This document shows, piece by piece, positions 1-53,505 of a DNA stretch of 53,505 bases (positions are counted from its first letter, which is position 1; every line of letters starts with the position of its first letter). The position numbers and the translations under genes were made by a program. The stretch is from Deltaproteobacteria bacterium. Lineage in GTDB: Bacteria > Desulfobacterota > Dissulfuribacteria > Dissulfuribacterales > QOAL01. The notes beneath the pieces were generated by a model. The model ran no database searches. It had not been told where the DNA came from and saw only the letters and a program-made list of their open reading frames with translations. The DNA is taken from assembly GCA_026991135.1 (NCBI GenBank), contig JALXCD010000103.1, positions 1 through 53,505 of the forward strand, written 5' to 3'.

Positions 1-167
1 CCTTTTACCACTGGCATAAATTCAAGATAATTCTCTGAAATCTTATATCTTTTCGAAAGATAAAAAAAGTTTCTTGACTTTTTAAAAACTAGACTAAAGG
101 TATGAATATAGCATTTTTGTAAAAAAGTTTTTTTATTATCTTGCAAAAAAGTAAGGGAGGAATAGAA

Positions 168-788
168 ATGCTAGAGTCAGAAAATCGTTTTTGCGATGCC
201 TTTAAATGGGGAGATATAGAAAAAAAATGGAAGTATCATCTCCTTTTAGGCCTTTTTTTTATTATTACAGGGGCTATAGGAATGATCTTAACCCCTCTTA
301 TGACTTTTTCAACAATTCTTCTTTTTGCCTCTTTCATGATGGTAGGAGGGATATTGCAGTTAATTGAAGCCATCCGGGCCGCCAAAGGATGGAAAAGTAG
401 AATACCTCACTTGCTGGGAGGCATTTTATATATCGCAGGTGGGTTTATATCTATCTGGAATCCTGTGGCAGCGTCTTTGGCCCTTACTCTTATTTTAGCA
501 GCATCAATTTTTACTATTGGTTTATTTAGAATTGTAATGGCCTTACAACATAAAAGTGAGCTCCCTGATTGGGGAATAATTTTTATAAGCGGACTCGCCT
601 CTATAGCCATATCTATTTTTATAGGAATTGCTTGGCCTTATTCTGCCATTTGGACCCTTGGGCTTTTTATCTCTATAGATTTAATATTTAACGGATGGGC
701 CCATGTAATCATTGCAATTGCTGCAAAAAAAAAGAATGTTGAGCATCAACAAGATATAGACTACACGGCCACAAAAGTCGCCAATTAA
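168..788 (+). CDS. HdeD/DUF308-like multi-pass membrane protein
   Basis: Hydrophobic ~200 aa protein with repeated TM pairs typical of the HdeD family. ORF opens at 141, but ATG at 168 is preceded by GGGAGG. Confidence 0.8.
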   Translation: MLESENRFCDAFKWGDIEKKWKYHLLLGLFFIITGAIGMILTPLMTFSTILLFASFMMVGGILQLIEAIRAAKGWKSRIPHLLGGILYIAGGFISIWNPVAASLALTLILAASIFTIGLFRIVMALQHKSELPDWGIIFISGLASIAISIFIGIAWPYSAIWTLGLFISIDLIFNGWAHVIIAIAAKKKNVEHQQDIDYTATKVAN

Positions 789-819
789 TAAATTAATATT
801 TTAGAAGGAGGATAAAAAA

Positions 820-1746
820 ATGATTTTTACAAGAATTTTAAAAAAGGAAATCTTTTTTGTTATGGTCATGATCATATCATTTCTGGCCATCACATTACCT
901 ACTACCGGTTCCTGCCAGCAAATACCTGGCGACAAAGGCATCCATCTTAAAACATCTGCTCAGGTATCAAAGGGGGCTGTTGAAAAAGCAAAAAAAAAGG
1001 CAGCAAAAATTAAACAGGAATTCAATAAAAAGGCCATAAAGGCAGTAGCTGACACCTACAAGGTAGTTGATCTTCTTAATAAAAATAAGACAAAAGAAGC
1101 CCTTGATCTCCTAAAAAAGGTGATTGGCGAACTAGAAATAATTCTTGCTGCTAATAAAAATATTTCTCTTATACCCATAAATAGTTACACAGTTGTTATT
1201 GATAGTGATTTTTCTCCTGTGGAAATTGAAAAAAAGATCGCCGAAGTTAAGACAAAACTTAATAATGGGGATATTCAAGGGGCAAGGATACTTTTAGATA
1301 CCTTGCAAAGTGAGATAGACATAATCATTGAAAACTTACCTCTTGCTACTTATCCGGATGCAATGAAGCTTGCTTCAAAATACATAATTAATGATAAAAT
1401 AAACGAAGCAAAAAACGTACTACAAATTGCTCTCAATTCTATGGTGGTGAAAAAAATAATAATCCCTATTCCTCTGATTAGGGCCTATGACCTTATTGAA
1501 GAGGCATCCAAAGTGGCAAAGGCCGATAAGGACCAGGCCCTAAAATATCTTAATGAGGCCAAAAAACAACTCAAACTTGCAAAACTACTCGGGTATGGGA
1601 AGGATGATTTACAGATATACCAAGATTTGCAAAAAAGAATTGACTCTATAAAAAGAGAAATAAAGGGTAAAAACCAGGCGGCAAAGATGTTTGAAGAACT
1701 TATAAAAAAGCTCAAGGAATTTAAGAAAAAACTCTTGTCATCCTAA
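820..1746 (+). CDS. YfdX family protein (secreted, helical)
   Basis: Signal-like N-terminus, then YfdX-like pattern (KAVADTYKVVDLL...LIPINSYTVVIDSDFSP...GDIQGARILLDTL...IPIPLIRAYDLI). Strong SD AGAAGGAGG upstream. Confidence 0.8.
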   Translation: MIFTRILKKEIFFVMVMIISFLAITLPTTGSCQQIPGDKGIHLKTSAQVSKGAVEKAKKKAAKIKQEFNKKAIKAVADTYKVVDLLNKNKTKEALDLLKKVIGELEIILAANKNISLIPINSYTVVIDSDFSPVEIEKKIAEVKTKLNNGDIQGARILLDTLQSEIDIIIENLPLATYPDAMKLASKYIINDKINEAKNVLQIALNSMVVKKIIIPIPLIRAYDLIEEASKVAKADKDQALKYLNEAKKQLKLAKLLGYGKDDLQIYQDLQKRIDSIKREIKGKNQAAKMFEELIKKLKEFKKKLLSS

Positions 1747-1768
1747 CCAAATAAAAAACAAAATTCAC

Positions 1769-1814
1769 GGCAAAAAGCTTGCGGATAATCATCTGTGGGC
1801 TTTTTGCCTTATTT
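1769..1814 (+). terminator. Rho-independent terminator after the yfdX-like gene
   Basis: GGCAAAAAGC (1769-1778) pairs with GCTTTTTGCC (1799-1808); inner G-U/G-C pairs extend the stem; T-rich tail follows. Confidence 0.65.
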
Positions 1815-1914
1815 AATAGGAAAAAAATTTTATGAAAGGGGAGCTTATTTTACTTAACAATATTTTCAAAAAGACATTAAATAGAATACGGCCTAAATTC
1901 ACCAATTCTTTTCC

Positions 1915-1943
1915 TTGACTTTTACCATTGGTCCATTTATGGT
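1915..1943 (+). promoter_or_regulatory. Candidate sigma-70-like promoter of the cold-shock gene
   Basis: TTGACT (1915-1920), 17-nt spacer, TATGGT (1938-1943); about 185 nt upstream of the csp start codon. Confidence 0.4.
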
Positions 1944-2134
1944 ATCGATATTCAAAGAAATTGAGGTGGTTGTAGCCTTTCAATCAATCCCCTTTTTTCT
2001 TTGTTAATCAAGTCACTTAGTTTGGATTCAGAAGTACCTTCAAAGTGGATCTCCCTCTTTGAGGCTTTTCGAACCAGTAAGTGCAACAAAATGGGGCGAA
2101 ACACCCAAAGAATACTTTAAAGGAGGAAGATCTC

Positions 2135-2329
2135 ATGAAGGGAACAGTAAAGTGGTTTAACGATCAAAAGGGTTTTGGTTTTATTTCACAGGATCAGGGG
2201 CCAGATGTCTTTGTTCATTATACTGCTATTCAGGGCAATGGTTTTAAGTCCCTTGAAGAGGGTCAGACAGTTGAGTTTGACATTACCGAAGGTCCAAAGG
2301 GCCCTCAGGCATCAAATGTAAGGGCATAG
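2135..2329 (+). CDS. Cold-shock domain protein (CspA family)
   Basis: [33 protein letters not shown] with RNP1/RNP2 motifs. ATG at 2135 preceded by AAAGGAGG; the ORF-track start at 2081 is upstream of this. Confidence 0.95.
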
Positions 2330-2354
2330 GACAATTAACACCAAAAGACATGTT

Positions 2355-2384
2355 AAGGCAGGTCAAAAAGACCTGCCTTTTTAT
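2355..2384 (+). terminator. Rho-independent terminator
   Basis: Perfect 10-bp stem AAGGCAGGTC/GACCTGCCTT, AAAAA loop, T-rich tail. Confidence 0.9.
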
Positions 2385-2402
2385 TTCAGAAAAGGAGTAA
2401 AA

Positions 2403-2675
2403 ATGAAACTTTATATTGGTAATCTTGCCTATAATGTCCAGGAAGAAGAAGTCAGAAAAATGCTTGAAGAATTCGGCCCTCTTGACTCTTTTGATTGGAT
2501 TACTGACAAATACACTGGAAAGTCCAGGGGTTTTTGTTTTGCAGAAATGAATAACTCAAATGCAGATACTGCCATTAAGGCCTTAAATGGAAAGGAATTT
2601 CATGGACGGTATCTAAAAATAAATGAAGCAAGGGCAAAAAAGGGCAAAAACAAAAGACGGAGACGTTACTGGTAA
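2403..2675 (+). CDS. RRM-type RNA-binding protein
   Basis: KLYIGNLAYNV (RNP2) and KSRGFCFAEM (RNP1), basic C-terminal tail. Confidence 0.92.
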   Translation: MKLYIGNLAYNVQEEEVRKMLEEFGPLDSFDWITDKYTGKSRGFCFAEMNNSNADTAIKALNGKEFHGRYLKINEARAKKGKNKRRRRYW

Positions 2676-2709
2676 TTTTCTTTCTTTTCATAAGACAGAA
2701 TTCAATGTA

Positions 2710-2741
2710 AAAAAGCCGCTAGATCTATGGCGGCTTTTTTT
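2710..2741 (+). terminator. Rho-independent terminator
   Basis: AAAAAGCCGC/GCGGCTTTTT stem around a TAGATCTAT loop, T run. Confidence 0.85.
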
Positions 2742-2771
2742 GTGAGCTGATTTGATTTACACTTTTCAGTC

Positions 2772-3800
2772 ATGAGTAATTCATCCAAAGGGCCAAGATT
2801 TGTTCTTGGAGTCGAGACATCCTGTGACGAGACCTGTGCGGCAGTTCTTTTACACGGGAAGGAAGTCCTAAGCAATATTGTTTCATCCCAGATTGAAATC
2901 CATGCTGAATTTGGAGGAATTGTCCCTGAAATTGCCAGTAGAAAACACATAGAGGCCATTAACATTGTTGTAAAAAAGGCTATCAAGGAGGCAGATATTG
3001 ATTTTGACCATATTGATGGGATTGCAGTTACCCAGGGCCCAGGGCTTGTTGGCTCACTGGTTGTTGGACTCTCCTATGCAAAGGCATGTGCATTTTCATC
3101 TGGAAAAAAGATTACCGGTGTAAATCATGTCCATGCACATCTTTTGGCACCTTTTCTGTCAGAAAAAGGGTTAAGGTTCCCCTTTACTGGCCTTGTTGTT
3201 TCAGGGGGCCATACAAGCCTCTACTATGTCTCGGACTATTTGTCATTTAAACCCATTGGGAAAACCAGAGATGACGCAGCAGGAGAGGCATTTGACAAGG
3301 TCGCAAAAATCCTTGGCCTTCCATATCCAGGAGGGCCAGTAATAAGCAGGCTTTCAATTGAAGGGGACAAAGACGCCTTTAAATTTCCAAGGGCTATGCT
3401 TCCTAACTCCCCCTTTGATTTTAGCTTTAGCGGTCTTAAGACAGCAGTCTTACAGGCTGTTAAAAGGCTTGAAAAAGGAAAGGCATCCATTCCTTTAAAT
3501 GATATCTGTGCCTCTTTTCAAGAATCAGTTGTTGATGTGCTTGTAAAAAAGACAATAATGGCAGCTAAAGAATGTAACTGTAAAAATGTGGTAATTTCCG
3601 GAGGGGTAGCTGCCAATGAAAGGCTGAGATATGTAATGCAAAAGGCATGTGAGGCTGAGGGATTAAGGCTTTTTTACCCTGATCTATCCCTTTGTACAGA
3701 CAATGCCGCCATGGTAGCCCTTTGTGGATTTCATCAAATAAAAGAAGGAATACTTTTGGGGCCAGAGGCAGATGTGTATTCGAGAATTGCCTTTCCCTGA
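2772..3800 (+). CDS. tsaD: tRNA N6-adenosine threonylcarbamoyltransferase
   Basis: VLGVETSCDETCAAV, metal-binding HVHAH, SGGHTSL, GGVAAN motifs of the Kae1/TsaD family. Confidence 0.97.
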   Translation: MSNSSKGPRFVLGVETSCDETCAAVLLHGKEVLSNIVSSQIEIHAEFGGIVPEIASRKHIEAINIVVKKAIKEADIDFDHIDGIAVTQGPGLVGSLVVGLSYAKACAFSSGKKITGVNHVHAHLLAPFLSEKGLRFPFTGLVVSGGHTSLYYVSDYLSFKPIGKTRDDAAGEAFDKVAKILGLPYPGGPVISRLSIEGDKDAFKFPRAMLPNSPFDFSFSGLKTAVLQAVKRLEKGKASIPLNDICASFQESVVDVLVKKTIMAAKECNCKNVVISGGVAANERLRYVMQKACEAEGLRLFYPDLSLCTDNAAMVALCGFHQIKEGILLGPEADVYSRIAFP

Positions 3801-4048
3801 TCCCAATAACAATCAAGCTCACTTTCTGCAATTGGACTTCAACAAAAACGCAGTCAGGTAGAGTGAAATATTATGCACTTGTTGATTTATATTGGAAAGG
3901 CGCTACATGTCCGAAATTACTCTCCAATATTCTTTCCTCTTTTTGAAGTCTTTTTTACTATTACAGAAGACACTTAGGACATATTTTTTGATTTCTTGTG
4001 CCTGCTTCTCATTATACAAGACTGTATGCTTTTTTCTACCTCTTGTGC

Positions 4049-4546
4049 CTAACTTTCAGATATGTAGCTAGCTATTAATTGTCTTATTTTGTGAATGCTA
4101 TATGTGGCCTGAACAGGAACTTTAATTAGAGGAATATTGGCCGAACGGCAGGCACTATCTAAAAATTTATCTCTATCTTTTCTTTTTAGGGAATCATGTG
4201 AACTGTCATTAAGTTCGATCGCACATAAAATAGATAAATCATTTTTGTCGCAAAGTAAAAAATCAAAGTGTTTTCCAGATATTTTATTAAATGCTTTTTG
4301 CCAATCACTACGAGACATTCCTTTTTGAGGAGTAATAACATCAGCCACTCGGACTTTACCGAATACTTGAGTATTATCACCTACACTTTGCATAAGTACA
4401 CCAAGAAAGGAACGTTCAGCTGGACTAAAAAGAAAATCTCGTTTTCTATATTGGTATGAAGTTGGTCTCTCTTCCTGCTTTTGTAAGAGCTTTAAAATTT
4501 GGACAGCAAATAACGCGACAATGACTAAAATTATTGCCCAACTCAC
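4049..4546 (-). CDS. DUF2726-like protein with N-terminal TM helix
   Basis: TM helix then FLFSPAERSFLGVL...FDFLLCDKNDLSILCAIELNDSSH...LIKVP, the DUF2726/endonuclease-like pattern. Confidence 0.75.
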   Translation of the reverse strand: MSWAIILVIVALFAVQILKLLQKQEERPTSYQYRKRDFLFSPAERSFLGVLMQSVGDNTQVFGKVRVADVITPQKGMSRSDWQKAFNKISGKHFDFLLCDKNDLSILCAIELNDSSHDSLKRKDRDKFLDSACRSANIPLIKVPVQATYSIHKIRQLIASYISES

Positions 4547-4574
4547 CTGTTTCTCCTTTTATGCATATATATTA

Positions 4575-6935
4575 TTATTGAAAGGATGAAACCTTGAAGC
4601 GCCTCATTATTTTTTCAACCTGTTTTGCCTTTTGGCTCAGTTCTTCCATGGAAGAAAGAGCGGATTCTGCGCCCTTTGAGTTTTGAATGGCTACCTTTGC
4701 CATGGTATCCATAAGCTTTTGAAGCTCACTGCTCCTTTCGCGCTGCTTTGATGTCCTGTTTGTAATTTCAGAAGAATTCAGGACAACCTTTTCTACTGTT
4801 TCAACGGCTGTCCTTGTTGTTACTGTTGTGGTATTGGCGATGGAGGCAATTTCATCGCTGATATTTTCAAGCTCACCTATGGCCTTTTCTGCAAGCATCC
4901 TTCTTTCTGCCTGTTTATTTGTCATATCCACAATTGATTTTGACTGGAGCTTAAGCCCCTCCATGGAGTCCAAAAGTTCTTGAATGGAGGACTTTTGTCT
5001 TCCAGTAACTCTTGCAATATCAATGGTAACCTTACTTGAATTTTCCACTGTGTTAAGGAGTTCACCCAATGTCTTTTCACTTTCTGCAGCAAGTTTGAGA
5101 CCCTTTTGAACACTTTCCGTGCTCTCTTCTATGAGACTTTCAATTTCCTTTGTGGATTCACTGGTTCTATCTGCAAGCTTTCTAATTTCATCGGCAACGA
5201 CTGCAAAGCCTCGTCCATGCTCACCAGCCCTTGCTGCCTCAATTGCAGCATTAAGGGCCAAAAGGTTTGTCTGTTCGGCAATATCGGAGATAAGATCAAT
5301 AATTTCTCTCACCTGTTCAGAGCTTTTTGCTATTTCCTCCATACCCTTAACAGTTTCATTAATGGCTGCCTGTCCCTTTTGGGCACTTTCAAGAGTAACT
5401 TGTGCCTGTGTGGCTGCACTGTTAGCCTCGTTGGCCATCTCCTCCAATTCAGCAGCCATCTTATTTAGGGCCTTGGCGGTCTTTTCAGCGGCCTCAGACT
5501 GTCTAATTGCCCTTTCCTGGACTTTTTTAGCAGTCTCTCCCATTGCGGCAACGGTCTTGGCAACCTCCCTTGCCCCTTCTTTGTTCTCGCCTGAAACCTC
5601 TGTAATCTTCGCATTGGTCTTGGCCATCTCTTCAATAACCTGGGCGGCCTCCTTTGCCAATTTGGCAGAAGACTCTGCATGAAATGCCACTTCTTGAGCA
5701 GTTTTACCCATGAGTGCTACTCGATTTCGAACATCTTCTGCCCTTTTTGCCTGAAGAGAGGCATTTTCTGTAATGGACTTCGCAATATCATAGACACCTG
5801 TACTTGATTTGCTAAATTCCATACTAGCTTTAATAACATCTCTGAAGGTATCTTGAAGACTTGAAAGAAATCGATTGACCGATTCCGCCATCTTACCAAC
5901 TTCATCCTTCCTGTTTACTTCAAGCCTTGATGTAAGGTCCATATTTAGCGCTGTTTTATTTAAAAATTCTGCTGCCTGTACAATTGGGCCGGCAACGTCC
6001 CTATTAAGAAAATATGCTAGAAGTAGAAGCATTAAAAATACTATTCCATTTGCTATTAAGGTTGGCTGCAAAAGTTTTTTTATTGAGGATGCAAAAAAAT
6101 CTTCTGAAGCAAAGGATACTGCAATCCCTTTTTCACCGCTAAGCCTGGTAAAAACCTTTAAGGGACTCACTGACATTGCCATCTTGGCAGTCTTATCTTC
6201 AACAACACCGTGACCAACTCCAAGCTTAAATGCGTTATCTCTAACCCATGAAGGTGCATTTTTCCCCAGTTCACTCATGTTTTTGGAAAAGATGATTTTC
6301 CCTGCTTCATCTAAAAATAAGACCTTTCCTGAAATTGTACTAATCTTTTTGAGCCACAGGCCCATGTGTGATACTAAAATTTTAGGCCTTATAGAGGCGA
6401 TCAAAACACCCTTTGTGCTATCACTCGTGTTTATTGAACGAACAAGAAAATATTGTTTTGCCCCTGAAAGACCTTCTATGGTTTCAGGTCCAAGTATATA
6501 GGCCTCCTTTGAAAACCTTATTTGATTTTTAGGGAGGATCTTTCCTAGATATTTGGTTTTGTCTGCAGCAATAACTTTAAGATTTTCATCAGCTACCAAC
6601 AAAGATGAATAATAGGGATATTTAGAAATCATATTTCTTAAAAGGCCATTGGCGCCTGAAAATCCATTTCCTTCCACAAGAGAAGTTTGAATAGGATTGA
6701 GATGTGCCAGGGTATTTACGTCATTTAATCTGTTTTGGAAAAAGGTATCAAAAGACTCTGAAAGCCCTGTATTGATAAGGCCAAGCCTTTTTACTCCCTC
6801 ATCTTTCAATATGTTGTTTATGGAAAGAAAATGGTACCCCTGGCTCAAAAGGGCCACAATGCCGGTAAATATAATGAGCACCAAGACCTTATTTTGAAGT
6901 TTCATATCCCTAAAATTGCCTAATCGCCCAATCAT
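4575..6935 (-). CDS. Methyl-accepting chemotaxis protein (periplasmic sensor, HAMP, signalling domain)
   Basis: MCP hairpin tip [37 protein letters not shown]; two TM helices bracketing a periplasmic domain. Confidence 0.95.
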
Positions 6936-6969
6936 TGGACTCCTCCTATTTTTATTATGCTTTTAAAAA

Positions 6970-7407
6970 TTATTTTAGAAATTCCAATACTAACCTGGCA
7001 TCAATTAATGGAACCTGGCCATGATTACTTACATAAATGTGGCAAAGAGGATTATCGTTGCCCTCCCCAAGATCATAAGCTTCTATGTCTTCCATAGATC
7101 TAACTCCATCGGTCCTCAAACCTATTACTTCTTTTCCGGATCTCAAAAGTATAACAGTTCCTTTAAGATCTCCTGAAGATGTCTGATCATTTGTTTTTCC
7201 AGGCCACTTATCAACAACAGGTATTACTTCGCCTCTCACATTGATTACGCCAAAGACCCCTTCTTTTGAATTAGGAAGGGGGGTAATTTTCGATGTTCTG
7301 ACCACCTCTTTGACTTTGTTTAACTCACATGCCCAAAGCGTATTATTTGAAGAAAATATCAGGGCTTTTCCAAGGCTAGCAGGACCTTCATCCTTTTGAA
7401 GAGACAA
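6970..7407 (-). CDS. CheW-like chemotaxis coupling protein
   Basis: CheW fold pattern (VKEVVRTSKITPLPNSKEGVFGVINVRGEVIPVVD); directly upstream of the MCP gene on the same strand. Confidence 0.88.
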   Translation of the reverse strand: MSLQKDEGPASLGKALIFSSNNTLWACELNKVKEVVRTSKITPLPNSKEGVFGVINVRGEVIPVVDKWPGKTNDQTSSGDLKGTVILLRSGKEVIGLRTDGVRSMEDIEAYDLGEGNDNPLCHIYVSNHGQVPLIDARLVLEFLK

Positions 7408-7482
7408 TTTTAGCCTCCTTATAACTCTTCTCTTTTTCTTTTCGGAAAAAAAGGCTAAGACTTAAAGAAGAATATTGTTTAG

Positions 7483-8055
7483 TTAATGGATTTTAGTAGG
7501 ACCGCTTAGATAAAAACCTTTTAATCTTGAATATATTGGCCCGGTCTGAGTCAAAACACTTTTCATGAGACTTACTTCATTGACCTGAAAACTTGCAGGC
7601 GGGACCTTTGTATTTAAAAATGTATCTAAGTCCCTCAAATTTGAAATGCTTTTTACCCTTGCAACAGTTATATGAGGAACAAAAGACCTTTCTTCCCTTT
7701 TAAAACCAAATTGTTGAAGGCCATCTTCTATCCCCCTTTGAAGATTTCCAAGCTCCTTGACCTCTCCTTTAACCCCAAGCCATAAAACCCTTGGCCTAAC
7801 CCTATTGGGGAAGACTCCGGCTTTAGAAAGGGAAAGGGTAAAGGGTGTAAAATCGGAAACTATCGTATTCAGGGTATCAGCCATTGGCTCTATTAAGGAT
7901 TCATCCACATCCCCTAAAAACTTCAGTGTTATATGGCAATTATTTACACTTACCCACTTTATTCTCCCTCTAACTCCCTGCCATAGGGATTTGGAAGAGC
8001 TTAGAAAATTTTTGACTTCACTGGAGAGGTTTATAGCCAGGAAGCAACGTATCAT
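7483..8055 (-). CDS. thpR: RNA 2',3'-cyclic phosphodiesterase (2H family)
   Basis: MIRCFLAINL, two HxTx motifs (HITLKFLG, HITVARV). Confidence 0.92.
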   Translation of the reverse strand: MIRCFLAINLSSEVKNFLSSSKSLWQGVRGRIKWVSVNNCHITLKFLGDVDESLIEPMADTLNTIVSDFTPFTLSLSKAGVFPNRVRPRVLWLGVKGEVKELGNLQRGIEDGLQQFGFKREERSFVPHITVARVKSISNLRDLDTFLNTKVPPASFQVNEVSLMKSVLTQTGPIYSRLKGFYLSGPTKIH

Positions 8056-9292
8056 AAAGGAGTATCCTCCTTATCCAGTCCAGGGCTGTTTCAACCGTTA
8101 ATCTTCTGACCTCATTTCTTGAACCTGGAAATAAAAACCTGTGGACAAGCTCCCTGTCTTTTACCATGACTCCGATAAAGACTGTGCCAACTGGCTTGTC
8201 CTTGGTTCCTCCTGTAGGCCCGGCTATCCCTGTAATTGCTATATTTACATCTGTGCCCGTAAGCCTTCTAACACCCCTTACCATTTCAAGGGCAGTCTCC
8301 TTGCTGACAGCCCCATACTGCGAAAGGGTTTCATGCCTTACCCCAAGATTTTGTTCCTTCGCCCTGTTTGTATAGGTGACAATGGATCGGTCAAACCAGT
8401 TTGAGCTACCTGAAACACCTGTGACAGTTGCCCCTAAAAGCCCTCCCGTACATGATTCTGCACTTGAAAGGACAAGATTTCTTTCCGTCATTATCTGTCC
8501 CAGTGTCTCTTCAAGGCTCCCCTCGTCTCCAATGGCAACAATATCCTTTTCAAATTCTGATTTAATCACTGAAGAAGCCTTGAAAATCGCTTCATCAACC
8601 CTTTCCTGTGAGCTTGAACTAGCGGTAATGCTTATGTGGACTTCTGGGAAGACGGGATAATAGCCTATTTTTACTTCGCTGTGCTCTTTTTCTATATTTT
8701 TAAGCCTTACATTAATTTCAGTTTCGGTGGGGCCAAAGAGCTTAAAAAGTCTTTGAACCACAAAGGGACGTTCACTGTCTAGTTCGTTAAGCCGTGGAAT
8801 CACCCTTTTTACCATGTGATCCTTTAATTGTTCTGGAACACCGGGCAAAAAGAAAAGATAAACTCCACCGTATTCGAGCTGATAACCTGCAGCATGTCCC
8901 TGGGGATTAAGGACCTTGGCACCCTTTGGAAGCATGGTGAGTTTCTTCATAAACTGTTTAAGGGCGCCTTTGTCCAGATGTGCCTCCATCTCTTCTATCT
9001 GCTGCTGAACTAGATTATTTTTTTCAAGAGGCAACCCAAGGGCCTTTGATACTGCTTCATTGGTTATGTCATCGGTTGTAGGTCCAAGGCCTCCTGATAT
9101 TATGACAAACTGACTATTTCTTAATGCCGAGAGTAAGGCCTTTTTTATTTCATTGGTATCGTCCCCCACAACAGTTATTCTTTTTAAGAAGTGGCCATTT
9201 ATGAAGAGTCTTGAGGCAACAAAGCTACTTGTGGTGTTTATTACCCTTCCACTAAGAAGTTCATCTCCAATGGCAAGAATCTCTCCAATCAT
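8018..9292 (-). CDS. cinA: CinA family protein (competence/damage-inducible; NMN deamidase domain)
   Basis: IGEILAIGDELLSGRVINTT and C-terminal SAESCTGGLLGATVTGVSGSS; overlaps thpR by 38 nt. Confidence 0.95.
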   Translation of the reverse strand: MIGEILAIGDELLSGRVINTTSSFVASRLFINGHFLKRITVVGDDTNEIKKALLSALRNSQFVIISGGLGPTTDDITNEAVSKALGLPLEKNNLVQQQIEEMEAHLDKGALKQFMKKLTMLPKGAKVLNPQGHAAGYQLEYGGVYLFFLPGVPEQLKDHMVKRVIPRLNELDSERPFVVQRLFKLFGPTETEINVRLKNIEKEHSEVKIGYYPVFPEVHISITASSSSQERVDEAIFKASSVIKSEFEKDIVAIGDEGSLEETLGQIMTERNLVLSSAESCTGGLLGATVTGVSGSSNWFDRSIVTYTNRAKEQNLGVRHETLSQYGAVSKETALEMVRGVRRLTGTDVNIAITGIAGPTGGTKDKPVGTVFIGVMVKDRELVHRFLFPGSRNEVRRLTVETALDWIRRILLYDTLLPGYKPLQ

Positions 9293-9756
9293 GACAGAAA
9301 TAGACTCCCAAAACGGAATAAAAGATTGACAATTACCCCGGCCATAACATCATCCATCATGATGCCGGCCCCCCTTTTAAAAATTGTCTCCATTTGTTTT
9401 ACAGGAAAAGGTTTGTAAATGTCAAATGCCCTAAAAAGTAAAAACTGTATCAAAACACTAGAAAAAGAAATTGGAATCAGCCAAAGGGATATGGCCATAC
9501 CCGCAATTTCATCTATAACTACTATTTGTGGGTCCTTTCCTCCAAGTCTTTCTTCCACCCTTGTAGATACATAGCACCCTAAAAGAACCAGGAAAATTAG
9601 AAAAAAAAGCCCCAATATCAAGGGCAAAAAATTGACCAAAAGACCTATTAATATTCCCAAAAGGGCACCTGCTGTCCCTGGGGCCTTTGGCACATATCCA
9701 AGGCCAAGGCCTGTTGCAATTAAAAAGGAAATTTTTTCCCTAAAGGTCTTTTTCAT
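9289..9756 (-). CDS. pgpA: Phosphatidylglycerophosphatase A
   Basis: ATGLGLGYVPKAPGTAGALLG, VVIDEIAGM, GIMMDDVMAGV motifs. Confidence 0.93.
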   Translation of the reverse strand: MKKTFREKISFLIATGLGLGYVPKAPGTAGALLGILIGLLVNFLPLILGLFFLIFLVLLGCYVSTRVEERLGGKDPQIVVIDEIAGMAISLWLIPISFSSVLIQFLLFRAFDIYKPFPVKQMETIFKRGAGIMMDDVMAGVIVNLLFRFGSLFLS

Positions 9757-10920
9757 TTAGACCCTATCCTTCCATCTATAGGCACTGTTAAAGACTGTCC
9801 TTATTGGAAGTCCCATTTCTTTTGCCATCCTTTTACAACATTCAAATTCAGGGACTACTTCGACATTTCCATCAGGCCTTTTTATCTCCTTGGCCTTGAT
9901 TTTGCCCCATATTGTTTCAACTTCCACAATTTTTCGCTCAAGAATACTCCTTTTCGCCTTAAATATTCTAAGCCCAATTGTAGAGGTTTTAGAAAGAAAA
10001 AGGGATTCCATCATGGGCCTTTTTTTCTCTTCACAAAGACAAACAAGTTCAAAGCCGGGTCTATTTTTTTTCATTACTATCTGGCTTATCCAGCAATCTA
10101 TGGCTCCATTTTCAAGAAAAAGCTCAAAAAGTGCCCCCATATCCTCAGGTGTCATATCATCAATAACGGCCCTTAGCTCCAGAATGGAATCTTTTCTTTT
10201 ATAAGGGGCATCAAAAAGGATAATTCTTAAAAGATTGGGCGTGTCCTTAATATCCCTTTTTCCTGCACCATATCCACATCTTGAAAGAATAAGATCTCCT
10301 GGCCTTCCCCATTCATGGGCAATAGAGACACAAAGTGCAGCACCGGTTGGAGTTACAAGCTCTGATTCTCCATCCTTAAAATAGACAGGCTTTTCTCTTA
10401 AAATCTCAAGGACTGCCGGGGCAGGAAGAGGAAGTCGGCCGTGATCACACCTTACAAATCCGCGAGATAAAGGCAGCGGAGAACATATAATCCTTTCTAT
10501 CTTTAAAGAATTTAAGGCCAAAAAGGTGCCTGTAATGTCAAGAATCGCATCATCTGCACCAACTTCATGAAAATGAACTTCATCTCGTGTGATTCCATGC
10601 ACCCTTGCCTCTGTATTTGCCAAAAGATTAAAACACCTTAAAGCCCCTTTTATAACATTTTCAGGAAGTTGAGAGCAGGTGATCAAATTGACTATATCAG
10701 ATAGATTCCTTCTTACGCCTTTTTTTGATGACTCGATAGTCACCCTTTTGGCATTTATGCCGTGACGCCTCTCCTGACTGATGATAATTTTTATATCTCT
10801 TAGACCAAGAACCCCTGGAAGGGATAAAAGCTCTTCTTTTTCCCATCCAAGGTCTATAAAGGCCCCCAATAACATATCTCCGCTAATTCCTGAAAAACAA
10901 TCTAAAAATGCACATTTCAT
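9757..10920 (-). CDS. larC: Nickel-pincer cofactor biosynthesis protein LarC (DUF111)
   Basis: DCFSGISGDMLLGAFIDLG, HFHEVGADDAILDITG, PTGAAL motifs; single continuous ORF. Confidence 0.92.
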   Translation of the reverse strand: MKCAFLDCFSGISGDMLLGAFIDLGWEKEELLSLPGVLGLRDIKIIISQERRHGINAKRVTIESSKKGVRRNLSDIVNLITCSQLPENVIKGALRCFNLLANTEARVHGITRDEVHFHEVGADDAILDITGTFLALNSLKIERIICSPLPLSRGFVRCDHGRLPLPAPAVLEILREKPVYFKDGESELVTPTGAALCVSIAHEWGRPGDLILSRCGYGAGKRDIKDTPNLLRIILFDAPYKRKDSILELRAVIDDMTPEDMGALFELFLENGAIDCWISQIVMKKNRPGFELVCLCEEKKRPMMESLFLSKTSTIGLRIFKAKRSILERKIVEVETIWGKIKAKEIKRPDGNVEVVPEFECCKRMAKEMGLPIRTVFNSAYRWKDRV

Positions 10921-10934
10921 AATAAAGACAAGGC

Positions 10935-11633
10935 TCAGTTTTCTCTGGTTTTTTCCTCAACCCAGGAATAAATCCTTTCCCTGAAAAGCCATGCAGGGCC
11001 TGCAACCAAAATGGTAATCAAAACTATTGCCATCACTCCCACCCAATTCCCATTATAGATATCAGCCCCCTGAAAGCTCAACATCAATGTTCCGGGAATC
11101 CTTCCGATGGTTGAAATAAATACGAACACTTGCCAGGGCATACGGCTTAGCCCTAGGAAATAACATAAAAAGTCCTTTGGAAAACCAGGAAATACATACA
11201 AAAAGAAACACAAAAAAAGCCCCTGATGTTCTAAAAGCCCCTCAAATTTCCAGTATAGCTCTGATTTTTTAAGCCAGGGTTCAATAAAGCGCCTGAAATG
11301 CCTTGCAATATAAAAGGCCAAAAAGGAGCCAAGACTAAGACCAATGGTTGAATAGATAAGCCCCAGCCACCTTCCAAAGATAAAACCTCCAACTATTCCT
11401 GTTGCCTCCCCAGGAATAGGTGAAAGAACAACCTGTAAAATCTGAAGAAATATGAATCCAAGAGGGCCAAAGGGTCCCAAAGAGAGAACAAAGCCCCTGA
11501 TTGCCTCCTTTTTTTCAAGGATATTCAATAAAAACTCAATCGTCTGATACAAAAAGGGACTAAATAAAAAAGATAGAAACCCTAGAATGAAAAGGGCAAT
11601 AAGAGCAATGGCGACAACATATTTCTTTTGCAT
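10935..11633 (-). CDS. TVP38/TMEM64 (DedA-like, VTT domain) membrane protein
   Basis: SPIPGEATGIVGGFIFGRWLGLIYSTIGLSLGSFLAFYIAR and multi-TM profile. Confidence 0.85.
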   Translation of the reverse strand: MQKKYVVAIALIALFILGFLSFLFSPFLYQTIEFLLNILEKKEAIRGFVLSLGPFGPLGFIFLQILQVVLSPIPGEATGIVGGFIFGRWLGLIYSTIGLSLGSFLAFYIARHFRRFIEPWLKKSELYWKFEGLLEHQGLFLCFFLYVFPGFPKDFLCYFLGLSRMPWQVFVFISTIGRIPGTLMLSFQGADIYNGNWVGVMAIVLITILVAGPAWLFRERIYSWVEEKTREN

Positions 11634-11641
11634 TTAATAAA

Positions 11642-13276
11642 CTAGGCCCTTTCCAGGGTGTCTCTTTGAAGAATGGTATCGCGGCGCCAATTCCAATCAT
11701 CCTTTTGGGGGAAGTCCTGATTGAAATGTCCTCCTCTGCTCTCCTTCCTAAAGGAGGCGGCCTTTATTATCAACTGAGCGGTAAGGGCAATATTTCTTAG
11801 CTCCAAAAAATCTCTTGTGATGATGTAATCCCAGTAGTGTTGATTTATTTCTTCTAAAATGGGCTTAAGTCTCTGCTCAGCAAGCCTAAGCCGTTTTGAG
11901 CTTCTTACTATTCCAACATAATTCCACATGAGCCTTCTAATCACATCCCAGTTATGGGATATAAGAACTGCTTCATCCATATCCACAGCACCACCTGTAT
12001 CCCATGGTGGAATAGATACCCTTTCACTGACTTCAAGTTCAGATTTTATTGAAATGGCCTTTTGAGCTGCCTGATGGGCCATAACAAGGCCCTCTAAAAG
12101 AGAATTTGATGCCAGTCTATTTGCACCATGAAATCCTGTGCAGGCCGTCTCTCCCACAGCGAAAAGGCCGCGGATATCTGTCTGGCCAAAACTATCTGTC
12201 ACAACCCCACCACACATGTAATGGGCTGCTGGGACAACCGGAATGGGTTCCTTTGTTATATCAAAGCCAAAGCGGAGGCAGTTTTCATAAATATTTGGAA
12301 ACCTTTTGATTATAAAATCCTTAGGTCTATGGCTTATATCGAGATAGACACATTCTTTTCCAGTACGTTTTAACTCGCTATCTATGGCCCTTGCCACCAC
12401 ATCTCTATTTGCAAGTTCTTTATTTACAGGGTCATATTTTTCCATGAAAGGCTTTCCTGAAGGGTCAAGAAGCCTTGCACCTTCTCCTCTTAAGGCCTCG
12501 GATATTAGAAAATTTTTTGCCCTGCTGTGGTAAAGACAAGTTGGATGAAACTGAACAAATTCGAGATTTGCAACCCTTGCTCCTGCCCTAAAGGCTATGG
12601 CTATGCCGTCTCCTGTAGCAACATCAGGATTACTCGTATAAAGATAGACCTTCCCGGCCCCGCCAGTGCAAAGAAAGGTCAATGTAGATAAAATAGCATG
12701 TATCTTTCCGGTTTTGGCATCGAGACAATAGGCCCCGAGACATCTATCTATACACTGGGAAGGACTTTTCCCGTCCTTTTTTAAGGCACTGATCTTACAC
12801 GTGGTAAGGCAATCGACAACTATAACGTCCTCAAGTATTTCAATATTTTTATGTTCAAATACCCTGTCAATAAGACATCTTATAATCTCTTTTCCAGTAA
12901 AATCTCCTGAATGAAGGATTCTTCTCCTGCTATGCCCTCCTTCCCGTCCGAGATCATAAAATCCGGTAGAAGGATTTTTTGTGAAATTGACCCCGAATTT
13001 TTCCAGCTCTTTAATGCACTCAGGGGCCTTTCTAACAATTAACCTTACTATGTCTTCATGGCATAGCCCTTCTCCTGCCCTTATAGTATCGTATTCATGA
13101 AGGACAAAATCATCATTAGAATCGATAACACATGCTATTCCTCCTTGGGCAAGTCTGGTGGCAGAGTCCTCTTTGGATTTTTTGGTAACAATTATTACTG
13201 AGCCATGATCTGCAAGCTTTAGGGCCAAAATTAGGCCAGATATACCACTTCCAACAATAAGAAAGTCGGTTTGCAT
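11642..13276 (-). CDS. nadB: L-aspartate oxidase
   Basis: FAD-binding N-terminus (FLIVGSGISGLILALKLA), REGGHSRRRILH, HPTCLY, GVVTDSFGQTDIRGLFAVGETACTGFHGANRLASNSLLEGLV. Confidence 0.96.
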   Translation of the reverse strand: MQTDFLIVGSGISGLILALKLADHGSVIIVTKKSKEDSATRLAQGGIACVIDSNDDFVLHEYDTIRAGEGLCHEDIVRLIVRKAPECIKELEKFGVNFTKNPSTGFYDLGREGGHSRRRILHSGDFTGKEIIRCLIDRVFEHKNIEILEDVIVVDCLTTCKISALKKDGKSPSQCIDRCLGAYCLDAKTGKIHAILSTLTFLCTGGAGKVYLYTSNPDVATGDGIAIAFRAGARVANLEFVQFHPTCLYHSRAKNFLISEALRGEGARLLDPSGKPFMEKYDPVNKELANRDVVARAIDSELKRTGKECVYLDISHRPKDFIIKRFPNIYENCLRFGFDITKEPIPVVPAAHYMCGGVVTDSFGQTDIRGLFAVGETACTGFHGANRLASNSLLEGLVMAHQAAQKAISIKSELEVSERVSIPPWDTGGAVDMDEAVLISHNWDVIRRLMWNYVGIVRSSKRLRLAEQRLKPILEEINQHYWDYIITRDFLELRNIALTAQLIIKAASFRKESRGGHFNQDFPQKDDWNWRRDTILQRDTLERA

Positions 13277-14232
13277 CAGCCTTGTTCTAATGCCTTTCTA
13301 ACCTGAGAAAAGACCTTTGAAAATCTCCTTTCAAATTCTGGAAGCATCATAAGCATAATCTCCCTCATGGAGGGGTCTGCTGCCTTTGAAGCCCGAAGTC
13401 TAAAGATATGTTGCCACTCCTCCAGTGTGGCATGGACCATAATCTCGGTCTTACATGAATTTGGAAGAACTGTTCGAGCTGCCTGGGGAGATGATGTCTT
13501 TAATAGCTCAAGATAAAGGACTTCTGTCCTTTTCATGGCCTCTTCCCACAACTCATATTCCTTGGAACCTTCTTCAAAAAAACACGGCCTTATAAACTGA
13601 ACCTCACCTCCAAAACGTTCTTCACCGTACCTACAGTATCTTTGGGACTCCTGAAGATAAGATGCTACCCTGTGCCGAACCAGCTCATGGGTTACTGCCC
13701 TGTTGACTGTTATATGGGCCAAAAGACAGCGGTGTTTAACGAGAAGCCCTGTATCTAGTGAGTCTATCTCAGTGGGGGAAAGCATCCTTGCTGATACCTC
13801 TTTTTTTAATGCGCCTGTTTCAATATCTTCAAAAAAAATGGGGTATTTCTTAAAAATTTCGTCTCTAATAGCAATAATTACCTGATTTTCAGGAAATCTT
13901 TTTGCAAGATCTCTAAAAGAGCGGGGGTTACCAGAAATAAGATATTTACTTTCACCAAGATTTGATGACTGGCAAAAACGCGGGATATTTTCAAAGAAAG
14001 AAAAAAATTCCTCCCTTTCCTTTGATTCCACCTCGAAAACAAAATTGGCCATCTCAATGACGGATTCATGCCCCCTTTTAATGATACCCTTTATAAAAGG
14101 GATAGCACTTTCAGGTGTGATCTTATCCTCACTCTTATAACAAACCCTTCCACAGCGCTCTATCTGTTCAAGGACCTTCCCTTCTTTAAAGTAATCATCC
14201 AGGATCTCAAAGCTTGGTGGAATTACCCTCAT
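13276..14232 (-). CDS. thyX: FAD-dependent thymidylate synthase
   Basis: ThyX signature RHRVASYLQESQRY and ARTVLPNSCKTEIMV. Confidence 0.93.
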   Translation of the reverse strand: MRVIPPSFEILDDYFKEGKVLEQIERCGRVCYKSEDKITPESAIPFIKGIIKRGHESVIEMANFVFEVESKEREEFFSFFENIPRFCQSSNLGESKYLISGNPRSFRDLAKRFPENQVIIAIRDEIFKKYPIFFEDIETGALKKEVSARMLSPTEIDSLDTGLLVKHRCLLAHITVNRAVTHELVRHRVASYLQESQRYCRYGEERFGGEVQFIRPCFFEEGSKEYELWEEAMKRTEVLYLELLKTSSPQAARTVLPNSCKTEIMVHATLEEWQHIFRLRASKAADPSMREIMLMMLPEFERRFSKVFSQVRKALEQG

Positions 14233-14256
14233 TTTTCCTCCTTAAAAGACATGGCC

Positions 14257-16158
14257 TTAACGCTTCATGACCACCAGTTTGGTAGGCGTCTTTTTTTCTC
14301 TTTCCCCGTTCCGGCAAAGTTCATCAAATGAGACAAGAGGTCTCATCTTTATACATTTTACCCCCAATTTTTTGCATGTTTTTGAAAAGTCTTCAAATTT
14401 AATAAAAGGCTTTGTAAGGATTGTAACAAATATGACCTTTATTCCATAGCGACGGATGAGCCTTTCTGCATCTTGTCCTGTGCCAATTACCTTAACGCCA
14501 TGTATCTCCTGCCCTAATTTTGCCTTGTCATCATCAATAAAACCAATGGGAAGATAATCATGACCGCGTCTTTTTCTGAGCTCTCTCAAAAAAAGATCTC
14601 CACCATCTCCTGCACCGTATATCAAAACAGGTATAGAATGTTTCTTTTCAGCCTGCCTGATGAAATACTCATTGAACATTCTTAAAAGAAATCTTACCCC
14701 GCCTATGAACATAAAGGTCAGTATTGTATCAATAAAAAATACAACTCTGGAATAGCCCTCAAACCTATAAAAAAAGACCAGAGCCCCCACAATAATAGAA
14801 GAACTCAAAAGGGTTGCCTTTATGATCTTAAAGGTGTCATCGAGGCTTGCAAAGCGCCACTGCCCCCTGTAAAGGCCGAGGGCCCAGAAACAACTTATCT
14901 TAATGCCATAGACAAGGGGAAGGCTTTTGGCAATAAGGCTCCTGTTATACTCACTGATTACTCCATCAAATTTTAAAAGATAAGATGAATAATAGGCTAT
15001 AGTAATAAGGACAATATCAACACAGACCTGAAGAATCTGTTTTTTGTTAAGGACAAGGCTCATTGCCGTTAAAATCTTGGATTTGTCCCTTCCCTTTTCA
15101 TTGCCCCTTGGATATACATCCGAGTTTAAGTGGGTGAGAAAGACCCCAAAAAAGATAGAAATTATGGCAGTTATACTCAAAACTGCAAGCAATCCGTCCA
15201 GTGAATGCCTTGCCATATAAAGGGCTAAAAAGGAGATAAAGGCAGATGCCAACATAAGGGTCAAAACGGTCTTTTCCTCTGAAAGTCCTAGAAGAACAAG
15301 TCTGTGGGATGTGTGGTCCCTGCCGCCCTGGGCAATGGACCGGCCAGTTTGTACTCTTGTAAAAGAGACAAGGGCAGTATCAAAGATGGGAATAATAAGG
15401 ACAGCCACAGGTATTGCCAACATCAAGATCATATTCATAATACTGCTTCCATGAATGCCATTGGCTCCAAGGTTTATGACCCTGTCCTTTACACTTAAAA
15501 GGGCGAGGGAACCAAGCATATAACCCAAAAAAAGGCTGCCGCAGTCTCCCATGAAAATCTTTGCCGGTTTGAAGTTATAAATAAAAAATCCCAGACAGGC
15601 ACCGCTAAGAAACAAGGAAGGCAAAACAACAGGCCAGATACCAAAAAAATTTCCGTAAATAGCCAGGGAAAAAGAGGCGATCATAACTATTCCAGAAGAA
15701 AGTCCATCCATATTATCGAGGATATTTATAGCATTTGCCACACCTATTAACCAAAAGATACTCAAAAAAATCGATAACACTGGGTAACCAGGAAAATTCA
15801 CCTTAAGCCCAAATCCAACTAAGGCAACTATTGTTACTAGTTGTGCCAAGAATTTTCCCTGTGGGCTGAATTCCAAGAGGTCATCCAAAAGACCAATGAG
15901 GAAGAAGGCCGTCCCACCAAGTAACAGTAGGGCATTAGTTATCTTAGGAGTCCCCAAATTCAAAATGAAGGGAATTATAAAGGCAAAGAATATGGCTATC
16001 CCGCCAAAAAGGGCTGTCGGATTCTTATGCCATCTATCTTCTCTAGGCAGGGCAACAAAACCGGATTTTTGTGAAAAATAGATTACAACCGGAGTTAATA
16101 TGAGACTTAAAAGAAATGAAAAGAAAAAGCCTTGAAACTGATTGGCTATAGCCGTCAT
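14257..16158 (-). CDS. Fusion: MraY/WecA-family sugar-1-phosphate transferase plus CapD/PglF-type N-terminal TM + Rossmann domain
   Basis: N-terminal half: NAINILDNMDGLSSG, KIFMGDCGSLFLGYMLG, GGRDHTSHRLV. C-terminal half: 4-TM block then VLIYGAGDGGDLFLREL...YLPIGFIDDDKAKLGQEIHGVKVIG. Confidence 0.9.
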   Translation of the reverse strand: MTAIANQFQGFFFSFLLSLILTPVVIYFSQKSGFVALPREDRWHKNPTALFGGIAIFFAFIIPFILNLGTPKITNALLLLGGTAFFLIGLLDDLLEFSPQGKFLAQLVTIVALVGFGLKVNFPGYPVLSIFLSIFWLIGVANAINILDNMDGLSSGIVMIASFSLAIYGNFFGIWPVVLPSLFLSGACLGFFIYNFKPAKIFMGDCGSLFLGYMLGSLALLSVKDRVINLGANGIHGSSIMNMILMLAIPVAVLIIPIFDTALVSFTRVQTGRSIAQGGRDHTSHRLVLLGLSEEKTVLTLMLASAFISFLALYMARHSLDGLLAVLSITAIISIFFGVFLTHLNSDVYPRGNEKGRDKSKILTAMSLVLNKKQILQVCVDIVLITIAYYSSYLLKFDGVISEYNRSLIAKSLPLVYGIKISCFWALGLYRGQWRFASLDDTFKIIKATLLSSSIIVGALVFFYRFEGYSRVVFFIDTILTFMFIGGVRFLLRMFNEYFIRQAEKKHSIPVLIYGAGDGGDLFLRELRKRRGHDYLPIGFIDDDKAKLGQEIHGVKVIGTGQDAERLIRRYGIKVIFVTILTKPFIKFEDFSKTCKKLGVKCIKMRPLVSFDELCRNGEREKKTPTKLVVMKR

Positions 16159-17123
16159 GTGGCCAATGCCCTAAAATACTCTATGGTCTTTGCAAGTATC
16201 TCATCAAGGGGTGTTTCGGGAACAAAACCAATAAGGGATTTTAATTTTTCAAGGGAAGGAACTCTCCTCATCATGTCTTCAAAATCCTTCCCATAGGCCT
16301 TTTCATAGGGAATGAAGACTATTTCTGATTTGCTTCCAACAAGCTCCTTTATTTTCTGTGCCAAATCCGCAATTGAAATTTCTTCCTGACCTCCAATATT
16401 CACAACCTCACCTGCGCCCTTATCACCCTTTGCCAAGAGATAGATGGCCTTTACCACGTCTCCCACATAGGTAAAAGTTCTTGTCTGCTTTCCATCGCCA
16501 TAGACGGTAATTGGGTCATCCCTTAGGGCCTGCTGGATAAACCTTGGAACCACCATGCCATACATACCAGTCTGGCGGGGGCCAATGGTGTTAAAACAGC
16601 GGAAAATAATTGTATTAAGCTTTTTGGTCCTGTGGTAGGAAAGGGCTGTAAATTCATCTACCAATTTGCTTGCTGCGTAGCTCCAGCGCATTGTGCTCGG
16701 CGGACCATAAATTAGATTGTCGTCTTCCTTTAAGGGTGCATGGGTATGCTTTCCATATACCTCGGAGGTGGAAGCAATCAATATCTTTTTATTGTATCTA
16801 TTTGAAAGCTTTAAAGCAATTTCCGTTCCGAGAATATTGGTTTCAATGGAAGAAAGGGGGTTTTCTAGGACATATTTGACTCCAACTGCCGCAGCGAGGT
16901 GAATAACACAGTCACACCAAGAAATAAGCTCTTCCATCTTTTTTGCATTCAAAATGGTATCTATAGAATAGTTAAATCTTGGATTGTCAAAAAGGTGTGA
17001 AATATTTTCTAGACTTCCTGTTGAAAGGTCATCTATTACAAAGACCTCTTCTCCGTTATCCAAAAGAAAATCACACAAATTTGAACCAATGAACCCCGCT
17101 CCCCCGGTAACAAGGATCTTCAT
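16155..17123 (-). CDS. NAD-dependent epimerase/dehydratase (extended SDR, nucleotide-sugar type)
   Basis: MKILVTGGAGFIGSNLCDFLL, S-Y-K motif (WSYAASKLVDEF), RCFNTIGPRQ. Confidence 0.93.
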   Translation of the reverse strand: MKILVTGGAGFIGSNLCDFLLDNGEEVFVIDDLSTGSLENISHLFDNPRFNYSIDTILNAKKMEELISWCDCVIHLAAAVGVKYVLENPLSSIETNILGTEIALKLSNRYNKKILIASTSEVYGKHTHAPLKEDDNLIYGPPSTMRWSYAASKLVDEFTALSYHRTKKLNTIIFRCFNTIGPRQTGMYGMVVPRFIQQALRDDPITVYGDGKQTRTFTYVGDVVKAIYLLAKGDKGAGEVVNIGGQEEISIADLAQKIKELVGSKSEIVFIPYEKAYGKDFEDMMRRVPSLEKLKSLIGFVPETPLDEILAKTIEYFRALAT

Positions 17124-17252
17124 GTAAACTCCCTCTAAAAAATCTAATCACCTAGCAGGCTAAAGGTCTCTTGATTTCCCCTTTAGACGCAGTTAACTTA
17201 TTCAAATATTATAATAAGCTAATATTAAATCAACCATCTTTTCCCCGTAAAA

Positions 17253-18305
17253 TCATTTTTTTGAAGAAATTGGGCTTATTTCTTCCTTTAACATGCAACA
17301 TGCAACTCTTTTTATCACGTTTCCATTGTGATCATACGGAATATTTCCCGGATGTAATATCTTGTTCATTACACAGCCTTCTGGAATCCTCAGTGGATAA
17401 AGGTCTGCTTCTGTAATTGGCGGCCTTTTTATTAGAACCCCGTTTCTGATTTCATAAGAATGTACTGGATAATCTTCACAAAGGGGACATGTATATACCC
17501 GTCCGTTTGGAAAGACAAAAAAATTTTCAGCAACCACTCCTGCACATTCAAAGACTTCTTCTGGCTCCAGATAAACCTTTGGATAGTGGCAGATAAGACC
17601 AAGGGCAGCTGCCTCCTTGGCTACTTGAGGTACAACATTATTCCAGAGTTCCCATGGAATTTGCAAAGATGCCTCTCCTTTCTTTGCTGGCTTACCCCTT
17701 ATTCCAATAACCTGTATGAAAAACCTGGTCACACCCAGCTCTTTTAAAAGCAGAGGCATGTTGGTAAGGTCTTCAATGTTAATTCTACTAGTGGTAAAGA
17801 TGCTACTTATGGAAAAACCAAGCTCCTTGGCCCTCTTAATTCCTTTAACGCATGTTTCGAAGCTACCTTTCCCTCTAATGGGATCATTAATCTCTGGCCT
17901 TGAACCATCAAGACTAAAACTTATATAGTCTAGGTTATCAGGACTAACCTTTTTTAAGAAGTCATTGAAAAGATAGCCGTTGGTATCTACTGTTATTGAA
18001 CCATAACCAAGGCTTTTTGCCTCCATTATAGCCTCAGGCAATGCCGGATTAAGAGTTGGCTCACCTCCTAAAAAGACAACATTTGTATCCTCAACTCCTT
18101 TAATGGCCTTTGATCCCTCAGATATGGAAAAAAGTCTTAACCATCTCTTTATTGTTTCAATTCCTAGGGTCTTTTTCCCATGCTGATCCCTATTTATATA
18201 ACAATGCCTACAACTTAAATTACAAGAAGTCAGTATGTGAAAAAAAAGATTGCGGCTTTGAGGTTTAAATTCTACTGTCCTTTTTATTGTTTTCATAAGA
18301 TTCAA
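17253..18305 (-). CDS. Radical SAM protein with Cys-rich C-terminus
   Basis: CNLSCRHC [4Fe-4S] motif, FLGGEPTLNP, C-terminal ECAG...YTCPLC...CVMN...ACCM. Confidence 0.9.
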   Translation of the reverse strand: MNLMKTIKRTVEFKPQSRNLFFHILTSCNLSCRHCYINRDQHGKKTLGIETIKRWLRLFSISEGSKAIKGVEDTNVVFLGGEPTLNPALPEAIMEAKSLGYGSITVDTNGYLFNDFLKKVSPDNLDYISFSLDGSRPEINDPIRGKGSFETCVKGIKRAKELGFSISSIFTTSRINIEDLTNMPLLLKELGVTRFFIQVIGIRGKPAKKGEASLQIPWELWNNVVPQVAKEAAALGLICHYPKVYLEPEEVFECAGVVAENFFVFPNGRVYTCPLCEDYPVHSYEIRNGVLIKRPPITEADLYPLRIPEGCVMNKILHPGNIPYDHNGNVIKRVACCMLKEEISPISSKK

Positions 18306-18830
18306 TTAATCCTGAGAAAGGGTATATCTTGCAAGAAGTGTATCTTTTAAATACTCGTTTGAAGGGCTTTTAAAAAATTTCTTAAAAAGGGACAGGGCAT
18401 TTTTTCTTAAAACTCCTTTTATGATCTCAATATTGGCAGTTTCATACAGTTCAGCTAGACCTTTTTGAGAATCCCTTTTTAAGAAAATATTAGCTGCCCC
18501 ACCCATAATATCTTCATAGGAAAAGACAATTTCTTTTATTCCACTAATAACCAGAGCCCCTATACACATAAGACAGGGCTCAAGGGTGGTATAACATACC
18601 ACGTATTTACCTGGTTTTCCCCTTTTAACCCAGTCTCTAAGGGCAACGATCTCTGCATGATCAAGCTCATTTTGAAACTTCCCATTACTATTTTCTCTTT
18701 TACCAACCCCAACCACTTCGTCTCTAGATACAAGTATGCAACCAACAGGGAACTCCCCCATCTCTAGGGCCTCTTTTCCAATGGAAATTGCCTTACTCAT
18801 CCAGTATTCGTGTCTCTTTTTGTCTTTCAT
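18306..18830 (-). CDS. Cytidine/deoxycytidylate-like nucleoside deaminase (GuaD/TadA-like)
   Basis: HAEIVAL and PCLMCIGAL zinc-binding motifs. Confidence 0.88.
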   Translation of the reverse strand: MKDKKRHEYWMSKAISIGKEALEMGEFPVGCILVSRDEVVGVGKRENSNGKFQNELDHAEIVALRDWVKRGKPGKYVVCYTTLEPCLMCIGALVISGIKEIVFSYEDIMGGAANIFLKRDSQKGLAELYETANIEIIKGVLRKNALSLFKKFFKSPSNEYLKDTLLARYTLSQD

Positions 18831-19366
18831 TCGTTTGATAAGTGTCTTGCAAGCCAGTGTTTTATATACTCTTCCAGGATAAAGGCCGCTTCTGTCTCTT
18901 TTTCCATGGCCCGTTGAACCATTTTAATCTTTTCTTCAGTTATTTGAGAATAAAGACGCTTACACATAAAATTCACACAAATTACATGTCTTGCTTTTAG
19001 AAGACAGCCTCTTTCACCCAAAAAAAAACAGCCTGTTGGATCAAAAGGGCTATCAGGAAGATCAATATTCAAAAAAAGATTTATCAAAAGCTCGATACAA
19101 TCAAACTTATTTTCAATCCCGGCCCCACAACAGCTTCCTCCATCCACTGTTGCACAAAGGGTGCACTCCTTCACAACTCCTGACTCCTTCATGGCAATCC
19201 ATGTGTTATCTATCCTTTTTTTATAATCTTCCAAAAGCCCTTTAAAGGTCAAATCGTTCCCTAGTTCCTTTCCTATCTTTTTATACAACAATCTTGCCCA
19301 TCTTAGCTTCTCTTCAATCGGATGATCTTGACCCAATGGAATTAAAAAAAAGTTCAATTTTCCCAT
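18827..19366 (-). CDS. Cysteine-cluster protein, YkgJ-like
   Basis: CTLCATVDGGSCC...GCFFLGERGCLLKARHVICVNFMC resembles the CxxCxxCC...C.FL..GC.....R...C..F.C architecture. ORF opens at 19489; start uncertain (19366 or 19414). Confidence 0.55.
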   Translation of the reverse strand: MGKLNFFLIPLGQDHPIEEKLRWARLLYKKIGKELGNDLTFKGLLEDYKKRIDNTWIAMKESGVVKECTLCATVDGGSCCGAGIENKFDCIELLINLFLNIDLPDSPFDPTGCFFLGERGCLLKARHVICVNFMCKRLYSQITEEKIKMVQRAMEKETEAAFILEEYIKHWLARHLSNE

Positions 19367-19472
19367 ATTAAAATCTTCTTGAGGATTGCCATGTCTTAAA
19401 TCAAAGAATATCATATTCCAGCCCCAAAGGGAAACAGAGCAAACAAAACTTTTTGTCTCTAGGAAAAGGGTT

Positions 19473-20546
19473 ATGGAAGAAAAAGGCAAAACAAAATCTC
19501 TTTATGCACAGGCTGGTGTTGATATTGACAAGGCAAATAAGATAGTTGAAGAAATAAAGGAGACAGTAACCTCCACCTATACCAAAGGAGTCATTACTGA
19601 GATAGGAGGTTTTGCAGGGCTTTTTGCCCTTGATAAGGAAAAATTCAAAGAACCGGTCCTTGTTTCTTCAACCGACGGAGTTGGCACAAAGCTAAAGATT
19701 GCCTTCATGATGGATATGCACAAAACAGTTGGCATTGACCTTGTGGCCATGTGTGTAAACGACATTGCTGTAACCGGTGCTACTCCCCTTTTCTTTTTAG
19801 ACTATTTTGCCACAGGAAAGCTTAAAGAAGGGGTCACAAAGGATGTGATTTCAGGTATTGCCCAGGGCTGCAAGCAAGCAGGCTGTGCCCTTATTGGAGG
19901 AGAGACTGCAGAGATGCCTGGCATGTATCCTGAGGGAGAATATGACCTTGCTGGCTTTTCGGTTGGAGTAGTGGAAAGAGAAGAAATCATTGACGGCTCT
20001 GATATTTCCGTTGACCATGACCTTATTGGTATCTCCTCTTCAGGTCTTCACAGTAATGGCTATTCCCTTGTAAGAAAGATATTTTTTAAGGACTTGGGGT
20101 TAGGAATAGGAGATAAGATTGAAGAATTGTCATCAAAAACAGTTGGGGAACTCTTGATTGAACCTACAAAGATTTATGTACCTATCATATTGAATCTCTT
20201 AAAAAGATTTAAGATACACGGAATTGTTCATATTACAGGTGGAGGCTTTCAGGATAATATCCCGAGAATCCTACCAGAAAAATGTAAGGCCGTAATTGAT
20301 AAAGATGCATGGAAACCCCTTTCAATTTTTAAGTTTATCAAAGATAAGGGGAATGTGCCTGAAGAAGAAATGCTCAGAACCTTTAACTGTGGCATAGGTT
20401 TAATTCTTATCGTTCCACCAACTGAAACAAAAGAGATGCTTATACAGCTTGAGGCCCTTGGCGAAAAGGCTTATGTAATTGGGAAAATAGAAGAAAGAGA
20501 CACAAATGAACCCTCTGTAATCTTTAAAGGAGGCCCGCTTTTTTGA
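19473..20546 (+). CDS. purM: Phosphoribosylformylglycinamidine cyclo-ligase
   Basis: YAQAGVDIDKANKIV, VSSTDGVGTKLKIA, GGETAEMPGMY, SSSGLHSNGYSL. Start moved from 19386 to ATG 19473. Confidence 0.97.
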   Translation: MEEKGKTKSLYAQAGVDIDKANKIVEEIKETVTSTYTKGVITEIGGFAGLFALDKEKFKEPVLVSSTDGVGTKLKIAFMMDMHKTVGIDLVAMCVNDIAVTGATPLFFLDYFATGKLKEGVTKDVISGIAQGCKQAGCALIGGETAEMPGMYPEGEYDLAGFSVGVVEREEIIDGSDISVDHDLIGISSSGLHSNGYSLVRKIFFKDLGLGIGDKIEELSSKTVGELLIEPTKIYVPIILNLLKRFKIHGIVHITGGGFQDNIPRILPEKCKAVIDKDAWKPLSIFKFIKDKGNVPEEEMLRTFNCGIGLILIVPPTETKEMLIQLEALGEKAYVIGKIEERDTNEPSVIFKGGPLF

Positions 20547-20959
20547 TTATTGTAAGCGCTTGCCTTCTTGGCCTTTCTACAAGGTATGATGGAAAAAGTA
20601 AAACAAATCCTGACTTTTTAAAAAGGCTATTAAATAGTGCAAAAATTGGACATGTAATCCCTGTCTGCCCTGAACAACTAGGGGGGCTTCCAACACCAAG
20701 ACCTCCTTGTAAAATCTTTGGAGGAGATGGCTTTGATGTCCTTTGTGGTAAGGCAAGGGTCATTGAGGTGGAAACAGGACGGGATGTCACAGGAAATTTT
20801 TTAAGAGGCACAATAGAGGTAAATAAAATTTTAGATGTTTTTCTAATAGAAAGGGCCTATTTAAAGTCAAAAAGTCCTTCTTGTGGATATCTTGGTCAAA
20901 CAGGTGTTACTGCTGCTTCACTCATATTAAAGGGCGTTGAAATTATTGAGGTTGATTAG
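20543..20959 (+). CDS. DUF523 family protein (TudS-like)
   Basis: VSACLLGLSTRYDGKSK, PVCPEQLGGLPTPRPP, AYLKSKSPSCG. TTG start overlapping the purM stop. Confidence 0.88.
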   Translation: MIIVSACLLGLSTRYDGKSKTNPDFLKRLLNSAKIGHVIPVCPEQLGGLPTPRPPCKIFGGDGFDVLCGKARVIEVETGRDVTGNFLRGTIEVNKILDVFLIERAYLKSKSPSCGYLGQTGVTAASLILKGVEIIEVD

Positions 20960-21243
20960 ACCTTGACCTTTGCCATAACCCTTTCTTTAAGGTCTTTTCC
21001 AACCTTAAAAAAAGGAAGCTTTTTAGGTTTAACTTCGATCTTTTCCCCAGTCTTAGGATTTCGGCCAACATAGGACTTATACTCCCTAATTGAAAAGGAA
21101 CCAAACCCCCTTATTTCGATTCCTTCGCCGCGTATCAGGGCATCTGTCATATCATCAAAGATGGAATTTACAATAAACTCTGCAAGTTGTTTATGAACCC
21201 CTAGCCGTTCTGAAACCTTTTCTATCAAATCTGACTTATTCAC
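20956..21243 (-). CDS. HU/IHF-family DNA-binding protein
   Basis: VNKSDLIEKVSERLG...GEGIEIRGFGSFSIREYKSYVGRNPKTGEKIEVKPKKLPFFKVGKDLKE. ORF opens at 21303; GTG at 21243 matches the family N-terminus and follows GGGGAGGG. Confidence 0.93.
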   Translation of the reverse strand: MNKSDLIEKVSERLGVHKQLAEFIVNSIFDDMTDALIRGEGIEIRGFGSFSIREYKSYVGRNPKTGEKIEVKPKKLPFFKVGKDLKERVMAKVKV

Positions 21244-21356
21244 TGTGCCCTCCCCATTGGCAAGCCATTGATTTTTATAATATTCACCTGGAGATATTGC
21301 CATTAAATACAGTTATGTTTATATCTGTCAAGAACAAACTTTAAAGGATTCCGTTT

Positions 21357-22322
21357 ATGGTTTTTAAGATATTTAAAAAAGGGGAAGACCCAAAAAAGAA
21401 GGAACAAGGTGTCTTTTCACGCCTAAAGGAAAGGATATCTAAATCTAAGGAGGGATTCATCCGTCAGATGGATGATCTTCTCCTTGGGAAGAGAGAAATT
21501 GACCCTGAAGTTCTTGAAGAAATTGAAGAAATCCTTGTCATGGCCGATATGGGCATCTCAACAGTACAAAAGGTCATGGAAGGGCTTCAAAGAGAAATTG
21601 ATAGGGGAGACATCGGGGACACCGAAGCACTTAGGAATCACCTTAAGGGAAAAATCAAGGAAATCTTTCTTGAGTCCCAGAATAAAAGAACAAAAGAAAG
21701 AGGGCATAGGCCCCATGTCATCATGGTTGTTGGAGTAAATGGGGTCGGCAAGACTACAACCATTGCCAAGTTAGCATATCGACTAAAAAATCAAGGCAAA
21801 AAGGTCCTTTTGGTGGCAGCAGATACATTTAGGGCAGCAGCGGTAGAACAGCTAGAGGCATGGGGTGAAAAAATTGGAGTTCCTGTAATAAGTCAAAAGG
21901 CAGGGTCTGACCCTTCTGCAGTTGCCTTTGACGGAATGGAGGCAGCAAAGGCCAAGGATGTTGATGTTGTTATAGTTGATACAGCAGGAAGGCTGCATAC
22001 ACAGGTCAATTTAATGAAAGAGCTTCAAAAGATAAAACGCGTTATGGGGAAGAGGATCGAAGGGGCACCCCATGAGATTCTCTTGGTCCTTGACGCCACT
22101 ACAGGTCAAAATGCCCTCAGCCAGGCAAAAACCTTTTTGGAGGCCACAGAAGTTACAGGCATCTGTCTAACAAAACTTGATGGGACGGCCAAGGGTGGAA
22201 TTGTGGCAAGCATTGCTCATGAGCTAAACATTCCAATCGAATATATTGGAATTGGAGAAAAGATGGAGGACCTCAGGCCCTTTGAGCCAAATGAATTTGT
22301 AGAAGCACTTTTTGAAGATTAA
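21357..22322 (+). CDS. ftsY: Signal recognition particle receptor FtsY
   Basis: [57 protein letters not shown]. Confidence 0.97.
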
Positions 22323-22415
22323 ATTTACTTGCAAAAGCAACCTTGTTTTACTAAAAGATCATTTTCGATACAGACTTTCTACAATTTAAGGTAAATTAGG
22401 AGAGGAGTTACCCCA

Positions 22416-24986
22416 ATGCCAAAGTCACTCAGGTGGAAATTTCTTTTTCTGGCCTTTTTGATAGTCTTTACCACGGTCTTATTAATTCCGTCTTTTTATC
22501 CCAATACACCTGACTGGTTTAAAAAATATGTTTACCAGGAAGGCCTGAAGCTTGGGCTTGACCTTCAGGGTGGAATGCACCTTATCCTCAAAGTAGATGT
22601 CGATCAGGCAGTTCGAAATGCAGCCCAACTTGCAGCCCAGGATCTTAAGGATGCACTTAAGAGGCAGGGCATAACCATAGTTCGGAGGAAAAGCCAAAAC
22701 CCTGATGAAATCCTTATTGCTGTCCCCAATAAAAGCGCCCTTGAAAACATAAAAAAGGTAATAGAAGAAGATTTTCCGAATCTTACAATAAAAAAGATCG
22801 ATGAAGAAAAGAAGTTTCCCACCATTACCCTTGCCCTTTCAAAAAATGAAGAACAGTTCATAAGGGATCATGCAGTTGAGCAATCCCTTGAAATCATAAG
22901 AAACAGGATCGACCAGTTTGGTGTCACAGAACCTGTGATAGTAAGGCAGGGAGAGGATGAAATTGTTGTCCAACTCCCTGGAATAAAGGACCCCAAAAGG
23001 GCAATAAAGCTCATTGGCCAGACGGCCCAGCTTGAATTTAAACTTGTGGATGATGAAGCAAATATTGATCTAGGAAGCCTTATAAGAAAGGCCATCTCTG
23101 ATGGGAGGCTTCCTGCCCGTTACAATGTAAAACAACTAAATGCGGTACTTAAGGGGCAGATACCTCCTGGAGACAGGATCTATTTTCTAAAAGAGGTGGA
23201 TTCAAGAACTGGAACTGTAAGGAATATCCCTATCCTTTTAAAGGATAAGACCCTTATGACAGGTGATGCAGTAAAGACCGCCCATGTCCGGATTGGCGGC
23301 ACCTACAATGAACCCTATGTGGCCCTTGACCTTACAGACAGGGGGGCAAGGATATTTGAAAAGATCACAGGGGAAAATGTGGGAAAAAGGCTTGCAATAG
23401 TCCTTGATGGTGTTGTCCGGTCTGCACCTGTAATCCGTGAAAAGATAGGTGGGGGTCATGCCCAGATATCCGGCTCCTTTACCCATGAAGAGGCGGCAGA
23501 TCTTGCCATTGTCTTAAGGGCTGGAGCCCTTCCTGCACCCGTTAAGATCATCCAAAATGTTACAGTGGGACCTTCCCTTGGAAGGGATTCCATACAAAAG
23601 GGACTTATTTCTGGAGTTGCAGGGGCCATCTTTGTAGTCATATTCATGATCATCTATTACAGACTCTCTGGCTTTATTGCAGATGTGGCTGTTATGCTGA
23701 ATCTCCTTTTCCTCATGGCAGTCCTTGCCCTTTTCCAGGCCACATTAACCCTTCCTGGTATTGCAGGTATCATCCTCACAATAGGTATGGGAGTTGACTC
23801 CAATGTCCTCATATTTGAAAGGATGAGGGAGGAAAAGGCCTTAGGGAAACCCCTTAAGGCCTTTATTGACGGTGGTTACGACAAGGCCTTTTGGACTATT
23901 GTTGATGCCCACGTTACCACCCTAATAACCGCGCTGGCTCTCTTTCTCTTTGGGACAGGTCCCATTAAGGGTTTTGCCGTAACCCTTTCCGCCGGTATCA
24001 TCATTAACCTTTTTACAGCCATCTATGCCACACGCTGGGTCTATGAATGGCTGATTTACAAAAATTCCATAAAGGATCTTTCCTTTCTCCAAATCGTTGG
24101 GAAGACAAATATAGACTTTATTGGGAAAAGAAATATATCCCTTGCAATTTCAGCAATCCTGGTTGCCACAGGGATATTTGCATTTATTCAGATAAATCGT
24201 GGAGCAGCCAACCTAGGAGTAGATTTTGCCGGTGGAACCATGGTCCAATACAAGGCTGACAAGCCCTTTGGCCTTGAAAAGATAAGAAAGGTACTTTCAG
24301 ATGCAGGTATTAAGGGATATACACTCCAGGAAGTTCCCAAGGAACACATTCTCATTGTAAGGGTCAAAAAATCTGTAAAGACGGTTGGAGACATCGAGGC
24401 CAAAATCACAGAGGCATTAAAGGCCATCTCTGATATAAATTTTACCGTTGAAAGCAAGACCGAAATTGGCTCAACTGTAAGCAAAGAGCTTAGAAGAAAG
24501 GCCATCATTGCAATCCTGATATCCCTTGCAGGCATAATTGGCTACCTTGCCTTTAGATTCAACTTGAGCTTTGGAGTTGCTGCTGCCATTGCAACCTTCC
24601 ATGATGTTTTGGCTGTCCTTGGCACCTTTTATGTGTTAAACAAGGAAATAAACCTTTTGATTGTAACTGCCCTTTTGACCCTTGCCGGTTATTCCTTGAC
24701 TGATACAGTTGTTGTATTTGACAGGATAAGAGAGAATCTAAAGCGCTATCATAAAAAGTCCTTTGCAGAGATTATCAATCGAAGTGTAAATGAGATGTTG
24801 AGCCGTACCATAATTACTTCCATAACAACCTTGATAGTTGTTATGGCCCTGTTTTTCTTTGGTGGTGTTGTGATACATGATTTTGCCTTTGCCCTTATGC
24901 TTGGAATAATTGTTGGTACATATTCTTCTGTCTTTGTTGCAAGTCCTATCGTTTATATTTGGCACAAGGGTAAGGCCCCAAAATAG
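22416..24986 (+). CDS. secDF: Fused SecD-SecF protein translocase subunit
   Basis: GLDLQGGMHLIL (SecD), GIAGIILTIGMGVDSNVLIFERMREE, then SecF GVDFAGGTMVQY and TLAGYSLTDTVVVFDRIREN in one 856-aa ORF. Confidence 0.96.
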   Translation: MPKSLRWKFLFLAFLIVFTTVLLIPSFYPNTPDWFKKYVYQEGLKLGLDLQGGMHLILKVDVDQAVRNAAQLAAQDLKDALKRQGITIVRRKSQNPDEILIAVPNKSALENIKKVIEEDFPNLTIKKIDEEKKFPTITLALSKNEEQFIRDHAVEQSLEIIRNRIDQFGVTEPVIVRQGEDEIVVQLPGIKDPKRAIKLIGQTAQLEFKLVDDEANIDLGSLIRKAISDGRLPARYNVKQLNAVLKGQIPPGDRIYFLKEVDSRTGTVRNIPILLKDKTLMTGDAVKTAHVRIGGTYNEPYVALDLTDRGARIFEKITGENVGKRLAIVLDGVVRSAPVIREKIGGGHAQISGSFTHEEAADLAIVLRAGALPAPVKIIQNVTVGPSLGRDSIQKGLISGVAGAIFVVIFMIIYYRLSGFIADVAVMLNLLFLMAVLALFQATLTLPGIAGIILTIGMGVDSNVLIFERMREEKALGKPLKAFIDGGYDKAFWTIVDAHVTTLITALALFLFGTGPIKGFAVTLSAGIIINLFTAIYATRWVYEWLIYKNSIKDLSFLQIVGKTNIDFIGKRNISLAISAILVATGIFAFIQINRGAANLGVDFAGGTMVQYKADKPFGLEKIRKVLSDAGIKGYTLQEVPKEHILIVRVKKSVKTVGDIEAKITEALKAISDINFTVESKTEIGSTVSKELRRKAIIAILISLAGIIGYLAFRFNLSFGVAAAIATFHDVLAVLGTFYVLNKEINLLIVTALLTLAGYSLTDTVVVFDRIRENLKRYHKKSFAEIINRSVNEMLSRTIITSITTLIVVMALFFFGGVVIHDFAFALMLGIIVGTYSSVFVASPIVYIWHKGKAPK

Positions 24987-24994
24987 CTAAAGCC

Positions 24995-25029
24995 TTTTCA
25001 TAGGCACATTTCATATTCTGCTATGAAAA
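24995..25029 (+). promoter_or_regulatory. Inverted repeat abutting the murA start codon
   Basis: TTTTCATAG (24995-25003) and CTATGAAAA (25021-25029), perfect 9 bp; ATG of murA at 25031. Confidence 0.4.
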
Positions 25030-25030
25030 C

Positions 25031-26305
25031 ATGGAACATATTGAAATAAAGGGTGGACACAGGCTTTCAGGAACAGTCAGAATTAGTGGAGCCAAAAATG
25101 CTGCCCTTCCCATTTTGGCTGCAACCCTTCTCGCACCAGGAAAGTTCCAGCTACATGAGGTCCCTCAATTAGAGGATGTAAAGATATTCTTAAGGCTTTT
25201 ACAAGAACTGGGTGTAAAATGGGAAAGGACCTCGGACCACTCCCTTGAAATTGATTCCTCAGGCCTTAAGAGTTTTGAAGCCCCATATGACCTTGTAAGA
25301 CTCATGAGGGCCTCTATCTTAGTCCTTGGCCCTTTGGTGGCAAGACTTGGAAGGGCAAGGGTTGCCCTTCCAGGAGGATGTGCCATTGGAGCCCGCCCCA
25401 TTGACCTTCATCTCAAAGGCCTTGAGCTTATGGGAGCAAAACTAAAAATTAAAGAAGGATTTGTAGAAGCAAAGGCCAAAAGGCTAAATGGTGCAACTAT
25501 TTATTTTGACATAACCTCTGTAACAGGGACAGAAAATCTAATGATGGCCGCCTCCCTTGCCAAGGGGAAAACCGTCCTTGAAAATGCTGCCAGGGAGCCA
25601 GAGGTCGTTGCCCTTGGAGAGCTTCTTTTGCAAATGGGCGCAAAAATAAAAGGGCTAGGAACTGACACAATAACAATCGAAGGCTCAAAAGAACTTAAGG
25701 CAGTGGATTGGACCATAATACCTGATCGAATAGAGGCTGGAACCTTTTTAATGGCTGTTGGAGCAGCTGGAGGAAAACTTATTATCGAAAATTGCATACC
25801 ATCTCACCTTGACGCAGTGCTTGAAAAGCTAAAAAATGCCGGTCTAAAAATAGATATTATTGACAAGGACAAAATTGGGGTGCAGCGGCGGGGCAAACTA
25901 AAGAGCATTGACATAAAGACCCAGCCCTATCCAGGGTTTCCAACGGATCTTCAGGCTCAGATAATGGTTCTTATGTCAATAGCAAGTGGACTTAGTGTCA
26001 TAACCGAGACCATATTTGAAAATAGATTCATGCATGTTGCTGAACTTAGACGCCTTGGGGCAGATATCAAGGTTGAAGGCAGAAATGCAATTGTAAGAGG
26101 TGTCTCAGAGCTGACAGGAGCCCCTGTTATGGCAACGGATCTTAGGGCAAGCGCAAGCCTTATCCTTGCAGGTCTTAGTGCAAAGGGAACTACAATAATT
26201 CAGGGTCTGAATCATCTTGACAGGGGATACGAACGAATAGATAAAAAGCTTTCAGCAGTTGGAGCAAGGATAAAACGTTTAAAAAATGGCAAAGAAATCA
26301 CTTAA
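25031..26305 (+). CDS. murA: UDP-N-acetylglucosamine 1-carboxyvinyltransferase
   Basis: SGTVRISGAKNAALPILAATLL, GGCAIGARPIDLHL, PGFPTDLQAQ. Confidence 0.97.
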   Translation: MEHIEIKGGHRLSGTVRISGAKNAALPILAATLLAPGKFQLHEVPQLEDVKIFLRLLQELGVKWERTSDHSLEIDSSGLKSFEAPYDLVRLMRASILVLGPLVARLGRARVALPGGCAIGARPIDLHLKGLELMGAKLKIKEGFVEAKAKRLNGATIYFDITSVTGTENLMMAASLAKGKTVLENAAREPEVVALGELLLQMGAKIKGLGTDTITIEGSKELKAVDWTIIPDRIEAGTFLMAVGAAGGKLIIENCIPSHLDAVLEKLKNAGLKIDIIDKDKIGVQRRGKLKSIDIKTQPYPGFPTDLQAQIMVLMSIASGLSVITETIFENRFMHVAELRRLGADIKVEGRNAIVRGVSELTGAPVMATDLRASASLILAGLSAKGTTIIQGLNHLDRGYERIDKKLSAVGARIKRLKNGKEIT

Positions 26306-26313
26306 ATGGTCAA

Positions 26314-27312
26314 ATGAATAGACCAGTTTTAAAAGATTCTTTCGGAAGAGCCATTACCTATCTCCGTCTTTCTATCACCGATAGATGTAATCTGAGATGT
26401 TTCTATTGTATGCCCCAGGCCCAGTTTAACTGGATGCCTCCTGAACATATACTGAGATTTGAAGAAATCATTCAAATTGTAAGGGTATTGGCTCGCATTG
26501 GCATAAAAAAAGTGCGCCTTACAGGTGGTGAACCCCTGGTGAGGAAGGATGCCTTAAATCTTATAAAAAGTGTTTCCAGCCTTGAAGGCATCAAGAAGAT
26601 ATGCCTTACAACAAATGGAATACTTTTGGCAGAAATGGCTAAAGACCTCTTTGAGACCGGCCTTCGCCACATAAATATCAGTCTGGATACCCTCAAACCT
26701 GAAAGATTTGAGACAATCACAGGGAGGGATTTTTTCAAAAGGGTATGGCATGGAATTGAAAATTGCTTGAATCTAGGCTTTGACCCCATAAAGATCAATT
26801 TTGTCATGATGAAAGGAAAAAATGACGATGAGATTACAGAATTTGCAAGACTTTCCCAAAAATACCCTTTGGAGGTCCGATTTATAGAGTTTATGCCAAT
26901 CGGTGAAATGTCAAAGTGGAAAAAGGACCTTTTTATTTCTTCAGATGAGGCTAAGGCCCTTATCGAAAAAGAAGTGGACAGGTTAACTCCACTTGAAAGA
27001 AAAATCGGGGCCGGCCCTGCCGACCTCTATTCATTTAATAATTCACCTGGTAAAATAGGTTTTATCAGCCCTCTCAGTCATAAGTTTTGTTCTAGTTGTA
27101 ATAGGATAAGAATCAGGGCTGATGGAAGACTAAGGCTTTGTCTATTTTCAGATCAAGAAATCGACCTTTTGAGCCTCATCAGAAGGGGCATAAGTGACCA
27201 GGAGCTGACTGAATTTTTTATTGATGTAATTAACAAAAAGCCTGCAAAATATCTTGAGAATAGCCTGCATATTCCCAGTTGTAAAAGACAGATGTCAACA
27301 ATTGGCGGATAA
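26314..27312 (+). CDS. moaA: GTP 3',8-cyclase
   Basis: CNLRCFYCMP, VRLTGGEPLVRKD, FCSSCNRIRIRADGRLRLCLF. Confidence 0.97.
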   Translation: MNRPVLKDSFGRAITYLRLSITDRCNLRCFYCMPQAQFNWMPPEHILRFEEIIQIVRVLARIGIKKVRLTGGEPLVRKDALNLIKSVSSLEGIKKICLTTNGILLAEMAKDLFETGLRHINISLDTLKPERFETITGRDFFKRVWHGIENCLNLGFDPIKINFVMMKGKNDDEITEFARLSQKYPLEVRFIEFMPIGEMSKWKKDLFISSDEAKALIEKEVDRLTPLERKIGAGPADLYSFNNSPGKIGFISPLSHKFCSSCNRIRIRADGRLRLCLFSDQEIDLLSLIRRGISDQELTEFFIDVINKKPAKYLENSLHIPSCKRQMSTIGG

Positions 27313-27330
27313 AAACAACAGGAGGAACGT

Positions 27331-27783
27331 ATGATAATTCTGGAAGATCTCCTTTATACAGAGGAACATATTTGGGTTAAACCTGATAGCGACCAGGAAA
27401 AGGCAATTATAGGTATCACAGACTATGGCCAGGAGAGGATTGGTGCAATTACATCCATTGACCTTCCCAGCCCTGGAGATGAATTTGTAGAGGCCGACTC
27501 CTTTGCCACGATTGAAAACAGTGTTGGGGAGGTTACTGAGCTCCTTTGTCCAATATCAGGAAGGGTCTTGACTGTAAATGAGATGCTGATGGATACACCA
27601 GAGGCAATAAATGATGACCCCTATGATGACGGCTGGATCATGGTTATGGAAATTGCCCAGCCAGAAGAGCTCGATGACCTTATGTCACCAGAAGATTATG
27701 AAAAATACGTGGAAGAGCTCAAAATAAAGGATGAAGAAATGCTTCAAGAGGAAGACGAAGATGTTCTGGAGGTTGAAGAATAA
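27331..27783 (+). CDS. Glycine cleavage H-like (lipoyl-domain fold) protein lacking the lipoyl lysine
   Basis: GcvH pattern (YTEEHIWVKP...IGITDYGQERIGAITSIDLPSPGD...ENSVGEVTELLCPISGRVLTVNEMLMDTPEAINDDPYDDGWIM); lysine position of ESVKA is G66. Confidence 0.85.
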   Translation: MIILEDLLYTEEHIWVKPDSDQEKAIIGITDYGQERIGAITSIDLPSPGDEFVEADSFATIENSVGEVTELLCPISGRVLTVNEMLMDTPEAINDDPYDDGWIMVMEIAQPEELDDLMSPEDYEKYVEELKIKDEEMLQEEDEDVLEVEE

Positions 27784-28730
27784 TGGCAAAGGTGGCCTTT
27801 TTATTCCCAGGGCAAGGCTCTCAATATGTTGGTATGGGGCAAAAACTCCTGGAAGAAGATCCAAGTGCAAATTCTATCTTTGAAGAGGCCGAAAGGATTA
27901 CCAGCATCCCTATAAAATCTCTTTGTCTAAATGGACCCATGGAAGAACTTACAAGGACCGTAAACCTCCAACCCTCACTTACAACACTTGAAATTGCTCT
28001 TTCAAATTCTTTGATGGAAAGGGGAATCAAGCCGGATGCAGTAGCAGGCCACAGTCTTGGCGAATATCCAGCCCTTTGGACATCTGGTGTGCTTAACATT
28101 TCGGCATGCCTTCACCTTGTGAAAGAAAGGGGAAGGCTTATGGACATGGCATCTGAAAAAAATCCAGGTGCCATGGCTGCCATAATAGGAATGGAAGCAA
28201 AGGATTTAAGATCTTTAATAGATGAAATTTCTGAATCTGGGGAAAAAGGCGTTCTAAGCCTTGCAAATCACAACTCAAGGGAGCAGATTGTTGCAACCGG
28301 TGAAAGGGCACTCATAAATGGCCTTTGCAAAAGGGTGAAAGAGATGGGGAAAAGGGCCATTCCCCTAAAAGTTTCCGGGGCATACCACAGTCCGCTTATG
28401 AAGGAAGCTTCAAAGGCCTTTGAAAAGATTTTACAAAATATCACCTTTAATTCACCTAAATTTGCCTTTTACTCCAATGTGACAGCAGCACCAGAAAAGG
28501 ACCCGGAGAAGCTCAAAAAACTTATGGCAGAACAAATCTGTTCTCCAGTCCTCTGGTATGACATCATTAACAACATGGTGTTAGAAGGTATTGATACCTT
28601 TATTGAAGTTGGCCCCAAAAGGGTTCTAGCCAACCTTGTGAAAAAGTGTATTGATCCTCAAGGGGTAAAGATTTTCAATTTTGAATCTCCAGATGACATA
28701 GATGAAATCCAAACTGCAATAAGGAGTTAA
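27783..28730 (+). CDS. fabD: Malonyl-CoA:ACP transacylase
   Basis: FLFPGQGSQYVGMG, GHSLGEYPAL, YHSPLM motifs. Active-site context GHSLGE. Confidence 0.95.
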   Translation: MAKVAFLFPGQGSQYVGMGQKLLEEDPSANSIFEEAERITSIPIKSLCLNGPMEELTRTVNLQPSLTTLEIALSNSLMERGIKPDAVAGHSLGEYPALWTSGVLNISACLHLVKERGRLMDMASEKNPGAMAAIIGMEAKDLRSLIDEISESGEKGVLSLANHNSREQIVATGERALINGLCKRVKEMGKRAIPLKVSGAYHSPLMKEASKAFEKILQNITFNSPKFAFYSNVTAAPEKDPEKLKKLMAEQICSPVLWYDIINNMVLEGIDTFIEVGPKRVLANLVKKCIDPQGVKIFNFESPDDIDEIQTAIRS

Positions 28731-28735
28731 GCTGT

Positions 28736-28936
28736 ATGTTTTTCTTTGGAAAAAGGCCTAGGCTTAATATAAAATGTAAAATCTGTGGAGATGAACTTGA
28801 GCTTTGCAGACGGTGAAGAATTGTGGCCTTGAGGTGCCAAGGCTGTGGAAAACTCTTCTCCATAAGGGATTATGCAGATGAAATGACTGATGAATTAGCT
28901 GAACTTTTGGCCTTTACACGGGTTGATAGGATCTAA
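28736..28936 (+). CDS. Putative small dual-CXXC selenoprotein (in-frame TGA at 28814-28816 read as Sec)
   Basis: Manual translation: MFFFGKRPRLNIKCKICGDELELCRRURIVALRCQGCGKLFSIRDYADEMTDELAELLAFTRVDRI. SD AAGGAG at 28721-28726. The frame stays open and keeps the second CXXC after the TGA. Missing from the ORF track because of the TGA. Confidence 0.75.
28823..28846 (+). promoter_or_regulatory. Candidate bacterial SECIS element
   Basis: GUGGCCUUG/CAAGGCUGU stem (6 Watson-Crick plus 3 G-U pairs) with hexaloop AGGUGC; the loop begins 16 nt after the UGA. Confidence 0.65.
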
Positions 28937-29814
28937 TGAACAAGTCTATGGACAGGAACAATGTCAACATCCCTTTTTATATGAGGAAGTTTCTCGTATA
29001 AAACGTCAAAGGTATTCTTTAAAGGGTGTCCAATTGCGATAACTTCGCCTTTTTTCTTGGACAAGATCATAAGCCTTTTAATTTGTTGGTATATTTTTTT
29101 CTTAGAAAAACTATGATCCAAAAAAACCGTCCTTTGGGCACACGGTAGGCCCATTTTCTTAGCAACTGCGTAAGCAACGGTATCCTTTGTGGTGCGACTG
29201 TCCACAAAAAAAAGCCCCTCTTCCTTTAAGAAGGCAAGTACTATTTCCATCTTTTCCTTATCTTTTGTAAATGCCGAACCCATGTGATTATTGACACCTT
29301 TAGCATATGGAACGGCCAAAAGATCCTTCTTTATAGTAGAAATTATCTCATCAAATCCCATATCCAGAGTCAAAACCCCAGGTCCAGGGTTAAGTCCTTT
29401 ATTTTCAGGCTCCATTGGTAAATGAACTAGGACGTCGTGTCCTTTTCTTGACGCCTCCTTTGCAAGAAGCTTTGTAAAAGGGGCAAAGGGCAAAAATGCA
29501 ACGGATATGTTCGGGTCAAGCTCTAAAAATCGCCTGTCCATTGAAAGATCATAGCCCATGTCATCAATAATGATTGCCACCTTTGGCCTTTGAACTGTCT
29601 TTTTTTTCTTAAACTGTGGCGGGGTTTCAGGGGCCTTTGAAAATTCTTCAAGGGGTGGACGATCTGGCTTAATCCCCTTTGGATAAGGAAGTAAATACAA
29701 AAGTGCAAGGGGCAGGGCTACAATGGCAAGAAGAATAATCCTTAAGGCAAGGCCTGCAAATCTTCTGGAACCTTGGCTCTTCTTAGCCTTCCGGCCTTGC
29801 CTCTTCTTTGCCAC
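28933..29814 (-). CDS. Divergent polysaccharide deacetylase family protein (YibQ-like)
   Basis: VAIIIDDMGYDL, LPMEPEN, GVNNHMGSAFT, IAIGHP. Confidence 0.9.
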   Translation of the reverse strand: MAKKRQGRKAKKSQGSRRFAGLALRIILLAIVALPLALLYLLPYPKGIKPDRPPLEEFSKAPETPPQFKKKKTVQRPKVAIIIDDMGYDLSMDRRFLELDPNISVAFLPFAPFTKLLAKEASRKGHDVLVHLPMEPENKGLNPGPGVLTLDMGFDEIISTIKKDLLAVPYAKGVNNHMGSAFTKDKEKMEIVLAFLKEEGLFFVDSRTTKDTVAYAVAKKMGLPCAQRTVFLDHSFSKKKIYQQIKRLMILSKKKGEVIAIGHPLKNTFDVLYEKLPHIKRDVDIVPVHRLVH

Positions 29815-29842
29815 GCCCTTAAATGAGGAAAAAGAATATCAA

Positions 29843-31198
29843 TTAATTTTTAACCTTCATTTTCTCAAAAATGGAAAAGGCCTTTAAAATTCTAAGGGCT
29901 TCCCTTAGTTGATTGTCTTTTTTAAGAAGCTTTTCAACATCCTTTGAAGCCTTAGACTTGTTCTGTCCATTACCCTCTTTATTCTTTTGCTTGCCCTCGC
30001 CGTCACCCTTTAAATGGCCTTCAAGGTCCTTTTCTTTTAGGAAATGAAAAACATCCTCTTCAGTCTTCTGCTTTTTCTCTGGAATGATGAAGGGTACAAT
30101 TATATCTGGGGTTATGCCCTTTGCCTGGATGGACCTTCCACTTGGAGTATAATAACGAGCTGTGGTAAGCCTTATGGCTGCACCACCTTCAAGGGGAATT
30201 ATTGTCTGAACAGACCCTTTTCCAAAGGTCTGGGTCCCCACAATTATTGCCCTTTTATTATCCTGTAATGCCCCTGCAACAATCTCCGAAGCACTAGCAC
30301 TACCTCCATTTACAAGCACAACAATTGGGTAATCATGATGATCAATATTGGGTTTAGCTGTAAACCTCATCCTTTGATCAATAAGCCTTCCATCAGTATA
30401 TACTATGAGACCTGACTCCAAAAATTCGTCACTCACCTTAACTGCCTGATCCAAAAGCCCACCAGGATTGTTTCTCAAATCAAGAACAAGACCCTTAAGC
30501 CCCTTTTTATCTTCAAGCTTTTTTAGAGCCTTTCTAAGTTCATCACCTGTTTTGGCCTGGAAATTTGAAATACGGACATATCCATAACCGTCTTCAAGAA
30601 TCTTTGAACGGACACTTCTAATAGGAATGACGTCTCTTGTAATGGTTATGTCCTTAAGTTTATTCCAGCCCTGCCTGTAGATGGATATTGTAACCTTGGT
30701 CCCCTTTGGACCTCTTAAAAGCTTAACAGCCTGGATCAAGGTCATATTTTTAGTGCTCTTGCCATTTATCTTTAATATCTTATCATTGGCCTGAATTCCG
30801 GCTCTGAAGGCTGGCGTACCTTCAATGGGTGAAACTACGGTTAAGACACCATCCTTTATGGTTATCTCAATTCCAATACCAGTAAACTTACCCTTTGTCT
30901 CTACCTGTAATTCTTTAAAATCCTCTGGTTTCATAAAGGCAGAATGAGGGTCCAGGGAACTTAACATGCCTTGAATGGCACCATATATCAACTTTTTTGC
31001 GGTGACTGGTTCTACATAATTTCTTTCTACCAAATCAAGGACCTGGGAAAAGAGCTTTAGCTGATGATAGGTTGAATCGTCTTCTTCATTGGCTATAGCA
31101 ATACCGAAGGGTTTAATTTCAATATTTATGAAAACAAAAGCTGCTACAAAAAAAATTGCCAGAAGATATAAAATAGACTGCTTTCTAGTAAGTTTCAT
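29843..31198 (-). CDS. S41 carboxyl-terminal processing protease (PDZ)
   Basis: PDZ domain, LVLDLRNNPGGLLDQAVKVSDEFL, VVLVNGGSASASEIVAGALQDNKRAIIVGTQTFGKGSVQ. Confidence 0.96.
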   Translation of the reverse strand: MKLTRKQSILYLLAIFFVAAFVFINIEIKPFGIAIANEEDDSTYHQLKLFSQVLDLVERNYVEPVTAKKLIYGAIQGMLSSLDPHSAFMKPEDFKELQVETKGKFTGIGIEITIKDGVLTVVSPIEGTPAFRAGIQANDKILKINGKSTKNMTLIQAVKLLRGPKGTKVTISIYRQGWNKLKDITITRDVIPIRSVRSKILEDGYGYVRISNFQAKTGDELRKALKKLEDKKGLKGLVLDLRNNPGGLLDQAVKVSDEFLESGLIVYTDGRLIDQRMRFTAKPNIDHHDYPIVVLVNGGSASASEIVAGALQDNKRAIIVGTQTFGKGSVQTIIPLEGGAAIRLTTARYYTPSGRSIQAKGITPDIIVPFIIPEKKQKTEEDVFHFLKEKDLEGHLKGDGEGKQKNKEGNGQNKSKASKDVEKLLKKDNQLREALRILKAFSIFEKMKVKN

Positions 31199-31260
31199 CT
31201 TTGTACCTCTTTTTGGAATTGCAAACCAGCACCCCAGATGGGAAGCTACATATATTTAAT

Positions 31261-32442
31261 CTATCTATACACTATTTCAATACCTCTTAGGTCAAACCAT
31301 GATATTGTCTTAAGCTGACGACCATCTTTTCTTATTTCAATATAAACCCCCTCATTTACCCAAGGGCCTCCTCCTGAAAGGCCTATTACCTCGCCTTCAG
31401 CAATATCTTCTCCAACATTTTTTGTAAAATTTTGCCCTTGGGCAATTAAACTCATATAACCAGAACCGTGATCTACAATAAAAACCTTACCATAGCCTGG
31501 AAGTGAATCGTTATAAACCACCTTGCCATCGAAGATGGCCCTTATTTGGCTCCCCCAAGGAGATTCAACCACCAATCCTCTAAAGGCATTCTTATTTTTA
31601 AACAAAATGACTTTCCCTTGAACTGGTAGATTCAAACGGCCCTTTTGGGCTGAAAATGAAAACTGGTCTTCCTTACTTTGTTGTTTTACTGCTGCAACTT
31701 CTGCTTGAGCCTTTAAAGTCAGCTCGTCAATTACCCTTTTAAGCCTTCTTTTTGCCTTCATAAGCTGGGCAATCATCCGTTGATAACGCCTTTTTTGCCC
31801 TTTAAGACTCTCAAGATATTTTCTTTTCTCTTGCTTTCTCTCTTCTAAAAGATGGGCCTCCTTTTCAAGCCTTTTGGTCATGGCCTTTAAAAAAATTTGT
31901 CTCTCTCTAAGCTCTTTTTCTTTTTTTGATAGTACCCTAAGAGCTCTAACATACTCTTTCCTTTTTTTAGAATCCTCATCTAAAATAAGCTTCAAATATT
32001 GCCTTCTTGCCAAAAGACCTGGCAACGACTCAGACTCAAAAAGGATATTAAGAAAACCAATCTCACCAAGCTGTCTGTATGCATTCAACCTCATTTCAAT
32101 AAAGTGTTTAAGGGATGAAACCTCCTTTTTAATTTGAGAAAGCTCTTTTTTTGTCTCTTCAAGTGAAAGTTCTGCTTCGGTCCACTCCCTTTTGGCCTTG
32201 TCAAGGCTTTCCCACTGTAAGGCTATCTTTTTATCAAGTTTTTCAAGCTCTGCGAGCACATCCTCTTCTAGCCTTTCCACCTTTCTTTTTTTTCTAACCT
32301 TTGCCTTTAAGGAACTTTCTAGTTGCTCCATCTTTTTCTGATGGATCTCTAATTCTTGGTTAATAATATTGGTTTGGGGAAAAGATGGACAGGAAAATAA
32401 AAAAATAAGAGACAAGAATATGAAAATAGACACCCTTTTCAT
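31261..32442 (-). CDS. EnvC-like coiled-coil protein with degenerate LytM/M23 domain
   Basis: Signal peptide, long coiled coil, LytM-like C-terminus lacking catalytic H/D (RGLVVESPWGSQIRAIFDG; YIEIRKDG instead of HLHFE). ATG at 32442 overlaps the ftsX stop (TAATG). Confidence 0.85.
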   Translation of the reverse strand: MKRVSIFIFLSLIFLFSCPSFPQTNIINQELEIHQKKMEQLESSLKAKVRKKRKVERLEEDVLAELEKLDKKIALQWESLDKAKREWTEAELSLEETKKELSQIKKEVSSLKHFIEMRLNAYRQLGEIGFLNILFESESLPGLLARRQYLKLILDEDSKKRKEYVRALRVLSKKEKELRERQIFLKAMTKRLEKEAHLLEERKQEKRKYLESLKGQKRRYQRMIAQLMKAKRRLKRVIDELTLKAQAEVAAVKQQSKEDQFSFSAQKGRLNLPVQGKVILFKNKNAFRGLVVESPWGSQIRAIFDGKVVYNDSLPGYGKVFIVDHGSGYMSLIAQGQNFTKNVGEDIAEGEVIGLSGGGPWVNEGVYIEIRKDGRQLKTISWFDLRGIEIVYR

Positions 32443-33326
32443 TAGAGTTTCAAAAACCTCCTGAGGGCCATTGCAGTTCCAAGCATGCAAAAAAGGCCGC
32501 TTACAACCACTATTGATATGATGTTTTCTGCTGGCAAAAATTGTAAATGAAGACTTTCCCAAAAACTGCTGTTCCCAAAGGCCCTTATCAGATAACTATA
32601 TGCCAAAAAGGCAAGGGCCACAGCAGCTCCAGAACCCAAAAGCCCTTGTAATAGAGAAGCCACTAAATAAGGCCCCATAATGAAACCATTTGTTGCTCCA
32701 ACAAGTCTCATAATTTCAATTTCATCCTGTCTTGCATATACGGTCAATTTGATAGTATTTGACACCACAAAAGCAGCCGTAACTAAAAGTAAGGCCGCAC
32801 AAAAAATAAGGGCAGTCCGAACCATCTTTGAGAAATTCTCAAGCCTATCTACCCACTCCTTCCCATATTGAACCTTGTCAACCTCATTCCATTTAGAAAT
32901 CTCTTTTGCTATTTCTTTGACCCTGTTGGGGTTATAAAGGGCCTTATCTATCTGAATCTCAAAGGCAGGAGGCAAAAATGTTGGGTCAACCCCTGCAAGT
33001 ATCTCCCTTTCATTGGAAAAATATCTCTCCAGTCTTTTGAAAGCATCCTCAGAGGATACAAACTTAACCTCTTTTATACCCTTAATACTAACAATCTTCT
33101 GATAAAGAACTGGGACTTTTTCCTGCGAAACATCTTTTTTAAGATATACAATTATGGCCAGCTCTTTTCCAAAGTGGTCTGCTATCCTCTGAAGGTTAAT
33201 AGAAAACAGATTAAAAAAAACAAAGATCAGACAAGTCAACACCACCACCAAGGTGGTCATCAAATGGGTGACTAAATTTTGCCTAATATCACGAAAGGCC
33301 CGTTTTAATATTATTCCAAAAGGCAT
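32442..33326 (-). CDS. ftsX: Cell division protein FtsX
   Basis: 4-TM FtsX pattern, NTIKLTVYARQDEIEIMRLVGATNGFI. Confidence 0.94.
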   Translation of the reverse strand: MPFGIILKRAFRDIRQNLVTHLMTTLVVVLTCLIFVFFNLFSINLQRIADHFGKELAIIVYLKKDVSQEKVPVLYQKIVSIKGIKEVKFVSSEDAFKRLERYFSNEREILAGVDPTFLPPAFEIQIDKALYNPNRVKEIAKEISKWNEVDKVQYGKEWVDRLENFSKMVRTALIFCAALLLVTAAFVVSNTIKLTVYARQDEIEIMRLVGATNGFIMGPYLVASLLQGLLGSGAAVALAFLAYSYLIRAFGNSSFWESLHLQFLPAENIISIVVVSGLFCMLGTAMALRRFLKL

Positions 33327-33328
33327 AA

Positions 33329-34006
33329 TTAATCTTCCTTTATCTTTCCCTTTTCTAAAAGGATTACCCTTCTATGAGTGTTTCTGAAAAGAGTTTCGTC
33401 ATGGGTGGCAAAGACAATTGTTGCCCCTCTGGCGTTGAGTTCATCCATAAGAGCCACTACTTCCCTTGTCCTTTTTCTGTCCAGATTCCCGGTTGGCTCG
33501 TCAGCCAAAATAATTGGAGGACGATTAACAACAGCCCTTGCAATGGCCACCCTTTGCTGCTCCCCACCTGAAAGCTGAATAACTTTGCGATAAAGCTTAT
33601 CTCCTAGACCTACTCCCTCAATCACCTGTTTTACCCTTTTTGTCAATTGCTCTCGTTTAAAACCTAAGACTTCTAATGAAAGGGCTACGTTTTCAAAAAC
33701 ACTTCTATTGTAAAGAAGCTTAAAGTCCTGAAAAATCACCCCGACTTTCCTCCGCAACTGGGGGATCTGGGACCTTGATAGGCCTGAAAGATCAAGACCT
33801 TCAATATTTATTGATCCAGCAGTAGGTCTTTCTGCCAGATATAGGAGCTTTAAGAGCGTGCTTTTACCAGCCCCACTTGGACCGGTCAAAAAGACAAACT
33901 CTCCCTTAGAAATTTTTAGATCCACTTCATCAAGTGCTAAAATGTCCCTTGCATATCTTTTAGATACTTTCTTGAGTTCTATAATTGGCTGTTCTGTACC
34001 TATCAT
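33329..34006 (-). CDS. ftsE: Cell division ATP-binding protein FtsE
   Basis: GPSGAGKSTLLKLLY, LSGGEQQRVAIARAVVNRP, ILADEPTGNLD, adjacent to ftsX. Confidence 0.95.
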   Translation of the reverse strand: MIGTEQPIIELKKVSKRYARDILALDEVDLKISKGEFVFLTGPSGAGKSTLLKLLYLAERPTAGSINIEGLDLSGLSRSQIPQLRRKVGVIFQDFKLLYNRSVFENVALSLEVLGFKREQLTKRVKQVIEGVGLGDKLYRKVIQLSGGEQQRVAIARAVVNRPPIILADEPTGNLDRKRTREVVALMDELNARGATIVFATHDETLFRNTHRRVILLEKGKIKED

Positions 34007-34122
34007 TGCTTCCTCATCTTTTGTGCAACTTTATCCGATAAAAGATAATGACATAAAATTGATAAAAAATCATGGACGTTTTATGCAAAATTGGCACCAA
34101 TAAAGGAGGCATTTTTGAATAG

Positions 34123-35208
34123 ATGGCCAAAATAGATGCATTCTTTAAACTTTTACATGAAAAGGGCGGGTCGGACCTTCATATGGTTGCTGGTTCCCCA
34201 CCAGTAATAAGAATCAGAGGGGATATCCAGCGGGTAAAATACAAGGTCCTAGATAATGACGAATTAAAGTCCATGCTCTATGAAATAGCCCCTGAAGATA
34301 AAATAAAACAGTTTGAGGAAACAGGAGATGTTGACTTTGGCTATGAGGTCCCTGGACTTGCACGTTATCGTGCCAATTACTTCATGCAAAAAAATGGAGT
34401 TGGTGCAGTCTTTAGGGAAATTCCCAGCAAGATCCTCTCTGCTGAACAGCTTGGACTTCCAGAGGTAATGACCAAGCTTGCCATGCTCCCAAGAGGACTT
34501 GTTTTAGTAACAGGGCCTACAGGAAGTGGTAAGTCCACAACCCTTGCGGCCATTTTGGATCATGCCAATAGAAACAGGAAGGACCACATCATCACCATTG
34601 AGGATCCCATTGAATTTGTCCATGAACATAAAGGATGTCTTGTCAATCACAGGGAGGTCGGTACCCATACAAAATCATTCAGCGCAGCACTTAGAGGGGC
34701 CCTTCGTGAAGACCCTGATATTATACTTGTTGGTGAAATGAGGGACCTTGAAACTATTTCCCTTGCCATTGAAGCAGCCATGACCGGTCATCTTGTCATG
34801 GGGACCCTACATACAATTAGTGCCCACAAAACCGTTGATAGAATTATAGAGATATTTCCTACCCATCAACAGCCGCAGGTTCGAGCAACACTGGCCGATG
34901 CCATTAGGGCCGTCATTTCACAAACCATGTTTAAAAGAATTGACATTCCAGGAAGGTGTGTGGCCTTTGAAATCATGATTGCTACCCCTGCAGTAAGAAA
35001 TCTCATAAGGGAAGGCAAGACCTTTCAAATACCTTCAATTATGCAGACTGGGAAAAAATATGGGATGCAGACCCTTGATGACGCCATAATGGAACTTTTG
35101 CAAAAGGGCTGGATTGATCCAGATGAGGCCTACGCCAAATGTAATGAAAAGGCGAAATTCAAACCCTTTGCCAGAAGTGCACCAGCAGACTTTACAGAGG
35201 TAGCTTAG
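34123..35208 (+). CDS. pilT: Type IV pilus retraction ATPase PilT
   Basis: GPTGSGKSTTLAAILDH, AALREDPDIILVGEMRDLETISLAIEAAMTGHLVMGTLHT. Confidence 0.93.
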   Translation: MAKIDAFFKLLHEKGGSDLHMVAGSPPVIRIRGDIQRVKYKVLDNDELKSMLYEIAPEDKIKQFEETGDVDFGYEVPGLARYRANYFMQKNGVGAVFREIPSKILSAEQLGLPEVMTKLAMLPRGLVLVTGPTGSGKSTTLAAILDHANRNRKDHIITIEDPIEFVHEHKGCLVNHREVGTHTKSFSAALRGALREDPDIILVGEMRDLETISLAIEAAMTGHLVMGTLHTISAHKTVDRIIEIFPTHQQPQVRATLADAIRAVISQTMFKRIDIPGRCVAFEIMIATPAVRNLIREGKTFQIPSIMQTGKKYGMQTLDDAIMELLQKGWIDPDEAYAKCNEKAKFKPFARSAPADFTEVA

Positions 35209-35210
35209 CC

Positions 35211-36380
35211 ATGAGACGAGCCGAGCTAAATGAAATCATCCAGGAGATGCTTACATCTCATCCTAGAATTTCAGACCTAAATTTCACAGTAGGACGTCCC
35301 TGCCAAGTTGCTGCCGACGGCAAACTTCATCTTTCAGGTCCTGAGCTTTTTACAAAAAATCTTGTCCCCTATCAGACCGAACAATTGGCCCTCGGTCTTA
35401 TAGACAACGATAGAAGGCTTTTAGCAGACCTTTTTAGGCACGGTTCCTGTGACTTTTCATATCAAATAGATGATGGGACCCGCTTTCGTGTAAATGTATT
35501 TTCCCAAAAAGGGGCCTATAGCATTGTAATGAGACGCCTTGAAAGCAAGGTACCTTCCATTGATGAGCTTGATCTTCCTGATTGTTTCAAAAAGATGGCC
35601 AGAGAAAAAAATGGCATCATCCTTTTTACTGGAGCCACTGGAACTGGTAAAACCACATCCCTTGCTGCAATACTAAATGAAATCAACCGAATGGAACCTG
35701 TACACGTGATTACCCTGGAAGACCCGGTTGAATATGTTCATACTTCTGTAAAGGCCACCTTTAACCAAAGGGAACTAGGACAGGATTTTGACACCTTTGC
35801 CAATGGCCTAAGGGCTGCCCTAAGACAAGCCCCCCATGTAATTCTTGTTGGTGAAATAAGGGATAGAGAGACCATGGAAATAGCACTAAATGCCTCAGAA
35901 ACAGGGCATCTGGTATTTAGTACCCTTCATACAGTAAGTGCCGGACACACCATTAACAGAATACTTGGAATGTTCACTACGGAAGAAGAAAGACAGATTC
36001 GATTTAGACTTGCAGATTCCCTTAGATGGATTGTTGGCCAGCGGCTGCTACCAAAGAAGCAGGGAGGGAGAATTGCTGTTTTTGAAATTCTTCAGAACAA
36101 TGTAAGGGTTAAAGACAGTATTCTTCACGGTGAAAGGGAAGGAAAGACCTTTTACGAAATCATAGAATCAGGCGTTGCCTTTGACATGAAGACCTTTGAT
36201 CAACATATTGTAGAGATATTTAAAGAAGGCCTAATAGATGAAGAAACAGCCCTTGCCTATGCAAGTAATCGATCCAAGGTCCGTCAAGGAATTGACAAAA
36301 TAAAAGCGGCAAGAGGCGAGGAGACGTCAGATATTGGCTCTCTTGAGATAGAAGATGAATTCACCTTCAAGGCATATTAA
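35211..36380 (+). CDS. PilT/PilU-family retraction ATPase
   Basis: GATGTGKTTSLAAILNE, RAALRQAPHVILVGEIRDRETMEIALNASETGHLVFSTLHT. Confidence 0.92.
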   Translation: MRRAELNEIIQEMLTSHPRISDLNFTVGRPCQVAADGKLHLSGPELFTKNLVPYQTEQLALGLIDNDRRLLADLFRHGSCDFSYQIDDGTRFRVNVFSQKGAYSIVMRRLESKVPSIDELDLPDCFKKMAREKNGIILFTGATGTGKTTSLAAILNEINRMEPVHVITLEDPVEYVHTSVKATFNQRELGQDFDTFANGLRAALRQAPHVILVGEIRDRETMEIALNASETGHLVFSTLHTVSAGHTINRILGMFTTEEERQIRFRLADSLRWIVGQRLLPKKQGGRIAVFEILQNNVRVKDSILHGEREGKTFYEIIESGVAFDMKTFDQHIVEIFKEGLIDEETALAYASNRSKVRQGIDKIKAARGEETSDIGSLEIEDEFTFKAY

Positions 36381-36391
36381 AGGGTTTTGCC

Positions 36392-37021
36392 ATGGAAATT
36401 ATTTGTAGTCAATGTAACAAAAAATACTCTATAGACGAAAGAAAACTCCCACAAAATGGGAAGGTATATGTAAGATGTGTATCATGTAACAACAAGATCG
36501 AAATCAACATTAGCGGTTTAGAAACCATTTCTAGTAATTTATCTGGATATTCAAAAAGACCCCTTGAATTTTTTGACTCTGATAAAAAGACCGCTCTTAT
36601 TTATTGTAAGGAGCCTCAAGCCCTAGTAGAGATACAAAAGCAATTAAAAACGCTGGATTTTCATTCTATTGAAATAAAAAATGTCGAGGATATAAAACAT
36701 TACTTCAGATTTAACACCTTTGATTTGGTCTTGCTCTATCAGCATGCCCCTGATATGGACCAGGATCTTAAGGAAGTCCTTTTTTTCATACACAATATTC
36801 AACCTAGTATTAGAAGAAGATGTCTAGTGCTCTACTGCTATCTTGGTGGCAACCGTTTTGACCTTTTTGATGCATTTTCAAGAGGTGTAGATAGATGCAT
36901 AAATCCTATGGATATAAGAACCTTTACCAAGATTGTTCCAGAGCTTTTGAATGAAAAAGACGCCAACTACAAAATATTTTTTAAGTGCAAGGAACGTGTT
37001 GAAGAAGGACTTATCATTTAA
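36392..37021 (+). CDS. MJ0042-type zinc-ribbon protein with receiver-like C-terminal domain
   Basis: CSQCNKKYSIDERKLPQNGKVYVRCVSC; C-terminal region resembles a receiver with the Asp position as Y (FDLVLLYQHAPDMD). Confidence 0.65.
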   Translation: MEIICSQCNKKYSIDERKLPQNGKVYVRCVSCNNKIEINISGLETISSNLSGYSKRPLEFFDSDKKTALIYCKEPQALVEIQKQLKTLDFHSIEIKNVEDIKHYFRFNTFDLVLLYQHAPDMDQDLKEVLFFIHNIQPSIRRRCLVLYCYLGGNRFDLFDAFSRGVDRCINPMDIRTFTKIVPELLNEKDANYKIFFKCKERVEEGLII

Positions 37022-38815
37022 CTAAATTCCTTCATATATGGCCTTGTCATAAGCCTTTAATATATCTGCCCTTGTAATCAAGCCCCTGGGCCTTTTTTCC
37101 TTTGCTCTGTCTGAAAGGACTACGAGTTCGTCGGTCTTTTCTTCTGCCATTTTTTTAAGGGCAGTAGCCAATGAATTCCACGGATAAATTATGGGCCTTG
37201 ATTCCACAAGGTCCTTGACCTTTACCTTTGCATCCAATCCCTCAAAGGTCACTGCATGTCTGACTGCTTGTGCATGGACAACTCCTTTATAACTCCCATT
37301 TTTATCAACTACAACAAAGGAAGAGGCTGGAAACTTTGACATGTAGGCCACAAGTTCTCTCAAGCTCCAGTCCTCTGGAATTGGCTCTGGCTGATCTTCT
37401 TTTATGCGCCCGAGTATTTCATGGACCGTAAGCCTTGCCAGGATTCCAAGTAAAAAATCTCCATGATGAATTGGCGTGTCAAAGCGAGTTGTTAGTTGCT
37501 TTTCATAGATTCCTTTTTTTCCTTTTAGTAAGAAGGCCAGAGTGGAAACCCACACAGAGGGTAAAAGAAGCGCATAATTTCCAGTCATTTCACTAACCAT
37601 AATTACTGTAGAAAAGGGGGTGCTGGCAGCAGAGGCGAAAAAACCAGCCATGCCTACAATGACATAGGCCTCAGGATGAGGGACAAGGGTTGGCATAAAT
37701 TTTTTTAGCATAAGGCCTACAGCGCCACCTAGGGTTCCGCCAATTACCACAGAAGGACCGAATACACCACCGCTTCCACCTGAACCAATGCTAAATGCTG
37801 TGGCAAAAATCTTACCCACGGAAATCAAAAGAAGCGTTGCAATTGTGAGTTTTCCAATAAAGGCCTGCTGTAACACGCCGTAACCAGTATAAATTGCTCC
37901 TGGCATGAAATAGCCTATCACACCTGTCAAAAAACCACCAATGGCTGGCTTTAAGTGGTTTGTAACAGGCAACTTTAAAAAAAGATCCCTAATATAGTAG
38001 AAGGAATGAGCATAAAACCTGGCAGCATAGGCCACTGCAATGGCAAGAATAGTATATGGTAGAATTTCTCCCGCATAGTCAAACTCATAATTAGGGGTAA
38101 CAAAAAGGGTCCCAAAACCAAAAAACAGAGAAAAGACGCAATAGGCAATTACTGAAGTAATGGCAGATGGGACAAGAAGTTCATATTCCATGTCTATGTC
38201 ACGATAAAGAATTTCTGCCGCAAAGATTGCCCCTGCCAGTGGCGCATGGAATATAGAACCAATACCTGCACTCATTCCTGCCATCATAAGTATCCTGCGC
38301 TCTTGGGTGCTTAAATGGAGCTTTTGGGCAATTACTGATCCAAAACCAGCTCCTATCTGGGCTATTGGACCTTCACGTCCACCTGATCCACCTGATCCAA
38401 TAGTTATGGCTGAAGCAATGGTTTTAATCAAAGGGATCCTTGCACGAATCCTTGCATCCTTAAAGTGATAACTTTCAAGGGCTGCATCTGTTCCATGACC
38501 TTCTGCCTCAGGGGCAAAGGTATAAATTAGCCACCCTGAGATAAGACCTCCTAGGGTAGGAACAACAAGTAACATCCATCTGATAAATGATTGGGTGGTA
38601 GGTGCAAAAAGAGAATGTTCACCTCCAGGTTCCTGTGGCCTATAACCTGCCATTGCATCAAGAAAGATGTGATGGGCAAAATCAAGGGCCACAAAAAAGA
38701 CTACGGAACCAAGTCCTGCAATAATTCCTGTGGGGATTGCTAAAAGAAGTAGTCTTCTTAATTGGAGCCATTTCCTAATATTTTTTATGACGTTTTTCCT
38801 AATTTGGACTATCAT
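37022..38815 (-). CDS. ClC-family chloride channel/antiporter with C-terminal CBS domains
   Basis: GSGGSGGREGPIAQIGAGFGS, GSGGSGGVFGPSVVIGG, CBS-like C-terminus. Confidence 0.95.
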   Translation of the reverse strand: MIVQIRKNVIKNIRKWLQLRRLLLLAIPTGIIAGLGSVVFFVALDFAHHIFLDAMAGYRPQEPGGEHSLFAPTTQSFIRWMLLVVPTLGGLISGWLIYTFAPEAEGHGTDAALESYHFKDARIRARIPLIKTIASAITIGSGGSGGREGPIAQIGAGFGSVIAQKLHLSTQERRILMMAGMSAGIGSIFHAPLAGAIFAAEILYRDIDMEYELLVPSAITSVIAYCVFSLFFGFGTLFVTPNYEFDYAGEILPYTILAIAVAYAARFYAHSFYYIRDLFLKLPVTNHLKPAIGGFLTGVIGYFMPGAIYTGYGVLQQAFIGKLTIATLLLISVGKIFATAFSIGSGGSGGVFGPSVVIGGTLGGAVGLMLKKFMPTLVPHPEAYVIVGMAGFFASAASTPFSTVIMVSEMTGNYALLLPSVWVSTLAFLLKGKKGIYEKQLTTRFDTPIHHGDFLLGILARLTVHEILGRIKEDQPEPIPEDWSLRELVAYMSKFPASSFVVVDKNGSYKGVVHAQAVRHAVTFEGLDAKVKVKDLVESRPIIYPWNSLATALKKMAEEKTDELVVLSDRAKEKRPRGLITRADILKAYDKAIYEGI

Positions 38816-38873
38816 ATTGAATACCCTGTAATAATTGCTGTATTTTATCCCAGTATTTTTTGGAAGTAAAACA

Positions 38874-40064
38874 ATGATCCATGTGGTAGGTTTTAATTAT
38901 TTTTTCACAAGCAAGGACCTTGAAGAAATACTTTCCAAATCAAAGAAGATATTTTGCACCAAAAGATTTTGGCCTTATTTCCAACAACACTCTGAAAAAC
39001 TCGCCAACCTTGTTCCTATTGAAGATACAATAAGAACAATAAAAAAGGACATTAACTCAACCTACACCATTATAGCCTCTGGGGATCCACTTTTTTTTGG
39101 CATTGGCAAAAGGCTACTAAAAGAATTTTATGAAAAAGATCTTTTCTTTCATCCAGCCTTGACCACTGTCCAGCTCGTTTCTTCTAGATTCAAAATCCCT
39201 TGGGATGATATGAAAGTCATTAGCCTTCATGGCCGAAATAGAACATTAATCCCCCTAATTAAAAAGATATTAAAAGATTCTCCTTTTAAGGTTGGTGTCT
39301 TTACAGACAATGAGTTCACTCCTGATTTCATCTGCAGCTCTCTTTTAAAAATTGGCCTTTCTTCTGCAAGGGTTTTGGTGGCACAGGATATCGGAGGCGA
39401 AAATGAGGCATTTTTTGACCTAGATATAAAAGAAGCAGCAGAAATTTCCTTTCATCCACTAAACTTCATGATTTTTATGGGGGAGCATAATAGAAACAGG
39501 CTTGGCTTAGGACTTCCTGATGACTTTTTCCTCCACGAAAGGGGACTGATTACCAAATCACCTATAAGGACCATCTGTCTGTCAAAATTAAACCTGCCAG
39601 AACAAGGGGTCCTTTGGGATATTGGCGCAGGAAGCGGTTCTATTTCCATTGAAGCATCCTTAATGAAACCAGGGCTAAACATCTTTTCTGTTGAAAAAGA
39701 TGAAAAACGCATATCTTTAATAGAAAAAAACCGCAAGAAGACCCTTTCCCTTAACGTTGAAATAAATAAAAATGAAGCACCTGAAGGGCTAGATCATCTT
39801 CCTAATCCAGATCGCATCTTTGTAGGCGGAGGCCTTAGTAAACAGGGGTTGCTTGAATATCTTATTAAGAGGTTAAAAAAAGATGGCATTCTTGTGGCAA
39901 CTACAATCCTACTAGAGAGTCTAAACAGGCTCTTAGAATTTTGTAAAAGAAAGGGGCTTAAGTTTCACGCCCAACAAATTGAAATTAGAGAAATCTCTCC
40001 CCTTGGCAAGGGCCATATGGCAAAATCTTCAAACCCTATAACCGTCTTTACCATTTATAAATGA
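38874..40064 (+). CDS. Bifunctional cobalt-precorrin-7 C5-methyltransferase / C15-methyltransferase (CbiE-CbiT type)
   Basis: CbiE: ASGDPLFFGIGKRLL. CbiT: LWDIGAGSGSISIEASLMKPGLNIFSVEKDEKR...RIFVGGG. ATG 38874 preferred over 38835. Confidence 0.9.
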   Translation: MIHVVGFNYFFTSKDLEEILSKSKKIFCTKRFWPYFQQHSEKLANLVPIEDTIRTIKKDINSTYTIIASGDPLFFGIGKRLLKEFYEKDLFFHPALTTVQLVSSRFKIPWDDMKVISLHGRNRTLIPLIKKILKDSPFKVGVFTDNEFTPDFICSSLLKIGLSSARVLVAQDIGGENEAFFDLDIKEAAEISFHPLNFMIFMGEHNRNRLGLGLPDDFFLHERGLITKSPIRTICLSKLNLPEQGVLWDIGAGSGSISIEASLMKPGLNIFSVEKDEKRISLIEKNRKKTLSLNVEINKNEAPEGLDHLPNPDRIFVGGGLSKQGLLEYLIKRLKKDGILVATTILLESLNRLLEFCKRKGLKFHAQQIEIREISPLGKGHMAKSSNPITVFTIYK

Positions 40065-41398
40065 TAAAATTTTATCTCTTTATTTACAATCTGTTCCAGA
40101 TTCTTGCCTTACCGGTCTTTTTTCCATTTATGGCTATATATGGCCTTTCAAAAAAAAAATACAAGGATCATTTCCTAAAAAGATTTGGTATTGGTTTAAA
40201 AGGGCTTGACTCCAAAAGATCAAAAAGAATATGGATACATTGTCTTTCTCTCGGAGAACTTAACGCTTCAAAGGCCCTAATTCACACATTAAAAGAGAAG
40301 CACCCAAAATGGGAAATTATCCTTTCTGCCAGTACAAAATCCGGGCTTAATGAGTTAAGAAGATGTTATTCGAAAAAGAAAAATATCTTTATATGTACAT
40401 TGCCCTTTGACTTTATCCCAGTTGTAAAAAGATATGTCGATTTCTTAAAACCCGATTGCTTTCTTTTAGTAGAGACGGATATTTGGCCTAATCTTCTCTG
40501 GCATCTTAAGTCTCAGAATATCCCCACTTTTCTAATAAATGGCAGTATTTCCAAAAGGTCTTCAAAAAGGCTTTCAAGGGTGCCAAATCTTTCAACCTTT
40601 CTTTATGGGCCATTTACAGGAATATTCATGCAATCCCAAGATGACAAGAAAAGACTTTTGGATACGGGATTGCGGCACGAAAAGATTGAAGTTTACGGTA
40701 ATATAAAATTTGACCTAACCCTCAATGCCCCAACTTTGCAAAAAAAGGAGCAGCTTTTGAAACGTACAGGCTTTCCAAAAGATTCAATCATCCTTATTGC
40801 TGGAAGTACCCATGAGCCAGAAGAAAAGACAATGTTGAAGGTCTTTTTCAAACTCAAAGTGAAACATGAAAATCTTGGGCTTATCATTGCACCCAGGGAT
40901 ATTGAAAGATATCCTGAAATACTAAAAGAATGCAAAAAATTGGGCCTTGAAACAAGGCTCAGGACACATGATATTGGTAATTCAAGTCGAACAACGGATG
41001 TTTTTTTATTGAACACCCTTGGAGAGCTTCTTTCCTTTTATTCAATTTCCCATATAGCCTTTGTGGGAGGAAGTCTTGTCCCTATTGGTGGACACAATAT
41101 CCTAGAGCCAGCCTTTTTTAAAATCCCAGTCCTTTTTGGTCCCCACATGGAGAGCTTTCTGGAAGTAGCCAGAAAATTTTCCAAAGACGGTGGTGGCTTT
41201 TGGGTAAAGAATCAAGAAGACCTTTTTGAAAGACTTTCATTACTTATTAAGGATAAAAAACTGAGAGAGAAAATGGGAGAGAAGGGGTTTTTGTTGATTA
41301 AAAAAAATCAAGGTGCAGTGAAAAAATATGCAAAAATCATTGAGGCCGTCCTATTAGATACTAAAAATGCAAAGAGATACAATAGAAAAGTTATTTAA
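40061..41398 (+). CDS. waaA: 3-deoxy-D-manno-octulosonic acid transferase
   Basis: IWIHCLSLGELNASKALI, LVETDIWPNLLW, GNIKFD, AGSTHEPEE, FVGGSLVPIGGHNILEPA. Confidence 0.95.
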   Translation: MIKFYLFIYNLFQILALPVFFPFMAIYGLSKKKYKDHFLKRFGIGLKGLDSKRSKRIWIHCLSLGELNASKALIHTLKEKHPKWEIILSASTKSGLNELRRCYSKKKNIFICTLPFDFIPVVKRYVDFLKPDCFLLVETDIWPNLLWHLKSQNIPTFLINGSISKRSSKRLSRVPNLSTFLYGPFTGIFMQSQDDKKRLLDTGLRHEKIEVYGNIKFDLTLNAPTLQKKEQLLKRTGFPKDSIILIAGSTHEPEEKTMLKVFFKLKVKHENLGLIIAPRDIERYPEILKECKKLGLETRLRTHDIGNSSRTTDVFLLNTLGELLSFYSISHIAFVGGSLVPIGGHNILEPAFFKIPVLFGPHMESFLEVARKFSKDGGGFWVKNQEDLFERLSLLIKDKKLREKMGEKGFLLIKKNQGAVKKYAKIIEAVLLDTKNAKRYNRKVI

Positions 41399-42443
41399 AT
41401 TGGGAAGGCCCTTTTCTCCAATCTATTCAGCCATAATGAAAGCAAGGGCCTTTTTTTATGAAATAGGACTGTTAAGAAGCCTAAAGGTGAAGGCTCCTGT
41501 CATTAGCATTGGAAATATTTCCCTTGGAGGAACTGGTAAAACTCCCCATGTAATAGAGATAGCAAAATTTTTAAGAAAAAGTGGTTATACTCCCGCAATT
41601 GTTTCAAGGGGCTATGGTGGAAAAGCAGGAAAGGGCCCTGTGATAGTAACAGATGGCAAAAAGGTATTAAAAGATGTGTCTATATGTGGCGATGAACCAT
41701 ATATGATGGCAAAGACACTTAAAGGTATCCCCATACTGGTGGGTTCGAATAGATCAACTTCTGCATCCTATGCAATCAAACATTTAAATGCAGATTCGAT
41801 AATCCTAGATGATGGATTTCAACATTTGGCACTAAGAAGGGATATAGACATAGTTCTTTTACCAGCAAAGGCTCCCTTTGGGAACCAAAGGGTCTTTCCA
41901 GGTGGTGACCTAAGAGAGCCAATCTCTGGCGTAAAAAGGGCAAGCTGCATAATCCTTACAAAATGTAATGAAATAACAGAAGCCGACCTTCAAATCAAAA
42001 AAAGAGAGCTTCAAGAACGATTTCCCAAGATACCTATTTTCGAAAGTAGTTATTCAGTCAAGTTTATAGAACTTCCTTTCAAGGGAATTACACTTTCTTC
42101 TGGTGAAATCAGAGAAAAAATTTTCATCTTCTGTGGAATCGCAAATCCTATCTCTTTTATTGATCTTTTAAAGAAAGAGGACATAAAGATAGCAGGATAT
42201 CGTTTTTTTAAAGACCATTTTCAATATGATAGTAAAAGCCTTAGTGCACTTTTTAAGGACATAAAAAAAAGTGGCTCTTCTTTGACTTTGACAACTGCCA
42301 AGGATTTTGCAAAGATAGCTTTGGAGGATTGGGAGCATTTTGCCCCAAACTTACAGCTTGGGGTTGTCCATTTGTCAACGGATATCCAACCCTCTTTTTG
42401 GAATTTTCTAACTCATAACTTGTCAAGTTGTAGAGGAGGGTAA
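41367..42443 (+). CDS. lpxK: Tetraacyldisaccharide 4'-kinase
   Basis: ISIGNISLGGTGKTPHV, VSRGYGG, DDGFQHLALRRDIDIVL. Confidence 0.95.
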   Translation: MQRDTIEKLFKLGRPFSPIYSAIMKARAFFYEIGLLRSLKVKAPVISIGNISLGGTGKTPHVIEIAKFLRKSGYTPAIVSRGYGGKAGKGPVIVTDGKKVLKDVSICGDEPYMMAKTLKGIPILVGSNRSTSASYAIKHLNADSIILDDGFQHLALRRDIDIVLLPAKAPFGNQRVFPGGDLREPISGVKRASCIILTKCNEITEADLQIKKRELQERFPKIPIFESSYSVKFIELPFKGITLSSGEIREKIFIFCGIANPISFIDLLKKEDIKIAGYRFFKDHFQYDSKSLSALFKDIKKSGSSLTLTTAKDFAKIALEDWEHFAPNLQLGVVHLSTDIQPSFWNFLTHNLSSCRGG

Positions 42444-42445
42444 AA

Positions 42446-44638
42446 ATGCCTAAAAGTAGAAATCTTTCCTCGTCTTTTGCCCTTTTGTTAATCATTGAAG
42501 TTGTTTTTCTCTCATATGCCATTGCCAGTACTAAGATTGAAGCCCTAAAAAATTTAGAGCCTGAAGAAATATACTTTTTTATGGAGGAAAAAGTGGTTTC
42601 TGCTTCGAGGTTCAGTCAACCTGCAAGTGAAGCCCCCTCTACAGTCTTTGTCATAACAGAACAAACCATACAAGAGCGCGGATATAGAAACCTTGTTGAT
42701 GTGCTAAAAGACCTTCCGGGTTTTGATATCCATGAACATATAGGTGGTCAGGCTGGAGGGACCTATGTAATTCAAAGGGGAATATGGGGAAATAACAAGC
42801 TCTTGGTATTAAAGGATGGAACAAGAATAAATCCAGAAAATGGCAGTAATCTCGTCTACGGAAACCAAATTTCCATAAGGGACCTAAAAAAAATTGAAAT
42901 AATGTATGGCCCTTCTTCAGCTATTTATGGGGCAGATGCCTTTTCAGGAATAATAAACCTAATTACTAAAGATGTTCAAAGAAATCGAGAAGTGGAGATG
43001 GAAATCTCAGGTGGTAATGCCAATACTGTAGATGGCTATTTAAGGTTTGGAATTAGACCAATTAAGGATTCTTATTTCCAATTTTATGGACACGCCTATA
43101 GCTCCAGCAATTTTAATCTAAGGGATATTTATGATAATTATCATTATCATCACCCAACCCTTGAAACAATACCCTTTTATAACCCAGACGAACCCTTTGA
43201 AATCCCTGAAAGGGACATGGACCTAACCATTAAGGCAGGCTATAAAAATTTCCATTTTGAGGCCATGTATTTTCACACCAGACAGCCTACCAATATTGCT
43301 GCTCCTTATACAACTGGCCGAACTCAAACCAGCAAAGATAAAGTCAAATTGGATACATGGAACCTTGTCTTAAGACACGAGGTTCGGTTCTCCAATAGCT
43401 TAAGTTTAAAAAGCAAATTGCATGGCCAACTCTACAGGATGGATCCAAAAAGCCGTTATGGGAGAAAGGATTTTAATAACTACATATATGAGCGATCTGA
43501 CTCTTTTGGCCTAGAAGAACAGGTTTCATATAACTATAAAAAGGGATGCATCATTGGAGGCTTTGAATTTAAGTCTGTTTCGACCATGCCTTATTTAAAC
43601 TCTAGAACTCCCTTTGATGAAGGCGACACCTATCAATATTTCCCTATTAAAATGATAAAAAATCTTGAAGGAGCGTGGATAAATATTCCACCAGTAACAG
43701 AACAAAATTATTGGACCTATGGAATATTTCTTCAGACAACACACAACTTCACTGAAAAAATCTCTCTTTTTGCAGGGGCAAGATTTGACTGGGAAACCTT
43801 CACCCACCATAAATCCTTTAATCCCAGAATCGGCCTTATTTATAAACTTAGGCCAAGTGAAACCATTAAATTAATGTATGGACATGCATATATCTCGCCC
43901 TCTGCCTATTTCCTTTATAAGGCATGGGCTGACAAAAATTATGCCCACTTACCTCCTTTTGCCCTTGGCAAAACCTTAGATCCAGAAAAAGTTGACTCTC
44001 TTGAGCTGAGTTATACCAAACATGGTAGGAGGTTATTTTTTTCAATTTCGGGATACTTTTTACAATCTCACGATATAATCCATGAGGCAGGGTCCTTTTA
44101 TACAATACCAGGTGTTTTTTCAGACCTAAAAGAAAAAAAACTCGTTGTTGAAATACCCACAAATTCTGGACAGCAAACCAATTTTGGTATTGATATAAAC
44201 TCTAAATATAAAATATTTCCTGAAATAACAATTTATCTTAATTATTCATTTATTAATGCCAGAACAAGACTTCATGGTCACTCCTATGACTCGCCAAAAA
44301 TCTCAAACCATAAAATTATGGCAGGAATTACTGGGTATCTGGGAAAACACCTTTCATATAATTTCAGATGCAGGTGGAGAAGTGAAATTCATACTCAGCC
44401 CTCAAATGCAGTTTATAGAGGAGGCACTATCCCAGGGATTTTTCAAGTTGATGCCAACTTAAGGTGGCTTCAACTGCTTCCTGGCCTTGATCTAGAGTTT
44501 ACTGCAAAAAATCTACTTAATTCCAAATATTTTTTGGCAGCTAATGAGAGCGGTGACCCTACAAATGGAGCCTCATTACCAAGAGTTCCCCAAGATCCAT
44601 TTAGCTTTTTAATTGGCATAAAATATAAATTTTTCTAA
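42446..44638 (+). CDS. TonB-dependent outer-membrane receptor
   Basis: Plug domain (VVSASRFSQPASEAPSTVFVITEQTIQERGYRNLVDVLKDLPGF...IEIMYGPSSAIYGADAFSGIINLIT) and beta-barrel ending in F. Confidence 0.94.
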   Translation: MPKSRNLSSSFALLLIIEVVFLSYAIASTKIEALKNLEPEEIYFFMEEKVVSASRFSQPASEAPSTVFVITEQTIQERGYRNLVDVLKDLPGFDIHEHIGGQAGGTYVIQRGIWGNNKLLVLKDGTRINPENGSNLVYGNQISIRDLKKIEIMYGPSSAIYGADAFSGIINLITKDVQRNREVEMEISGGNANTVDGYLRFGIRPIKDSYFQFYGHAYSSSNFNLRDIYDNYHYHHPTLETIPFYNPDEPFEIPERDMDLTIKAGYKNFHFEAMYFHTRQPTNIAAPYTTGRTQTSKDKVKLDTWNLVLRHEVRFSNSLSLKSKLHGQLYRMDPKSRYGRKDFNNYIYERSDSFGLEEQVSYNYKKGCIIGGFEFKSVSTMPYLNSRTPFDEGDTYQYFPIKMIKNLEGAWINIPPVTEQNYWTYGIFLQTTHNFTEKISLFAGARFDWETFTHHKSFNPRIGLIYKLRPSETIKLMYGHAYISPSAYFLYKAWADKNYAHLPPFALGKTLDPEKVDSLELSYTKHGRRLFFSISGYFLQSHDIIHEAGSFYTIPGVFSDLKEKKLVVEIPTNSGQQTNFGIDINSKYKIFPEITIYLNYSFINARTRLHGHSYDSPKISNHKIMAGITGYLGKHLSYNFRCRWRSEIHTQPSNAVYRGGTIPGIFQVDANLRWLQLLPGLDLEFTAKNLLNSKYFLAANESGDPTNGASLPRVPQDPFSFLIGIKYKFF

Positions 44639-44644
44639 AACCTC

Positions 44645-45598
44645 ATGCTAAGATTGCCCCTTTTTGAAAAATTTTTAACATACTTATTTCTTATTGGCTT
44701 TATATTAACTTCGCCTCCAATGATAAAGGGGCAATGCCTAGCTAAGACCTATTCTGCTGTAGTTGTTGCAACTAAAGATTTTGGGCCATATAAAGTATGC
44801 ACCAATGGGATAGAAAAGGGTCTTAAGGCTATTTTCCCAAGAGTAACGATAAAAATCTTTTCACTTACAACTGAATCACCCTTTAAGATCTCTAATAACA
44901 TAAAAGAAATTAAACCAGACATTATTTTTGGAGTTGGGACAAGGGCCTGTCTTTTTTTAGATGAGCTTGACCTTAAAGCACCTGTTGTCTTTACCTTTAT
45001 AATAGATAACACCCTAAAAACATTAAATAAACACACCTTTGCCGCTGTAAGTCTTGATATACCAACCGAAAAAAAATTGGCTATCCTTTGTCAGATAATT
45101 AAGCGACCAAAGGTAGGAATGTTTTCTACAACAATTTATAAGGAAAAAATACAAGATCTTCATTTATCATGCTGCAAAGGAAATATAAAACTTATCGTTT
45201 CCCCTTTTGTAAATACAGTAATTGAACTTGCACTTAAAAAGATGGCCAATTCCGATATAAATAGCTTCTTAATTACTCCTGACCCTATCATTTATAAGAA
45301 TCAAGAGGTGGTTAAATACACTCTTCTTTGGGGGTTTTTAAATAGAATTGCCATATGTGGTTTATCAAAGGGCTACGTAAAAAATGGGGCGCTTTTTGCA
45401 TTAGAAGCTGACATAGAAGCACTGGGAAATCAGACAGCAAAATTAGGAAAGCTATTAATTGAAGGAAAGATTAAAGGAAAAAGATACATAGAGCATCCTG
45501 AAAAACTCGTATTATCTATAAATCTTAAGACGGCTAGACGCTTAGGTATTAAGATTCCCAAGTCACTTCTTGATAAGGCAAAATTTATAGTGAAATGA
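44645..45598 (+). CDS. ABC-type substrate-binding protein (ABC_sub_bind-like)
   Basis: Signal peptide, then DIIFGVGTRACLFLDELDLKAPVVFTFIID, SFLITPDPIIY, QTAKLGKLLIEGKIKG. Confidence 0.8.
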   Translation: MLRLPLFEKFLTYLFLIGFILTSPPMIKGQCLAKTYSAVVVATKDFGPYKVCTNGIEKGLKAIFPRVTIKIFSLTTESPFKISNNIKEIKPDIIFGVGTRACLFLDELDLKAPVVFTFIIDNTLKTLNKHTFAAVSLDIPTEKKLAILCQIIKRPKVGMFSTTIYKEKIQDLHLSCCKGNIKLIVSPFVNTVIELALKKMANSDINSFLITPDPIIYKNQEVVKYTLLWGFLNRIAICGLSKGYVKNGALFALEADIEALGNQTAKLGKLLIEGKIKGKRYIEHPEKLVLSINLKTARRLGIKIPKSLLDKAKFIVK

Positions 45599-46992
45599 GA
45601 AAAAGTCTAAGGATTAAAGTAGTAATAGTCTTCGTTATTATTGAGCTTTTGACAGTTATTGCAATTGGACTACTTTATTCCTATAGAGGCATGAAGCTTC
45701 TTGAAGAAGAATTTTTGGAAAAGGGCCAGACCCTGGCCAAATTTTTTGCCTCACAGGTCACTCTTCCATTACTTAGTGGAAATAAGTCTCACATGATGGA
45801 ACATTGTGAAATGCTGTTGGCTAGGCCTGATTTGGTATATGCAGAGATCATCAATGATGAAAAAAAAGTTGTTATTCGTTGTGGTATTCTAGATGAAAAA
45901 GATAAGGAAAATTATCAAATCGTCAGCTATCCAATAAACATTAAGAAAGAAAGTCCGATGGACTCTGAGGGAATATACAGCATTGAAGCAAGTGCTCCCA
46001 CCGAAACTATTGGAATCGTTCGTCTCACCCTTTCAAGGACTCGTATAGAAGAAAAGATAAAGAATCTTCAACAGTTTGTCTTTTGGATCTGTTTTACAGC
46101 CTTATTGGTCTCAACAGTAATTGGCCTAATAATAGTAGATTTTCTTGTTGTTAATCCAATTTTACGGCTCAAAAGAGGGGTAAAAAAGTTTTCTTCAGGA
46201 GACTTTAATGAAAAGATAAACATAAAAACCAAAGACGAACTTCAAGAACTAGCTGAATCATTTAACCAGATGGCTGACTCTTTAAAAAAATATATTTCTG
46301 AACAAATTGATCAGGCCACTGATAAGGTGCAGTTAAAAAATTTAGCAGTTCTTGGTGAGCTATCAGCCATGCTCCTTCATGAAGTAGGGAACACCCTAAA
46401 TAAATTTGGCATTATTAAGCACCAACTGGCAAAGGAAAACCTTTCTCAAGAAGGGCTTAAGACCCTTGATACCTTTGATGAAAACCTGACAAGTCTTAGA
46501 CGTTTTACTCAAAATGTTTCTCTTTTTTCCAAAAAACCAGTAGTCAGTCTCTCAAAAATAGATTTAAAAAGGCTTGTTCAAACAATTTGCAGTTCACTTA
46601 AACTAATAGATAAAAAGGGAGTAAAAATTGATACAGAATTTCCAGAAGAAAAGGTGTTGATTCTGGGAGACAAAGAGCTCATAGCCCAGGCCCTTTTAAA
46701 CATACTTACAAATGCCTTTGATGCAGTTAAAACTGGCGGACGTATTAAGGTAAAAATAAACCCTTCAGATGATGAAGTGAAGATATATATTAGCGATAAT
46801 GGCAAAGGGATAAAACCAAATGATCTTTACAAGATATTTCAACCATTTTTTACTAAAAAGGGGCCTAAGGGTACTGGCCTTGGACTTGCCATTGCAAAAT
46901 CCTTTATAGAAGCCCACCATGGTAATATCTCAGTTAAAAGTAATCCCGGTGAAACTGTCTTCAAGATCATAATACCAACCCATTTACCATAA
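45595..46992 (+). CDS. Membrane sensor histidine kinase (HAMP, HisKA-like, HATPase)
   Basis: Two TM helices, HAMP, phosphoacceptor LLHEVGNTLN, DNGKGIKPNDLYKIFQPFFTKKGPKGTGLGLAIAKSFIEAHHG. Confidence 0.93.
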   Translation: MRKSLRIKVVIVFVIIELLTVIAIGLLYSYRGMKLLEEEFLEKGQTLAKFFASQVTLPLLSGNKSHMMEHCEMLLARPDLVYAEIINDEKKVVIRCGILDEKDKENYQIVSYPINIKKESPMDSEGIYSIEASAPTETIGIVRLTLSRTRIEEKIKNLQQFVFWICFTALLVSTVIGLIIVDFLVVNPILRLKRGVKKFSSGDFNEKINIKTKDELQELAESFNQMADSLKKYISEQIDQATDKVQLKNLAVLGELSAMLLHEVGNTLNKFGIIKHQLAKENLSQEGLKTLDTFDENLTSLRRFTQNVSLFSKKPVVSLSKIDLKRLVQTICSSLKLIDKKGVKIDTEFPEEKVLILGDKELIAQALLNILTNAFDAVKTGGRIKVKINPSDDEVKIYISDNGKGIKPNDLYKIFQPFFTKKGPKGTGLGLAIAKSFIEAHHGNISVKSNPGETVFKIIIPTHLP

Positions 46993-47139
46993 CTTGCGAA
47001 TATTTCGTTCGAATGTCTAGTTACCGATAAGTATCGTAAGGAATATATGATTCACTTAATCATTGCGAAAGAGTATGCAAGCATTATATATTTATTACTT
47101 TGATGATTTTTAAATTCAACTTGGTCTTGGAGGACTAAA

Positions 47140-48520
<1,381 letters not shown>

Positions 48521-48523
48521 ATT

Positions 48524-49009
48524 ATGGGTTCTGTACTCACACATATCGATAACGAAGGAAAGGCCAGGATGGTCGATGTATCAAATAAATCTCCTTCTAA
48601 AAGAACGGCCATTGCCTCTGGTCTTGTTGTCTTAAGTCAAGATGCATTTAATGCAATAGTTGATAAGAAGGTCCCAAAAGGGGATGTTTTTGCTACTGCC
48701 AGAATCGCAGGGATAATGGCTGCCAAAGGGGTGGGAAGCCTCATCCCACTTTGTCATCCATTACCGGTGGAACATGTAGAAATCGATTTTAAACCTAGAG
48801 ATGATATCCCAGGGATTGAAATAATTGCATCTGCCTCCATAACAGCAAAGACTGGAGTAGAGATGGAGGCCATGACAGCAGTATCCATTTCTGCCTTAAC
48901 AATTTATGACATGTGTAAGGCCATTGACAAGGGAATATTAATAAAGGAGATTAAACTTTTGGAAAAATCCGGTGGGAAAAGTGGGCACTGGATTAGAAAG
49001 GAGGAATAG
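48524..49009 (+). CDS. moaC: Cyclic pyranopterin monophosphate synthase
   Basis: LTHIDNEGKARMVDVSNK, LIPLCHPLPVEHV, GVEMEAMTAVSISALTIYDMCKAID. Confidence 0.96.
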   Translation: MGSVLTHIDNEGKARMVDVSNKSPSKRTAIASGLVVLSQDAFNAIVDKKVPKGDVFATARIAGIMAAKGVGSLIPLCHPLPVEHVEIDFKPRDDIPGIEIIASASITAKTGVEMEAMTAVSISALTIYDMCKAIDKGILIKEIKLLEKSGGKSGHWIRKEE

Positions 49010-49372
49010 ATGGACCAGGCTCAATTGGAATATTTCAGAAAGCTTCTTCAGAGTAAATTGAATGAATTACTCGGAGAGGCAGATAAAACCCTTGAAGAAA
49101 TGACAGCCATGGACAGTCAGGTGGCAGACCCTGCTGATAGGGCCACTATTGAATCAGATAGAAGCTTTGAACTCAGAATAAGGGACAGAGAGAGAAAACT
49201 TATAAAAAAGATAAAAACAGCCCTTGAACGTATTGATGATGGAACCTATGGAATTTGTGAAGAATGTGGAGAAGAAATTGGTATAAAACGTCTTGAAGCA
49301 CGGCCTGTCACCACAATGTGCATTGAATGTAAGTCAAAACAGGAAAAGGAAGAAAAGATTAAAGGTCTTTGA
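49010..49372 (+). CDS. DksA/TraR-family zinc-finger protein
   Basis: YGICEECGEEIGIKRLEARPVTTMCIECK. Confidence 0.9.
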   Translation: MDQAQLEYFRKLLQSKLNELLGEADKTLEEMTAMDSQVADPADRATIESDRSFELRIRDRERKLIKKIKTALERIDDGTYGICEECGEEIGIKRLEARPVTTMCIECKSKQEKEEKIKGL

Positions 49373-49377
49373 CATTA

Positions 49378-50376
49378 ATGCCTGAACTACGTAGAGACCC
49401 AATCATTGGTCGATGGGTTATAATCGCTGCAGAAAGAGGCAAACGCCCTTATGATTTCATAATTGAAAAAGATAAAACAAAGGGAGGATTTTGCCCTCTT
49501 TGTCCTGGCAATGAAGCAATTACCCCTCCAGAAGTTTTGGCATATGGTCGTCCAAATCATGCCCCAAATGGTCCTGGCTGGAAATTAAGGGTTGTCCCAA
49601 ATAAATTCCCTGCCTTAATTATTGAAGGAGAACTAGATAAAAGAGGAGAAGGCATTTATGATAAAATGAATGGTATTGGTGCCCATGAAGTAATTATTGA
49701 GACTCCAAATCATTCTGAAACACTGGCCACTATGCCAACAGATCAATTGTCAATGGTATTTCATGCCTACAAAGATAGAATCATAGACCTTACTAGAGAC
49801 GAAAGATTCAAATACATAATTGTCTTTAAAAACTATGGAAGATCTGCAGGAGCGTCTTTAGAACACTCTCATTCTCAATTAATAGCACTTCCTATAGTAC
49901 CTCAAATAATCCAAGAAGAACTTGATGGGTGTCTTAGGTACTTTGACTATAAAGAAAGATGTGTGTTTTGTGATATTATAAGACAAGAGCAACAACAAGA
50001 TTTGAGAATAATTGAAGAAAATGAAGAATTCATAACCCTTTCTCCCTTTGCGCCTCGCTCTCCCTTTGAAATGTGGGTCTTACCTAAAAGACATCAATCC
50101 CGATTTACGTCTGTGGATGATTGGCAATTGGCTAAACTTAGCGAACTTTTTTCTTCAACAATGAAAAGATTGTCCAAGGCTCTTCCAAATGTACCTTATA
50201 ATTTCATGCTTCACACCGCTCCAATAAGAGATTCTAAACTAGAACATTATCACTGGCACATAGAACTTATGCCAAAACTAAGTACTGCAGCAGGCTTTGA
50301 ATGGGGAACTGGATTTCATATAAATACTGTTCCTCCAGAGGAGGCTGCAAAGATATTAAGAGAACAATCTCTTTAA
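49378..50376 (+). CDS. galT: Galactose-1-phosphate uridylyltransferase family
   Basis: ELRRDPIIGRWVIIAAERGKRP, CPLCPGNE, GASLEHSHSQLIALP, YHWHIELMPK. Confidence 0.93.
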   Translation: MPELRRDPIIGRWVIIAAERGKRPYDFIIEKDKTKGGFCPLCPGNEAITPPEVLAYGRPNHAPNGPGWKLRVVPNKFPALIIEGELDKRGEGIYDKMNGIGAHEVIIETPNHSETLATMPTDQLSMVFHAYKDRIIDLTRDERFKYIIVFKNYGRSAGASLEHSHSQLIALPIVPQIIQEELDGCLRYFDYKERCVFCDIIRQEQQQDLRIIEENEEFITLSPFAPRSPFEMWVLPKRHQSRFTSVDDWQLAKLSELFSSTMKRLSKALPNVPYNFMLHTAPIRDSKLEHYHWHIELMPKLSTAAGFEWGTGFHINTVPPEEAAKILREQSL

Positions 50377-50393
50377 TTTAAAAAGGGGGTTTC

Positions 50394-50771
50394 ATGGAAA
50401 ATAACAAGAAAAAAACCATATTAATAGTTGACGACGAAGAAAGCATACACCTTTTGTATAGGGAAGAGCTTGAGGAGGAGGGTTATGCAGTGCTATCGGC
50501 AATGAGTGGTGAGGAAGGACTTAAGATATTTGAAGAAGAACATCCCGATTTGGTTATTCTTGATATAAACATGCCTGGAATGGATGGAATTGAAGTACTC
50601 CGTCAAATGAAACAACTCAGGCCAGATATACCAGTAATCTTAAGCTCTGCCTATCCTGAATATAAACAAGATCTAGCCTCTTGGGCATCTGATGATTATA
50701 TAGTCAAGTCCTTTAATTTAGATGAATTAAAAAATTCAGTGAGACGTCATCTAGAAAAAAAGACGGAATAA
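50394..50771 (+). CDS. Single-domain response regulator
   Basis: ILIVDDEESI, DLVILDINMPGMDGIEVL. Conserved K followed by S rather than P (IVKSF). Confidence 0.92.
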   Translation: MENNKKKTILIVDDEESIHLLYREELEEEGYAVLSAMSGEEGLKIFEEEHPDLVILDINMPGMDGIEVLRQMKQLRPDIPVILSSAYPEYKQDLASWASDDYIVKSFNLDELKNSVRRHLEKKTE

Positions 50772-50778
50772 TAGCAAA

Positions 50779-52218
50779 TTATTTGTTTTTGACTAAGAAG
50801 GTTATCTTTTGACTTCCACTTCCCCCTGAAATATCTATTGTGGTATCATACTTTCTTTGAATTAATTCTAATATCCCAAGTCCCACTTCCTTTTCCAAGG
50901 GTAATCTTAAGGCACGAGCATTATGGGTGATGGATAAGACTATTAGGTTATCCAAAAGCTTATTCTCAATCTTTATCTCTTTTTTATCTTGAGCCTGCAT
51001 CTCTTTTGAGATGACCTGAAGGAGCGCAATAAGGGCATTTAGCCAGTCAAAATATTCCCCACGGATATTTGGCACATCCTGACTCAAATCCAATTTGATA
51101 TCAACATCCTTAAAATGAGAATTGATCCTCAATATATTTACTGTTTCCTGAACAAGGCGATTAAAAGAAATCTCGCCATCAAGGGCTCCCAATTTTTCCC
51201 TTTCTCTCCTTTTGGCAGCTATAGTACAGTACTGGGTAATTTGTTCCATAAGGTCATCAATAATTTTCAATTCCTTAAGCCAGTTAGCTACTATACCAGC
51301 TTCACCATTTCTTTCCTGATAATGGGCCATCTTCATACTTAAAAGGTCAATCCTTCCTACAGCCGCTGATAAAGGATTTATAATGTCTTCGAGGAGTTCA
51401 TCTACTATATGGCCCACTAGAGTCAAGCGATACTGTTCCCAGTGATACTTATCCCTTTCTTTTAGCTCTTCCTTTAACTTGTGTAGCGAAGTAACATCCT
51501 TAATTTGTATTAATAAATATTTAGTCTCATCAAGATGGAAAATTGGCTTTAGAATTACATTAAAAAAGAAGGTCTTTTTATCTCCATTGGACCCATAACT
51601 TATCTTTAGACTTGAAAAAAAACGCTCTTTATTTGAATGTAGGACATCCAAAAAATCTGAACGAGACAATTTACTCTCTTTAAGAAGGAGCTTAAGGATG
51701 GAAGGCGCCTCTGTGACCTTTTTATTCAAAACTTCATGTTCTGGAACTGATATAATTGGTTGTCTTTTACTAATAGCCTGGATCTTTAAATCTTTATCAA
51801 CGAGTATAATTGTATCTTCCAAGTTACCAATAACTGCTTGAAGAAAAGAGTGGTCATATCGAGGGGATGAAATCAGCCCTTTTTGTAAAAGAAATGAAAA
51901 AAATTTGACTGAATCTTCAAAGAATAGACCTGTAAAATTTCCTTCTCTAGTTTGCCTAATCCACTTTACTTCACCAGCTAATAACCCCATTGAAGATCTG
52001 ATTGAATCAGAGGACAAAAAGAGTTTCTGACCTGGTTCGAAGGTCTCATCAGTTTTAATTAACATACCCGTGGGGCTAATATTTAAGGCAAAAGCCTTCT
52101 CATTGAACGAACGATTTGTATCCATGGAGAGAAGAACAGGAAATTCCACCGAAACCCTTGGAAATCTTCTTCTATCTTTTTTGGCACTCTTTTCCTCAAG
52201 CGAGTGAGAGTCTTGCAT
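50779..52218 (-). CDS. PilZ-PAS protein with degenerate histidine-kinase module
   Basis: PilZ N-terminus (RRFPRVSVEFPVLL), PAS-like centre, HisKA-like LEDIINPLSAAVGRI with H replaced by E, and a degenerate ATPase region. Confidence 0.7.
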   Translation of the reverse strand: MQDSHSLEEKSAKKDRRRFPRVSVEFPVLLSMDTNRSFNEKAFALNISPTGMLIKTDETFEPGQKLFLSSDSIRSSMGLLAGEVKWIRQTREGNFTGLFFEDSVKFFSFLLQKGLISSPRYDHSFLQAVIGNLEDTIILVDKDLKIQAISKRQPIISVPEHEVLNKKVTEAPSILKLLLKESKLSRSDFLDVLHSNKERFFSSLKISYGSNGDKKTFFFNVILKPIFHLDETKYLLIQIKDVTSLHKLKEELKERDKYHWEQYRLTLVGHIVDELLEDIINPLSAAVGRIDLLSMKMAHYQERNGEAGIVANWLKELKIIDDLMEQITQYCTIAAKRREREKLGALDGEISFNRLVQETVNILRINSHFKDVDIKLDLSQDVPNIRGEYFDWLNALIALLQVISKEMQAQDKKEIKIENKLLDNLIVLSITHNARALRLPLEKEVGLGILELIQRKYDTTIDISGGSGSQKITFLVKNK

Positions 52219-52253
52219 TCTGATTTCCCTTAAGCATGAATTAGGGATTTTGT

Positions 52254-52269
52254 TGCAAAAAAAACGCCA
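52254..52269 (-). promoter_or_regulatory. Sigma-54 (-24/-12) promoter
   Basis: Minus strand 5'-TGGCGTTTTTTTTGCA-3': GG-N10-GC exact spacing, TGGC and TTGCA both intact. Confidence 0.75.
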
Positions 52270-52376
52270 TATATTTGTAAAATTTTCGCATATATTAAAG
52301 GGAATTAGGGCCTAGAAAGCAAACCTGCGATTAAGATAAGAAAAACATTTACCATTTAAAGAGAAAAATTTTTCCA

Positions 52377-53456
52377 TTATTCTTCAAATGGTGATTCAAC
52401 ACTGATACCTTCACCAAGATATTGATCTTTCAAGTCAATTTCATAGTTTCTTATTTTATACAAAAGGGCTTTGTAACTAATCTTTAATATTTTTGCCGCA
52501 TCCCTCCTGTTTCCACTGGTCCTTTTAAGAGCCTCTTCAATAAATACGCGTTCTACTTTTGCCTGGGCTATTTTTTTTACTTCTTTTAATGAAGGAAAAT
52601 CATCTATGAATTGAGATTCTACAGATCCAATAATTGAATCTATCAGTTGTTCTTGTGAAGTCCTTAATTTTGTCGATGCCCCTTCTTTTATTGCCTGAAT
52701 ACCTTCTTTTTTTGCCTTTAATTCCTGAATAACTGATTCATCGGTTCCCAAGACAATAATTTTTTGAATATAGTTTTCAAGCTCCCTAACATTTCCTGGC
52801 CAATGATATTCCATAAAAAGATCCATAAGTTCATCAGAGACATTAACTTCTATAAGGTTTCTATTCAAAGCAACGCTGTATTTTTTTAAAAAATGATGAA
52901 TCAATAAAGGAATGTCTTCTTTTCGATCTCTTAGGGGAGGTACTTCAATCTTTATTATATTTATTCTGTAATAAAGATCCTCTCTGAAGGTCCCCTTTTG
53001 AATATCAGCCTCTAAATCGTGGTTGGTTGCACAAATAACCCACGCGTCCACTCTACGGTCTTCAATTCCACCAACTCTACAAAATTCTGAATCTTGAAGG
53101 ACCTGAAGAAGTTTTGCCTGGAGTGAAATGGGCATATCTCCGATTTCATCAAGGAATATAGTTCCTCCATGGGCAACTTCAAACTTACCTGGCTTTGATT
53201 TTGTTGCGCCAGTAAAGGCTCCTTTTTCATAGCCAAACAATTCACTTTCTAAAAGCTCTCCAGGTAAGGCTGCACAATTAACCTTAACAAACGGTTTTTT
53301 TTTGCGAGGGGAATTTTCGTGAAGACTTCTGGCAACTACCTCCTTACCGACACCGCTTTCACCAGTAATTAAAATGCTTAATCCGGTATCAGCGACTTGA
53401 AAGATAATTTTCTTAAGGCGCTTTATTGGTGGGCTGGATCCTATAATTCTTGACAT
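52377..53456 (-). CDS. Sigma-54-dependent enhancer-binding protein (AAA+ and Fis HTH, no N-terminal regulatory domain)
   Basis: [46 protein letters not shown]-terminal Fis-like HTH. In-frame TAA immediately before the ATG. Confidence 0.95.
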
Positions 53457-53505
53457 TTAACGACCTTGAAAAGAATGGGAACAAATTTTACACAATGTGC
53501 AACAA

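Follow-up and report, generated by a model that had tools for sequence, protein, structure and literature searches.

A protein with the fold of the glycine cleavage H-protein, but without the lysine that carries lipoate, is encoded in a 53,505-nucleotide stretch of a Deltaproteobacteria bacterium genome (assembly GCA_026991135.1, contig JALXCD010000103.1; this whole analysed stretch is called the window here). We use the label gcvH* for this Lys-less GcvH-like protein. It is almost certainly not a lipoyl carrier, and it is well supported that it does some other job than carrying lipoate. A non-carrier role for this lipoyl-domain fold had been proposed in a first-pass annotation of the DNA and is supported by the clade-wide loss of the Lys and by the missing lipoate machinery. 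Beyond that proposal, we describe here a lineage-wide lack of lipoate metabolism, the loss of Glu14 and a recurrent pairing with fabD.

Results

An H-protein fold without the lipoyl lysine

The gene starts with ATG and lies in a run of genes on the same strand (Table 1). In a profile search PF01597 (GCV_H) matches residues 7-129 (E 7.8e-34, 116.7 bits), and solved H-proteins align across nearly the entire domain in HMMER. The AlphaFold model (pLDDT 85, pTM 0.76), which the first pass had suggested as a check, has an H-protein body followed by a long C-terminal helix (120-146) and a tail that is modelled at low confidence. A fold search of the PDB with this model returned 22 matches with E < 0.001, every one of them an H-protein, either free or in complexes. 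Top matches were solved H-proteins with TM scores of 0.64-0.82 by query length; the best reached about 0.8 by query length and about 0.9 by target length.

Table 1. Positions of gcvH*, its parts and its neighbours in the window
Feature	Position	Strand	Basis
murA (presumed), first gene of the murA-moaA-gcvH*-fabD run	25031..26305	+	synteny
moaA (GTP 3',8-cyclase)	26314..27312	+	TIGR02666, 391 bits, cut-off 284
Ribosome-binding site AGGAGG of gcvH*	27320..27325	+	sequence
gcvH*, Lys-less GcvH-like protein, 150 aa	27331..27783	+	PF01597, AlphaFold, dN/dS
Ile14 (canonical: Glu of the HEW motif)	27370..27372	+	comparison with canonical proteins and clade
Equivalent of the lipoyl hairpin, residues 58-75, without Lys	27502..27555	+	alignments
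Acidic C-terminal tail, residues 130-150	27718..27780	+	comparison with orthologs and clade
fabD (malonyl-CoA:ACP transacylase)	27783..28730	+	TIGR00128, 282.8 bits

The hairpin of gcvH* reads ATIENSVGEVTELLCPISG, with the motif ENSVGEVTELL, while its canonical counterpart reads AVAESVKAASDIYAPVSG. Neither the sequence nor the alignments to solved H-proteins place a Lys anywhere in residues 58-77. In these HMMER alignments the hairpin has a one-residue insertion (E-SVK vs ENSVG), and the canonical Lys aligns to V65 or G66 by gap placement; neither of them is Lys. The first-pass annotation had the open reading frame and the GGG codon of Gly66 (27526-27528) right, as well as the lack of any other Lys in the hairpin. 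Its reading as a Lys-to-Gly exchange holds in that the Lys is absent and Gly66 present, but it is too narrow, because the partner of the Lys is V65 or G66 and the position is variable, with E, D, N, V, S, G, R and others found there across the Lys-less proteins.

A further change concerns position 14. In the pea H-protein Glu14 contacts the loaded lipoyl arm, and this position is Glu in 68% of canonical H-proteins. gcvH* reads HIW and thus lacks the Glu of the HEW motif; in the Lys-less clade described below, HEW has become H[LIM]W, with the Glu replaced mostly by a hydrophobic residue. Glu and Lys occur together in 98 rows of our alignment, and Glu without Lys in two rows, both outside the Lys-less clade. 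The columns that turned variable in the clade lie mainly round the lipoyl site (Glu14, Ser63, the Lys and Ser68 in E. coli order), and the scaffold residues H13, W15, G28, P74, G77, N83, PY and GW are kept. The extra acidic tail seen in the first pass is present (Glu147 and Glu150 are invariant in 22 orthologs) and extends to the clade, where the last 25 residues hold a median of 14 acidic residues vs 7 in Lys-bearing proteins and the net charge is -34 vs -20.

Orthologs are conserved in the order and under purifying selection

Besides the window's genome, 60 related ones were searched for orthologs. These were found in 24 genomes of the order, comprising 19 of the 20 members of the window's family (own genome counted) and five genomes from three other families, and the gene order murA-moaA-gcvH*-fabD is seen wherever the contig is long enough. 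In the family member without gcvH* (G015) there is no FabD match either, probably because its assembly misses this stretch. Of the 24 syntenic orthologs, 22 lack the Lys; the two that bear it (L043 with ENMKAEV, L050 with EGRKNF) both belong to otherwise Lys-less groups. Within the genus and for non-saturated comparisons, dN/dS of gcvH* is 0.013-0.064, indicating that the gene is under purifying selection, and a conserved function is very probable. A point mutation or assembly error is ruled out by the recurrence in 24 genomes, the clade-wide Lys loss and the low dN/dS; the absence of the Lys is a feature of a clade and not a lone mutation.

A Lys-less clade spans several groups of Thermodesulfobacteriota

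An alignment that combined a scan of named genomes, a 198-genome sample of the phylum and the relatives held 214 GcvH-domain sequences, of which 142 have the Lys and 72 lack it; this set has some duplicates and represents the phylum sample by its better-scoring matches only. Trees were built after taking the columns of the hairpin and of Glu14 out of this alignment. Lys-less and Lys-bearing rows separate almost cleanly in a quick tree. In a careful tree we recover a clade of 34 rows (UFBoot 94, SH-aLRT 93, with the bootstrap not fully settled), all Lys-less save three. The combination of Lys loss and acidic tail that the first pass had suggested looking for thus marks an existing clade, and its members form a widespread lineage of bacteria that metabolise sulfate and sulfur. 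They come from several Thermodesulfobacteriota groups, among them cultured Thermodesulfobacterium, a Caldimicrobium MAG, Syntrophaceae-type genomes and the window's order. Four Lys-less rows fall outside it in the careful tree (L102 and L111 from Desulfuromonadales, L061 and L141), and judging from these placements the Lys was likely lost more than once.

Other departures from the canonical pattern were seen along the way. A Lys-less GcvH of the gammaproteobacterium Motilimonas eburnea (L130:6983-7375, EAEQTNIDIFSPISG) stands among canonical GcvH in the tree; its organism is LipA-positive, and the Lys was lost there independently. Arg occupies the lipoyl position in L195 (ESVRTV) and L185 (ESKRTV), from LipA-positive genomes and outside the main Lys-less clade. 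Tandem clusters of larger GcvH-like proteins (about 230-310 aa) occur in Thermodesulfobacteriota and in other phyla (L065, L145, L146; G054:C10, G055:C10, G058:C18), some of which lack the lipoyl Lys and have a membrane-like stretch at the N-terminus.

Neither lipoate machinery nor GcvP was detected in the order's carrier genomes

The P-protein GcvP (PF02347) has no match in the window's genome or in any of the 24 carriers of gcvH*, and LipA gives no match over cut-off in any of them; weak LipA matches in the window's genome are probably other radical SAM proteins. The LplA/LipB-type catalytic domain (PF21948) has no match in the window's genome and none over cut-off in the 24 carriers, with a model that was positive in 13 of 14 control genomes. 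What the first pass had reported as not nearby, GcvP and a lipoate ligase, is therefore absent genome-wide. A canonical gcvH hidden elsewhere, a possibility that it had also raised, was not found: gcvH* is the only GCV_H protein of this genome, which is 97% complete. Genomes of the same order with a Lys-bearing GcvH largely have GcvP, LipA and the ligase too, as far as incomplete assemblies allow this comparison. LipA and the ligase are both absent from 100% complete Thermodesulfobacterium-like genomes, several of which are a single contig. In groups f20 and f60 most members have LipA and the ligase alongside the Lys-less protein.

The window's genome has two matches to Biotin_lipoyl. One is a carboxylase subunit that has an MKM biotin motif and is encoded next to a BirA-like gene; the other protein has two domains and lies in an acetyl-CoA carboxylase cluster. 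In that cluster, L274:6274-6918 had first looked like a biotinyl protein without Lys, a reading that was dropped because a SLMK motif is present. By eye, L274:2544-6918 (contig C101 of the window's genome) encodes a biotin carboxylase, a 756-aa fused carboxyltransferase and a protein of 214 aa whose two domains are biotinyl-like.

gcvH* is recurrently paired with fabD

The location between moaA and fabD given by the first pass agrees with the TIGR02666 and TIGR00128 matches; the other neighbours were named by eye, and the gene upstream of moaA is presumed from synteny to be murA. The ATG of fabD overlaps the stop codon of gcvH* (TAATG). This fabD encodes the sole FabD of the genome and keeps the GHSLGE motif. 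Across our alignment, fabD follows immediately downstream on the same strand at 37 of 72 Lys-less loci vs 2 of 142 Lys-bearing ones, and these two are order orthologs of the window gene that lie in the Lys-less clade. The pair occurs as murA-moaA-gcvH*-fabD (window's order), moaA-gcvH*-fabD (f72), ileS-lspA-lgt-gcvH*-fabD-korA-korB (f28) and gcvH*-fabD-korABC-dtd (Thermodesulfobacterium). It hence persists while its flanks vary, from moaA or lgt to unrelated genes upstream and from korAB(C) to unrelated genes downstream.

At roughly half of the Lys-less loci the neighbours are different ones (ileS-lspA-lgt-gcvH*, gcvH*-resB-ccsA or a tonB/pta region), so that FabD is not an obligatory partner everywhere. 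In seven sister-family genomes of the window's order (L276, L277, L279, L280, L281, L282, L286) moaA is directly followed by fabD with no gcvH*, showing that FabD does not need gcvH*. FabD proteins from genomes with and without gcvH* have no discriminating column and no clear charge difference, and an adaptation of FabD to gcvH* was rejected on these grounds.

Two neighbourhoods deserve separate mention. In L062, L174, L186, L173 and L214, from two families, the gene for a Lys-less GcvH immediately precedes cytochrome c biogenesis genes that are resB-ccsA-like. In the sister-family locus L284 (2437-3111, minus strand) the slot that gcvH* has in the window's family, between moaA and fabD, is occupied by a 224-aa open reading frame with a DTGS motif that by eye resembles a retropepsin-like protein.

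Discussion

Several protein families come close to gcvH*. With GcvH itself (PF01597, TIGR00527, NF002270) it has the fold and core residues in common, but it lacks the lipoyl Lys, Glu14, GcvP and detectable lipoylation machinery, and has in addition the acidic tail and the fabD neighbour. The equivalog model TIGR00527 is failed (109.5 vs a cut-off of 115.85), while the looser subfamily model NF002270 is passed (127.2 vs 117), as it is by all ten Lys-less members tested; gcvH* is hence likely to be named GcvH automatically. NCBIfam has named families for GcvH-like proteins, and gcvH* belongs to neither of the two compared here. TIGR03077 'not_gcvH', a family of GcvH homologs that is set apart from GcvH and presumably chlamydial, from organisms without P and T proteins, gives 63.2 bits vs a cut-off of 144. 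NF045810 GcvH_rel_desulf, a curated 'GcvH-related protein' of desulfo-type bacteria judging by its name, gives 41.6 vs 150, and 33-54 on ten other Lys-less proteins. GcvH-L is a modified carrier encoded in a sirtuin/macrodomain operon. This GcvH-like paralog of streptococci and staphylococci has a role outside the glycine cleavage system (PDB 5a35; PMC4518038); it appeared among our fold matches and is 22% identical to gcvH*. The lipoate-binding protein LbpA of sHdr sulfur oxidation is also a GcvH homolog of sulfur bacteria that acts outside glycine cleavage, and has a strictly conserved Lys and two Cys (PMC6067878). gcvH*, in contrast, has no hairpin Lys, a single Cys (C73) and no neighbour resembling an hdr-like gene, and the missing Lys together with the single Cys excludes that it is LbpA. 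In the literature that we searched, we found no description of a GcvH without the Lys or of a pairing of gcvH with fabD.

The best explanation, which we put forward tentatively, is that gcvH* is a non-carrier paralog acting as an accessory factor, with FabD as its likeliest partner. In this reading it is an ancient H-protein paralog that no longer carries lipoate and that may serve as a small protein-binding factor. It would bind its partner through the H-protein body together with the acidic helix and tail, and the likeliest partner would be FabD (or the FabD-ACP step), the product of the next, translationally coupled gene. There, gcvH* would tune the transfer of malonyl groups into fatty-acid synthesis or fix where it takes place. 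The link to FabD rests on gene adjacency, and we regard FabD as a possible partner; the two genes may also be neighbours simply because an old operon persists. It seems rather unlikely that a cofactor-stripped H-protein paralog was recruited to dock on FabD as an acidic, carrier-protein-like partner and now helps to gate the malonyl supply of fatty-acid synthesis in lipoate-free anaerobes.

It is also conceivable, and to be taken seriously, that the non-carrier role has nothing to do with FabD. MoaA or a housekeeping complex might be the partner, or the role might lie in assembly, and the place before fabD, lgt or resB would then be hitch-hiking in housekeeping operons. The three other recurring neighbourhoods in the clade (lgt, resB-ccsA, moaA), the sister-family fabD that works without gcvH* and the lack of covarying FabD columns fit this idea; however, fabD is the commonest neighbour, and the pair outlasts changes on both flanks. 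The cleft of the former lipoyl-methylamine arm might instead bind a free metabolite, making the protein a sensor or buffer. The fold body is indeed kept, with invariant H13, W15, G28, P74, N83 and GW, but the lipoyl-site residues are now variable and hence offer no conserved pocket there, which makes a small-molecule binder improbable.

It is very improbable that gcvH* has remained a carrier, with the modification at a different residue or made by an as yet unknown route. Its fold is that of a carrier, and alternative lipoate pathways with LipS1/LipS2 and sLpl exist (PMC10332631). However, the turn has no Lys and none is conserved there in the clade, and lipoylation by another enzyme was rejected, since no ligase-type catalytic domain was found in carrier genomes with a model that performed well on the controls. 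We give next to no weight to a decaying relic or an artefact of assembly or annotation. The variable former Lys position and the lack of the gene in several sister families could be read in this way, but the 24 genomes, the low dN/dS, the clean reading frames and the 100% complete genomes of a distant group speak against it.

A non-carrier paralog also bears on the annotation of H-proteins. The name 'glycine cleavage system protein GcvH' that NCBI models give to members of the Lys-less clade cannot be right, and the Lys should be checked where pathway prediction counts gcvH by homology alone. A 2026 study on carbon fixation in Desulfobacterota describes GCSH as widespread and scattered in the tree, with an origin that could not be estimated (PMC12827605). 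The Lys-less clade may partly explain the scatter described there; a non-carrier paralog mixed with real H-proteins would be a direct and testable explanation. Selection has also kept the H-protein fold in organisms without detectable lipoate metabolism, and FabD is offered as a concrete candidate for its partner.
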